Virus record (IMG/VR): IMGVR_UViG_3300044712_000593
Coordinates: 1 to 41,121 of that record
Source: a virus
DNA length: 41,121 nt
Reading direction: 5' to 3' (one strand)
In this document: positions 1 through 41,121 of the stretch, piece by piece
How positions within the stretch are numbered: position 1 is the first letter of the stretch
Layout: each line of letters starts with the position of its first letter
Translations under genes and position numbers: made by a program
Notes under the pieces: model-generated
Told to the model about the DNA's origin: nothing
The model's input: only the letters and a program-made list of their open reading frames with translations
The model's database searches: none

Positions 1-684
1 AAAATAGACGGCAACGGCGACGGCTACGGCAACGGCGACGGCTACGGCAACGGCGACGGCTACGGCTACGGCAACGGCAACGGCGACGGCTACGGCTACG
101 GCAACGGCAACGGCGACGGCAACGGCGACGGCGACGGCTACGGCTACGGCAACGGCTACGGCGACGGCAACGGCAACGGCGACGGCAACGGCAACGGCGA
201 CGGCAACGGCAACGGCGACGGCGTTATATTTCATTCGTTTAGGAATAAAAATGTCTATTATATAGATAAGATCCCCTGCGTCTTTGATAGCATAAAAGGC
301 AATATAGCCTTAGTGTCAGTTATTAATGCGTCTGATTTTTCAGATAGCAAAATGTATGTCGTCAAAAGAGGCAATTTATTTGCTCACGGAGAAACGATTG
401 CTAAGGCAAATGAAGCCGTTGAATTAAAATACTACTCAACTATTGATCGAGATGCCGCTATAGCCGAATTTAAATCCCAATTTAAACCTAATATATCCTA
501 CCCTAATGCTGCCTTCTATAAATGGCATACTATTCTAACTGGCTCATGCGAATTAGGGAAAAAACATTGGGTAAAAGAAAACGGGATTGACCTAAATGCC
601 AGCATGACGGTAGCCCAATTTATAGAAAAAACAAAAAACGCATACGGCGGGGATATAATTAGGTCACTTATTAATAACTTATAA
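1..684 (+). CDS. Partial protein with (D/N/Y)-G dipeptide repeats and a C-terminal domain
   Basis: The reading frame is open from the first base, so the N-terminus lies outside the window; 227 codons are visible. Codons 3-74 are 36 consecutive X-Gly dipeptides where X is only Asp, Asn or Tyr. After this comes a non-repetitive domain of about 150 residues with the motif FYKWHTILTGSCELG and a final stretch ending in IRSLINNL. A GTG codon at 313 could serve as an internal start, but the upstream frame is open and clearly coding, so I treat the whole stretch as one protein. The architecture (Gly-rich repeat followed by a WHxILTGSC-type domain) resembles uncharacterised proteins I associate with Bacteroidota and their phages; no function is known to me. 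It is followed 22 nt later by an exported protein on the same strand. Confidence 0.75.
   Translation, partial: KIDGNGDGYGNGDGYGNGDGYGYGNGNGDGYGYGNGNGDGNGDGDGYGYGNGYGDGNGNGDGNGNGDGNGNGDGVIFHSFRNKNVYYIDKIPCVFDSIKGNIALVSVINASDFSDSKMYVVKRGNLFAHGETIAKANEAVELKYYSTIDRDAAIAEFKSQFKPNISYPNAAFYKWHTILTGSCELGKKHWVKENGIDLNASMTVAQFIEKTKNAYGGDIIRSLINNL
7..222 (+). repeat. 36-unit NAC-GGC hexanucleotide repeat
   Basis: There are thirty-six tandem six-base units of the form NAC GGC, where N is G (12 units), A (15 units) or T (9 units) and never C. Only the first base of the unit varies, so the encoded residue alternates between Asp, Asn and Tyr while Gly is constant. The array is far more GC-rich than its surroundings. 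Such an array can expand or contract by slippage in six-base steps without changing frame. Confidence 0.95.
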
Positions 685-706
685 CTTTTAACCTCAAAAA
701 TCAAAC

Positions 707-1291
707 ATGAAACTAACAATCTTAATCTGTGCCTTGTTCCCTATTTTATCAATGGCACAATCAGGTAATGGCGGTCAATCCGCTGAAAACAATTTCGGTA
801 AGCTGGAATATATTGGTTACTCAAATGGTGAGTACGTTCTAAATGCCACAAATAAACAATCATGTACAGTTACACATAAATTCGAATGGCTCGGTAAAGA
901 TTCTGTTATCTCACTGCCTCCTAACTTACCTACTATAATACGGTTGCCGGGAGCAGCAGTTGCCAATACTAAAATCAAAAGTAAGCCGCTAGATAGATGT
1001 GAACCAGGATCTTCAGATATGGGATTTTTAGAAGTGACTTCCCAAACTTCATTGGCTGTTAAGTTTAACTATTTTGAAGGAACGATATTACCTGATAACC
1101 GGCTTAAGCTTCATTTCTCAGTTGAGGATACCGATAACGATGGTAAATTCACAATATCGGTATCATTTGACTTTAAGAAATGGGAGGACTTAGTTGTAAT
1201 ACTTCCTTTTGGTAGTGGGGTTTATACGGTATTCGTTGAAAAAGCTAAGAAAGCAGATGGGACAACTTATTTTATTACATCATTTAAATAA
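707..1291 (+). CDS. Exported protein of unknown function
   Basis: This is a 194-residue protein with a clear N-terminal signal peptide (MKLTILICALFPILSMAQ, probably cleaved after Ala-17 or nearby, leaving Gln as is common in Bacteroidota). The mature part is rich in beta-prone residues, with a DTDNDGKFTISV segment that resembles a calcium-binding-like acidic turn. I do not recognise a family. The ATG lies 22 nt after the preceding stop behind an A-rich leader (tcaaaaatcaaac), typical of Bacteroidota translation starts. The next gene starts 6 nt downstream, so the two are probably co-transcribed. A periplasmic or outer-surface role is inferred from the signal peptide only. Confidence 0.7.
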   Translation: MKLTILICALFPILSMAQSGNGGQSAENNFGKLEYIGYSNGEYVLNATNKQSCTVTHKFEWLGKDSVISLPPNLPTIIRLPGAAVANTKIKSKPLDRCEPGSSDMGFLEVTSQTSLAVKFNYFEGTILPDNRLKLHFSVEDTDNDGKFTISVSFDFKKWEDLVVILPFGSGVYTVFVEKAKKADGTTYFITSFK

Positions 1292-1297
1292 AATCTT

Positions 1298-1603
1298 ATG
1301 AATTACATCGGGGAAAAAATTCTTTTAAAAACAAAATGGGACAACCAACCATTTGAAGTTTATATAAAAGAATATCATCAATCCATTAAACAATGTTCTA
1401 ATAATATAGAAATGATATTTCATTGCTTAACGGATGGGAATACATACCATTATTATTGGGATAGCACCCCATCCCAAGGTATAGCATGTTTGAAACTCAA
1501 TGGATTTAAATCAGAAGATATCAGTATGCAAGAAATAGGAAGACAATTATCTATTTGGCTTAGACAACAAATAACCCTTCCCACACCAATTATTACATAT
1601 TAA
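1298..1603 (+). CDS. Hypothetical protein, 101 aa
   Basis: This small cytoplasmic-looking protein has no signal peptide or membrane segment. It is rich in aromatic residues (for example YHYYWDS around residue 50) and ends with a Thr/Pro/Ile-rich tail. I do not recognise a family. It starts 6 nt after the upstream exported protein and is followed 14 nt later by a short lipoprotein gene, so it sits in the middle of a plus-strand operon of accessory genes. Confidence 0.6.
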   Translation: MNYIGEKILLKTKWDNQPFEVYIKEYHQSIKQCSNNIEMIFHCLTDGNTYHYYWDSTPSQGIACLKLNGFKSEDISMQEIGRQLSIWLRQQITLPTPIITY

Positions 1604-1617
1604 AAAACTCAGACAAC

Positions 1618-1794
1618 ATGAAAAAACTAATAATCACATCTATTGTAGCTACAACTATTTTTACTTCCTGCTCTAAATCAATTGACGGGAATAAAAAAGA
1701 AGAAAGCGCACAAACAGTTTACTTCAGGCTTTCATATGAAAGCAAAACTGAAAATGTAACTGCAAAAAATATTATAACTGCTAAATTCAAATAA
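1618..1794 (+). CDS. Small lipoprotein, 58 aa
   Basis: The 58-codon ORF begins MKKLIITSIVATTIFTSCSK, a textbook lipoprotein signal: two Lys, a hydrophobic stretch, and a lipobox IFTSC with the acceptor Cys at residue 18. The mature peptide is only about 40 residues (Ser/Lys/Glu-rich) and ends in AKFK. It lies 14 nt after the previous stop and its own stop is 2 nt before the next ATG, so the spacing fits an operon. It is short enough to be missed by automated callers. Lipidation and envelope location are inferred from the lipobox; the function is unknown. Small phage lipoproteins sometimes mediate superinfection exclusion, but nothing here proves that. Confidence 0.65.
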   Translation: MKKLIITSIVATTIFTSCSKSIDGNKKEESAQTVYFRLSYESKTENVTAKNIITAKFK

Positions 1795-1796
1795 CC

Positions 1797-2036
1797 ATGA
1801 AATTCCCCATCCATATAAACTATTATCCACTATTCAATTCAGGACAAACTATATTAATGGCAGGTAAACAAGATGCCAGACGCGTATACGGGGAGGATAT
1901 ATGCCTTCTATTAAAAGATATGTATTTGATATCTGATTTTAAATTCGATGGCTTTTTAGGTAATATTGATGGGGAATTTATTTTATTTCAAATTGATACA
2001 CGCATCGACTATGATGTAATTTCCTCACTAAATTAA
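1797..2036 (+). CDS. Hypothetical protein, 79 aa
   Basis: This small protein begins MKFPIHINYYPLFNSGQ and has no obvious membrane segment or known motif. Its start is 2 nt after the stop of the preceding lipoprotein, and the next gene begins 10 nt downstream, so it is translated as part of the same plus-strand operon. I do not recognise a family. Confidence 0.55.
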   Translation: MKFPIHINYYPLFNSGQTILMAGKQDARRVYGEDICLLLKDMYLISDFKFDGFLGNIDGEFILFQIDTRIDYDVISSLN

Positions 2037-2046
2037 ATCTACTAAA

Positions 2047-2412
2047 ATGAAAAAGTATCTTATTGTATTATTCCTGGTTATAGCTCAATTAGGAGCCTTT
2101 TATTTGAAAGCTCATTCTCAATCTGCCCGCCATTTTGCACGTATTTCGACCGCTCAAATGGATAGTGGGGAAACTGCCAAGGAAATAATTGCAGATGAAA
2201 CCACATTGTCTTATACCGCTAAATACGCAAAAATAGAATGTGATAACGACAAGGTGTTTATGAAGCTATTTACAACACATTATCAAATCATTTCACGATT
2301 TACTGCTTCATGGAAAGTAGATTCCAGAGGAAACGCATATAAGCATTATATTATCTTTATGAACAAGCAGGACGTGGAACTAATTAAATCATGGTCAAAA
2401 ACTAATTTATGA
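2047..2412 (+). CDS. Exported hypothetical protein, 121 aa
   Basis: The N-terminus MKKYLIVLFLVIAQLGAF followed by YLKAHSQS is a signal peptide or signal anchor. The remaining ~95 residues have no motif I recognise. The stop codon overlaps the ATG of the following methyltransferase-like gene by 4 nt (ATGA), which indicates translational coupling. It is the third exported product in this accessory block. Confidence 0.6.
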   Translation: MKKYLIVLFLVIAQLGAFYLKAHSQSARHFARISTAQMDSGETAKEIIADETTLSYTAKYAKIECDNDKVFMKLFTTHYQIISRFTASWKVDSRGNAYKHYIIFMNKQDVELIKSWSKTNL

Positions 2413-3032
2413 AATCCTCAAATGATATGTATTATGGGGTAATTGGCGTTGATAAAATATTTACAGATAAATCTGAAAAAGGAATTGCCTCTATTACCCC
2501 ATTCGAATTTAATTCTAAAGATAATTTCATTTATAACTTCAGGAATGCCAGAGAAGATCCAATGTTTATTATACGTGACGGGAAATATGTTCGGCTTAAG
2601 GTGAACGGTGAAATAATGATGAGTGATACGGGAATGGAAAGAGTTAGCAATAAACAATTCATTCAAAATGCTACGGGACGAGTTTTGATAGCTGGACTGG
2701 GCATAGGGTTAATTATCAATAATATCCTTCAAAATGAATCCATTACTGAAATAATTATAATTGAAAAATATCAAGATGTAATTGATTTGGTAGCTCCCAA
2801 ATTCAACGATCCGCGTCTAAAAATAGTATATGCTGATATTTTTGATTGGATGCCAGCAAAAGGCGAAAAGTTTAATACCATTTATTTCGATATTTGGCCT
2901 ACTATATGTACCGATAATTTAACCGAAATAAACTTATTGCATTCTCGTTTTAAACGCTTTAAAGCTAAATCAGGATGGATGAATAGTTGGCTAAAAGAAT
3001 ATTTACAAAAACAAAAAAGAAAAGGATGGTAA
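2409..3032 (+). CDS. SAM-dependent methyltransferase / spermidine-synthase-fold protein
   Basis: This 207-residue protein has a Rossmann-fold methyltransferase core. The glycine motif GLGIG is at residues 96-100 after a beta strand (RVLIA). The acidic end of strand 2 is IIIIEK (Glu-119), followed by a DVIDLVAPKF helix. A YADIF motif (Asp-143) and a strand-4 motif NTIYFDIWP (Asp-161) complete the core. The IEK..DVI..VAP.F..D.R.K...AD order is that of spermidine/spermine synthases and related methyltransferases. The C-terminal part seems short and basic, so the substrate-binding half may be reduced. The substrate is unknown; it could be a nucleic acid, a protein or a polyamine. It is translationally coupled to the upstream exported protein through an ATGA overlap. 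Confidence 0.65.
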   Translation: MKSSNDMYYGVIGVDKIFTDKSEKGIASITPFEFNSKDNFIYNFRNAREDPMFIIRDGKYVRLKVNGEIMMSDTGMERVSNKQFIQNATGRVLIAGLGIGLIINNILQNESITEIIIIEKYQDVIDLVAPKFNDPRLKIVYADIFDWMPAKGEKFNTIYFDIWPTICTDNLTEINLLHSRFKRFKAKSGWMNSWLKEYLQKQKRKGW

Positions 3033-3034
3033 TC

Positions 3035-3313
3035 ATGAGCACACCCCACAAATACCACAGATCAGCAATCCACTTTTGGATATTGTCGCCTCTTGCTTTT
3101 ACTATTATAGTTATTATTATATCTTTTTTATTTGGTAGTTGTAGCCCCCGTAATGGATGCAAGGCGGTAAGAGGCATGGCCGGTTACTCTTATATTAAAA
3201 ACCTTGAAACAGGCCGTGTAACTGTCTTAAATAAAGATGGGAGCATTTGTGTATATCATGAAGAACCAATGTCCAGAAAAGAAGCGCAGGAATATTTAAA
3301 CAATAAATATTAA
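3035..3313 (+). CDS. Small membrane protein or lipoprotein, 92 aa
   Basis: I chose the ATG at 3035 (MSTPHKYHRS), just after the methyltransferase stop, over the upstream in-frame ATGs at 2987 and 3026, which would overlap the previous gene. A hydrophobic segment (FTIIVIIISFLFGSC, about residues 19-33) is either a transmembrane anchor or a long lipoprotein signal, because it ends in a possible lipobox LFGSC. The remaining ~60 residues contain a GYSYIKNLETGRVTVLNKDG stretch and a Glu/Lys-rich tail. The family is unknown. The next gene starts 3 nt downstream. Confidence 0.55.
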   Translation: MSTPHKYHRSAIHFWILSPLAFTIIVIIISFLFGSCSPRNGCKAVRGMAGYSYIKNLETGRVTVLNKDGSICVYHEEPMSRKEAQEYLNNKY

Positions 3314-3316
3314 ATC

Positions 3317-3688
3317 ATGACCACTGAACAACTAAGAAAACAAATACACGTATTAGAGTATAACCTTAATGATAAAGGAATTAAAATAGAGTATGTACGA
3401 TATACAGATGTAGATGAATTAGGTACAAAGAAAACGCTGTGGCTTACTCCTGAAGGAAGCGCTCGGCAACTGTCCGCTATTGGATCTATTGATTCTTACA
3501 AAGAAGATGCATTTCATTTATTTTGGAAAGGAAACCATTATAGTTGGGAAATGTTTGTTCCAGAATTTACATTATCTCAATGGGAAGCATTAACATTGAC
3601 TATTCGTCATGAAATGGGAAAAGAAATAGAAAAAGACAGCAACCTACTTGAAATGGACAAAACAATTGAAGCGCTAAAAAACATTTAA
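3317..3688 (+). CDS. Hypothetical protein, 123 aa
   Basis: This is the last gene of the plus-strand accessory block. It is soluble-looking, with an N-terminal amphipathic helix (TEQLRKQIHVLEYNLND) and a C-terminal acidic/basic helix (GKEIEKDSNLLEMDKTIEAL). There is no motif I recognise. The ATG is 3 nt after the stop of the preceding gene. Just past its own stop is a 10-bp stem whose 3' arm ends in a U tract (3785-3799), which probably ends the operon. Confidence 0.6.
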   Translation: MTTEQLRKQIHVLEYNLNDKGIKIEYVRYTDVDELGTKKTLWLTPEGSARQLSAIGSIDSYKEDAFHLFWKGNHYSWEMFVPEFTLSQWEALTLTIRHEMGKEIEKDSNLLEMDKTIEALKNI

Positions 3689-3695
3689 ATATATT

Positions 3696-3799
3696 AAGCC
3701 CAGACTAATGCAGTTGTATCTACAGTTGCAAAGCATTTGGTTTCAGTTTTAGGTAGTTTTCCCCATTTCTCGAATTGTTTCGCTGTCTGGGCTTTTTTC
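3696..3799 (+). ncRNA. Structured RNA / plus-strand terminator at the convergent junction
   Basis: AAGCCCAGAC (3696-3705) is perfectly complementary to GTCTGGGCTT (3785-3794), and the latter runs into six T residues. The outer stem encloses 79 nt that contain an inner hairpin, TGCAGTTGTA/TACAGTTGCA (3709-3718 with 3721-3730, two G-U pairs, tight loop). A simple terminator would not need a 79-nt closing loop, so this may be the 3' end of a folded small RNA or a processed 3' UTR. At a minimum it can end the plus-strand accessory operon. It is not a tRNA, since it has no recognisable anticodon or T arms. Confidence 0.5.
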
Positions 3800-3807
3800 A
3801 TTAAAAT

Positions 3808-3837
3808 AAAAAGGCCGCAATATAGACATATTGCGGC
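3808..3837 (-). terminator. Rho-independent terminator of the minus-strand lysis operon
   Basis: GCCGCAATAT (3814-3823) pairs perfectly with ATATTGCGGC (3828-3837) around an AGAC loop. Read on the minus strand, the hairpin is followed by CC and then TTTTT. It lies 40 nt past the endolysin stop, so it ends the long minus-strand late transcript. It faces the plus-strand terminator structure next to it. Confidence 0.85.
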
Positions 3838-3876
3838 ACAACAACCAAAAAATGGACTTAATGAATGGGCCTAATA

Positions 3877-4464
3877 TTATTCAATGTAGATAGCCTTATA
3901 AAACATTTTCCCATAATCTGCAATCATCTTAGCGCAATCTACTCCGTTAATTATTCGCCGGGCATTTACCCAATCCTCTTTTTTATCGTTAAAATAATTT
4001 TCGAGCGACTTACCAGTAAAATCTCCAAAGTTGCTATTGCCTTTAGTCATGCCTTCGAACATGATTGCTGCGGCAGTCTCTGGCACTAACGCCAATTCAG
4101 GGTTATTGAGTATGTCAATGCCTAATAACCGGCCCATCGTTTCGTAATTTTCGAACCACGTTAGCTGAACATAACCCCTACCGTAGAATATTTTGTCCGG
4201 CATATTGTAAGCGACACCTGAGCGTTTTATTTTTTTGCCGTAACGGTAGCTCTTCCCTTTACCGTATTCTTCGATCGGCTGCATGGTCTTAGCTGTCTCA
4301 TGATATGTGGTTGCAAGAATATAGGCCAGCCAGCGTAAATCCGTTAATTCCCGACTTTCCCACTCTCGAAGGATTGATTCACATCCGCGCACCTGGGCCT
4401 GATTTAATGAGCCTTTAAAAAGCGTAGAACGTATCGTATCGAAAAAATGTGTGCGATTGATCAT
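3877..4464 (-). CDS. Endolysin, glycoside hydrolase family 19 (chitinase-like lysozyme)
   Basis: This 195-residue protein probably cleaves cell-wall glycan for host lysis. The GH19 signature is visible. YHET (His-55, Glu-56) carries the likely general acid. IEEYGKG (Glu-65/66) is near the second catalytic acid. FYGRGYVQLTWFENY (residues 93-107) is the conserved substrate-binding block, and ETAAAIMFEGM follows as in family members. The length is normal for a phage GH19 lysin without a separate binding domain. There is no signal peptide, so release depends on a holin. Its ATG overlaps the stop of the upstream membrane protein gene by 4 nt. It is the last gene of the minus-strand late operon and is followed by a strong terminator. 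Confidence 0.88.
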   Translation of the reverse strand: MINRTHFFDTIRSTLFKGSLNQAQVRGCESILREWESRELTDLRWLAYILATTYHETAKTMQPIEEYGKGKSYRYGKKIKRSGVAYNMPDKIFYGRGYVQLTWFENYETMGRLLGIDILNNPELALVPETAAAIMFEGMTKGNSNFGDFTGKSLENYFNDKKEDWVNARRIINGVDCAKMIADYGKMFYKAIYIE

Positions 4465-4862
4465 TTAATAAATATTACGATAATAATAAAGGCAGCTACA
4501 TAAGCCCCTTTTAAGGAGTATACAACCCATTGCGGCCACTTATTTTCTACCTTATCTGTATCACTGTTTGTTGATCCTTCGCCATTATAAAATAACTGTT
4601 TTTTACGCGCTATATTTAATGTAAAATCAAACAAAGCTAATCTTTCAAGTATTCCAATTAAAGGAACTTTTAGCGCATACCACCAATCATAAAGTAGAAT
4701 ATATGGGATGGTAGCTAATCCTACAGCCAATGCATACCAAACGCCTTTCCAGAAATGTGAAATTGTTTTGTTCTGCTTAAATAGATGGGCCTGATGTAGT
4801 GCCTGCCAAACGATAATAGCAAAAAGGAATGTGATTATTAGTATTTTATCTAAAAAAATCAT
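4461..4862 (-). CDS. Membrane protein of the lysis cassette, 133 aa
   Basis: The protein has about four hydrophobic segments: residues 5-20 (ILIITFLFAIIVW), 40-58 (GVWYALAVGLATIPYILL), a weaker one near 65-80, and a C-terminal one (YVAAFIIIVIFIK). Between them is a basic/polar loop with a Ser/Asn/Asp-rich stretch. No family is recognised. Both ends overlap neighbours by 4 nt (ATGA type): the endolysin downstream and another membrane protein upstream. That position makes it a candidate holin or holin partner, but this is inference from context. Confidence 0.6.
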   Translation of the reverse strand: MIFLDKILIITFLFAIIVWQALHQAHLFKQNKTISHFWKGVWYALAVGLATIPYILLYDWWYALKVPLIGILERLALFDFTLNIARKKQLFYNGEGSTNSDTDKVENKWPQWVVYSLKGAYVAAFIIIVIFIK

Positions 4863-5278
4863 TTGTTTGTAGTCTCTACTTTATGTCCCGGAGCTGTAAT
4901 ACCTGCATTACTTTTATCAGTACACGCCTTCCCCCACGGACAGGTGAAAAGCAATAACGACAGCAGTATGAGCACCCATGTAATGTTGGTCTTTCCTCTT
5001 AATTTTTTGCCCAGCTTACCGGCACCTGTTTCATTGTAAACGGCAACAACAAAGCAGGCAGCGCCAATGATTGAACAGATGGTAACCCATGTCCAGAATG
5101 AAGGCCATTCCAATTTAAGCGTCTCCCATCCGGTAATACATTTTTGAGGGCCTCCCATCAGGCCATAACATTCTGTGCTATTCAGATATACGCAAATGCT
5201 GAATATAAAAATTGCAATGATTAGTGCCCCTACAATCAAGTAAGGAATTAAATCTTTTTTTTGTTGCTGCTTATCCAT
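4859..5278 (-). CDS. Cysteine-containing membrane protein, 139 aa
   Basis: Three hydrophobic segments are visible: YLIVGALIIAIFIFSICVYL near the N-terminus, WVTICSIIGAACFVVAVY in the middle, and ITWVLILLSLLLFTCPW near the C-terminus. Several Cys residues lie in or just outside the predicted membrane spans (ECYGLMGGPQKC). It has no known motif. It overlaps the next gene by 4 nt and starts 2 nt after the stop of the coiled-coil protein upstream, so it belongs to the same lysis or membrane cassette. Confidence 0.6.
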   Translation of the reverse strand: MDKQQQKKDLIPYLIVGALIIAIFIFSICVYLNSTECYGLMGGPQKCITGWETLKLEWPSFWTWVTICSIIGAACFVVAVYNETGAGKLGKKLRGKTNITWVLILLSLLLFTCPWGKACTDKSNAGITAPGHKVETTNK

Positions 5279-5280
5279 AA

Positions 5281-6054
5281 TTAAAACATTTTTCTTTTAA
5301 TTGATAAAGGTAAATTCATCTGTGTTTGTATCATTTGCCCATAACGACCATAATACCAAGTAGCCCCATATTGTACACGGTATTTAGTTTGATACATTAG
5401 GCCCACACCAGCTGAGGAAGGCCATGGATTCCAAAGTACATCCCATGAGAAATAAAGTTGCCCTTTGGGGGCTGATGCGTTTTGCGCCTTTTTACTTATC
5501 TCCATGCAATCCTGAAGGCTTTTAGATAATTTGGCTTTCTCTTGTTCTTGTTGGCCTATTCTATCTGTTTGTAATTTGTCTTTAACACGTAATGAAAATT
5601 TAAGTTGCTCATTATCTAATCTATACTGTTGTACTAACTTCTGACCATTTTCTAGTTCAGTAAAACAACCATTGCAATCAACTATAAAATCATTTGGCAC
5701 ATACGTATGTGAAGTGTCTGAGTCTGGTGTTATTTCTTTGTGTTTGTCAAGTAGGATATTAATTCGCTTATTGGCTGCATCCAATTCTACAGATGTTTTC
5801 GCAAGTTGATTGTCTCTTATTTCTACTTGCCAGTTAGCCAATTCCAATGATATTTTATACTCTTTCTTATTATCACTGAACTGAATGCTATCTTTGGTTA
5901 TTCTCTTTTGAAGTGAATCATTTTTTGTTTTCAATTCTTGATTAACTGCTATTACTTGACGGTTATTACTGCATCCTTTTATTAAGGCGAAAATAAGAAT
6001 AATTATTCCGGCTATTAGGATAGTGGCTAATGCGGGATGTATTTTTAATTGCAC
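5281..6054 (-). CDS. Membrane-anchored coiled-coil protein, spanin candidate
   Basis: This 257-residue protein has a short basic N-terminus and one hydrophobic span (ATILIAGIIILIFALIKGC, about residues 10-28) that ends in a Cys and could be lipidated. A long heptad-rich coiled-coil region follows (about residues 35-105 and again 140-190). The C-terminal ~55 residues are rich in Tyr, Trp and Gly (for example YGATWYYGRYGQM), alternate in a beta-like pattern and finish with Phe, as outer-membrane beta proteins often do. An inner anchor, a periplasm-spanning coiled coil and an outer-membrane-like end beside an endolysin gene suggest a spanin-like role in disrupting the outer membrane. This is inferred from architecture, not homology. 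Confidence 0.5.
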   Translation of the reverse strand: MQLKIHPALATILIAGIIILIFALIKGCSNNRQVIAVNQELKTKNDSLQKRITKDSIQFSDNKKEYKISLELANWQVEIRDNQLAKTSVELDAANKRINILLDKHKEITPDSDTSHTYVPNDFIVDCNGCFTELENGQKLVQQYRLDNEQLKFSLRVKDKLQTDRIGQQEQEKAKLSKSLQDCMEISKKAQNASAPKGQLYFSWDVLWNPWPSSAGVGLMYQTKYRVQYGATWYYGRYGQMIQTQMNLPLSIKRKMF

Positions 6055-6063
6055 GTTATATAA

Positions 6064-6276
6064 TTAATGTGATTTGAAAAATATATGCATACTTGCGCCT
6101 AACCATTCACACACTTTTTGATAGGTAAGTAAATCCGGCATTTGCCCATTTTCAAGTCTGGACAGCGTAGTATAGTTTATACCGATCTGCTCGGATGCTA
6201 TCCGCAATCCTATGTTTAACTTATCTACCCTTTTTATCTTTATAGCTTTTGAAAATTCATTTTTCTTAAAAAGCAT
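6064..6276 (-). CDS. Small HTH (XRE/Cro type) transcription regulator
   Basis: The 70-residue protein starting at MLFKKNEF contains a helix-turn-helix of the Cro/CI type: LRIASEQIGINYTTLSRLEN, then GQMPDLLTYQKVCEWLG. The SRLENG motif is the classic end of the recognition helix. I preferred the ATG at 6276 to the GTG five codons upstream (6291). It lies within the lysis cassette, an unusual place for a regulator in a late operon. A 14-bp inverted repeat (6292-6305) lies just upstream of its start and is a candidate operator. Confidence 0.75.
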   Translation of the reverse strand: MLFKKNEFSKAIKIKRVDKLNIGLRIASEQIGINYTTLSRLENGQMPDLLTYQKVCEWLGASMHIFFKSH

Positions 6277-6291
6277 GTTGCAATATGGCAC

Positions 6292-6305
6292 AAATCACAT
6301 GATTT
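6292..6305. promoter_or_regulatory. Inverted repeat upstream of the HTH gene (possible operator)
   Basis: AAATCA CA TGATTT is a perfect 6-bp inverted repeat with a 2-bp spacer. It occupies the short gap between the upstream membrane-protein gene and the HTH gene. Dyad symmetry of this size is typical for dimeric XRE-family regulators. Autoregulation is inferred from position only. Confidence 0.35.
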
Positions 6306-6320
6306 AACAAATTAAATATT

Positions 6321-6578
6321 TCACCTTCTGTTTTGTTTTTCCTGGAGCTGGACTAAGATTTCAGTTAGCTGATCACGTATTTTGCCAAACTCTTGGTTAT
6401 CTGACTGTATTTTATCCCTTAGTAGTAGATTTATATCCTTTTGAGAACTTTCTAAAAATTCTATTTTTACCTTTTGTGCTTCTATTTTCGTGGCCAAATT
6501 AACAATCATGGTTCCACATGTGATTATCAATAAAATTAACGAAACGAGGGCTTGCCAGATTTTAAGTCCTTTCTCCAT
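6321..6578 (-). CDS. Membrane protein with C-terminal coiled coil, 85 aa
   Basis: Starting at MEKGLKIWQ, the protein has one transmembrane helix (ALVSLILLIITCGTMIVNLA) followed by a charged, heptad-like coiled coil up to the C-terminus (about 50 residues). The frame extends upstream to an ATG at 6668 (115 aa), but that would overlap the C-terminal coding region of the preceding gene by 133 nt. The shorter start still overlaps it by 43 nt. A single span plus coiled coil inside a lysis module could be a holin, antiholin or spanin component. No family is recognised. Confidence 0.5.
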   Translation of the reverse strand: MEKGLKIWQALVSLILLIITCGTMIVNLATKIEAQKVKIEFLESSQKDINLLLRDKIQSDNQEFGKIRDQLTEILVQLQEKQNRR

Positions 6579-6988
6579 TTTCTTTGAATTATAAGGTACA
6601 ATGATAGTAGAACCATCAACATACTCTCCAACCAAATTACCAGCTCGCTTTGTTTGAAACATGTCCAATAGTGTATTAAATCAATAATATTGATAACTAA
6701 CAGAACTTTGAGCGATAAAGTATAAGTACGGTTTTTGGTCTTTAAAAGTATGAATGAAAGAATTATAAATAACGACGATAAAATATTGCCGGTATCATAA
6801 AAATACCATTGAATGTCTTGTTTAAATACTTTTCCGTTTTTTCTTACATCCACAAGAAACCAATTCACTTTTTCAGGGGCTGAATTATTCCATAATCTAT
6901 GGATAAGACATATGGGCCATGATAGATATAATATAACGATACTAACCACGTCCCTTTTCAGGTGGCGGAGTTGATCCACCGCTATCAT
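6536..6988 (-). CDS. Multi-span membrane protein, 150 aa
   Basis: Starting at MIAVDQLRHLKRD, the protein has about four hydrophobic helices (VVSIVILYLSWPICL, ILSSLFIILSFILL, LKVLLVINIIDLIHYW, MLMVLLSLYLII) and a basic C-terminal tail (RKWRKDLKSGKPSFR). An ATG 13 codons upstream (7027) is possible but would increase the overlap with the preceding acidic protein gene from 47 to 86 nt. Its 3' end overlaps the following membrane protein gene. No family is recognised; context suggests a membrane function during lysis or host takeover. Confidence 0.5.
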   Translation of the reverse strand: MIAVDQLRHLKRDVVSIVILYLSWPICLIHRLWNNSAPEKVNWFLVDVRKNGKVFKQDIQWYFYDTGNILSSLFIILSFILLKTKNRTYTLSLKVLLVINIIDLIHYWTCFKQSELVIWLESMLMVLLSLYLIIQRKWRKDLKSGKPSFR

Positions 6989-7121
6989 CGCTGGCAGGAT
7001 CAATAATTTCTGTAGCAGTTCCTTCATCTGAACTTTCTTCAGTTTCTAATTCTGGTTCAATTGATAAATTTTCTTCTCCATTAATAATTTCTTCTTTTTC
7101 TATTGGTTTATTTTCTGACAT
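6942..7121 (-). CDS. Small acidic protein, 59 aa
   Basis: The short ORF on the minus strand begins MSENKPIEKEEIINGEENL, continues as a Glu/Asp/Ser-rich chain and ends with a Pro-rich PPPEKGRG. It is highly acidic and probably disordered. It starts 1 nt after the stop of the upstream membrane protein and overlaps the next gene. The spacing on the upstream side and the coherent composition argue that it is real. The function is unknown. Confidence 0.45.
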   Translation of the reverse strand: MSENKPIEKEEIINGEENLSIEPELETEESSDEGTATEIIDPASDDSGGSTPPPEKGRG

Positions 7122-7122
7122 A

Positions 7123-7539
7123 TTATTGTTTTTTAATTACAATTAAATCATTTTCTGATATTTTACTTGCAATTTTTGAAGCGAATTTATCGGAAGCCAT
7201 AACCCCAATATTCTTTAAGAACATAAACGCCCTATCTATTAATATTCCCTCTCCTATGACTATTAAGATCATCCACTTCATATCTATGTACTCATACTCC
7301 ATTCTTATGAGTAATGGGATAGCAAGAAAGTTAGCTATTAAGCGAAGCAAATTAGATGCTAATAGAAATTTAGTACTCCATTTTACGGGTGTGTTAGTAC
7401 TGGCTATATCTCTGTTGCTGGCCTCAAAAAGAAGTGAAGCACAAGCTGCGAAATAAGCTATAACAAGATATGCAAGAAAGGCTCCTAAAGAACCATTACC
7501 TAATAATATTTTCCAGAAGTCCGGGTATTGGGTAATCAT
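7123..7539 (-). CDS. Membrane protein, holin-like candidate, 138 aa
   Basis: Three hydrophobic helices are visible: FLAYLVIAYFAACASLLF near residue 20-37, LLASNLLRLIANFLAIPLLI in the middle, and MILIVIGEGILIDRAFMFL toward the C-terminus. The tail is charged (KIASKISENDLIVIKKQ). The size and number of spans fit a holin, and it lies between the tail collar gene and the rest of the lysis module. No signature motif was recognised, so the holin role is inferred from context. Confidence 0.5.
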   Translation of the reverse strand: MITQYPDFWKILLGNGSLGAFLAYLVIAYFAACASLLFEASNRDIASTNTPVKWSTKFLLASNLLRLIANFLAIPLLIRMEYEYIDMKWMILIVIGEGILIDRAFMFLKNIGVMASDKFASKIASKISENDLIVIKKQ

Positions 7540-7542
7540 TTG

Positions 7543-8022
7543 TCAGAATTTTATGATGAAATTTACCACTACGAATGGTGGATTGGCTGTCCCGCTTGTT
7601 ACCTCCGTATCATCCCCTCCCGCTCCAACACCTACTAAACTAATATTAGGTAGTGTTGCTGGTGTTACTGTATGGGTATGATCAATTGCGCCTCCCGTCC
7701 CTCCTAATGTAGATCCCGTTCCACTTGTCGCCTTACCTAACGGAAATCTTTGTCTCAAATCTGGTAGATTAAAGGTAGTACTTCCATCTCCTACTCCATA
7801 CGTTGTACTAATTGCGGTGAACAAATTAACATATGTTGTTCTTGACACGGCACTTCCATCGCATAATAGATATCCACCTGGAGCAGATGATCCACCATAA
7901 GCCATCATAGCCCCTGGAGGATACGGGTCAAATGCACGATGTGTAAACGAGACTACAACTACTGTTATTAATACAAGAGATAATACGGTTGCTAATATTT
8001 TATATCCAAAATTTTTTATCAT
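7543..8022 (-). CDS. Phage tail collar domain protein with N-terminal membrane segment
   Basis: The 159-residue protein contains a tail-collar domain. It has PPGAMMAYGG and the APGGYLLCDG motif (residues 48-56), then TYGVGDGSTTFNLPDLRQRF (74-93), an HTH metal-type motif (His-115, His-117) and the typical ending NPPFVVVNFIIKF. Such domains form trimeric fibre tips or collars that contact the host. Unusually for a virion protein, residues 7-26 (YKILATVLSLVLITVVVVSF) form a strong hydrophobic segment, either a signal anchor or a signal peptide. It lies 22 nt downstream of the large fibre gene, so the two probably act together in adsorption. Confidence 0.8.
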   Translation of the reverse strand: MIKNFGYKILATVLSLVLITVVVVSFTHRAFDPYPPGAMMAYGGSSAPGGYLLCDGSAVSRTTYVNLFTAISTTYGVGDGSTTFNLPDLRQRFPLGKATSGTGSTLGGTGGAIDHTHTVTPATLPNISLVGVGAGGDDTEVTSGTANPPFVVVNFIIKF

Positions 8023-8044
8023 ATTCTACGGTCAGGTTAAGTCT

Positions 8045-11000
8045 TTATTTAATTGCCCATGCTGATGTGCTTACTGCTCCTATTTCTTTTACTTCATATT
8101 GGGCGGTTAATGTAGTAGACGTTGCTCCATTTATGGTATCGCTACCAGACCTTGAAATAGTTACAGTATTTGCAAGCGTATTATCTACTCTCCTAAACAC
8201 ATAATGAATCCCCATCGATGATCCAAATACAGAAGATGCCGCTGGTAGCGTAATTGTTACGTTGCCCCCAGACGCATCTATGTTTGCCCAATACTCTGCA
8301 TTTGTCATTGTATGATCTGCACTAAAATCACTTACCCTATAAAAATTACCACGCCCAGATTGTAATCCGTGTAAATACGCGGCACCATCTGCATATAATG
8401 GAGCCGTAGTCGGAGGCGTAGAAGTGCCAATTGCAACATTATTATTTGTATCTATTGCTATTCCAGATCCTTTACTAAATGTTCCAGCAGTAGGGGTATA
8501 TCCAATCCATAACTGTTGCGCAGGGGCTACTATTGCACTCGTATAAGGAAATGTTCCGTCTGCCTTAGCCTGAACATACGCATCATAATTAATCCTGAAT
8601 GTATTTACATCTGAAAATGTTAAATTAAGATTATTTAAATCCACATCCCTATTTCCAGAAACTGTTCCATCTCCTGTATATAATGTGGTTGCGGCTACTG
8701 GTAAATCGGTATACGAAAGCAATCCATTTGTATCACAGATGACCATTTTAGTAGTTCCTTCAGTGGCAGGAGCCGTTACGGTTGTCTTTAAGGTTTGAAT
8801 ATTAACAAGCCCTTTTGTCCACAAATTACCATTCCCCCTAACATGGAATATGCTGTCATTGGTATTGTAATGATTATATATGCCGAACATTCGATCTGAT
8901 GCGCTGATTGCATTATCCTTATTTATAAATTGCTTACCTATAACATTTACATCAGCAAACCCGCTGGCATCCGTATTGGCTTGAAACACTAATCCCTGAC
9001 TTGATGATGCGACACCAAATGCAGTTGTGCTATTTGCTAAGTTGAATAAACGTACCTGCTTACCGTCAACATAGAAGTGTTTTTTTGATTGGATAACACC
9101 TGTAGCAACTCCGGGTGATGGGATTATAAGATCAATATCAGATCCAATATTCAGCTGGCCGACTCCACCAGCCGCTAATGTAGCAGTCCCTCCTGATGCG
9201 GTGTCTACATTCATGGCCATATACCATTGCTGTAAATATCCGGCGTAGCAACCAATCACACCCGGATTATTAATCGCTTGCAGTTTAAAATGCGATGGAT
9301 CGAGTACCGCATATTCACGGTCATAATATGGACTATTTTCAATACTCAGATTCCATCTGTTATCTGATGATCGCGTTGTTAAGTTGGCAGATCCATCAAG
9401 TTGGCTTACAAACCATGACCAATTCCTTGTCTCATTATTTGGGTTGGGCATGTTACGTGATTTCGTAACGAAAGCATGATACTCGGTATGGTTATAGTAA
9501 GACTGTTCCAATCGGATTGATGCGTATGGTTTTGTATCACCGTGAGCACCAAACGATAATAAGGTATACACGGGGTTTTCTGGTTGCGTTACATCATATA
9601 ATGTATTATCCATTGCACCGTAAAATGGCTGCAACGTATCTGCACCAGTTCCGCCGCTCCCTCTCGGATATACCATCCATAATTTACCAGTTGTAAAATT
9701 CCATGCACTATCTTGAAAAAAACCTCTAACGGGTCGTCCGTATTGAAAATAATCCTGTGATGTTAATATTTTTTTCTGTGAAGGATAATATTGTAGGCTA
9801 TCCCCACCGAATGATCCAGCATTATTATATTGAATTGAATTTAAAGGGGTTGCAGGATTACCAACTAAAGTTAAATCATATTGTGTTGCTAGTACTGATG
9901 TGTCTGCTTTTGCTGTTAAAGCATTTGAGTTGCTTGTGCTATCCCATAATATAGTATTACTGGCAAAAACTGTTTTAATATTATTTGTGTTTGGCACCAC
10001 CCATCTATATCCACTACCTATATTGCTATTCGTAAAATTTATTTGAGTAAGATCATATTGTGTCGCAATTGCAGACGTATCTACCTTTACTGTTATATTA
10101 CTGGCTGTAGGCGTTGAAATTAGCCCGTACGAAAAGTTTAATCTTTTTACGGTATCATCTCCAATAACAAGTGTGTCTCCTGCGCCGGATGCATTGTAAA
10201 TAGCCAATTCATTGCCATCTGAATAGGATGTAATGCGCCCTTTTTGATCTATACTCAATTGACAATTAATACAAGCTCCTGCGCTTACTAAGTCTGCTAA
10301 AGAAATAGTTCCACTTCCATTATCAGTAAAATAACTATTATCAAACGTAGCGGCCCCTTTTGTTCCTGATGCAGTAGCATTTTGTATTCCTATCGCCCCT
10401 GTTGTAGTATTATATGTAATTGGTGATGTGCCAGATAAAAGACCGCGTACTTTTAGATAAAAGTTCGATATTGCTGCCGTATCAAAAGTAGCTAATGTGC
10501 CATTTCCTCGAATGTATTGCAATGTAGTTCCGGCCCCCGATACTGCTAAAGTTCCGGCTCCCGTTATTGGTGATCCGCTTACATTGAATGCAGATGGCAT
10601 AGATAGCCCAACGCTTGTAACTGTTCCTCCGCTGCCTCCGCTTACCCTGATCCTAATTGTATCCGAAATACCATCAATTCTAGCAATAAACGAAGTATCC
10701 GTTAGCTGAGAAATGCTTATCAGGGTTTTTTGCGGATCAATTAAAAGTTTTCCTTGTGTTACATGAGAATTAAGGCAATATCCAATAAAGACAGAGAAAT
10801 TGGGTACGTCCGGCTGAACATTAGTTAAGGCTCCCGGAGTCGTTGGACTCAAGTACAACTTGTCTCCTGCGGAGAAGGATGATGTATTAATGTCATTAAC
10901 CAATCCAAAAGTAGTTACCTTACCAACAGTATTATTGGCTATATTATGCGTTGCTATTCCTATAACCCTTGAGGTAACAACATTATTTGATCTTGCTAAT

Positions 11001-11512
11001 CCTATTGTAGGAGTTTGTCCAGTAGAGCCAGAAAAATAAACAACAGAGCCATCATTTATCTGTGAGCCTGTATTATTCCGCGCCCTAACATACTCTTCTT
11101 GCCCTATCTGCAATGAAGTTCCTTGAATAGCATCAAATAAGGTTAGTGTCTTATTCGCATTATCATAAAATAATCTCCCTTCGCTGTACGATGGATTTGT
11201 AGTTTGAGGTATGTAATCAATATAATAAAAACTACTATCTGATGGAGAAGTTATCATTGGATACCATCTCAATGCAGTACTATCATAATAATATGGAAGT
11301 CTTGTTTGGGGACGAAATACAATTGTTCCACTAAATTTAGGGAACCATGTTGTATCTCGTAATGCTACGATTGTTCCTGAATCAGATTTATCATATCCAT
11401 GTCTAAAAAAACCAGTACTAAATTGCGTTGGAATGCCACTCGGCCATGTTTGTTGCGCGTTCAATGTGCAACCAAAACAAATAAATAATGATATATAAAT
11501 TATATACTTCAT
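8045..11512 (-). CDS. Large tail fibre / adhesin-like protein, 1155 aa
   Basis: This is probably the receptor-binding fibre. It contains the fibre-type motif GGTVTSVGLSMPSAFNVSGS near residue 290, followed by repeated Gly/Ser/Thr/Asn-rich beta segments. Its C-terminus resembles trimeric beta-rich fibre ends (FSADHTMTNAEYWANIDASG, VTISRSGSDTINGATS). The N-terminus MKYIIYISLFICFGCTLNAQ looks like a Bacteroidota signal peptide, with a Cys (FGC) that could make a lipobox. This is unexpected for a fibre assembled in the cytoplasm. Its ATG overlaps the stop of the gene upstream by 4 nt, and the tail-collar gene follows. An alternative reading is an exported surface protein with fibre-like repeats, but the context favours a virion fibre. 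Confidence 0.7.
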   Translation of the reverse strand: MKYIIYISLFICFGCTLNAQQTWPSGIPTQFSTGFFRHGYDKSDSGTIVALRDTTWFPKFSGTIVFRPQTRLPYYYDSTALRWYPMITSPSDSSFYYIDYIPQTTNPSYSEGRLFYDNANKTLTLFDAIQGTSLQIGQEEYVRARNNTGSQINDGSVVYFSGSTGQTPTIGLARSNNVVTSRVIGIATHNIANNTVGKVTTFGLVNDINTSSFSAGDKLYLSPTTPGALTNVQPDVPNFSVFIGYCLNSHVTQGKLLIDPQKTLISISQLTDTSFIARIDGISDTIRIRVSGGSGGTVTSVGLSMPSAFNVSGSPITGAGTLAVSGAGTTLQYIRGNGTLATFDTAAISNFYLKVRGLLSGTSPITYNTTTGAIGIQNATASGTKGAATFDNSYFTDNGSGTISLADLVSAGACINCQLSIDQKGRITSYSDGNELAIYNASGAGDTLVIGDDTVKRLNFSYGLISTPTASNITVKVDTSAIATQYDLTQINFTNSNIGSGYRWVVPNTNNIKTVFASNTILWDSTSNSNALTAKADTSVLATQYDLTLVGNPATPLNSIQYNNAGSFGGDSLQYYPSQKKILTSQDYFQYGRPVRGFFQDSAWNFTTGKLWMVYPRGSGGTGADTLQPFYGAMDNTLYDVTQPENPVYTLLSFGAHGDTKPYASIRLEQSYYNHTEYHAFVTKSRNMPNPNNETRNWSWFVSQLDGSANLTTRSSDNRWNLSIENSPYYDREYAVLDPSHFKLQAINNPGVIGCYAGYLQQWYMAMNVDTASGGTATLAAGGVGQLNIGSDIDLIIPSPGVATGVIQSKKHFYVDGKQVRLFNLANSTTAFGVASSSQGLVFQANTDASGFADVNVIGKQFINKDNAISASDRMFGIYNHYNTNDSIFHVRGNGNLWTKGLVNIQTLKTTVTAPATEGTTKMVICDTNGLLSYTDLPVAATTLYTGDGTVSGNRDVDLNNLNLTFSDVNTFRINYDAYVQAKADGTFPYTSAIVAPAQQLWIGYTPTAGTFSKGSGIAIDTNNNVAIGTSTPPTTAPLYADGAAYLHGLQSGRGNFYRVSDFSADHTMTNAEYWANIDASGGNVTITLPAASSVFGSSMGIHYVFRRVDNTLANTVTISRSGSDTINGATSTTLTAQYEVKEIGAVSTSAWAIK

Positions 11513-12081
11513 ATTGCAATATATTGCAGAAAACGAACAGAATACAATTGTCCAGTAATTACTGCCTGATTAAATGTGATTGTTATATTATTTGATGTAT
11601 ATATAACATTAAATGAAATCCTATCAGATACACCTACCGGCAGATCCACTCCATCCAATGAAATATATACACTACTGCTTAATACAGAGGTATAGTTTAA
11701 TACCATACTTGTTTGCCCATTCAAAATAGGCGCTCCAACATCACCAACTACAAATTCTATGGTTTGCGCTATTATTGTTGATATCACACCCGTTGCAGGA
11801 TTTACTATTGTTCCACTACCACCACTACCTATTATCTGTAATGCTTGACCTACAAATGGTTGACACAGCGAAAACAGAAAATTAGTCTGCCCCAATAAAC
11901 TACTGCTTGATGGATTGTAATCAAATAACCACTGAACAGCGTCCCGAACCATGAAAATTAGTCTTGAAAGTCCAATTCTTTCATAACCACCACGAAATAA
12001 ATTTCCTTTCACCTCGTCATTTTTAGCAAGGAATTGACATATTTCAGCAATGTCTAATACTTCTGTGGTTGTGTATGGCAT
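11509..12081 (-). CDS. Probable virion (tail/fibre-attachment) protein, 190 aa
   Basis: The N-terminal half is helical (TTTEVLDIAEICQFLAKNDE and onward) and the C-terminal half is beta-rich with Ser/Val/Gly alternation (VGDVGAPILNGQTSMVLNY). No recognised family. It overlaps the fibre gene start by 4 nt and shares one base with the upstream gene stop. Tight coupling to the fibre gene suggests a baseplate or fibre-anchor role, which is inferred. Confidence 0.55.
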   Translation of the reverse strand: MPYTTTEVLDIAEICQFLAKNDEVKGNLFRGGYERIGLSRLIFMVRDAVQWLFDYNPSSSSLLGQTNFLFSLCQPFVGQALQIIGSGGSGTIVNPATGVISTIIAQTIEFVVGDVGAPILNGQTSMVLNYTSVLSSSVYISLDGVDLPVGVSDRISFNVIYTSNNITITFNQAVITGQLYSVRFLQYIAI

Positions 12082-12587
12082 TAGAAATAAAATGTTTGAT
12101 TAACTATTAAGTTTTGAATCGATGATAAAGCCCGTTGGCTACTAAGTTGCTGCCCTGTACTTGCCGCCTGAATAGCATTATTTATTTCATTATGCAATAA
12201 ATTAAGTGAACTCTGAAAACCGGTGTCTTGCAATATATTTGGATTAGACTGAATGGCACCTATCTGTTGATCTAAAAACTGAAGTGAATACCCTCTAAAC
12301 AAATATAATCCAGAAGTGCTATATGTCGAAGGGGCTGGTAAAGGAGATGATGAGGCCCATTGCACCACGATTAATAAACATAAGTCCACATCTATACTTA
12401 TTGATTTCGTGCTTCCTTCACTTAGTGGCCAATCTATTGTAGATCCATTTAGCAGATCACCGCTTGCTTGATATAATGATATCGTTCTCCCTGTTAAATT
12501 ACTGTCTGAGCCAGTAGATGCATCCGTAATCACAAATTGCCCAGGAGTAATTAACGAACTAATAGTCACTGCACCATTAAACGCCAT
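12081..12587 (-). CDS. Probable virion protein, 168 aa
   Basis: The first ~100 residues are Ser/Thr/Gly/Leu-rich and beta-prone (FVITDASTGSDSNLTGRTIS). The second part is helical with many Gln/Asn residues (LLHNEINNAIQAASTGQQLS). No family is recognised. It lies in the run of small genes between the cargo-like genes and the fibre, in the same orientation, so a structural or tail-assembly role is likely but unproven. Confidence 0.5.
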   Translation of the reverse strand: MAFNGAVTISSLITPGQFVITDASTGSDSNLTGRTISLYQASGDLLNGSTIDWPLSEGSTKSISIDVDLCLLIVVQWASSSPLPAPSTYSTSGLYLFRGYSLQFLDQQIGAIQSNPNILQDTGFQSSLNLLHNEINNAIQAASTGQQLSSQRALSSIQNLIVNQTFYF

Positions 12588-12622
12588 AAATCAGATATTA
12601 AAATATGAATAAAAATACTATT

Positions 12623-13135
12623 TTATTTTTTTACCCGAATCATTATTTTCTTCTGTTGTTCTGTTGGTTCTGTAGCGGATATTACGGGTATACGTCCTGC
12701 TAACTGCTGATTTATTTGGCTATGGGATGTTCTAAATCCGGGGCCAACTCCATATCCTAATGCTTTAGTCTTTGTAATTACATCGTGTACGTATGGATCA
12801 TTAGATCCTATTGAATAAAATGCATTTAATTTTTCTTCAAGTGGTAGCTTTTGAATATCGGGACGTGTATTAAATATGTATGCATGATTCATCAGCTTTT
12901 GGGCTGAATTTTGTCCTACTAAGTTTGTTAAGTCACTATAAATACCAGCTTTTTCATCTGAGTTTAATATGTTTCCTTTACCAACTAATTCCATTAATCT
13001 ATCTCGCAAATCCATATCTCTATCAATAGTTGTTCCTCCGGCCCCTAAAGATGTTGTTTGCTTTACTTCACCAGTTCCTTTTATAGGATCACCGGTTGTT
13101 GGTGCTACTTTTACCATTATTTTTTTCTCTGCCAT
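12623..13135 (-). CDS. Hypothetical virion-module protein, 170 aa
   Basis: The protein is soluble. Its two ends resemble each other: KKIMVKVAPT near the N-terminus (residues 4-13) and KKIMIRVKK at the very C-terminus. The middle is helical (RDRLMELVGKGNILNSDEKA, then LEEKLNAFYSIGSNDPYVHD). No family is recognised. It starts 12 nt after the stop of the giant 1883-residue protein and probably works with it. The terminal Lys/Ile/Val motifs could be interaction or targeting signals, which is speculation. Confidence 0.5.
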   Translation of the reverse strand: MAEKKIMVKVAPTTGDPIKGTGEVKQTTSLGAGGTTIDRDMDLRDRLMELVGKGNILNSDEKAGIYSDLTNLVGQNSAQKLMNHAYIFNTRPDIQKLPLEEKLNAFYSIGSNDPYVHDVITKTKALGYGVGPGFRTSHSQINQQLAGRIPVISATEPTEQQKKIMIRVKK

Positions 13136-13147
13136 AAAATTTAATTT

Positions 13148-16100
13148 TTATTTATGTAGACGAGTTGGTTTTGCTGGTCTTGTTGGTTTTGCTTTTACTG
13201 CTTGTGTTGCTCCTGCACCACCTCCGCTGCCGCCTCTTGATTTATTGAAATCCCTTTCATCTGATGTTTTTATTCCTTCAAATGCAGGTAAGAATCTATT
13301 TAAAAGCGTCCATGTACCATCATTTTGCCATCCTTCTTTTAATTCTTTTACCGATAGAGGGGTTAGTAATGCTGCTGGCAAATCCTCAACCCCAAACGGC
13401 TCTTGCGTGAAATAATTCTTTCCTTCCGCTAAGTCGTATACCGCCCCTGCCGCTGGTGTCATCTTTCCCCTAAAGAAACCGCCTATTACCCCTACACGTG
13501 TTTTGCCCCCGTATTTTGGATTATCCAAATCTTGCTCACCTCCTTGTCTTACTCTTACACCTCCAACTGCTTGTACTAATGCTTTGATTACGGGAACATA
13601 TCTGCCAAAAACATTATAGTGATGATCACCTGCTATAATGTCCCCGAAAGTTACACTTCTCGGATCGTAATCAACCTTCGCTCCCCCTAATGATGCTGCA
13701 CCCATTATCGCCACTCCCATAGCCACACCACGACCTAATTGCCCTAAAGCGAATCTGCGTTGTGTCGGGGTTAAATTTTGATAATATCCTTTACCTTTCC
13801 AACCTAATACTAAATCACTTAATCCTAATGTATTTATAGTAGAAGTCAAAAGACGTGGTGCCCAAATGAACGGTGTAACATATGGTGCTGCCTGCGCCAA
13901 TCCTGCTGGCATTTTACCCCTTCCTGTCAATTCATTAATAGCTCTTGCAGCATCTTTATATTCTTGTGGATGACTTTCAAATGTCTTTCCTTCCGCTTTT
14001 AACATATTCATCCGTTTTTCAAATAATCCTAAGCGGAAATTATTACCCATACTAGTGAATGCACGTTCAAATATGCCACCAGTATATTTCCATGGTTGAT
14101 ATTCTTCACCTTTTATTTTTATTTTGCCTGCTAATAAATTTTGTTCGAATGCTTCCTCTACTTGTTTTGATGCGGCTGTATGCGGCTCTACTATATCAAG
14201 CTCGCTTTTTTTAATTATCTCCCAATCCGGCCTTGCATGAATAGCAGCCAATTCACGTTTAAATTCTGCATCATTGAACGCTTCCTTCCAGTGTTTCAGC
14301 CATACTTTTGCCCCTAATTTTGGATTAGCCAGCATAACCAACCCATTTTGCACAAACGTAGCCGAATCATCTATGCCAGCCATCAATGCTTTACTTGTAT
14401 GAACTAATTTGCCGCCAAAATCAACTGCTTTTGAAAACTTTGACCTTTTAGCCATTTCATCATTGAATAATGCTAAGTCAAATTCATGTTGGGCATCTTC
14501 TTTTTTGGCTATAGCGTCTAATGCTTCTTTTCTTAATTCTGGATGGCGTTGCTTTACATCTTCACGATCAAAAATAGATTTCTTTGGTTCTTTTTCAAAT
14601 TCGCCCTTCTGTATTTTATCTTTTATTTTTTTCTCGGTTTGTTCATTTCTCTTTTTAATGGCTCTTAATTCTTCGGCTCCATCTTCTGCTTTTAATCCTT
14701 TTATTTTATCTCGCAATTCTTTTATTTTCTGGTTGCGTTCTCTTTTGGCTTTTTCTGTTTTTGGTGGAGTCCCATTTTCCAAAGCCTCCAATTGGTTAAT
14801 CAGTTTTGCTTCATCTTGTAAATCTCTTATCTGACGTTGTAATTCAGATAATGGCTTTCCTTTTTCATTATATTCACCAGCTATAATATCATGTATATTC
14901 TTTTCGGTTAAGCCTTCTAATACATCTTTAAATTCATTATGCAAATGACTTACTACGTCTTGTAAATTATCTACGCCTTGTGCCACTAAGTCAACCATGA
15001 TGTTTTTTACATGCGGAGCAATTGCCATTAATTCTCTTACGCCGGGCAACGGAACAGCGGACAATCCACTTTCACCAGTACGCAATTTTCTAAGCGCTTC
15101 ACGGGCAGCCTCTATCTCACCTCTTCTATAAGCAATTCTTTCTGCTGCTGTTTTCTTCTCTCTTTTGGTCGCTGATTTTACTTTTTTAAATTCTTTATCA
15201 GCCTCCAATTTTGCAACTTGCTCTTCCAATCTTGCAGTCTTTTCAGCTGCTTCATCAGCTGCTTTTTTGTATTTGTCCACCTGCGCTTCAACGTCTGCCT
15301 TTTGTTGATCAGTTAATTTATCAACAGCATTCGCTTCCATTTTAGCAACCATTGCATCCGTCAAATCATTAACAGGATGCGGGCGCGAACCTCCTTCCGG
15401 CAATCTAAGAGCAGCGCCAGCTTCTTGTCGGGCAATTTGACCAATATCTTTTATTCTTTTTACCTTTTGAAGCTGCCGATCAAATTCGGGAGAAGTTCTT
15501 GGTGTTTCTCTTAGTTTTTGTGATTCATTAGCCAAATACTGTTCTAAAATCAATCGCTGCTTTGCGGTTGGCACATGTTCTTTGCTTTCAATCCTATTTA
15601 ATAGATCATCAACGTTTCTTTGGTATTCTCCATTTTGCGCCCATTCATTCGTTGTAATCTCTGCATTCTTTCTTTCCTGAATATCAGAAACACGGTCACG
15701 GCTTTTTACATCTTCATAACCAAATTCATTGGCAACCTCCTGAAGTCCACGGAAACTTAATTGCGTAGATGGCCGTTCAACATATATTCCTTTCCCTTCA
15801 GACGGAGGCAATGGCGGCGCTCCTACCCCTTCTTGACTCGCACCATAACCTTCTTGGCTGGCTCCTTCTTGGCTTTGTGCATTGGCAGTTTCCTCTGATT
15901 CGGGTATTCGTGCGCCCATCGACGGGCTATTTCTGGATGTTTGGCCCAAAGAAATTTCCTTTGAGATTCGCTCGCGAAGGGCATGATTTGGTAGATTTTC
16001 AGTTACTAAATCAATTATCTGTTTCGTTTTGGACGGATCTTCTCGTAATGCTTGCTCCAACATGTGCCGCACAATCCCTGCGCTCTGTGCTTTTTCTGTA

Positions 16101-18799
16101 TTGTTCCGCAATTTTGGCAATTTTTGTACTTCTTCGACCACTCGTCTTTTTTCAAACTCCGAAAGCTGGCTACTCTTTTCATTTCCTGACAACCCTTCAA
16201 TTTGCCGTGAAGTTCCGAATGTTTCTGATGGCTCAGTAGTTCCAGATTGTCCGGATCGTTGTCTAAGCTGTTCAGATTCTTGTGGTGGACGTGTTCGTGC
16301 TTTTTTAGCTTCCTCCCCAATTTCTTTTCCATAATTACCCGATGTTCGTAACGCCTCCCCTCCTCTGTCATTATTACCCAATAACTCCCCGACTTGTCCT
16401 TCCTTTGCCATCGACTGCCTAATGAGTTCTTCCTCCGCGTTTGTGCTCTTTTCTGAATTGTTGCTTTCGATGGCATCCAACCAGTCAATGGATGCTTGTA
16501 ATCTGGCTGCTTCATTTTCTCCAATAAGGTTTGCCGCTGTTTCTCTATTGATTTTTGGCTGCGTTTGTGACCTTTCTGGAAAGATGTCTTGGTTGCTTTT
16601 TGATTCGCCATATGTTTTTGGCAAACTTAATGAACTTTTCTCAGGAAGGGCATCGTTTTGTGGTTTTATAGTTATAGTTTCAGGATGTTTTATTTCTCCT
16701 GGTTGAATAATTGAAATTGTTGGTTCCTTGACTTCCGGTGCAGGGAACAATTCTTTAGCATAATCCACAACCGTATCTCCAAATTGATCCCTAACTGCAT
16801 CTTCTGGTAATGCTTCAGATAATGGCCTCCAATTTTCATCTCTTTTTTGTGCTTGTTGAGCAATCATTTTCCAGAAACCAATTGGATCTTTTTTGATCAT
16901 TTCCTCATAGGTGTCGGGCAATATTCCCTCATGCAGCCATTCTTCTGCAATTTCAGTAGCTTCCTTTGCCTGATCTTTGCTTAATCCATTTTCTGGCTTT
17001 ATTGGCTTTTCTATTTCTTTTGATAAGGCTAAATTATCTTTAGTTAATTTCTCAATCCTTTCTTTAATTGGTTCCTGTAATGACTTGTGAGTAGTTTCTT
17101 TTTGCTGCTCTAATTCATTCAACTTATCAATATTGTCCTGTATTTTAAATCTGGCTTCTTCAGTTACATTTGGCGGTATTTGAGCATCTTTTTCTTTATA
17201 CTCATTGATTCTTTGTTGAGTTTCATCAGCGGCTTTTTGGGTTATTTCTCCGCTTTGAACTTTCTCTTGCAACATTCCATTCACTTGTTCATCTGGCATC
17301 TTCGAAAGTCCATGCAGCAACGTTCTGTAATTAGGCTTAGTCATCCCACGGCCTGCTTTAATAGCTGCTGCCATAGCAACTGTTCCCAATAATCCCATTT
17401 CTATTTGCTCGGCTACCCCTTCGCTCAATGGGCGGTCAATGCCGATGGATTTTGCTAATTGATTCTTGTATACTTGCCCCGCTGCGCCTACTCCCCCTAT
17501 TGCCAATCCTTCTAAACCAGCGTTGCCAAGTTCGTGACCACTTGATTTAAGAACATTAAATGCAGCTTGTTTAAATGAATTGCTTAACGGCATAGGAGCA
17601 ATAGGTTTAACTCCTATTTTAGCACCCACCAAACCCATAGCACCACCCGTTACCGCTCCAACTTCTGCTGCTTGTTCGGCCTGACTTCTCGCTTGCCTTA
17701 CTGCCTCGAACTTTTCAACACCTTGACCTCTTAATTCATTGTATACCTGCTGGAACGTGGACGCGTATTCTAACTTAGCAAATTCACGTCCACCTATAAT
17801 TGCGCCTGCTGCCATCCCTGCTTGCGGCCCTCCAAAACTTGCAATAGCCCCTCCCAATATTGGCTTAATAGGTGTACCTCCTAACATTTGTGTTATCTCA
17901 GACAATTTCCCTTTTGGCACCGGAATCGGTTCATCCATATCGTGCCTATTTCTTCTATCCTCTAAATCCATTGCAATAGCAGCATCATTTTCTGTATTCT
18001 TCAAAAAATCATAATCGGCAAATAATTTGCTTTTTTGCTTCCACCCTTCAATAGCACCTCCAACTAAGCCCAATGGCTTAATTAGCTTATTGCTTCTTGC
18101 ATCATATATTAAATTACCTTTCGATATTTGTTTTGCATTATCTTCTATTTTTGAAACTCTATCATGTTGATCTAGTTCCAATGAATTAAATGCATCAATC
18201 GTATATAAATTTTTTTGAATTTCTTTTGCTTTTTCAGGATACTTTTTCATGGTTTCTTCCATCATACGAATAGCTTTACCACGATCAGCCTGAATATCTA
18301 TATCCTCTTTTGCCAAATCTTCATCAGTAATAGGTAGGTCTTGCGGCTTGGTTGCTTGTGGAATTAGTCTTTGCACGTCAATTTCTGCCTGAGTTTTCGG
18401 CATATCAGTTTTAGCCACAGATATATTTGAGGCCGCTTGCTCAAATCGGCGTTGCTTAATCATATCTGCCTTTATATCCTTATTGCCGATTAATTCATTT
18501 TGGATGGCCTCATGCGCTACTCTTGCTTTGCCTTCTAATTTTAAAGGAGCTAATTCGTCTTTTTGTTTTTGATCGGTGAATTCTCTTGTAATTTGAGCAG
18601 GAGCGGATTTAAAAGTAGGCTGTGATATTTGGATTTGAAATGCTTGTTGTGGTTGTTCTACTGGTTTTTCGGTAACAAGTTTAGCCCGTAATCCTAATGG
18701 ATCAGGTGCAATTTGCTTGATAGCTAACTTTTTCCTCAACCCTAAAGGATCGGGGTCACCACCGTTTTCTATTTGATTATATATTACTTCTTCGGCCAT
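13148..18799 (-). CDS. Giant internal virion (cargo/ejection-like) protein, 1883 aa
   Basis: This very large protein is probably packed in the virion and ejected. The N-terminus carries two copies of a motif (PDPLGLRKKL at 16-25 and PDPLGLRAKL at 32-41). Several Gly/Ala-rich hydrophobic segments (such as GGPQAGMAAGAIIGG, GAVTGGAMGLVGAKIG and, near the C-terminus, GRGVAMGVAIMGAASLGGAK) could insert into membranes. The centre is strongly coiled-coil and charged, with a degenerate GASQEG repeat near residue 975. The C-terminal ~450 residues look globular (ARAINELTGRGKMPAGLAQA) and resemble C-terminal regions of large polyvalent phage proteins. Residues 730-928 are encoded by DNA that also encodes a complete HNH endonuclease in another frame. 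Its start codon shares a base with the upstream stop. Confidence 0.7.
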   Translation of the reverse strand: MAEEVIYNQIENGGDPDPLGLRKKLAIKQIAPDPLGLRAKLVTEKPVEQPQQAFQIQISQPTFKSAPAQITREFTDQKQKDELAPLKLEGKARVAHEAIQNELIGNKDIKADMIKQRRFEQAASNISVAKTDMPKTQAEIDVQRLIPQATKPQDLPITDEDLAKEDIDIQADRGKAIRMMEETMKKYPEKAKEIQKNLYTIDAFNSLELDQHDRVSKIEDNAKQISKGNLIYDARSNKLIKPLGLVGGAIEGWKQKSKLFADYDFLKNTENDAAIAMDLEDRRNRHDMDEPIPVPKGKLSEITQMLGGTPIKPILGGAIASFGGPQAGMAAGAIIGGREFAKLEYASTFQQVYNELRGQGVEKFEAVRQARSQAEQAAEVGAVTGGAMGLVGAKIGVKPIAPMPLSNSFKQAAFNVLKSSGHELGNAGLEGLAIGGVGAAGQVYKNQLAKSIGIDRPLSEGVAEQIEMGLLGTVAMAAAIKAGRGMTKPNYRTLLHGLSKMPDEQVNGMLQEKVQSGEITQKAADETQQRINEYKEKDAQIPPNVTEEARFKIQDNIDKLNELEQQKETTHKSLQEPIKERIEKLTKDNLALSKEIEKPIKPENGLSKDQAKEATEIAEEWLHEGILPDTYEEMIKKDPIGFWKMIAQQAQKRDENWRPLSEALPEDAVRDQFGDTVVDYAKELFPAPEVKEPTISIIQPGEIKHPETITIKPQNDALPEKSSLSLPKTYGESKSNQDIFPERSQTQPKINRETAANLIGENEAARLQASIDWLDAIESNNSEKSTNAEEELIRQSMAKEGQVGELLGNNDRGGEALRTSGNYGKEIGEEAKKARTRPPQESEQLRQRSGQSGTTEPSETFGTSRQIEGLSGNEKSSQLSEFEKRRVVEEVQKLPKLRNNTEKAQSAGIVRHMLEQALREDPSKTKQIIDLVTENLPNHALRERISKEISLGQTSRNSPSMGARIPESEETANAQSQEGASQEGYGASQEGVGAPPLPPSEGKGIYVERPSTQLSFRGLQEVANEFGYEDVKSRDRVSDIQERKNAEITTNEWAQNGEYQRNVDDLLNRIESKEHVPTAKQRLILEQYLANESQKLRETPRTSPEFDRQLQKVKRIKDIGQIARQEAGAALRLPEGGSRPHPVNDLTDAMVAKMEANAVDKLTDQQKADVEAQVDKYKKAADEAAEKTARLEEQVAKLEADKEFKKVKSATKREKKTAAERIAYRRGEIEAAREALRKLRTGESGLSAVPLPGVRELMAIAPHVKNIMVDLVAQGVDNLQDVVSHLHNEFKDVLEGLTEKNIHDIIAGEYNEKGKPLSELQRQIRDLQDEAKLINQLEALENGTPPKTEKAKRERNQKIKELRDKIKGLKAEDGAEELRAIKKRNEQTEKKIKDKIQKGEFEKEPKKSIFDREDVKQRHPELRKEALDAIAKKEDAQHEFDLALFNDEMAKRSKFSKAVDFGGKLVHTSKALMAGIDDSATFVQNGLVMLANPKLGAKVWLKHWKEAFNDAEFKRELAAIHARPDWEIIKKSELDIVEPHTAASKQVEEAFEQNLLAGKIKIKGEEYQPWKYTGGIFERAFTSMGNNFRLGLFEKRMNMLKAEGKTFESHPQEYKDAARAINELTGRGKMPAGLAQAAPYVTPFIWAPRLLTSTINTLGLSDLVLGWKGKGYYQNLTPTQRRFALGQLGRGVAMGVAIMGAASLGGAKVDYDPRSVTFGDIIAGDHHYNVFGRYVPVIKALVQAVGGVRVRQGGEQDLDNPKYGGKTRVGVIGGFFRGKMTPAAGAVYDLAEGKNYFTQEPFGVEDLPAALLTPLSVKELKEGWQNDGTWTLLNRFLPAFEGIKTSDERDFNKSRGGSGGGAGATQAVKAKPTRPAKPTRLHK
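16015..16611 (-). CDS. HNH homing endonuclease nested in another frame of the cargo gene
   Basis: This 198-residue, strongly basic protein is encoded entirely inside the 1883-codon gene, same strand, shifted by one base. An N-terminal NUMOD3-like DNA-binding region (FQKGHKRSQKSIEKQRQ) is followed by a linker and then a full HNH core. The core has YEHRVIMEKKLGRKL (residues 88-102), HVHHKN (107-112), DNDPDNLELL (117-126) and SHQKHSELHGK (127-137). The C-terminus has paired cysteines (CQNC 165-168, CGTC 181-184) that look like a zinc-binding ribbon. The conserved His/Asn/His positions are present and there is no stop or gap, so it is probably active. Codons ending in G (aag, cag, gag, agg) are unusually frequent, as expected if the host frame constrains them. 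The start is ATG behind ccaaaaacat. Confidence 0.8.
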   Translation of the reverse strand: MANQKATKTSFQKGHKRSQKSIEKQRQTLLEKMKQPDYKHPLTGWMPSKATIQKRAQTRRKNSLGSRWQRKDKSGSYWVIMTEEGRRYEHRVIMEKKLGRKLKKHEHVHHKNLNSLDNDPDNLELLSHQKHSELHGKLKGCQEMKRVASFRSLKKDEWSKKYKNCQNCGTIQKKHRAQGLCGTCWSKHYEKIRPKRNR

Positions 18800-20289
18800 T
18801 ATTTAATCAGTCCTGCTTTTTTTGCTTGTTCAATTTCTGCGTCTGAATACCCCATCTTATTCAATTGAGAATGGCTGTATGTCTTACCATCTAAATTATA
18901 CTTTTGTTCTGTTTTTTGTGCTGGCTTAGAATATATGCCACCCATGGTAGTACTAAGTTGTTTTTTTGTTTCGCCTCTATACCCAAGCGACAAATAAGCC
19001 TGATCTAAATCCATTGGCTTACTAACATCCTTGTCTATTTCTGGATTACCACCTACATCGGTCTTTATTGATACACCTATTTTTTTGCCGGTTTTTTCAT
19101 CATAATCTTCTTTGTACTTATAAAAAACAGGCATTATTTTATTATCAGCAGTTACATATACCCTGTCAGGCTCCTGATTGTTTCGTGCCAATCCTTTCAT
19201 CATGACAGCATCGGGCTTAATTTCATATGCCATTTTTATGGTAAGTGGATTGTCCGGATCGGGGATAGGCGTTGGCTGACCTGACTTAGCATCGCCTATT
19301 CTGTTGTTCCAGAAATTAACGATCCAACTATCAGCAGCCTCCTGATCGCCTTTCTTTAATTCTTTTTGATGCCCAAAACGAATGGCTTCCATAGCTTTTT
19401 GACGACCAAATATATCTTCACCCTCTTTAAACTCTATTGACTTTCTGTTTTCTTCTAACATTGACTGCGCCGAAAGTAGTTCTTTTGGTGTTTCTACATC
19501 TTTGCCATAAACTCTTCTATAAATAGAGTTTAACTGATCATGTAGTTGTGGGTTATCCATTACATCTTTCACTATTTTATTAGTTTGAAACTGTAATGCC
19601 CTATCGGTGTCATATGCTGATGCCGCCCTATTGCCAATCACAGCTAAATTTTCATCGCTATATTGTTTTGTAATTGGCGTTCTTGTTTTAAATCCTGGCA
19701 AATATTGGGTTGCTCCTGGTGTTTCATTATATTGCAATCCTGCTGTTAGATATTTACTATAGGCTTCACGATCTTTTATATCCCACGGTTTCGGGGGTAC
19801 TGCTAACGTTGCTATATCAATATCTTGCCGATTCTGATCTCCGATTGGAAGATCATGTAATTTTATTTTATCAACTATAGTAGGATCGTCTAAGATGAAT
19901 GATGTTTGTGGATTGAGTCTGGTTTTATTTAGTTCATCTGTTGTTTTTAATGCTCTTTTGCTTTGCTCAATATGCGCTAATTGATCCTGATAACGGGCCA
20001 TATATTCCGTGTATGCTTTACCATTATCAACACGTGGATTCATAATAGCATCCTTATTTTGAGCATAGAACTGCCTCCATTCATTTGTTTTTTGCGTTAA
20101 CCCTCCCACATCTTGTGATCTCATTCCGGCAGGCGTTATATTTTTACCCATATCACGGAAATAATTATCCAAAGCGTCTTGTTTTGCTTGACGTTGGGCC
20201 ATCTGCTGTTGGAAGAATTGAACGTAGGGGCGTTGATCTATCACTACGTTTCCGGCCAAATATGGGTTAATATTATAATTTATAGCCAT
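18799..20289 (-). CDS. Probable internal virion / cargo protein, 496 aa
   Basis: This soluble, charged protein has a helical, Gln-rich N-terminal region (YVQFFQQQMAQRQAKQDALD). Its C-terminus holds a short module YNLDGKTYSHSQLNKMGYSD, followed by AEIEQAKKAGLIK. No catalytic motif is visible. It lies between a Gly-rich 228-residue protein and the giant cargo-like protein, with start and stop codons that abut. In crAss-like and related short-tailed phages this position, after the muzzle gene, is used by cargo proteins carried in the capsid. The assignment rests on position and composition. Confidence 0.5.
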   Translation of the reverse strand: MAINYNINPYLAGNVVIDQRPYVQFFQQQMAQRQAKQDALDNYFRDMGKNITPAGMRSQDVGGLTQKTNEWRQFYAQNKDAIMNPRVDNGKAYTEYMARYQDQLAHIEQSKRALKTTDELNKTRLNPQTSFILDDPTIVDKIKLHDLPIGDQNRQDIDIATLAVPPKPWDIKDREAYSKYLTAGLQYNETPGATQYLPGFKTRTPITKQYSDENLAVIGNRAASAYDTDRALQFQTNKIVKDVMDNPQLHDQLNSIYRRVYGKDVETPKELLSAQSMLEENRKSIEFKEGEDIFGRQKAMEAIRFGHQKELKKGDQEAADSWIVNFWNNRIGDAKSGQPTPIPDPDNPLTIKMAYEIKPDAVMMKGLARNNQEPDRVYVTADNKIMPVFYKYKEDYDEKTGKKIGVSIKTDVGGNPEIDKDVSKPMDLDQAYLSLGYRGETKKQLSTTMGGIYSKPAQKTEQKYNLDGKTYSHSQLNKMGYSDAEIEQAKKAGLIK

Positions 20290-20296
20290 CCCTATT

Positions 20297-20983
20297 TTAA
20301 TATTTTGCTAATGGTACTCTATATGTTGACGCTGGCAAATTGCTATCTGCTCCATATCCATAAGATGGGTTTGGCTGCCCCTGCATTCCACTCATGCCGC
20401 CCAATGCGCTGCCATATGCAGCTCCGGCCTGACTTCCACCAAATATATTTTTCAACCCTGAATTTAACAACTCATTATATCCTTGCGCCTTCATAGCAAG
20501 CATATTATATCTTTTCTCATATGGCATTATTTTATTTATGTTGAATGCTTGCCTTTCTTCTCCTGCCATAGCCTGACTTGCGGCCCCTAATTGACCAAAT
20601 CGTTGGTTTTGCTCTTGTTCTGCGGCAATCCCCGCTTTCAGTGTAGCATCATTACCTGCCTGCATAAGACTTGAAATACCGCCGATTCCCAATCTTCTAT
20701 CTTGTAATGCAGATATGCCCTGATTTATATTTCGCCCTATTCCTTGCTGTGTTGCTTTATACAACGTGCTTGCATATGGAGAAATGCCATATCTGTTTTT
20801 TGCTTCGGCATAATAATCAGATATTGATTTTGCAGGTGTATAAACAGGTGTTTGTAAGTTCTCTAACGCCTTACGGGCCTTCCTACCTCCAAATAGCCCT
20901 ATCCCTGCCTGAATAAGCCCACCAATGCCTTGTTTGGTAGATTCAGCCTTACCCATTATCGCTTGTAACATCATTGGATCCAT
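20297..20983 (-). CDS. Gly/Ala-rich internal virion protein, 228 aa
   Basis: The N-terminus has an amphipathic, Gly-rich segment (GIGGLIQAGIGLFGGRKARK) typical of membrane-active ejection proteins. The middle is helical and Gln/Ala-rich (AGIAAEQEQNQRFGQLGAAS), and the C-terminus is Gly/Ser/Tyr-rich and flexible (NPSYGYGADSNL). It lies 3 nt downstream of the muzzle-like gene. Small proteins of this composition next to the tail stabilisation gene are common in short-tailed phages and are ejected or bound inside the tail. That role is inferred here. Confidence 0.55.
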   Translation of the reverse strand: MDPMMLQAIMGKAESTKQGIGGLIQAGIGLFGGRKARKALENLQTPVYTPAKSISDYYAEAKNRYGISPYASTLYKATQQGIGRNINQGISALQDRRLGIGGISSLMQAGNDATLKAGIAAEQEQNQRFGQLGAASQAMAGEERQAFNINKIMPYEKRYNMLAMKAQGYNELLNSGLKNIFGGSQAGAAYGSALGGMSGMQGQPNPSYGYGADSNLPASTYRVPLAKY

Positions 20984-20986
20984 AGA

Positions 20987-23900
20987 CTACCTATTTGTTA
21001 GCGGTGAATTGATGTAGTATACATTTACAGCACTCAAAGTAACCAGATTAGTTGCATTGGGTGCCCTAAATTTTATTTTAATAAGGTTTCCTTTGAGGCT
21101 ATCGCCCTCCAATCCATTTACACTGTTCACGTCTCCTAAAAATGCTGCTGAAAAATTAGACTCAAAGTTTTCAAAATCCTGTGTAATTAAATTGCTTTGT
21201 TGTGGCGTGCTTCCATAACTCATGCTATTAGTAGTTATCACTGGGCAATCCCATATTGAACTTGCCACTTCGGTTACACTCAAAAAACTCTTTTTTTCAA
21301 TTAAGTTACCATTATACACTCTGGTTATTTCTGGATCAAAGTATTGTCCATAGAATGTATTCATTTGATTAGCCCCTATCGCATCATGTATGTACATTTT
21401 CCCTTGTACAAAGGAGTACAATACATTTTCTGCGCAAATAATTTGCTCAGGCGCAAAGTCATATGGCGATGTAAAACAATTTCTCCCTTCATCAAAGGCC
21501 ATTGTTTCCCCTGCAAAGCTGTCACTTCCTAATGTCCACGGCTGCAAAACACATAAATATTCTCCTGTATTGTCTTTGCGCACGTTAAAAGTTCCTGTTA
21601 TTCGTGCAAATCCACCAAATTGATAATTTCTGTTTGTTAGATAAGGGGGGATATTTTGACCAGCCCACGTTTGCGTTTTGTATAATTCAGATAAATCAGT
21701 GATGCCATCCCTGCTTAGTCTTAATTGTTTTCCTTTGATTGGGTCAACAAAATAATAAACATATCCACTTTGAACAACACTATCCGGCTGATTGCCGACA
21801 CCAAAATTACCTGCATAATATTGAACATTATTATCAGTAATTATATTGGTAGTTGTAACTAACTGCTGGCTGCCTGCACCATCAGATATGAATTTCTGGT
21901 AAACGCCGGTTTGCCCACATTTTCTTTCCTGAAAAAAAGTAAGCAGCCTATCCCATGTAGCCATTCTTTGAAGTGATCCAAATCTTCGGTCTACATTGTC
22001 TAAGTTTTGCGGATAAAATCTATTGGCTTGGTTTATATTAGTATCAGCCTGATATGCTAAACTCCACCGATACATAACAGGGAATGTAGTTTGAGCAGCA
22101 TTTGGATCATAAATGAATGCGCGGCCATTTGAATTTACTGCGCTTGGGAAATAATCTGAAAAGTTTTGATCTATCATTTTTTGTGAAATGACGTGATCAA
22201 TAGTAAAAGTTATGTTACTGGAAAGGATAGTTACCGGACGTTCGCCCCCTTCTGCAATTAGAAATATTCTATCATCTTCCAACGTAATATATGTATCAAT
22301 TGAAAACGTATATGTGCCAGCGGTTGAAGCATCAAACGTGGCTAAATACATTCTTTCGTTAAATCTATTCAGTGTAAATATTCTCCATGTGTCGCCTGAT
22401 ACATTAGTTGTAAAGTTTATTATAATGGTGCCTTTAATATGAAAAGTAGTATTCAAAATCGCCTTTAAAAACCATCTCGTATCAGAAGATGGGGTAATTC
22501 CACCACTTGGGGTATTACCACTTATATTAGCTAAAGAAACACTTTGTGCAGTTATATTTGAATCGGTATATGTTGATCCGGCAAAATTTAATCCAAATAA
22601 GAACCTTCCTGCTGTTAATGTGCCATTTAATATGTTGAAAGTATAAACATTACCAACTTGAACAGCCCTTAGTTTTATATAGAAATCGCCTTTAAAAAAC
22701 TCATAAGTTGCAGGAGTTGCATAATTAGTAGTTTGGTTTTGCAACATCCCTTGATGAAAACGAGTGCTTAAAGTTGGATTTCCTATTGCATACCTTTCGC
22801 CATATTCATAATAAACATCTAAATTATTAGCTACTGATTGGGCAGGTGTGTATAATTCTATTAAATAATTAGCAAATCCATCTGTTCCAAAATCAAAATT
22901 ACCATCCGTTGAAGGAAGTATTAGTTTTACGAATTGGCCTGATTTTGTTTCTCCATTAATAGTTGGATCTACCAATGACGCTACAATTTCATAATCTTTT
23001 GTATCTCCATAAATATTAGCAGTAGTATTATCTGCATTAATGCGCTTCATAAACTTAATCCGATCACCGGCAGTAAAGGCATACCCCAATGGACTTCCTG
23101 GATTCGCTGCCACAAACGCATTCAATGATTCAATACTTACATAAGCATATTTAATAACGCCTGATATTGCCACTGTATCTTTAAATGTCCTATCACTTAT
23201 CCATTGTTGTATTTTGCTTTTTGATAAGTCTTTAGTACGTACCCATTGAAAATAATACGCCCAATCAGGTGGCTGATGATAAATAGAAGCGTTGAATTTA
23301 GCTATATATGGCGTACTTACATCTGCTTCATTAAACGCAATAGAACTTACTGAAAACCCTGATGTATAAACTGTACCATTTGTTCTGCCTTTTTGATCAA
23401 AATAAACTAATCCAAATCCATGCTTACTTGACCAATCATACGCCATTAATGACGTATTCGTAATTGAGTTATACAAGTAGTTTGATGTAATAAAAGTCCT
23501 TGCTAAACTTATCCCCGTCTTGGAAATATATAGATCATTGTCTCCGGTACTGATTATAGTATACCCTTTTGATAATGCATCAACTCTTAACCCCTCAATT
23601 ACCGCTGCTGCGTCATCACCAACCAACAGTGTGTATGTAACTGTACTTGCGTCAGTCATATACACAGTATATGTATCCAGCGCAAAAGATGGAGATGGCA
23701 CAAGACCACGAACAACTATGTGTATGTTCCCTGACCCAAAACCGCTTTTACCCCCCTGATTAGCTATTAATCTGGTGAAATATATACCACTATAAAATAC
23801 GGTTTGACCTGATGTTAAATTGCTTGTTGTAGTGCCATTGCTGAAGTTTGTAAGATTACCATATCCTTCAGTTATGTTACCGTAAGTAAGTACATTCCCA

Positions 23901-24877
23901 TTTATGATAGTCTGCGCTCCTGCAACTTGTGGCACATAATCAAACAATTGATTGCTTTCTTCTACATTAATATAGTTATATGCCTGATTGTTGTAAAATA
24001 AATAAGTTGCTATGTCATTATCAGGAACGCTTTCTACAGCTTTGTCAATTGATGCAATTAAAAAGTAATCAGAAAATACATTGCCTAAACTTACAGCAGC
24101 CAATAACTCTATTTTTTTAACATTGGCTGGCCCCGTTTGATATGTTACTGCAATCCGGCAATTCTTAGTTGGGTCAGTATCTACTTGCTGGTCAAAAGCA
24201 GATGCCGGTAAGCATAACTCACCCTGCGAACTTGTTACTGATTTATCCTGATCATCAAATACCCATTTTTCTTTTATCTTAAAAAGTTTTTTTCTTAAAT
24301 TATTAACGGTATTTGAAACATCATTTTCATATACTGTATATGGAGGTATATCAGCGGGTTCTTTTGCGATATCTAAGTATGACTTTTTGATAGTTCCGTA
24401 GCCACCGTTTACAGCCCGTTGAATATTCAATTTCTTCGGAACTCCATAGCTATCCGTAAAACATAAGATATTGCCTTGCGTACTATCTCCGTATATAATA
24501 TCTATGTTGTAAATTATTCCGGTATCTGTAAACCCTAAAACATCAGTATCTGCATTTATGCCACCTTCAACTAATCTATACCATATTGCCGCAAGAGTAT
24601 CATACATGTAAATGGCCTTATTGTCATCCCCACGGTAATTAAACGTAAATATTTTTTTACCGATTGGATCATAATATCGCCCTATGGTTAAATTGTTGCC
24701 ATCATTTATTAAGAAAGGATTTGTTTTTTCTCTGGTTCCAGGCATATTCCTAACCTGCAAATTAGGAGCAGTACCTTTAAATACGACATTACGCGCAGCA
24801 TTATGATGGATTGCCGGCATCACCTCGTCTGGGTCATCGTAATTTAAAAATCCGCTAAATGGGAAATTTTGAACCAT
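20987..24877 (-). CDS. Muzzle / tail stabilisation-like protein, 1296 aa
   Basis: This long, beta-rich structural protein begins MVQNFPFSGFLNYDDPDEVM. Near residue 140 it has a segment of the type GNILCFTDSYGVPKKLNIQ that I associate with stabilisation/muzzle proteins of Bacteroidota short-tailed phages (a partner phrase about a fluid or instrument-like parameter set precedes it). The central ~700 residues are Asn/Thr/Tyr-rich beta structure. The C-terminal part (residues about 950-1280) contains LDNVDRRFGSLQRMATWDRL and FTSPYDFAPEQIICAENVLY. There is no signal peptide. The size and position (after the ring-like proteins, before the cargo-like proteins) fit the muzzle that closes the short tail in crAss-like phages. 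The start overlaps the previous stop by one base. Confidence 0.6.
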   Translation of the reverse strand: MVQNFPFSGFLNYDDPDEVMPAIHHNAARNVVFKGTAPNLQVRNMPGTREKTNPFLINDGNNLTIGRYYDPIGKKIFTFNYRGDDNKAIYMYDTLAAIWYRLVEGGINADTDVLGFTDTGIIYNIDIIYGDSTQGNILCFTDSYGVPKKLNIQRAVNGGYGTIKKSYLDIAKEPADIPPYTVYENDVSNTVNNLRKKLFKIKEKWVFDDQDKSVTSSQGELCLPASAFDQQVDTDPTKNCRIAVTYQTGPANVKKIELLAAVSLGNVFSDYFLIASIDKAVESVPDNDIATYLFYNNQAYNYINVEESNQLFDYVPQVAGAQTIINGNVLTYGNITEGYGNLTNFSNGTTTSNLTSGQTVFYSGIYFTRLIANQGGKSGFGSGNIHIVVRGLVPSPSFALDTYTVYMTDASTVTYTLLVGDDAAAVIEGLRVDALSKGYTIISTGDNDLYISKTGISLARTFITSNYLYNSITNTSLMAYDWSSKHGFGLVYFDQKGRTNGTVYTSGFSVSSIAFNEADVSTPYIAKFNASIYHQPPDWAYYFQWVRTKDLSKSKIQQWISDRTFKDTVAISGVIKYAYVSIESLNAFVAANPGSPLGYAFTAGDRIKFMKRINADNTTANIYGDTKDYEIVASLVDPTINGETKSGQFVKLILPSTDGNFDFGTDGFANYLIELYTPAQSVANNLDVYYEYGERYAIGNPTLSTRFHQGMLQNQTTNYATPATYEFFKGDFYIKLRAVQVGNVYTFNILNGTLTAGRFLFGLNFAGSTYTDSNITAQSVSLANISGNTPSGGITPSSDTRWFLKAILNTTFHIKGTIIINFTTNVSGDTWRIFTLNRFNERMYLATFDASTAGTYTFSIDTYITLEDDRIFLIAEGGERPVTILSSNITFTIDHVISQKMIDQNFSDYFPSAVNSNGRAFIYDPNAAQTTFPVMYRWSLAYQADTNINQANRFYPQNLDNVDRRFGSLQRMATWDRLLTFFQERKCGQTGVYQKFISDGAGSQQLVTTTNIITDNNVQYYAGNFGVGNQPDSVVQSGYVYYFVDPIKGKQLRLSRDGITDLSELYKTQTWAGQNIPPYLTNRNYQFGGFARITGTFNVRKDNTGEYLCVLQPWTLGSDSFAGETMAFDEGRNCFTSPYDFAPEQIICAENVLYSFVQGKMYIHDAIGANQMNTFYGQYFDPEITRVYNGNLIEKKSFLSVTEVASSIWDCPVITTNSMSYGSTPQQSNLITQDFENFESNFSAAFLGDVNSVNGLEGDSLKGNLIKIKFRAPNATNLVTLSAVNVYYINSPLTNR

Positions 24878-25074
24878 TATTTTTCTCTTGTATCAATTAC
24901 TTGTTTGCTTTGATCTTTTTTTACTTCATCATAATCTATAGCTACAGCATCTTTTATATTTTTAAACTCACCTTCACATTCTTCACAAGCGGTCACCCTT
25001 ATTCCTCCTATAAAATAGGATGTTAACTTATCGGTTCTATTGCCGCATCTGCATATGTATTTTGATATTGCCAT
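24877..25074 (-). CDS. Small zinc-ribbon protein, 65 aa
   Basis: Two cysteine pairs are visible, CRC (residues 8-10, YICRCGNRTDK) and CEEC (residues 30-33, TACEECEGEF), about 20 residues apart. This is the pattern of a small zinc ribbon. A charged helix follows (KNIKDAVAIDYDEVKKDQ). It lies between a ring-like virion protein and the muzzle-like gene and abuts both. It could be a small structural or assembly factor; the family is not recognised. Confidence 0.6.
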   Translation of the reverse strand: MAISKYICRCGNRTDKLTSYFIGGIRVTACEECEGEFKNIKDAVAIDYDEVKKDQSKQVIDTREK

Positions 25075-25075
25075 A

Positions 25076-25843
25076 TTATGAACGTACGCACATGCGCATA
25101 TTAGTTTGCCACCAAGAATATGCCTCTTCTAAATTTAGAGGTCTATACCTTGCCCATCCTAATCTTCTTTGATTATAAAACTCCTTTCTTCTCATCTGAA
25201 CATTAGAATTATTAACATGTGTCTTTGATGGAATGGAACGAATATCAAGCCATGCCAGCCCTGCTATCATTGCTTCTTTAAACTGAATAGGAACATAATA
25301 AGACTGTCCCTCTTGCGGAGATACGACGCATTCAACCATTAAATAGTCGTATCCGTAATTCTCATTCAACAATATCACACCGGTACTATTGTCTACTTTA
25401 AAATTGCCTACGAATGGAGCGCCACTTGGTAATCCATACAATGTTTGAAATGCCGCCCCATTCCACCAATTATACCATATTGGCGCATTGAATTGAAACA
25501 GATTGAATAAAGTATCGTCTTGCGTTTTCTGTAATCGATCGGAACTGAATTGCGCATAGCTGGTTAACTTCTCGTTGTATGTCAACGGAACAATTTCACC
25601 AACCGAATTAAGTACGCCTATCTTTGTCCACTTTAAACAATTTGATGGCAATTGTACTGTAAGGTTTGAATTGATAGGCAGCTTGAATGATTGAATTTTA
25701 TAAAAGAAATCCAAACCTAATTCAGACATTACCCGAAATGCCAAATGCCATACCTTCCAATATTTATGATCCGATAACTCGGCTTCATCCATATAGTCAG
25801 TAATGCATTCTTCGACTTCAATCCATTCACGGTATTGTCCCAT
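25076..25843 (-). CDS. Ring/adaptor-like tail protein, 255 aa
   Basis: The N-terminus is helical and acidic (WIEVEECITDYMDEAELSDH), followed by WHLAFRVMSELGLDFF. A beta-rich body follows (FKLPINSNLTVQLPSNCLKW) and then a C-terminal helix-rich region with Arg/Trp (MRRKEFYNQRRLGWARYRPL). This order, an N-terminal helix pair, a beta sandwich strand set and a C-terminal basic helix, is typical of the ring/adaptor proteins that connect portal and tail in crAss-like phages. The assignment is from appearance and position, upstream of the muzzle-like gene. Confidence 0.55.
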   Translation of the reverse strand: MGQYREWIEVEECITDYMDEAELSDHKYWKVWHLAFRVMSELGLDFFYKIQSFKLPINSNLTVQLPSNCLKWTKIGVLNSVGEIVPLTYNEKLTSYAQFSSDRLQKTQDDTLFNLFQFNAPIWYNWWNGAAFQTLYGLPSGAPFVGNFKVDNSTGVILLNENYGYDYLMVECVVSPQEGQSYYVPIQFKEAMIAGLAWLDIRSIPSKTHVNNSNVQMRRKEFYNQRRLGWARYRPLNLEEAYSWWQTNMRMCVRS

Positions 25844-25844
25844 A

Positions 25845-26114
25845 TTAATTCAATTGTGCTATTAGCCAATTACTCTTTACTATAAAATGTATTTCGCCGT
25901 CAATTATTACTTGATCACCACAATCTTTAATTCTAAAGGCTATATCACCGGGTTTCCAATTCATCGGGTATTTCTTTGTTCCGTTACCAATGGCGATAAC
26001 TTCTACTTTTTGGCTTTGTGCTCTATGCGCCTCTGATACGATAATACCACCGGAACTTACCAAATCAGACATGTATGGCTTTATTAAAACATTATCTCGT
26101 ATTGGTCTAATCAT
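25845..26114 (-). CDS. groES: GroES-like co-chaperonin, 89 aa
   Basis: The protein matches the Cpn10 fold along its whole length. IRPIRDNVLIKPY forms the first strand. A mobile loop with the GroEL-contact tripeptide region GGIIV lies at residues 22-26. VEVIAIGNG (37-45) is the conserved V-x-A-x-G block. WKPGD (53-57) matches the K-x-GD motif, and VIIDGEIHFIVKSNWLIAQL (69-88) is the C-terminal strand pair. It presumably caps host GroEL and helps fold phage proteins such as the capsid protein, as phage T4 gp31 does. It lies among virion genes, 1 nt before a ring-like gene and just after a homing endonuclease. The length is slightly shorter than bacterial GroES (~95). Confidence 0.85.
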   Translation of the reverse strand: MIRPIRDNVLIKPYMSDLVSSGGIIVSEAHRAQSQKVEVIAIGNGTKKYPMNWKPGDIAFRIKDCGDQVIIDGEIHFIVKSNWLIAQLN

Positions 26115-26122
26115 TATATATA

Positions 26123-26770
26123 TTAATTTTTATATTTCCAATAATAACCACCGCAATATATTCTTTCACCCTTACACACTTTAGATATATTCTGTTTACA
26201 TAATCCGTTTTCGATTGCTGCTTCTGTTATAGAATCATAAACATGTATTATTTTATTTTCTGTATCATATTTAATTACAGGTTTACTATGTGGTACTTCT
26301 TTCCCTCTCTTGCCATATCTACTATTATCTTTACCCTTTTTTACAGTGTAAAATCCGTTTTTGATTGCATGTTTTTGATTTTCACTTCTTGTACACCATT
26401 CAATCATCCAGCATCTATTATCGGATTTATTACCTTTCAAATGATTAACTTCAGGGCCATTGTTTTTATTTATAACAAATTCGTTGGCTACTAATACATG
26501 CACAAATCTTTTTATCCTACTTCTATTTTTTTGAATAACTATTCGTAAATATCCCTTGTCGCTAATTTCTTGTTTTAATATTTTTTCTTTTACACCTCTT
26601 TTTGAATTAAATCCTGAATTCGCTTTCCTTTTTAAGCTTTTTATCCTACCAAATGAACTAATTTCATACAATCCTTCATATCCGGATATTGACTTCCATT
26701 CTTCGTTATATAAAATGCCTTCGTGGACTTCAGATAAATTATCTAATGAATAATTTTTGTAATATTCCAT
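26123..26770 (-). CDS. HNH homing endonuclease with NUMOD4, NUMOD3 and NUMOD1
   Basis: This 215-residue free-standing homing endonuclease has an N-terminal NUMOD4 motif (EEWKSISGYEGLYEISSFGR, residues 23-42, then IKSL). An HNH core follows: RFVHVLVANEFV (88-99), EVNHLKGNKSDNR (107-119), then IEWCTRSENQKHA. Next come a NUMOD3-type loop (NSRYGKRGKEVPHSKP, 149-164) and a C-terminal NUMOD1 (VIKYDTENKIIHVYDSITEA, 165-184) with QNISKVCKG and GGYYWKY. All modules are intact. It sits exactly between a ring-like gene (stop 4 nt upstream) and the GroES gene (start 8 nt downstream), so it invaded an intergenic junction of the structural operon without breaking a gene. Confidence 0.9.
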   Translation of the reverse strand: MEYYKNYSLDNLSEVHEGILYNEEWKSISGYEGLYEISSFGRIKSLKRKANSGFNSKRGVKEKILKQEISDKGYLRIVIQKNRSRIKRFVHVLVANEFVINKNNGPEVNHLKGNKSDNRCWMIEWCTRSENQKHAIKNGFYTVKKGKDNSRYGKRGKEVPHSKPVIKYDTENKIIHVYDSITEAAIENGLCKQNISKVCKGERIYCGGYYWKYKN

Positions 26771-26774
26771 AAAT

Positions 26775-27419
26775 TTATTTTATTGAAGTTCCTATATCAG
26801 TTCCGTCATTCGATAAATCAGGCACTATTGCTCTTTCTATCATTAACTGTTTTTGAATATAATCAACGATTACGGGAAAGTAATCAGCAGGGACATTTAA
26901 TTCACTATCCAAATCACTACTGTTGCCACCGCTTGCCATTCTAACTATAGCTGTATATTCAGTCATAATTAACGGCGTTTTAAGTCGTACTATATTCCCT
27001 TCATACCAATAAATTATTTTTCCAGGAATTGGTCGTTGCCGATCTGCATATCCAATTTGATTCATGCTTAATGGTATTGCATTTTGCGAAACAAAACCAT
27101 TTGAATCTTTGAATTGAATTTTTGCAAGTCCTTCGTTTTTACCTAACCCGAATGGTATTTGTGGTAATTCGAACTGGTAACATAAATTATCTGTATTATC
27201 TGTATTGATTGCTATTCCTGAAAATGTTGTATAGAAACTATTGTTTAAATACGCAATCCCATCAATCTGAATAGATTCTTTCCAGCATGTTTTTGCGGCC
27301 AGACCAATAGCATCACTCATGTAGCTGTTAACTAATTCGTCAGTTATTTCAGCATCATCAGTGGGCCATCCCCCATAAATCTGAACTCTATGTCGCTCTA
27401 TAAACTCTTGTCTTGTCAT
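26775..27419 (-). CDS. Ring/adaptor-like tail protein, 214 aa
   Basis: The protein begins MTRQEFIERHRVQIYGGWPT and has an N-terminal helix, then a beta-rich core (FSGIAINTDNTDNLCYQFEL). Its C-terminal helical part has VPADYFPVIVDYIQKQLMIE, a motif type common in neck and ring proteins. It shares one base with the gene upstream. Together with the 224- and 255-residue proteins it probably builds the ring stack between portal and muzzle. The assignment is by position and general look. Confidence 0.55.
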   Translation of the reverse strand: MTRQEFIERHRVQIYGGWPTDDAEITDELVNSYMSDAIGLAAKTCWKESIQIDGIAYLNNSFYTTFSGIAINTDNTDNLCYQFELPQIPFGLGKNEGLAKIQFKDSNGFVSQNAIPLSMNQIGYADRQRPIPGKIIYWYEGNIVRLKTPLIMTEYTAIVRMASGGNSSDLDSELNVPADYFPVIVDYIQKQLMIERAIVPDLSNDGTDIGTSIK

Positions 27420-28093
27420 TAATCACCTTGATTTTTTATCATTGCTGCATATTGTTCTACTACATTCAATTGTAAATTAACACCCAACATAGCCAATGCA
27501 CGCGTAACTACCTGCATTGCATCGATATCATACCATTCTGGATCTACGCTACCGGTTGGATTATAAATTGGACGACCATATATGTCTGTTGTATAATTCC
27601 AGTTAATAGTAGCTGGCGTACGTATGTAGCTTAATTTTGCCGCCCCTAATGTTGCCGGATAGAATTGAAACCCTTCTTGAACCAATAAATAACAAGGGAA
27701 TCGACTAATTGGATTTATCACACTATTGATATGCGAGTCTAATCTATCTTGTTGGATATATTTTACACGCCGATTATATTGCCCATAATACATTGCATCA
27801 TCGGACTGAAAATCATCTGGGTAAGGAGCAACACCAGTGCTTCCATTAATAGTCAAAGTCACTGGTGTTGTTATAAAAGGAGTTAATCGTTGCCGTATAT
27901 CTTCATTCTGCCCGAAAGTAGCTGGTGCCATTGGCCTTCCGGGAATATATTTCTGAAACTCACCAAGCAGGTAATCCATATAGCTGAAAGATGCTCTGTT
28001 TGCAATAAGATTAAAATCTTGTGGCGTAAGATTACCATTTTGATTTTTCCTTATTATAAACTTTAACAATGAATACATCTGATCAACTGTCAC
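27419..28093 (-). CDS. Ring/adaptor-like tail protein, 224 aa
   Basis: The N-terminal helices (TVDQMYSLLKFIIRKNQNGN) precede FNLIANRASFSYMDYLLGEF. A beta region (TTPVTLTINGSTGVAPYPDD) follows, with a C-terminal domain carrying EWYDIDAMQVVTRALAMLGV and LQLNVVEQYAAM. The same helix-beta-helix order as the neighbouring ring-like proteins suggests it belongs to the connector. It starts 14 nt after the previous stop. No database-level assignment is possible here. Confidence 0.55.
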   Translation of the reverse strand: MTVDQMYSLLKFIIRKNQNGNLTPQDFNLIANRASFSYMDYLLGEFQKYIPGRPMAPATFGQNEDIRQRLTPFITTPVTLTINGSTGVAPYPDDFQSDDAMYYGQYNRRVKYIQQDRLDSHINSVINPISRFPCYLLVQEGFQFYPATLGAAKLSYIRTPATINWNYTTDIYGRPIYNPTGSVDPEWYDIDAMQVVTRALAMLGVNLQLNVVEQYAAMIKNQGD

Positions 28094-28107
28094 AAATTAC
28101 CTCCTTT

Positions 28108-29022
28108 TTATGTTGTAACTTTTTTTAATTGTTCTTTAAATTCTCTCCCCTCTTTGTTCTTTGTTATCGCTAATTCAGTAAGTGTTTTTAATGGCTTTTC
28201 TGTTTTCGGCAATAAGCATATTTTAGCCCCGCCTGCCCAATAAGCATACCCGTCACCTTTTGAAATATCAATCCTGCCGTCAACTATCGCTTTACGTATC
28301 ATAAACTGGATTGCTACCTCTTCTGAGTCTACCGTTTCCTTAAATCGCTTAGGATCACGTTTAGCTACCAGCATATATTCTGCTTTTAATCTGTTTTCTG
28401 GTTTTGGTATTCCGTATTCATCGTCAAATTTAATACCCAGATAAAAAGCGTGTGGCTTGATCTTTTCGATTGGCTGCTGGCTTGCCAATGCTACCATTTC
28501 TACTTCCAACATTTCCTTATCTAAAAGAGCTTTGGCCTGTTCATTAGGATCATATTCATAATACTCTGTTTTGGTTCCAGTTTTTCTATTGGGATTTTTT
28601 GTATTATGCCTTGCGTGTCTCATGAAATCTATTTGCGTGGCATCCCAAGTAGGCACTGTTATGAACCTTGATCCCCTCGGAAAAGAAATTGTTCGCATAT
28701 TTTTTTTGATGTATGCGGCATCAATATCTTTTTGTTCTTTAGCCCAAATAGTAGTTACCCCGTTTATCAATCGAATCATTTCAGGGCCATTTCCATTCGG
28801 CTTTTTTGGTGTTATAGTTCTGGGATCAATCACATAATCAATTCCCGGAATATGGACACCACCATCTTTGTTTGAATTTGCTAATTTAAAAATTACAAAT
28901 TCAATGTTAATCGGATTTTGTTCTTCTGATAATGTTGCTTCAGGAACATAATCAATTTCTTTTTGTAATGCATTGGATTGTTCTCCATTCATTGCATTTT
29001 CTACTTCTCTTAAAGTTGCCAT
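28108..29022 (-). CDS. Virion-module protein downstream of capsid, 304 aa
   Basis: This soluble protein's N-terminal part includes INIEFVIFKLANSNKDGGVH and DYVIDPRTITPKKPNGNG. The middle part is charged and helical (KTEYYEYDPNEQAKALLDKE), and the C-terminal part ends in a Lys-rich tail. I recognise no family. It is the first gene after the major capsid protein, separated by a 107-nt gap with two hairpins. In crAss-like phages a head auxiliary or connector protein lies about here, so that is a reasonable guess only. The start has the same AAAAACAATGGCA context as the capsid gene, which suggests strong translation. Confidence 0.5.
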   Translation of the reverse strand: MATLREVENAMNGEQSNALQKEIDYVPEATLSEEQNPINIEFVIFKLANSNKDGGVHIPGIDYVIDPRTITPKKPNGNGPEMIRLINGVTTIWAKEQKDIDAAYIKKNMRTISFPRGSRFITVPTWDATQIDFMRHARHNTKNPNRKTGTKTEYYEYDPNEQAKALLDKEMLEVEMVALASQQPIEKIKPHAFYLGIKFDDEYGIPKPENRLKAEYMLVAKRDPKRFKETVDSEEVAIQFMIRKAIVDGRIDISKGDGYAYWAGGAKICLLPKTEKPLKTLTELAITKNKEGREFKEQLKKVTT

Positions 29023-29060
29023 TGTTTTTTGTTTTTATACTAATTAAGGCATGGGTGACC

Positions 29061-29117
29061 TCTCCTTTATGGAGACAGTTTGTTATTAAAGTAAGGATAC
29101 GGCATTACACCGTACCC
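29061..29117 (-). promoter_or_regulatory. Two hairpins in the gap after the capsid gene
   Basis: Reading the minus strand after the capsid stop, GGGTACGG (29117-29110) pairs with CCGTATCC (29102-29095) and is followed by a mildly T-rich stretch. A second hairpin, TCTCC/GGAGA (29075-29071 with 29065-29061), follows. There is no strong U tract, so this is more likely a partial attenuator or an mRNA-stabilising or processing structure than a full terminator. It would raise capsid mRNA over the genes downstream. Confidence 0.45.
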
Positions 29118-29129
29118 TTTTATATTTTA

Positions 29130-30569
29130 TTAAACACCAGGAACAAAAATGAACTGGTTTGCTGCACAAACGCGGATCGCGCGATAACAGGCCATTTCAA
29201 TATTATCCCTTAATGTACCATCTGAAGGATTGGTTGATCCACCACCCCAGTTCCATACACGGATACCATTACCAATAGATCCGCCCTTTGGAGGTTCTTG
29301 TGTCATCACGGTAATGTTTTTGTATACGCGTGAAGGGGTTTTGGCATCCGGAGTTTCACCCATTGGAGTAATCCAACCGCTGTTACGGAAATAATCGGTA
29401 GCGGGTGTTAAGCCGGTGTATGCTTCGGTGTTCAGATTACGATATTTATGGGTCTGGAAACGGTATCCATCAATATCTATAATCTTGAAACCATACGCAA
29501 CACTTGCTTCTTCCGATTTTTCACCTTGTCCCCATACAAATGCACCAGCGGGAAACTCAGCAAAAATACCATCTGAAAAATCCTGTTTTTGGAAAATATC
29601 ACTCATCCACATATTCTGTTTCGTACATCCGTTTACATCCATTACACGGGTTAACGTATGCAGGAATGGGATATCCAAATTTCCGGGAGTGTAGCCTACT
29701 GTTTCGGCATCGGCCATAAGTTTAGGAAAAAATCCTTGACAGCCTACAGATGTAGTGGTTCCTAATCCGGTATTATCAACGGAATCACCCATCATCAATT
29801 TGCGTTCTACGTTATTTACAAAACGTTGAGATGCTTTGGTTAATCCAATATAAGTGAAATAACTTGTACCGGCTTGGGCTGCACCTGCTATTGGGCCACC
29901 GCTTACACCGCTATCCACAAACACATCAGTCATTTCGCCTAAATCGGTAGCTGACCATGTATCATGAATTTCAGTAATATTATTATCGTAGCGCTGAGTA
30001 AGATAAACTTGTGGTGTGCTTGTTCCAGATGCTTCGCCAACATCCACACGACCACCAAATATCAATACATCGGTAGCCAGCAATGTAGCCGCCTGACCAG
30101 CAGATGCTAATGATTGAGTGGATTTTTTAGGCCGCATAGTGAATGTAAAGGCACCTGCAACTGAGGTATCAATGGTCAATATCTCACCGCCTACGTTTGT
30201 AGAAGCCACGTAGATTGTTTCGCCTACACGAAGCGGACTTGTTGTGCCGGAATCATAGTGAAATCCTGATGCCAAAGTAGCTGTAACAGTAGCACCAGCA
30301 GTAGCACCAGTTGCATTCGATGCCAACTGAATACCAATCTGAAGTTTACCACGGTTTTCAAACCAGAAAAAGTTACGGTTTTTAACGATTTCCATACCAC
30401 CATAAGTAGCTAACCACCATGTCCAGTTTTCAGCGCCGTATTTTTCTACGAATTGACGATAATATTGTGGTGTTAAAAGTTGTAACTGGGATACAAGCGC
30501 TCTGTTCGCGCCGCCCGATACTGATATATTACCGGGCTGCAATATGTTTGAGGTAGGTATACCTGCCAT
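29130..30569 (-). CDS. Major capsid protein, 479 aa
   Basis: This is the probable HK97-fold capsid protein. The N-terminal arm begins MAGIPTSNILQPGNISVSGG, then LTPQYYRQFVEKYG and WTWWLATYGGMEIVKNRNFF, which looks like the start of the shell domain. A large Ala/Thr/Gly beta insertion follows (ASNATGATAGATVTATLASG), then SYFTYIGLTKASQRFVNNVE and a C-terminal part with YKNITVMTQEPPKGGSIGNG and MACYRAIRVCAANQF. The size matches capsid proteins of crAss-like phages (~490 aa). It follows the scaffold gene, and its start lies in an A-rich leader (ttaatttaaaaacaATG), consistent with high expression. Confidence 0.75.
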   Translation of the reverse strand: MAGIPTSNILQPGNISVSGGANRALVSQLQLLTPQYYRQFVEKYGAENWTWWLATYGGMEIVKNRNFFWFENRGKLQIGIQLASNATGATAGATVTATLASGFHYDSGTTSPLRVGETIYVASTNVGGEILTIDTSVAGAFTFTMRPKKSTQSLASAGQAATLLATDVLIFGGRVDVGEASGTSTPQVYLTQRYDNNITEIHDTWSATDLGEMTDVFVDSGVSGGPIAGAAQAGTSYFTYIGLTKASQRFVNNVERKLMMGDSVDNTGLGTTTSVGCQGFFPKLMADAETVGYTPGNLDIPFLHTLTRVMDVNGCTKQNMWMSDIFQKQDFSDGIFAEFPAGAFVWGQGEKSEEASVAYGFKIIDIDGYRFQTHKYRNLNTEAYTGLTPATDYFRNSGWITPMGETPDAKTPSRVYKNITVMTQEPPKGGSIGNGIRVWNWGGGSTNPSDGTLRDNIEMACYRAIRVCAANQFIFVPGV

Positions 30570-30596
30570 TGTTTTTAAATTAAAATGTTAGAGAAA

Positions 30597-31823
30597 TTAA
30601 ATTCCCCAAATAGTATCTGCCATTTGTTTTTGTTTCGCGTCTTCATTTACAACCTCACCAGTTGGTATATCCATTTTATTGTTTACACCGTTTAGTTTTA
30701 TGTTGTTAGACACTTTCAAATGATGTTCATAACGTTTGGCGGCTGAGTCACCAGCAAGTTTTGAAAACACTTTATCCTTGTTCAATAACAGATACAAATC
30801 TTCTTGCATCTTATTAATGTTAAAGGAATTGCTTTGTGCATCCCACCAACCTAAATCATTGTCCAAAAATGTATTGATATTATCAACAGCTTTTTGAACA
30901 GTAGGATTAAACGCTAACTTTTCATCATCATTAAGGCTATAACTAATTGGCAATTCAACCTCTCCGTCTTTTGCTATTGTGTTATACCCTTTGAAATTGC
31001 GATAATCAGTTCCTAATTTTTGAACAAATGAATTACGGAATGCTTCTTGTGCCGCCAAATCTTCTTGGGTTGGGCCTTGTTGCTGTCCGGCATTGTTCGC
31101 TTTAGGAATATCTGGAAGAACTAATTGGCTTTTGTAGTTTGCAAGTTCAGGCTTTGCAATTTTTGCATCGATCATAATATCCTGCTCTTTCTCCTGAACT
31201 TGTCTTTGCCAGTTGGCGATTACTTGTGCGAACTCTTCGTCACTTTCCAAGTTCTGAACCGGCCTTTCTGGAAGCGCATATTGACGCTGATATAAGCGAT
31301 CTATTTGCTTTGCGTCTAAATCTTTATACTTGAATTGAAGATTTGCTTTGATAATTTCAGAGGCTTGTGCTGCATCTGTTATATCATATTTTTCAAGTCG
31401 CTCAATTTGTTTTTTCTGGTTGAGAAAATTATACAAATCATCTTCTTTGCCATCTTTAAAAAGTTCGAAGAATTTCTTACTATCTTCATTAGCCCATTGT
31501 ATTTCTTGTGGCTGTGCTGGCTGATCTTTTAATTTTCGAAGCTCATTCCACTGAGTCCTAAACCCATCAACGCTATCAACTTCAAATTCTTTTTTCAACC
31601 AATCATTGATATCCATCACTTCTTCGGTAGCTGTCGTTGTAGCAGCGGCCCCTTCAGTTGTTGTGGTCTGGGCTTGTTGTTGAGTAGTATCAACAACGGG
31701 TTCTTGCACAGCAGTTGCGGGCTGTTGAGCTGTCCCATTCCACAAGGCATCTCCTAATCCATTTTGATTGGTATCTGTTGTTTGAGTTTGTTGATTTTCT
31801 GTCTGGGTTAGTGTATCACTCAT
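30597..31823 (-). CDS. Scaffolding protein candidate, 408 aa
   Basis: The N-terminal ~70 residues are low-complexity Gln/Thr/Ala (QTTDTNQNGLGDALWNG and onward). A long, acidic, strongly helical region follows (WLKKEFEVDSVDGFRTQWNE, DDLYNFLNQKKQIERLEKYD). The C-terminal part has FNINKMQEDLYLLLNKDKVF and a KRYEHHLKV segment. Acidic N-terminus, helical middle, basic-leaning C-terminus and position immediately upstream of the capsid gene are the usual signs of a scaffold. There are no transmembrane segments. A 16-bp palindrome lies 19 nt before its start. Confidence 0.65.
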   Translation of the reverse strand: MSDTLTQTENQQTQTTDTNQNGLGDALWNGTAQQPATAVQEPVVDTTQQQAQTTTTEGAAATTTATEEVMDINDWLKKEFEVDSVDGFRTQWNELRKLKDQPAQPQEIQWANEDSKKFFELFKDGKEDDLYNFLNQKKQIERLEKYDITDAAQASEIIKANLQFKYKDLDAKQIDRLYQRQYALPERPVQNLESDEEFAQVIANWQRQVQEKEQDIMIDAKIAKPELANYKSQLVLPDIPKANNAGQQQGPTQEDLAAQEAFRNSFVQKLGTDYRNFKGYNTIAKDGEVELPISYSLNDDEKLAFNPTVQKAVDNINTFLDNDLGWWDAQSNSFNINKMQEDLYLLLNKDKVFSKLAGDSAAKRYEHHLKVSNNIKLNGVNNKMDIPTGEVVNEDAKQKQMADTIWGI

Positions 31824-31842
31824 AAAAGATTGAATTTAAATC

Positions 31843-31858
31843 GCTACAACGTTGTAGC
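31843..31858. promoter_or_regulatory. Perfect palindrome upstream of the scaffold gene, shared motif
   Basis: GCTACAACGTTGTAGC is a perfect 16-bp palindrome in the 53-nt gap before the scaffold start (31823, minus). Its half, GCTACAACGTT, recurs at 35422-35432 and, as the reverse complement, at 39707-39717. Reading the minus strand, TTTG, then 19 nt containing most of the palindrome, then TAAATTCA could be a weak promoter, so the palindrome would lie between the two elements like an operator. This is a candidate, not a proven site. Confidence 0.5.
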
Positions 31859-31876
31859 AAAAATATAAAAAAAATA

Positions 31877-32227
31877 TTAATACGGTTTATTTACAAATAT
31901 TAAAACTTTTGCGGCGGCGGCTGAAGCACCCCCAAATTGAATATATTGACACGGAATAGTGATTTTATAAAGCCCCGATACAGACACAGACGATGTTGTG
32001 GTGCCAGTAGCCAAATTAGTGGCTAAAATAGTGGTATAGTTAATACTCGCAAGCGCATTGGGATTAGTTGATCCTGTTATTTCATTTCCATCATTCGAGC
32101 CGGTAATTGAAATAGTACCAGTTGGGGTAACGAACTGAAAAGTAGCAGTTTCCCACTCCGACAAGCAAAGTTTAACTCCATTATTGGCATTGAAATCTGC
32201 TGTTACATCTATAATTCGAGATATCAT
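31877..32227 (-). CDS. Small beta-rich head (decoration-like) protein, 116 aa
   Basis: This Ser/Thr/Gly/Asn-rich protein has regular beta alternation (TATFQFVTPTGTISITGSND) and a C-terminal ISVSGLYKIT-like pattern (SVSVSGLYKITIPCQYIQFG). There is no signal or membrane segment. It lies between the portal-side gap and the scaffold, where small head decoration or fibre proteins are common. No family is recognised. Confidence 0.55.
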   Translation of the reverse strand: MISRIIDVTADFNANNGVKLCLSEWETATFQFVTPTGTISITGSNDGNEITGSTNPNALASINYTTILATNLATGTTTSSVSVSGLYKITIPCQYIQFGGASAAAAKVLIFVNKPY

Positions 32228-32238
32228 ATATTATTGAT

Positions 32239-32517
32239 TTACAGAGTTATAGTTATCAATTCGTTTATTTTCAAAACTCCTGGTGTATTAGAATCACAAG
32301 CATTTACTGGCATTGGAGGCTTAATTCGAAAGCTGTGCCCTTTTGTATCAATAAAATCAATATATCCGGTTTTGCTGGATGACGATATATTACAACTTTG
32401 GCCTATTACTAATAAAGGCAAGATGCTTATTGTTTCGGCTTGTGAAAGACTAACCAGCACTGATTGACCTTTTAAAGCGGGTTGATCTTTAGTATTGGTT
32501 GCATTGACTGTTGCCAT
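32239..32517 (-). CDS. Small head-module protein, 92 aa
   Basis: The protein begins MATVNATNTKDQPALKGQSV and is beta-rich with a GYIDFIDTKGHSFRIKPP segment. It has the composition of a small decoration or head-completion protein, but I recognise no family. It is the first gene after the 435-nt noncoding gap, so it would head the transcript that continues through scaffold and capsid. A TATGTTTA sequence 18-25 nt upstream resembles a -7 element. Confidence 0.5.
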   Translation of the reverse strand: MATVNATNTKDQPALKGQSVLVSLSQAETISILPLLVIGQSCNISSSSKTGYIDFIDTKGHSFRIKPPMPVNACDSNTPGVLKINELITITL

Positions 32518-32952
32518 ATTAATTAATTTATATATTAAACATACGAACTCTATTTCTGCACCCTATTATAGAGCAGCTTTGACTTACCATTTAGTTAAAG
32601 CACCCCTCATTATTGGTTTAGGCTCCTATCGCACTATACAAATCTATAGCCTATCCACTAACCAAAGATTAAGCTAATCAGGGTTTATTGTCAATACCTA
32701 AATTAGCAGATTAACGACCACGCAAAAAGCACAAGTGGAATGTTCGTGCATTTTTTGTGAGAGTTGTCAGTTCGACGACATTGCTCCCTTTGCGGCCACC
32801 CTTTTAAGGGCTAATTGATAAAAAGAGCGAACTTTTAAAAAAAAGTCCTAATTTTGAGTTATTAGACGTTTAGTCAGCGTCAACCGGTCAAATTGTTTCA
32901 AAACACCGGTTATATGTTATCGAAGCCACCGTTTATCTATTCGGTGGTTTTT
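32518..32952. other. 435-nt hairpin-rich noncoding gap beside the portal gene
   Basis: No credible ORF exists here on either strand. Several stems are visible. TTGGTT+TAGGCT (32613-32624) pairs with AGCCTA (32648-32653) and AACCAA (32660-32665). A 14-bp arm 32719-32732 pairs with 32746-32759 (two mismatches). GTTGTC/GACGAC is at 32763-32768/32774-32779. CCCTTTTAAGGG is at 32799-32810. GACG/CGTC is at 32865-32868/32878-32881. AACCGGT/ACCGGTT is at 32882-32888/32905-32911. The last element is a plus-strand terminator (separate entry). In an otherwise tightly packed late operon such a gap probably holds a noncoding RNA, a promoter, or both. The transcribed strand is undecided, but the terminator favours plus. 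Confidence 0.5.
32666..32694 (-). promoter_or_regulatory. Candidate minus-strand promoter for the head genes
   Basis: On the minus strand TTGACA (32694-32689) is followed after 17 nt by TAATCT (32671-32666), a close match to a classic sigma-70 promoter. A second overlapping arrangement, TTTG (32666-32663), 16 nt and TAGATTTG (32646-32639), fits the Bacteroidota-type -7 element TAnnTTTG with a slightly short spacer. Either would transcribe the small head proteins, scaffold and capsid. The choice between them is open. Confidence 0.35.
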
Positions 32953-32954
32953 TT
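32923..32954 (+). terminator. Plus-strand terminator overlapping the portal stop codon
   Basis: CCACCG (32926-32931) pairs with CGGTGG (32942-32947), and the flanking AAG/TTT can extend the stem. Seven T residues follow directly on the plus strand. The T tract runs into the reverse complement of the portal stop codon. There is no U tract on the minus strand, so this terminator serves plus-strand RNA although no plus-strand gene precedes it. The same design, with the T tract overlapping the stop of the opposing gene, is seen at 40117-40148. Confidence 0.75.
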
Positions 32955-35379
32955 ATTGCATTTGCTCTTGCATTTCTTGTTCTATTGGTTCGCCTTCAGC
33001 CTGAGCTTCTTGCGCCATTTGCTGTTGTTGTGCGTTCTGCATCATTATTCCTTGTACCATTTGCTGGTTCTCTTGTTGCAATGGTAGCGCTATTCCTGGA
33101 ATAATTTGATTTAGAACCGGAGTCAACCATGAAGGCATTTGCGGATTTTCTGCACGGGCTGCTACTTGAAATGCACCACGTACAAATTCAACTTTCATTT
33201 CTTGTATAGCTTTGAACAATGCTAATTCTTTTTCATGGTCTAATTTCGTATTCTGCGTTTGTTGTTCTGCTTGTGCTGCTAACTGTGCAGATTGCTGCTG
33301 CGCCATAGCGTTATTCTCTACATCTTGCTGTTTTTGCTGCTGCTGTGAGCGAAGCATTTTCTTTACAGAATTACGGTAATAAACCTCAGCAAGTTTTATG
33401 TTCTCTTTTGCAATTCGCATTAGTTTGAATGTATCAACGTATAATGCAAATTCAGGATTTGAGGCAGTTTGCTGATTAAGCAATGCCTGAAACTGCTGTA
33501 ATTCAAATTGGGTCGGGAGTAATTGAAACTTGGTTGAGAAATGGCGGTCTTTTACATCTTCCTCATTCATTAAATGCCGATATGCAGAAGCTCCTAACCG
33601 AACTGAATTATTTAAAAGACAAGCTACTTTTTTAGCTGTCTCCTCCATGATTCGGGCATACGAATTATAAATATAATCGGTTGCATATTCCGCTTGCTGC
33701 TGAGATGACGCAACATTTTCTGACGTAACTCTTGGTTGTACTGCTGCCGTTAACAAATTAGGATCTTCGCCCAATTCATCTTTTAGAACTTTGTAGTGGT
33801 ATTCGTAAAGCTGAATTAACCCGTTAAGTTGTGCAATAAATCCTGCATTTTGAAGCTCCTGAATAGGTATTGGTATTGGATTACCTTCGGCATCGCGGCC
33901 ACGATAATATAACAACCCGGTTTGCTGATAAAGTTTTTGCGGATCTATTGGAGTCTTCCCATCTGCCGCTAACCCTAAATCCAATTCCTGCATCGCATCC
34001 CAATTAATTGCAGCACCGGCAGGTATCATATTAGCTACCAATTGCATTATTTTCAACCGAGCTAATATCATTTGTTCAACTGGCTCCTCGATCTTTTCAG
34101 GTATGGCAACATTGCGCATATCCTGATTCTGGTACATATAAAAACTAACCGGAAACTCTACATCACCGGATTCTTTGGGGTCTTGGGAGCGGATCATGTT
34201 GTTATCCAATCCCCATTCCAGCATCGTCATGGACGTTCTGGCATAAACACCTTTGTAAAGATTCCATTTATCTTTCTTTACGTATTCCTGATTGTCTCCT
34301 AAGTTATTTGGTTGTTTTGGTCTGCGTTCAATTAATGTTCTGTTATTCTGCTTTGTTACCGTCATCACGTACCCATCTTCATCTACTGATTTATACCAGA
34401 AATAAATCGCCTCAACATTCCATTCATCATATGGGCGTATATAAGCCAGCAGCCAATCATAATTCCATGTGAGTTTATCGAATCGCTGATATTCCTGAGC
34501 GCTTTGGGCAATTTTAAATATTTCTTCTTCGGACAATTTTCCACCAAACTCTTTACCATATCGCTTACGTAATTCTGATATTTTCAATGATTTCACAAAT
34601 CCACGCATAGCGGTATCACGCATATCATCAAACTCAGAAAATGAGTAAATCGTATTCAATGGTTTTATCCATTCAACATGAATAACTCCAAATTCATCCA
34701 TATGAACATACGTCGCTACTAATCCACATTCGGCAGCATCGTGTAGTAACTTATCTTTTATAACATCAAAAAGCCCTTGTGATTGAAATATATCATTGGT
34801 TCCTACTTCGTATTTAATTTCTTCCGGTAGTTGATTCCCTATTGCAGACCATTCATCTAAATCATCTTTATCTTCTGCTACAAATTGATCAGGTGAAACC
34901 ATTGGGACTCCCGATTCCTTTTGCAGTATTTCAAGCTGCTGCCGGTTGTACAAAACAAATTCCGCTTGTTCGTATTGATCTTTTTTTGCTTTTGTTGAAA
35001 TGGGGTCAATAGCAGTTACCTGAATCTTTTCCTGCCTCTGCATCCAGCGTCCTACCAATCCGGTAATAATCCGGTTAACCAACATCGGGGCGCTCCATCG
35101 AATATTCGCGTAGTTAATCTTCCCGTTAAGACCAGTTAAATCAGCAAACTTTGTATAGATGTTTATCTTTCCTGACGACCATAAAATATTGGTTTTGAAC
35201 CTTTCATTACGAAGGAATGTATAAGTATTACTGGCGCTTGAACTATACTTGGCTTCAATGTCTTGGGCTAATCTTTTCCCGTATTCAGGGGATAATTTAT
35301 TTTCGATGTTTCTTGAAAGAAGAAAATCTTTATAGCTGTACCCGGAATTTTCAATATTTTGTTGCTGTATATCAGGCAT
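32953..35379 (-). CDS. Portal protein, 808 aa
   Basis: This is probably the dodecameric portal at the DNA entry vertex. The N-terminal region has APMLVNRIITGLVGRWMQRQ and KIQVTAIDPISTKAKKDQYE (around residues 95-135), the typical phage portal context of conserved helix and strand. The central part is YVHMDEFGVIHVEWIKPLNT with a long wing-like domain, followed by YNWWNGA-free helical stem segments such as PVEQMILARLKIMQLVANMI. The last ~150 residues are Gln-rich and helical (QQQKQQDVENNAMAQQQSAQ), a common barrel or tail extension. The length (808) equals that of crAss-like portals. TerL lies directly upstream, and a good Bacteroidota promoter precedes the ATG. Confidence 0.8.
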   Translation of the reverse strand: MPDIQQQNIENSGYSYKDFLLSRNIENKLSPEYGKRLAQDIEAKYSSSASNTYTFLRNERFKTNILWSSGKINIYTKFADLTGLNGKINYANIRWSAPMLVNRIITGLVGRWMQRQEKIQVTAIDPISTKAKKDQYEQAEFVLYNRQQLEILQKESGVPMVSPDQFVAEDKDDLDEWSAIGNQLPEEIKYEVGTNDIFQSQGLFDVIKDKLLHDAAECGLVATYVHMDEFGVIHVEWIKPLNTIYSFSEFDDMRDTAMRGFVKSLKISELRKRYGKEFGGKLSEEEIFKIAQSAQEYQRFDKLTWNYDWLLAYIRPYDEWNVEAIYFWYKSVDEDGYVMTVTKQNNRTLIERRPKQPNNLGDNQEYVKKDKWNLYKGVYARTSMTMLEWGLDNNMIRSQDPKESGDVEFPVSFYMYQNQDMRNVAIPEKIEEPVEQMILARLKIMQLVANMIPAGAAINWDAMQELDLGLAADGKTPIDPQKLYQQTGLLYYRGRDAEGNPIPIPIQELQNAGFIAQLNGLIQLYEYHYKVLKDELGEDPNLLTAAVQPRVTSENVASSQQQAEYATDYIYNSYARIMEETAKKVACLLNNSVRLGASAYRHLMNEEDVKDRHFSTKFQLLPTQFELQQFQALLNQQTASNPEFALYVDTFKLMRIAKENIKLAEVYYRNSVKKMLRSQQQQKQQDVENNAMAQQQSAQLAAQAEQQTQNTKLDHEKELALFKAIQEMKVEFVRGAFQVAARAENPQMPSWLTPVLNQIIPGIALPLQQENQQMVQGIMMQNAQQQQMAQEAQAEGEPIEQEMQEQMQ

Positions 35380-35396
35380 TTGTGGAGAAAGTTATT

Positions 35397-35432
35397 CAAA
35401 TATAAAGAAATTTTCACTTCCGCTACAACGTT
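35397..35432 (-). promoter_or_regulatory. Bacteroidota-type promoter for the portal gene with shared motif
   Basis: On the minus strand AACGTTGTAGC (35432-35422) supplies TTG, then 21 nt, then TATATTTG (35404-35397), a perfect TAnnTTTG -7 element. The predicted RNA start would be about 10-15 nt before the portal ATG (35379). The AACGTTGTAGC word is the same as that upstream of 39808 and inside the palindrome at 31843. It lies right after the TerL stop, so portal expression can be set separately from TerL. Confidence 0.7.
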
Positions 35433-35436
35433 TGAG

Positions 35437-37497
35437 CTAATTCGACGAAAAATTTGTATTTACATAGCTACGGATAGGGCTTTCGGCTGGTGGTTTTGGC
35501 TTCCTAATTGGCTCCATCATTAATGAAATATTTATCAAAAATGACACGATTGCATCTTCTTTTGTTCTATTATACGGATCGAACTTCGGCGCTCTTTCTA
35601 ATATCACCATAAAATCAATTGAATCACAATGATGTTCAAAATAGGAAATACCATTATCATGCTGTTTAGTCAAACTATAGGGGCTCAATGGCGTGCCATA
35701 TGGCCTATGCGGGCCTTTTTCTCCGGCCTTTTTTATTTCATCAGGGCTAATTAATCCTAATGGACATATTCCTAGATATTTTATTCTGCCTCGCTCTCTA
35801 AAGAATTTCACGAAATCATCTACAGCAAATTCATATGTAGCTTTTACCCCCTGAAACTCTGCACATAATAATACCTGGCTATGTAAATCATCTTTCTCGT
35901 TGGGCCTACCATATAAATGACCTGTTACTTTAAACAATTTACGATTGCCATACCACGCAGACGCTTTACTTCCATATTTGTGACCGCCTGTTGAATTTGC
36001 ATAACTATCTATGGATATAACTCCATCTTCTTCTCTATTTGGCGCTCGTAATTTATCCATAAATTTCATAACATCATTTCTTATAGACAAATCAAAGTCT
36101 GGTGATACTTCCCAGTAAAAATCTCCATCACTTTTTATAACATCTCTCCACTTTACTTGTTGAGTTTCCTCATCTCTATAAAATATTATTTTACGAAACT
36201 GAATAGGATTCTCTCTAAGAAATTTCTTTCTTGTATCTATATTCTCTGTATTGAATATACTTTTATCACTATCAGAACTAAATGCTTCGTCAATAGTTCT
36301 GGGCTCTTTCTTTTTTCTGGCTGATAAAGCGCGTGGATTTTTAGCAGATTCTCGATCTATTAATATGTCTTCAATTGTCTTCCCAACATCCGGATCTCCG
36401 TATATATCAAAAAACTTTGTCTCATCAGCAGTTTGAAAAAATCTATAAAGACCACTTTCTGTCATTCCTTTAGAATTCTTTTTAGTTTGGTCGCTAGAAT
36501 CCCATAATTGCTGGGCTGCTTCTTGTACACCATCCTTTTCACTATCCAACTTTTCAACTGTAGAAAAATAGAACGCTTTCCCGATTATCCTGCCTTCTTC
36601 ATCTACCAAACAGTACCGTATAACTTCATGCCGATCAAACACATTGCATTCTGTAGTTTTCGCCCACTCATCTCCAAAATATACGTGTATTTTTTGACCA
36701 TCATAGGCAACGGCATCTGCACTTTGAAAATCTATCATCGATCCTAACTCTTCTTTATCAATATTATCTTCCGCTTTTTTACCTCTAACATTCGTTTGCT
36801 GAAATCGCATTTCTGTTTTAGGGGTGACACCTAAAGACATATCATATTCTGGACGAAAAAATCTTGGCAGTTTCTTAAATGGCTGGACTACTGCTTTTCC
36901 AAAAACCTTTTTTGCATCATTTCCTGTTTTAGACTGAATAGCACCAACGGCCATTTTAGTTCGTGTTGGATATTCAGTAACTAATAACCCACCTATATAT
37001 GTTTTCAAAAACCTACGCTTTGTAATAGCAATCATGCCCATACACAATGGGTCTTCAATACAATAATTAATGAAATAGAATTTCATTAGATGTGGTTTTG
37101 TGAATTTAACAAACCCTATATCTATGCTCCACCACTGAAGCATCATCCAATAGTTACCAGGAATATAAACCGCCTTCCCTTTTATCATTATCCATGTTCC
37201 GTTAAGCCTCTTATCCCATTGAATGCCGATAAATTCATTCAAATCTTCATCATAAAAATCAGTATCGCCATCCTTTTTCTTTTTCTCATATAAATCCCAT
37301 TGTTTCATGGTGTCTTTATACCAACTAGGTAATGGCTCTCTTTCCCAATACTGCTCCAATGGGTTATCAGAACGACTATAAACACCGCGATATTCAAGTT
37401 GCTTGGTAACTATATTCCATACATATCCTTCAGGGGGCAAATGACATTCTAAGCCTTGAATATTTATTATGGAGTCGCCTTCTATTTTTTGATACAT
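35437..37497 (-). CDS. terL: Terminase large subunit, 686 aa
   Basis: This is the packaging ATPase and nuclease. A Walker A-like motif AITKRRFLKTYIGG (residues 157-170) has the R-R-x-x-K-T pattern but lacks the usual Gly before Lys. Walker B is HVYFGDEW (271-278, Asp-276/Glu-277 acidic pair). A coupling motif FSTVEK lies at 311-316. A nuclease-type strand GVISIDSYANS (Asp-497) begins the C-terminal RNase H-like domain, which ends near RTKEDAIVSFLIN with a candidate last acidic residue. The length is typical for crAss-like TerL. It starts 3 nt after the preceding small gene, the TerS candidate. The divergent P-loop is worth a check but is common in phage terminases. Confidence 0.88.
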   Translation of the reverse strand: MYQKIEGDSIINIQGLECHLPPEGYVWNIVTKQLEYRGVYSRSDNPLEQYWEREPLPSWYKDTMKQWDLYEKKKKDGDTDFYDEDLNEFIGIQWDKRLNGTWIMIKGKAVYIPGNYWMMLQWWSIDIGFVKFTKPHLMKFYFINYCIEDPLCMGMIAITKRRFLKTYIGGLLVTEYPTRTKMAVGAIQSKTGNDAKKVFGKAVVQPFKKLPRFFRPEYDMSLGVTPKTEMRFQQTNVRGKKAEDNIDKEELGSMIDFQSADAVAYDGQKIHVYFGDEWAKTTECNVFDRHEVIRYCLVDEEGRIIGKAFYFSTVEKLDSEKDGVQEAAQQLWDSSDQTKKNSKGMTESGLYRFFQTADETKFFDIYGDPDVGKTIEDILIDRESAKNPRALSARKKKEPRTIDEAFSSDSDKSIFNTENIDTRKKFLRENPIQFRKIIFYRDEETQQVKWRDVIKSDGDFYWEVSPDFDLSIRNDVMKFMDKLRAPNREEDGVISIDSYANSTGGHKYGSKASAWYGNRKLFKVTGHLYGRPNEKDDLHSQVLLCAEFQGVKATYEFAVDDFVKFFRERGRIKYLGICPLGLISPDEIKKAGEKGPHRPYGTPLSPYSLTKQHDNGISYFEHHCDSIDFMVILERAPKFDPYNRTKEDAIVSFLINISLMMEPIRKPKPPAESPIRSYVNTNFSSN

Positions 37498-37500
37498 ACC

Positions 37501-37875
37501 TTATTGGATTTGACCTGCCGTATTCCCAATTGCATCTGCAATGCTTTCTGGGGTTGTTCGATATATCTTTTTAATTTCTTTATCTTCTTCCTCAAATGGG
37601 ATTTTAAGTTCTGCCTTTAACGTTCTGCAATCCATTATCATAGTTTTTAATCCCTCCCAAATTCCCTTTGTTCTTTCAAATATTTTTTCGTCTTTTGGAT
37701 TTGCCTCTAATGATTCTTTGAGCTTAAAGTTTTCTAAATATTCTATTTGTTGATATAATATCTTATTTAAGGCATAGTAGCCTCGCTTAGATGGGTCTTT
37801 AATTATCTTTTCCTTATCTGATAGCTTCTGCTCTAATACTTTTATTTTCTTTTCTAATTCTTTTTCGTCAGACAT
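37501..37875 (-). CDS. Terminase small subunit candidate, 124 aa
   Basis: This helical, highly charged protein starts with a coiled coil (EKELEKKIKVLEQKLSDKEK). Further helices follow (YALNKILYQQIEYLENFKLK, then IWEGLKTMIMDCRTLKAELK). Its position immediately upstream of terL, small size, helical content and C-terminal flexible tail fit a TerS, whose N-terminal region binds DNA and whose oligomerisation uses helices. No DNA-binding HTH is obvious, so the assignment depends on position. Confidence 0.5.
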   Translation of the reverse strand: MSDEKELEKKIKVLEQKLSDKEKIIKDPSKRGYYALNKILYQQIEYLENFKLKESLEANPKDEKIFERTKGIWEGLKTMIMDCRTLKAELKIPFEEEDKEIKKIYRTTPESIADAIGNTAGQIQ

Positions 37876-37881
37876 CGATCA

Positions 37882-38136
37882 TCAATTTAATATTTGTTCA
37901 GCAGGAATTACCGGTAAATCTTCTGCGCTGCACGTGCATGGTCTTAAAACAAATGTGCTAACATACGAAAACCCATCTTCGGTTGCGTCGTCTTCCACTG
38001 GTAAATCAACACATTCTGATTGTTCGAAACACACAGTTATATAAGTTTCATCTCCATGAGGCATGACTACTGTCATGTCATCTGGAAGGCATGATATTAA
38101 TTCTTTTAATTCAGCTATTGACATATTGAAATTCAT
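37882..38136 (-). CDS. Hypothetical acidic protein, 84 aa
   Basis: The small acidic protein begins MNFNMSIAELKELISCLPDD and contains MTVVMPHGDETYITVCFEQS and a CTCSAEDLP end. Its start overlaps the preceding gene by 26 nt (14 nt if the second Met is used). No family is recognised. It sits between the terminase genes and the 240-residue gene upstream, and its role is unknown. Confidence 0.5.
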   Translation of the reverse strand: MNFNMSIAELKELISCLPDDMTVVMPHGDETYITVCFEQSECVDLPVEDDATEDGFSYVSTFVLRPCTCSAEDLPVIPAEQILN

Positions 38137-38833
38137 TTAATGTTTTGCAATCGCTTTTTGATAACCCAATAAGCAACTCCCCATTCAATATTTGCTTTGT
38201 CATTTTATGATCAATGGCAATAACTTCTTCCTCTCTTTTCTCTGCTTCATCGCCATCAGGACGGCATCTTATTATTCTCGCCTCTCTGCCTGTTTCTGGC
38301 TCCCTAAAAACAATTTCATAGTCGGCAGCTTTAACGGTTCGTACGGCCAAATCTTTATACTCACCAGTTCGCATCCACAATGAATCCTTAATAAGTGTTG
38401 GCTCAATTCCTTGAATACTTCCTCTATAAGGTTTGAAGATTCTATATGCAAATGCGAATCCTTTTGCTGGTTGCCATTCTCCATCTGGCATTTTCCATGC
38501 ATAACATTCTTTTTCGAGTATAGAAAAATATTTAACTTGTGACGCAATTTTTTCACCACTTAAATTTCCTGCATTAAATATTTCGTGATTAGCATGAGTG
38601 GCATTGTGATGAAAAAGAATAATGGCTCCTTCTGGAATATTTTCTCCGCTTATTACTGTTCCTTGTATTGGTTCTGTTTCGCGACGATTGAAGTTGTCAT
38701 ACTGCCTCTCCAAGCGAATAGTAAGACCATGCGAAAACGTATGGTGGTTTTTTTCCTGCATCCATACTTTTACAACAACCCTACCTTCGATATGTGCAAG
38801 TTTTCCTTGTTTAGTATTAGATTCTAATATCAT
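38111..38833 (-). CDS. Hypothetical protein with GroES-like N-terminal region, 240 aa
   Basis: The first ~80 residues have a pattern like the start of a co-chaperonin: RVVVKVWMQEKNHHTFSHGL, then RRETEPIQGTVISGENIPEG and AIILFHHNATH. That is VxVK, a loop, GxVxxG and xEGAxxLF in the same order as in Cpn10. The remaining 160 residues are mixed with a basic Arg-rich strand set (FREPETGREARIIRCRPDGD). This similarity is weak and may be coincidental. It lies upstream of the TerS candidate. The true GroES homologue is at 25845-26114. Confidence 0.5.
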   Translation of the reverse strand: MILESNTKQGKLAHIEGRVVVKVWMQEKNHHTFSHGLTIRLERQYDNFNRRETEPIQGTVISGENIPEGAIILFHHNATHANHEIFNAGNLSGEKIASQVKYFSILEKECYAWKMPDGEWQPAKGFAFAYRIFKPYRGSIQGIEPTLIKDSLWMRTGEYKDLAVRTVKAADYEIVFREPETGREARIIRCRPDGDEAEKREEEVIAIDHKMTKQILNGELLIGLSKSDCKTLNEFQYVNS

Positions 38834-38850
38834 AAATGAATTTACTTAAT

Positions 38851-39699
38851 TTATTGGTTAAATAGTTTCTCTACGTAATATTGAGCGGCTTTTGTATTGT
38901 AAAATTCATATCCATTCGCTCCGAAGTTAGTACAGTTTTGAGCATGAGGGTAAAGTTCCAAAATACGTGGGACGTGCATTGCTTGCGCTAAATGATAGCA
39001 CATACTTTGATTCCCTAAAAAGAATTTGCATCCTTTAATAGCCATCGCCAATTCCTTAAAATCATTTACAATTAAGATAGGGATATTCAACCCCCATTTT
39101 TTGCAAAACAACTCATGTTCTTCTTTTACTCCGGCAAACCATATATCACTTTCATATTTCTTTAAAAAATAATAATTGATATTATAGTTGCGATAGCGTT
39201 CTGTAAAATTTATCATTATTCTGCCATGATCGATATTTCGGGCAGCTTGATACCACAATGGTTCTCCTTCTTTATTCCCAAAAATATAATCAGTAGAATA
39301 AGATTCAATCCAGTTTTTAGAAAGATCACATGCCATTTCTGGATAAGCCATCCATGCCCATTTTTGCAAAGGGAAATTAGGCGCGCCGCAAAAAATATCC
39401 TGTCTTATTACATCCAAATCGTAGTCTACTTGTTGCCCGTTGTAAATTTCAAATGATTCAATATAACCCTGTGCTTCTAACAATGGCTTCATCATTCCAT
39501 ACATACTTTCATTAAAGCATACCATGTTTCCCGATTCATCTACCACGGGATGCTTAGCCCCTAAATAATATTCGCCGGGTCTATTCAACATCTGATAAAT
39601 TATTGCCTCTTTGCCTTTTTCTTCACATACATGCTTTATCCCCGCCAAACTTGAAATTAAATCGCCTGCATTAACCTTGTGTACAAATCTTATAGCCAT
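38851..39699 (-). CDS. GT9-like glycosyltransferase (heptosyltransferase type), 282 aa
   Basis: The C-terminal half resembles the nucleotide-sugar binding half of GT9 (heptosyltransferase/ADP-heptose type) enzymes: FKELAMAIKGCKFFLGNQSM, then CYHLAQAMHVPRILELYPHA and NCTNFGANGYEF. The FxGNxS..xHxAxA pattern is diagnostic of the family. The N-terminal half begins RFVHKVNAGDLISSLAGIKH, the GD-motif loop of such enzymes. It would transfer a sugar to an acceptor not determined here, perhaps host lipopolysaccharide or virion protein. A shared 11-bp motif sits just before its ATG. Confidence 0.65.
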   Translation of the reverse strand: MAIRFVHKVNAGDLISSLAGIKHVCEEKGKEAIIYQMLNRPGEYYLGAKHPVVDESGNMVCFNESMYGMMKPLLEAQGYIESFEIYNGQQVDYDLDVIRQDIFCGAPNFPLQKWAWMAYPEMACDLSKNWIESYSTDYIFGNKEGEPLWYQAARNIDHGRIMINFTERYRNYNINYYFLKKYESDIWFAGVKEEHELFCKKWGLNIPILIVNDFKELAMAIKGCKFFLGNQSMCYHLAQAMHVPRILELYPHAQNCTNFGANGYEFYNTKAAQYYVEKLFNQ

Positions 39700-39706
39700 T
39701 AACTAA

Positions 39707-39741
39707 AACGTTGTAGCTTTTATAAAATAGTTTTACTTTTA
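39707..39741 (+). promoter_or_regulatory. Candidate plus-strand promoter with shared motif
   Basis: AACGTTGTAGC (39707-39717) provides TTG, followed after 20 nt by TACTTTTA (39734-39741), which matches seven of eight positions of TAnnTTTG. The predicted start is about 55-65 nt before the lone plus-strand gene at 39808. The same 11-bp word precedes the portal promoter with nearly the same spacing (21 nt). The site lies only 8 nt from the start codon of the divergent GT9-like gene. Confidence 0.6.
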
Positions 39742-39807
39742 CCATGCTGCTGATGCCATTCAGTTAGCATAAACAATTATTAATCAACAAATTAAATTAA
39801 AAAAACA

Positions 39808-40077
39808 ATGGCACTAACAGGCGGACGCATTACCGCGTCCATTTACCGAATCAACCAATACGATATTAAAAATGTATTGGGAACACCAGCCACACAAGGC
39901 GTAATTGAAAATTTACCTGGCCCTCTTTGCCGATTTTATCCTGCACCAATTAACACAACCGCAAACGGTGTTACTATGAATGCTATTATTGATTTACTTC
40001 CAACAGGATTAAATCAACCGGTTACAAAGTATTATACTGATTCTACTGTTGCACAGATCCTAAGCAATGGTTCATAG
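39808..40077 (+). CDS. Lone plus-strand protein of unknown function, 89 aa
   Basis: This 89-residue protein begins MALTGGRITASIYRINQYDI. Its composition (Thr, Ala, Pro, Asn, Gly) and alternation suggest a beta-rich small protein (TTANGVTMNAIIDLLPTGLN). There is no signal or membrane segment. It stands alone on the plus strand inside a minus-strand region, with its own promoter candidate and a strong terminator. The ATG lies in aattaaattaaaaaaacaATG, very close to the leader of the capsid gene, which points to strong expression. It could be a small decoration, head or regulatory protein, but I recognise no family. Confidence 0.7.
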   Translation: MALTGGRITASIYRINQYDIKNVLGTPATQGVIENLPGPLCRFYPAPINTTANGVTMNAIIDLLPTGLNQPVTKYYTDSTVAQILSNGS

Positions 40078-40116
40078 AACTTAGTTTTCTTTATGGGTTA
40101 GCATTTTAGGATTACC

Positions 40117-40148
40117 CCCCGACTACCATTTTAGTCGGGGATTTTTTT
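40117..40148 (+). terminator. Strong rho-independent terminator of the lone gene
   Basis: CCCCGACTA (40117-40125) pairs perfectly with TAGTCGGGG (40132-40140) around CCATTT, followed by A and seven T residues. It ends the transcript of the plus-strand gene at 39808. The T tract overlaps the stop codon of the converging GT2 gene on the minus strand. Confidence 0.9.
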
Positions 40149-40893
40149 ATTCTCTTTCTTTTGCCCATTGTTGGATTAACATTGGTAATGGCTCATTTAT
40201 TGGGATAATATCGTCATGTGAAAACCACAATTCTGGGTCAAAAGTTTCACATTGGTTTAGTTTTTGATCATAATCCGAGAATTGGAACACTTCTTTCTGC
40301 ATGTGAATTATCTTAGCTCTATGCGCTTTCTTTTCCCGAACAAACCCCATGTGATACATTCTTATATTACTAATATAATCTCCTGCCGCCATACAGCCTA
40401 AATTTTCAGCATCGTCATAAGCCATGTATCCACGTTTAGTTAATCGAATTACTTCAGGGCTACAAGGCATTCTTTCTAAAGGAACGTTTAATTGTAAAAA
40501 CGGATTGCCCCACAGATTAACCCTTGTTATCAAATACCCATTAGCATTTCCATTCATAGCATTTCTAATGAAAGAATAAGAGGCTTCATGTGTTATCTCA
40601 TCAGCTTGTTGATAATATTGCCATTCTGTATTTACTTCTTTCAATGCCTTGTTTGTAAAATAAGATAGCTTCTCTTTTCCCTGTTGGTGTTTCCATTCTT
40701 CATTATCACAAAGAATAATTCTTGTTTGCTTATCTTGAAAGGTCTTTATAAGTTCGCTAGTCCCGTCTGTTGATCCGGCATCCAGAACTATCACTTCATC
40801 GCAAAATTGCTTTAATGATGCCACAGATTCGGTAAGGCAATAGTCCTGTGAGATAGCGTTATATGCAAATGTAACCCCTGTTATTTTATCCAT
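40147..40893 (-). CDS. GT2 family glycosyltransferase, 248 aa
   Basis: The start I chose is ATG at 40893 (MDKITGVTFAYNAISQD), because the upstream in-frame ATG at 40956 lies within the preceding homing-endonuclease gene. The GT-A fold is visible. ITGVTFAYNAISQDYC (residues 4-19) is the first strand and loop. DEVIVLDAGSTDGTSELI (residues 32-49) is the classic nucleotide-sugar motif, and QQADEITHEASY (residues 95-106) carries the acidic metal-binding site, with AD-E in place of the usual DxD. It uses a nucleotide-sugar donor that cannot be read from the sequence, and an unknown acceptor. With the GT9-like gene it suggests glycosylation of the virion, DNA or host surface. Confidence 0.8.
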   Translation of the reverse strand: MDKITGVTFAYNAISQDYCLTESVASLKQFCDEVIVLDAGSTDGTSELIKTFQDKQTRIILCDNEEWKHQQGKEKLSYFTNKALKEVNTEWQYYQQADEITHEASYSFIRNAMNGNANGYLITRVNLWGNPFLQLNVPLERMPCSPEVIRLTKRGYMAYDDAENLGCMAAGDYISNIRMYHMGFVREKKAHRAKIIHMQKEVFQFSDYDQKLNQCETFDPELWFSHDDIIPINEPLPMLIQQWAKERE

Positions 40894-40895
40894 TT

Positions 40896-41121
40896 TTAGT
40901 TGTTTACATATTTCCAAATAAAGCCGCCTGCATGCGCTTGACCACCCCTGCAACAATTTCTGATATTACCTCCATTTATACCTGTAATCCTTGCAGCCTC
41001 TCTAGTACCATGAAAAGTAGCTATAATATTTCCATCCATACCACATTGATTAACCAAAAAGCTCTTAGGGTTGTTTTTACCGAATTTACCATAATTGGAA
41101 GATCGCCTTATCCCTATATCA
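40896..41121 (-). CDS. Partial homing endonuclease, C-terminal NUMOD3/NUMOD1 part
   Basis: The open frame enters from the right edge (frame starts at 41120) and runs 74 codons to a TAA. It contains RRSSNYGKFGKNNPKS, a NUMOD3-type loop, and then GNIIATFHGTREAARITG and INGGNIRNCCRGGQAH followed by AGGFIWKYVNN, a NUMOD1-type DNA-binding tail. The ending closely parallels that of the 26123-26770 endonuclease (GGYYWKYKN). The catalytic part (HNH or GIY-YIG) lies outside the window. Its stop is 2 nt before the GT2 start. Confidence 0.8.
   Translation of the reverse strand, partial: DIGIRRSSNYGKFGKNNPKSFLVNQCGMDGNIIATFHGTREAARITGINGGNIRNCCRGGQAHAGGFIWKYVNN

Follow-up and report, generated by a model that had tools for sequence, protein, structure and literature searches.

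Homing genes had been believed to depend on introns, inteins or intergenic gaps in order to spare the gene that receives them. The window analysed here, a linear virus record of 41,121 bases, raises the question of how such a gene can instead lie wholly inside a protein-coding gene that stays open around it. An ORF for a complete HNH endonuclease occupies another frame of a large gene in the late gene cluster, and we consider it very probable that it belongs to an unspliced intragenic homing element, with a nuclease that would be translated from within the host gene and would home to uninserted copies of it.

A complete endonuclease within an open host gene

The host gene is an ORF of 1883 codons on the minus strand (13148-18799), and the homologues of its product include those at three loci, denoted L199, L012 and L215. 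Searches of IMG/VR, GTDB genomes and INPHARED with the 1883-aa protein as the single query came back without a homologue; the homologues were reached via terminase kin and through alignments of the protein's two halves. The terminase relatives among named phages have Flavobacterium, Cellulophaga and Maribacter as hosts, and the window is therefore taken to come from an uncultured Bacteroidota-type phage. The conserved N-terminal half of the host protein (residues 1-718; 16646-18799, minus strand) is 50% identical to L199 and L215, and the conserved C-terminal half (residues ~942-1883; 13148-15976, minus strand) shows 30% identity to L215 and L199, restarting at residue 940. In another homologue, L197 (1789-8112), residues ~830-970 in the variable part consist of tandem near-identical segments of ~55 residues each.

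The original prediction called this a virion gene with a cargo-like product. Pfam and PHROG gave no family match that would back either label, nor a match to a methylase, and the one hint is the gene neighbourhood, which includes a 1296-aa PHROG virion structural protein (20987-24877) and the terminase, and which suggests that the host protein is a virion protein. Elsewhere in the window, an ORF at 40147-40956 (minus strand) has a weak match to the glycosyltransferase family PHROG 13126.

The nested ORF, predicted to be a 198-codon frame on the same strand with a one-base shift, was confirmed at 16611 to 16015 (minus strand). It starts with ATG, lies wholly inside the host gene and overlaps host residues 730-928. 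HNH_3 (PF13392) matches ORF residues 88-132 with E=1.6e-11 and 44.1 bits, against a curated cut-off of 24.8; a search of the window with the same family places the nuclease core at 16216-16350 (46.9 bits, above cut-off). Ten PHROG families match the ORF, nine of which are named HNH endonuclease. In an alignment with 14 relatives, H109, H110, N118, N122, H131 and H135 are invariant, and the C-terminal CxxC...CxxC cysteines align across all 15 sequences, which bears out the zinc ribbon that had been proposed. For the proposed NUMOD3-like part, on the other hand, Pfam gave no hit at E<=1e-3. AlphaFold models the HNH core with confidence (pLDDT blocks above 90). Foldseek ranked I-HmuI first among solved structures, but at a non-significant E=1.3, and a sequence search of solved structures gave no match. 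A second HNH endonuclease is present in the window as a freestanding gene between structural genes (26123-26770, minus strand), with a NUMOD4 domain and an I-HmuI NUMOD-like part.

The host frame had been described as uninterrupted over residues 730-928, and this holds: there is no stop across the whole overlap, and homologues match the host protein on both sides of it in one and the same frame, so the continuous host frame is real. An assembly artefact is ruled out by the same two observations, the open state of both frames through the overlap and the shared frame of the flanking homology.

The empty site and the inserted segment

L215 provides the empty site. Its 1644-aa ORF aligns to residues 43-718 of the window protein at 50% identity and to residues 940-1846 at 30%, and has nothing between the two. 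A homologue lacking residues 730-928 is what the original prediction had asked to be sought, and L215 lacks roughly residues 719-941. The best join against L215 excises 223 residues, which places the inserted element of ~223 codons (669 nt) at 15977-16645 on the minus strand. Its length is a multiple of three, and it leaves only ~34 nt before and ~38 nt after the HNH ORF. The ends are uncertain by ~5 codons, with joins from 716/939 to 723/946 scoring nearly alike, because the flanks of the window and L215 are only 50% and 30% identical. An early alignment to L012 had appeared to show the homology of the host starting again within the overlap, at residue 884; this was rejected, since L199 and L215 both resume at 940. 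A flank duplication like that of the methylase elements discussed below gave P ~0.02 at first, but P 0.36 and 0.14 with L215, and is not supported at the window insertion with the L215 flanks.

Two origins had been offered for the overlap: insertion of the element into the gene, whose protein then retained the alternative frame as an added segment, or overprinting. The empty site in L215 supports the first. De novo overprinting is rejected, as the HNH family is widespread, with homologues in many phages, and the host-frame segment is absent from L215 and without counterpart in the other homologues. One sequence with this insertion was found when relatives were sought in IMG/VR, prokaryote genomes and named phages.

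About the same point in the protein takes unrelated in-frame modules in two other homologues. L199 carries an unrelated in-frame module of 185 residues near it, and L012 (record G001) carries a segment of 269 residues at the joint (residues ~720-988) with a histidine phosphatase domain (PF00300, E=1.9e-20); neither module holds an HNH in its other frames. Sequence related to the phosphatase segment occurs as a separate gene in records G023 and G026. The window and L199 are 50% identical in the N-terminal half, and L199 and L012 are 50% identical in the C-terminal half. Since kinship among the three differs between the halves, the joint is also a mosaic breakpoint.

AlphaFold returns a weak model for the host-frame segment of the insertion (mean pLDDT 56), mostly disordered with isolated helices. 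An intein-like or other removal of the segment at the protein level would suit an insertion that is in frame and flanked by conserved host parts. However, a domain search of the host protein found no Hint/intein domain in the host frame, and together with a segment predicted as mostly disordered this leaves removal from the protein with hardly any credibility.

Open host frame and expression of the nuclease

When the HNH codons were resampled synonymously with the phage's own codon usage (20,000 draws), the host phase contained a mean of 19.6 stops and a minimum of 8, against 0 observed. Permuting the ORF's own synonymous codons gave a mean of 9.7 host-phase stops, with none of 20,000 permutations reaching zero. 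Chance openness of the host frame is thereby ruled out. As an internal control, the freestanding HNH at 26123-26770 showed normal stop counts, with 16 in one of its other phases and 35 in the remaining one. The remark that HNH codons often end in G was correct: G occupies 69 third positions against 42 expected and T only 29 against 54, with G and C favoured. The synonymous codons of the HNH gene are recoded so that the host frame stays open. The residues read in the host frame also fit the composition of the host protein better than those of stop-free synonymous recodings (z 3.9), and the fit persists under own-codon permutation, which keeps the base make-up (P 0.005).

Phage group I introns often carry HNH endonucleases, and for phage Schatzie, where the arrangement is similar, the annotators had an intron in mind. 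The window segment might likewise be a self-splicing intron of group I or II that carries the HNH gene and is removed from the RNA, with an incidentally open host frame. Yet Rfam gave no match across 13000-19000, even at E up to 1, and the ~70 nt of the 669-nt insertion outside the HNH ORF are too little for a ribozyme core. An intron would also have no need of an open host frame, from which 20 expected stops are missing. We regard splicing as very unlikely.

The element may instead be a domesticated or decaying remnant, in which the HNH frame is kept merely by recent descent, the segment serves as a host linker and the nuclease is not made. This would be in keeping with the match of the host-frame residues to the host's composition and with a joint that takes different modules in homologues, and translation of the HNH is itself inferred. 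But the HNH ORF is intact and keeps its full set of catalytic and zinc-ribbon residues, whereas an unselected frame of 198 codons would be expected to gain stops. A remnant is accordingly an unlikely reading.

A stop codon lies in the HNH frame 15 nt upstream of the internal ATG, and the ATG is preceded by an A+T-rich stretch, as at other genes of the phage, but by prediction the RNA there folds more strongly than around most ATGs in the host gene. Frameshifting, which would fuse the N-terminal half of the host protein to the HNH in place of internal initiation, could draw on two open frames and on an HNH start that has no strong initiation signal. The upstream stop would confine the shift to a very short stretch, however, and freestanding relatives use their own starts, so that we give frameshifting very little weight.

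For an unspliced homing element, the following course is proposed. An HNH gene of ~0.6 kb would have entered a flexible joint in the gene for a large phage protein. With a stop-free host frame, the host protein would be translated over its whole length and would include ~220 additional residues, largely disordered, and splicing would not be needed because the host protein tolerates the segment. Translation of the HNH protein would begin on the host transcript at the internal ATG. In a cell infected by a second phage whose allele lacks the element, the nuclease would cut that allele at the joint, after which repair would copy the element into it. The L215 joint offers a concrete cutting substrate on which homing could be tested. 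Harm to the host gene would be avoided by the open frame, at a large, measurable cost in synonymous freedom (20 expected stops removed), and a large phage protein could by this route gain ~220 new residues in a single step.

Nested endonucleases in other phages and known systems

Relatives of the nested HNH were surveyed at 80 IMG/VR loci, at 11 loci from prokaryote genomes and in named phages. Among the first IMG/VR relatives, the HNH of L004 already lay out of frame within an N6/N4 DNA methylase gene that is open and runs in the same direction. Nested same-strand HNHs were found in N6/N4 methylases of mycobacteriophages, cyanophage Cr-LKS3, several IMG/VR contigs and L205, and in a C5 methylase of phages Constella and Schatzie. 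At L146 (3653-5509) and L155 (3707-5431) the gene around the nested HNH is of another methyltransferase type (PHROG 1008). Two candidates were dismissed: in L132 the helicase begins after the HNH, and in L138 the frame that covers the HNH, which matches no family, may exist by chance.

Host-phase stops numbered zero in all 27 nested cases, whereas 46 freestanding HNH relatives showed no depletion (observed/expected stops of 1.12 and 1.01). The host phase is 1 in all N6/N4 and C5 methylase cases and 2 in the window, L146 and L155. Near-identical HNHs can occur in strongly diverged methylases, as in L099 and L191, where the HNH protein is 95% identical and the flanking methylase 53%, which indicates that the class is mobile.

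Some of these loci have features of their own. L146 and L155 resemble each other in the C-terminal ends that follow the HNH. The N6/N4 methylase of L168 (4213-6639) seems to contain two different nested HNHs (4848-5342 and 6000-6440), each with 0 host-phase stops. At L205 (4000-6198), where the contig comes from a Betaproteobacteria MAG and may represent a prophage, the gene with the nested HNH codes for a methylase. In phage Constella both frames are annotated as genes, and the record for the Schatzie methylase with its nested HNH (L113, 1737-3260) reads 'coding region not determined; unable to determine intron boundaries'.

Insertions of this kind have already been described. The ShiLan domain, known from DNA methylases of actinobacteriophages, is inserted without splicing and hides an HNH in another frame (Arsenault, Gosselin and Gogarten, 2025, PMC11855218; PMC9957025); it has a disjunct distribution (PMC9957025; PMC11855218). 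Pacc40 gp60, with an HNH-like endonuclease, is the second published out-of-frame insertion (PMC11855218). The kind was thus published in 2025 for phage DNA methylases (PMC11855218), and what is new here is a non-methylase host gene with a clean empty site.

That out-of-frame unspliced homing genes form a general, repeatedly evolved class, able to enter non-methylase phage genes, with synonymous sites moulded for an open host frame and new segments arising at module-exchange joints, is a proposition to which we give even chances. An HNH frame with zero stops in one same-strand alternative phase provides a signature for genome scans.

Among known HNH systems, homing endonucleases of the HNH_3 (PF13392), I-HmuI type have the same core as the window HNH, but I-HmuI itself resides in a group I intron. 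Freestanding homing endonucleases, which make up most of the HNH relatives found, resemble it in being unspliced, although they lie between genes whereas the window HNH lies inside one whose frame is open. The host of Pacc40 gp60 is a helicase/methylase fusion, unlike that of the window, and these two endonucleases are set apart here by host gene only.

The closest parallel is with ShiLan. In both, a complete HNH with a zinc-binding motif occupies another frame of an unspliced in-frame insertion, the start and stop of the HNH lie near the insertion ends, the host frame is stop-free and an intron or intein signature is absent. The uninserted homologue that characterises the ShiLan type has its counterpart for the window in L215. 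The two differ in host, a large non-methylase protein encoded beside virion genes in the window and a DNA methylase with a conserved site in ShiLan, and in host phase (offset 2 in the window, offset 1 in the ShiLan methylase elements). The window HNH also lacks the N-terminal zinc finger of the ShiLan HNH, and the relatives of the phages point to Flavobacteriia for the window and to Mycobacterium for ShiLan. In a quick tree, with 6 label changes against 19.1 when shuffled, the window HNH groups with the freestanding L114 and with L213 rather than the ShiLan clade, at a support of 81%; this grouping, weakly supported, suggests that the window HNH may well come from another lineage than that of ShiLan. 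With the non-methylase host, phase 2 and this tentative grouping of the HNH, an independent entry is the simplest reading, which we hold with moderate confidence. Occurring outside methylases, in the other phase and probably with another HNH lineage, nested homing of this type looks like a strategy that has been adopted repeatedly.

Follow-up and report, generated by a model that had tools for sequence, protein, structure and literature searches.

Gene context of the portal-g92 gap

The window, the whole stretch of DNA that was analyzed, is a virus record of 41,121 bases whose right-hand genes lie on the minus strand. Genes for a large terminase, a portal-like protein and the 92-aa protein g92 were found in this block, with genes for a 116-aa protein, a 408-aa protein and a virion structural protein (29130-30569) following in order beyond g92 (Table 1). 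The portal-like protein was 20-25% identical by tblastn to the annotated portals of Maribacter, Cellulophaga and other phages, and by portal the phages at issue are related to phages of Cellulophaga, Maribacter and Flavobacterium.

Between the portal-like and g92 genes, 435 nt without a gene separate the flanking minus-strand ORFs at 32953 and 32517, which bears out the gap in the operon on which the original prediction of a noncoding RNA was built. A coding gap was ruled out: several of the indels that distinguish it from its homologue in a related phage (L007, below) are of 2 nt, and the two sequences therefore have no frame in common. The prediction had further held that no plus-strand gene precedes the terminator at the portal-side edge. 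This also proved correct, with only a 60-aa TTG ORF (32495-32677) overlapping the gap mechanically. No tRNA or tmRNA was detected in the window.

Compared with dinucleotide shuffles, the 435-nt gap was found to fold with a z-score of -4.04 on the plus strand and -3.04 on the minus strand, and none of 100 shuffles was as good on either strand. At its portal-side edge, a GC-rich hairpin leads straight into a T tract, as in a plus-strand intrinsic terminator, and the tract overlaps the portal stop codon on the opposite strand. The predicted plus-strand terminator with seven T residues (T7) was thus confirmed, and hairpin and T7 were retained in L007 with an altered stem sequence. Since they were present in both of these related phages and absent from a third carrier of the element (L138, below), which is without a T-run on the plus-equivalent strand, the hairpin and T7 are part of the edge and not of the RNA family.

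Table 1. Genes and RNA features at the locus. Positions are those of the window unless another locus is named; for RNA features the strand is that of the model.
Feature	Position	Strand	Remarks
Large terminase	35437-37497	minus	686 aa, large-subunit type; phrog_6681, E 2e-48
Portal-like protein	32953-35379	minus	808 aa, upstream of element; tblastn matches among annotated Bacteroidetes phage portals
g92	32239-32517	minus	92 aa, downstream of element; in many relatives, element present or not
Protein next to L138 element	L138:3381-3944		187 aa; start codon is the ATG of the 15-nt block
Edge hairpin and T7	32923-32954	plus	T7 at 32948-32954; -11.3 kcal; intrinsic terminator at portal-side edge
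Entire structured RNA element	32538-32954	minus	edges approximate; 77% identical to L007; block order common with L138
Hairpin P2	32882-32911	minus	sense AACCGGU...ACCGGUU; folds on sense strand in 3/3 members
Hairpin P3	32865-32881	minus	GACG/CGUC in window, GCAA/UUGC in L007
Hairpin P4	32829-32848	minus	3 both-side changes, window vs L007
Hairpin P5	32798-32811	minus	2 both-side changes, window vs L007
Three-way junction	32716-32797	minus	stem A, hairpin B, hairpin C; model R1, covariation
Invariant 22-nt block	32763-32784	minus	sense GCAATGTCGTCGAACTGACAAC; hairpin B, loop UCGAAC; exact in 3/3 members
Stem D	32673-32707	minus	sense GCUAAUU/GAUUAGC; G-U on sense in L007
Invariant 15-nt block	32540-32554	minus	sense AATAGAGTTCGTATG; RNA 3' end; exact in 3/3 members
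Predicted pseudoknot partner	32544-32549	minus	AGUUCG; pairs with hairpin-B loop CGAACU, 32769-32774
P1, 3' strand	32538-32543	minus	UAUGUU; pairs with AACAUA, 32913-32918, closing element

Distribution among portal relatives

The portal-g92 junction was compared in 16 IMG/VR loci with 46-71% portal identity; L004/L008, L011/L012 and L009/L013 appear to be near-duplicates in the region, as judged by identical gene coordinates. At this site the portal gene and the next gene overlapped or were at most 34 nt apart in 12 of the 16 relatives. These include L009 and L013, where an ORF begins 18 nt past the portal despite the larger distance listed by tblastn. A spacing of 139 nt holding a short reading frame was found in L004 and L008, and L005 was found to have a 227-aa HNH endonuclease ORF (8436-9119; phrog_374, E 3e-51) exactly at the junction. 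The gap at the same site in L007 was 451 nt, 77% identical to the window over 402 nt (E 5e-74). An apparent 1.8-kb gap in L130 proved to be an extended coding gene.

Full-length DNA searches of the whole records detected the element in one of the 16 relatives (L007) and only short chance-level pieces in the records of two others. Similarly, the covariance model R1 (see below) recovered the window and one of the 16 relatives' records, and the element was single copy in each record. Among 73 further portal relatives, 50 records were searched whole by DNA, in a search lacking its own positive control, and gave no match. With an nhmmer profile run on all loci through L141, only weak scores were obtained beyond the window and L007 copies and the two contigs described below. 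Because the element was absent from 15 of the 16 portal relatives and from the other records searched whole, it is accessory, and the portal/g92 junction is a variable cargo slot.

Between its edge hairpin and P1, L007 was also found to hold a 17-nt exact copy (L007:8439-8455) of a piece of the window's hairpin C, additional to its own hairpin C. This piece may be a trace of partial duplication or recombination between element copies.

A third member in an unrelated phage

A scan of IMG/VR with the 17-mer GTTGTCAGTTCGACGAC returned five stretches. L138 and L141, which are 99.6% identical over 4,122 nt, carry both the invariant 22-mer and the invariant 15-mer in the order and orientation of the window and L007, at a spacing of 211 nt in L138, 230 nt in the window and 235 nt in L007; L139 and L140 were judged chance. 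A scan with the 15-mer returned 20 stretches, of which three were L018 (the same as L007), L138 and L141, and the other 17 were without the 22-mer (at best 10-14 of its 22 bases). When a relaxed 16-base pattern was used, 22 stretches were returned, 19 of them judged chance coding matches, and no further member was found. The distinct members are thus three (window, L007 and L138/L141), two of them close, as counted in this IMG/VR collection at the pattern exactness used.

L138 lies on an unrelated phage contig and is not a portal region; it encodes a DNA methyltransferase, a primase/helicase and a DNA polymerase. The start of the 187-aa protein next to its element was placed by alignment with the homologue in MW202701, where the annotated neighbourhood has no comparable gap before this gene. 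No family match (Pfam, PHROGs, NCBIfam) and no PDB match was found for the 187-aa protein, and it is unrelated to g92, with only chance-level blastp matches. By eye, the residues around its NYDLIIDSLRVDVKTKK look like a PD-(D/E)XK nuclease core. Upstream of the element, on the sense strand, L138 has a hairpin followed by a U-run that is terminator-like.

No match to the element was obtained in a search of the whole window against Rfam at the gathering score, and at permissive thresholds (E<=5 / E<=3) the three members gave only sub-threshold, mutually inconsistent matches. Searches of INPHARED with each of the three members gave no genuine match (three AT-rich matches of 30-38 nt were judged chance), and PLSDB gave none with the window element as query. 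For bacterial genomes, 31 exact 18-mer matches were rejected as homologues, their flanks being dissimilar by eye and their nhmmer scores weak. Across 395 Bacteroidota genomes, the 22-mer was not found with up to 2 mismatches; model R1 gave three matches of about 27 bits, which were without the invariant block and of which at least two resemble terminator hairpins. In the open-licence literature, no paper was recognized as describing the element.

Conserved structure of the element

The aligned window and L007 sequences were folded with RNAalifold and compared to 150 column shuffles. The minus strand gave -76.8 kcal vs -40.1 +/- 4.6 for the shuffles (z -8.0) and the plus strand -57.5 kcal vs -31.6 +/- 4.5 (z -5.8), with no shuffle as good on either strand. 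A covariance model of the three-way junction, R1, was trained solely on the window and L007 with L138 held out. By this approach, the sense model was found to detect L138 at 29.8 bits (E 5e-7), a score that is in part not independent since L138 was found via 17 bases within the junction region. When the three members were aligned, 9 of the 25 junction pairs had both-side changes, pairing was kept in 97.2% of 71 cells and none of 500 shuffles reached the covariation score, in an alignment that was fitted to the model and is hence biased toward structure. The window and L007 alone gave two both-side changes, and 128 of 500 shuffles reached their score; the covariation support therefore comes from L138.

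Stems P1, P2, P3, P4, P5 and D were added by a strand-neutral stem search. Compensatory changes in predicted helices, as are generally looked for in structured noncoding RNAs, were thus present among related genomes, and the structured noncoding RNA of the original prediction, which had named a lack of such changes among its grounds for refutation, is supported.

The two invariant blocks may be joined to one another. The hairpin-B loop CGAACU and the AGUUCG of the 3' block can form 6 bp, a run that arose between the blocks in 3.4% of pairs upon letter shuffling (chance 0.034), and both blocks are invariant in all members and hence display no covariation at this pairing. On this modeled pairing, the loop of hairpin B and the 3' block are likely to form a pseudoknot. 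The segment GAGUUCG has two rival partners, AACUC (in the alifold structure) and the hairpin-B loop.

Strand of the element

The evidence on strand is mixed, and we consider it fairly probable that the element is read on the minus (operon-sense) strand. The energy gap between sense and antisense was matched by only 8 of 200 shuffles, the strand-neutral stem tally gave 15 sense G-U cells vs 7 A-C cells, and P2 of L138 folds at -8.6 kcal on the sense vs 0 on the antisense strand. An antisense model of the same span detected L138 at 17.7 bits (E 0.05) compared to the 29.8 bits of the sense model, a difference that partly reflects structure choice and not strand alone because the antisense model has a different helix set. 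The single-sequence z-score of L138 likewise favors minus (-1.98 vs -0.42 on plus). No promoter, processing site or 3' terminator was identified on the sense strand.

An independent antisense transcript, running on the plus strand from about 32535 to the T7 terminator and serving as a head-gene regulator or a trans-acting RNA, 'moron'-like with its own terminator, is a credible but unlikely alternative. In both related phages the conserved hairpin and T7 sit directly on the element's edge, and the simpler reading of them is as the terminus of a plus-strand RNA; the closing stem P1 joins the ends just before this terminator. Single-sequence z-scores also favor plus in the window (-4.40 vs -2.97 on minus) and in L007 (-2.10 vs -1.36), and P3 (window and L007), D (window) and the edge hairpin (window) are stronger there. 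By contrast, the G-U tally, the L138 stems and the model test favor the sense strand, L138 has no T-run on the plus-equivalent strand, and no conserved upstream promoter was recognized by eye. The plus-strand transcription of the original prediction is its weaker part, supported by the T7 hairpin and the z-scores of the window and L007 and opposed by the G-U pairs, the stems of L138 and the held-out model test; of the two roles it had offered, an antisense regulator of the head genes is possible.

The other, a packaging RNA, is unlikely. The phage packaging RNA of phi29, pRNA, is likewise a phage RNA, and the element happens to adjoin a portal gene. However, the element has no Rfam match, its third member lies beside replication-type genes and not beside a portal, and the terminase in the window is of the 686-aa large-subunit type. 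An RNA required for packaging would be kept with the same portal; since 15 of the 16 portal relatives lack the element, most of them having no more than 34 nt at this place, packaging does not require it. The portal-side gap is instead a variable cargo slot.

A proposed accessory structured RNA

The account that we favor, with belief and doubt in about equal measure, is that the gap holds an accessory, horizontally exchanged structured RNA of a non-Rfam family, carried in a minus-sense late transcript. One related phage carries a noncoding, covarying homologue at this site and an unrelated phage carries one among different genes; the role of the element is apparently dispensable. As to function, we infer that the element would be read on the minus strand as part of the portal-to-head late transcript and that its RNA would fold into P2-P5, the three-way junction and additional stems, with P1, together with the pseudoknot of the hairpin-B loop and the 3' block near the following start codon, closing the fold. 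The phage would gain a stable folded RNA, acting most likely in trans or as its own particle, like other ornate phage-borne RNAs; in addition, it might exert local control over the start codon that follows. At the edge, the plus-strand hairpin and T7 may keep antisense transcription from running into the portal gene.

Start-codon control could also be the main role. The element would then be a cis-acting leader: with the start region of the following gene caught up in P1 and the pseudoknot, that gene would be controlled at the level of translation or transcription. We consider this reading unlikely. A start codon lies at the end of the element or a short way past it in all three members: in L138 the invariant 3' block ends at the start codon of the next gene and includes it, and in the window and L007 about 20-30 nt separate the block from one. 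A leader role in L138 is plausible because of the terminator-like hairpin and U-run upstream on the same strand, and the competing partners of GAGUUCG also speak for a leader. However, the downstream genes are unrelated, g92 is retained in relatives without the element, and the conserved ATG of the 15-mer differs from the g92 start in the window and L007.

Rather doubtful is a wider form of the cargo account, in which a new class of pseudoknotted RNAs of about 350-400 nt is passed among unrelated phages, riding in late or replication operons as autonomous cargo, the hairpin-B loop locking the RNA's own 3' end by the start codon; such RNAs might act with the endonucleases that share the slot, as an RNA particle or as a counter-defence RNA. 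Very unlikely is a DNA-level mobile element or remnant (a MITE or homing-related insertion) conserved solely as DNA hairpins: the patchy distribution, the HNH endonuclease ORF in the same slot of L005 and the second copy of a hairpin C piece beside the edge hairpin of L007 would suit it, but invariant loops and compensatory changes over about 400 nt suit an RNA function better, no target duplication was seen by eye and each record has a single copy.

Comparison of the accessory RNA with known systems was as follows. HEARO and omega RNAs are the RNAs of IscB-type nucleases, and the element similarly is a structured RNA directly upstream of an ORF, with a nuclease ORF in the slot of L005. It differs by having no Rfam match; moreover, the portal-like and g92 genes flank it in the window and L007, and the neighbor protein in L138 had no IscB/TnpB-type match in Pfam, PHROGs or NCBIfam. 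Phage Group I introns are similar in size and multi-helix fold, and an HNH endonuclease lies at the same site in L005. However, the element lies between genes and not within one, and a Group I intron was rejected, as no catalytic core was recognized by the family model in the three members at E<=5 or E<=3. GOLLD and ROOL are presented in PMC12286853 as nanocage-forming phage and prophage RNAs of unknown function; they share with the element that they are noncoding, elaborately structured, phage-borne and patchy in distribution. By contrast, the element is about 400 nt with no tRNA nearby, and it matched no family covariance model of GOLLD, ROOL or OLE (gathering score; E<=5/E<=3). Few large structured RNAs are known from phages, most of them without an assigned function; to these the element adds another candidate family that has two invariant blocks, a junction supported by covariation and a testable pseudoknot. 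Primers and probes are now available for testing directly what cargo RNAs of this kind do.

Other terminator-like hairpins in the window

A simple terminator scan of this half of the window returned 15 sites vs 12.9 +/- 3.8 expected. The edge site, at 32947, was not listed because its loop of 10 is longer than the scan permits. According to the original prediction, both of the other plus-strand terminators in the window close a coding unit on that strand. This was true of the terminator at 40117, which comes after a plus-strand ORF (39808-40077), but not of the hairpin and T7 at 38726-38752 (plus), which sit within a minus-strand gene (38111-38833), in the part that matches a GroES-like family; a hairpin with T7 can therefore arise inside coding sequence here. 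Where the plus-strand left arm gives way to the block of minus-strand genes, a strong hairpin with a T-rich tail was observed on the minus strand (3814-3837), and it looks like a terminator at the convergent junction.
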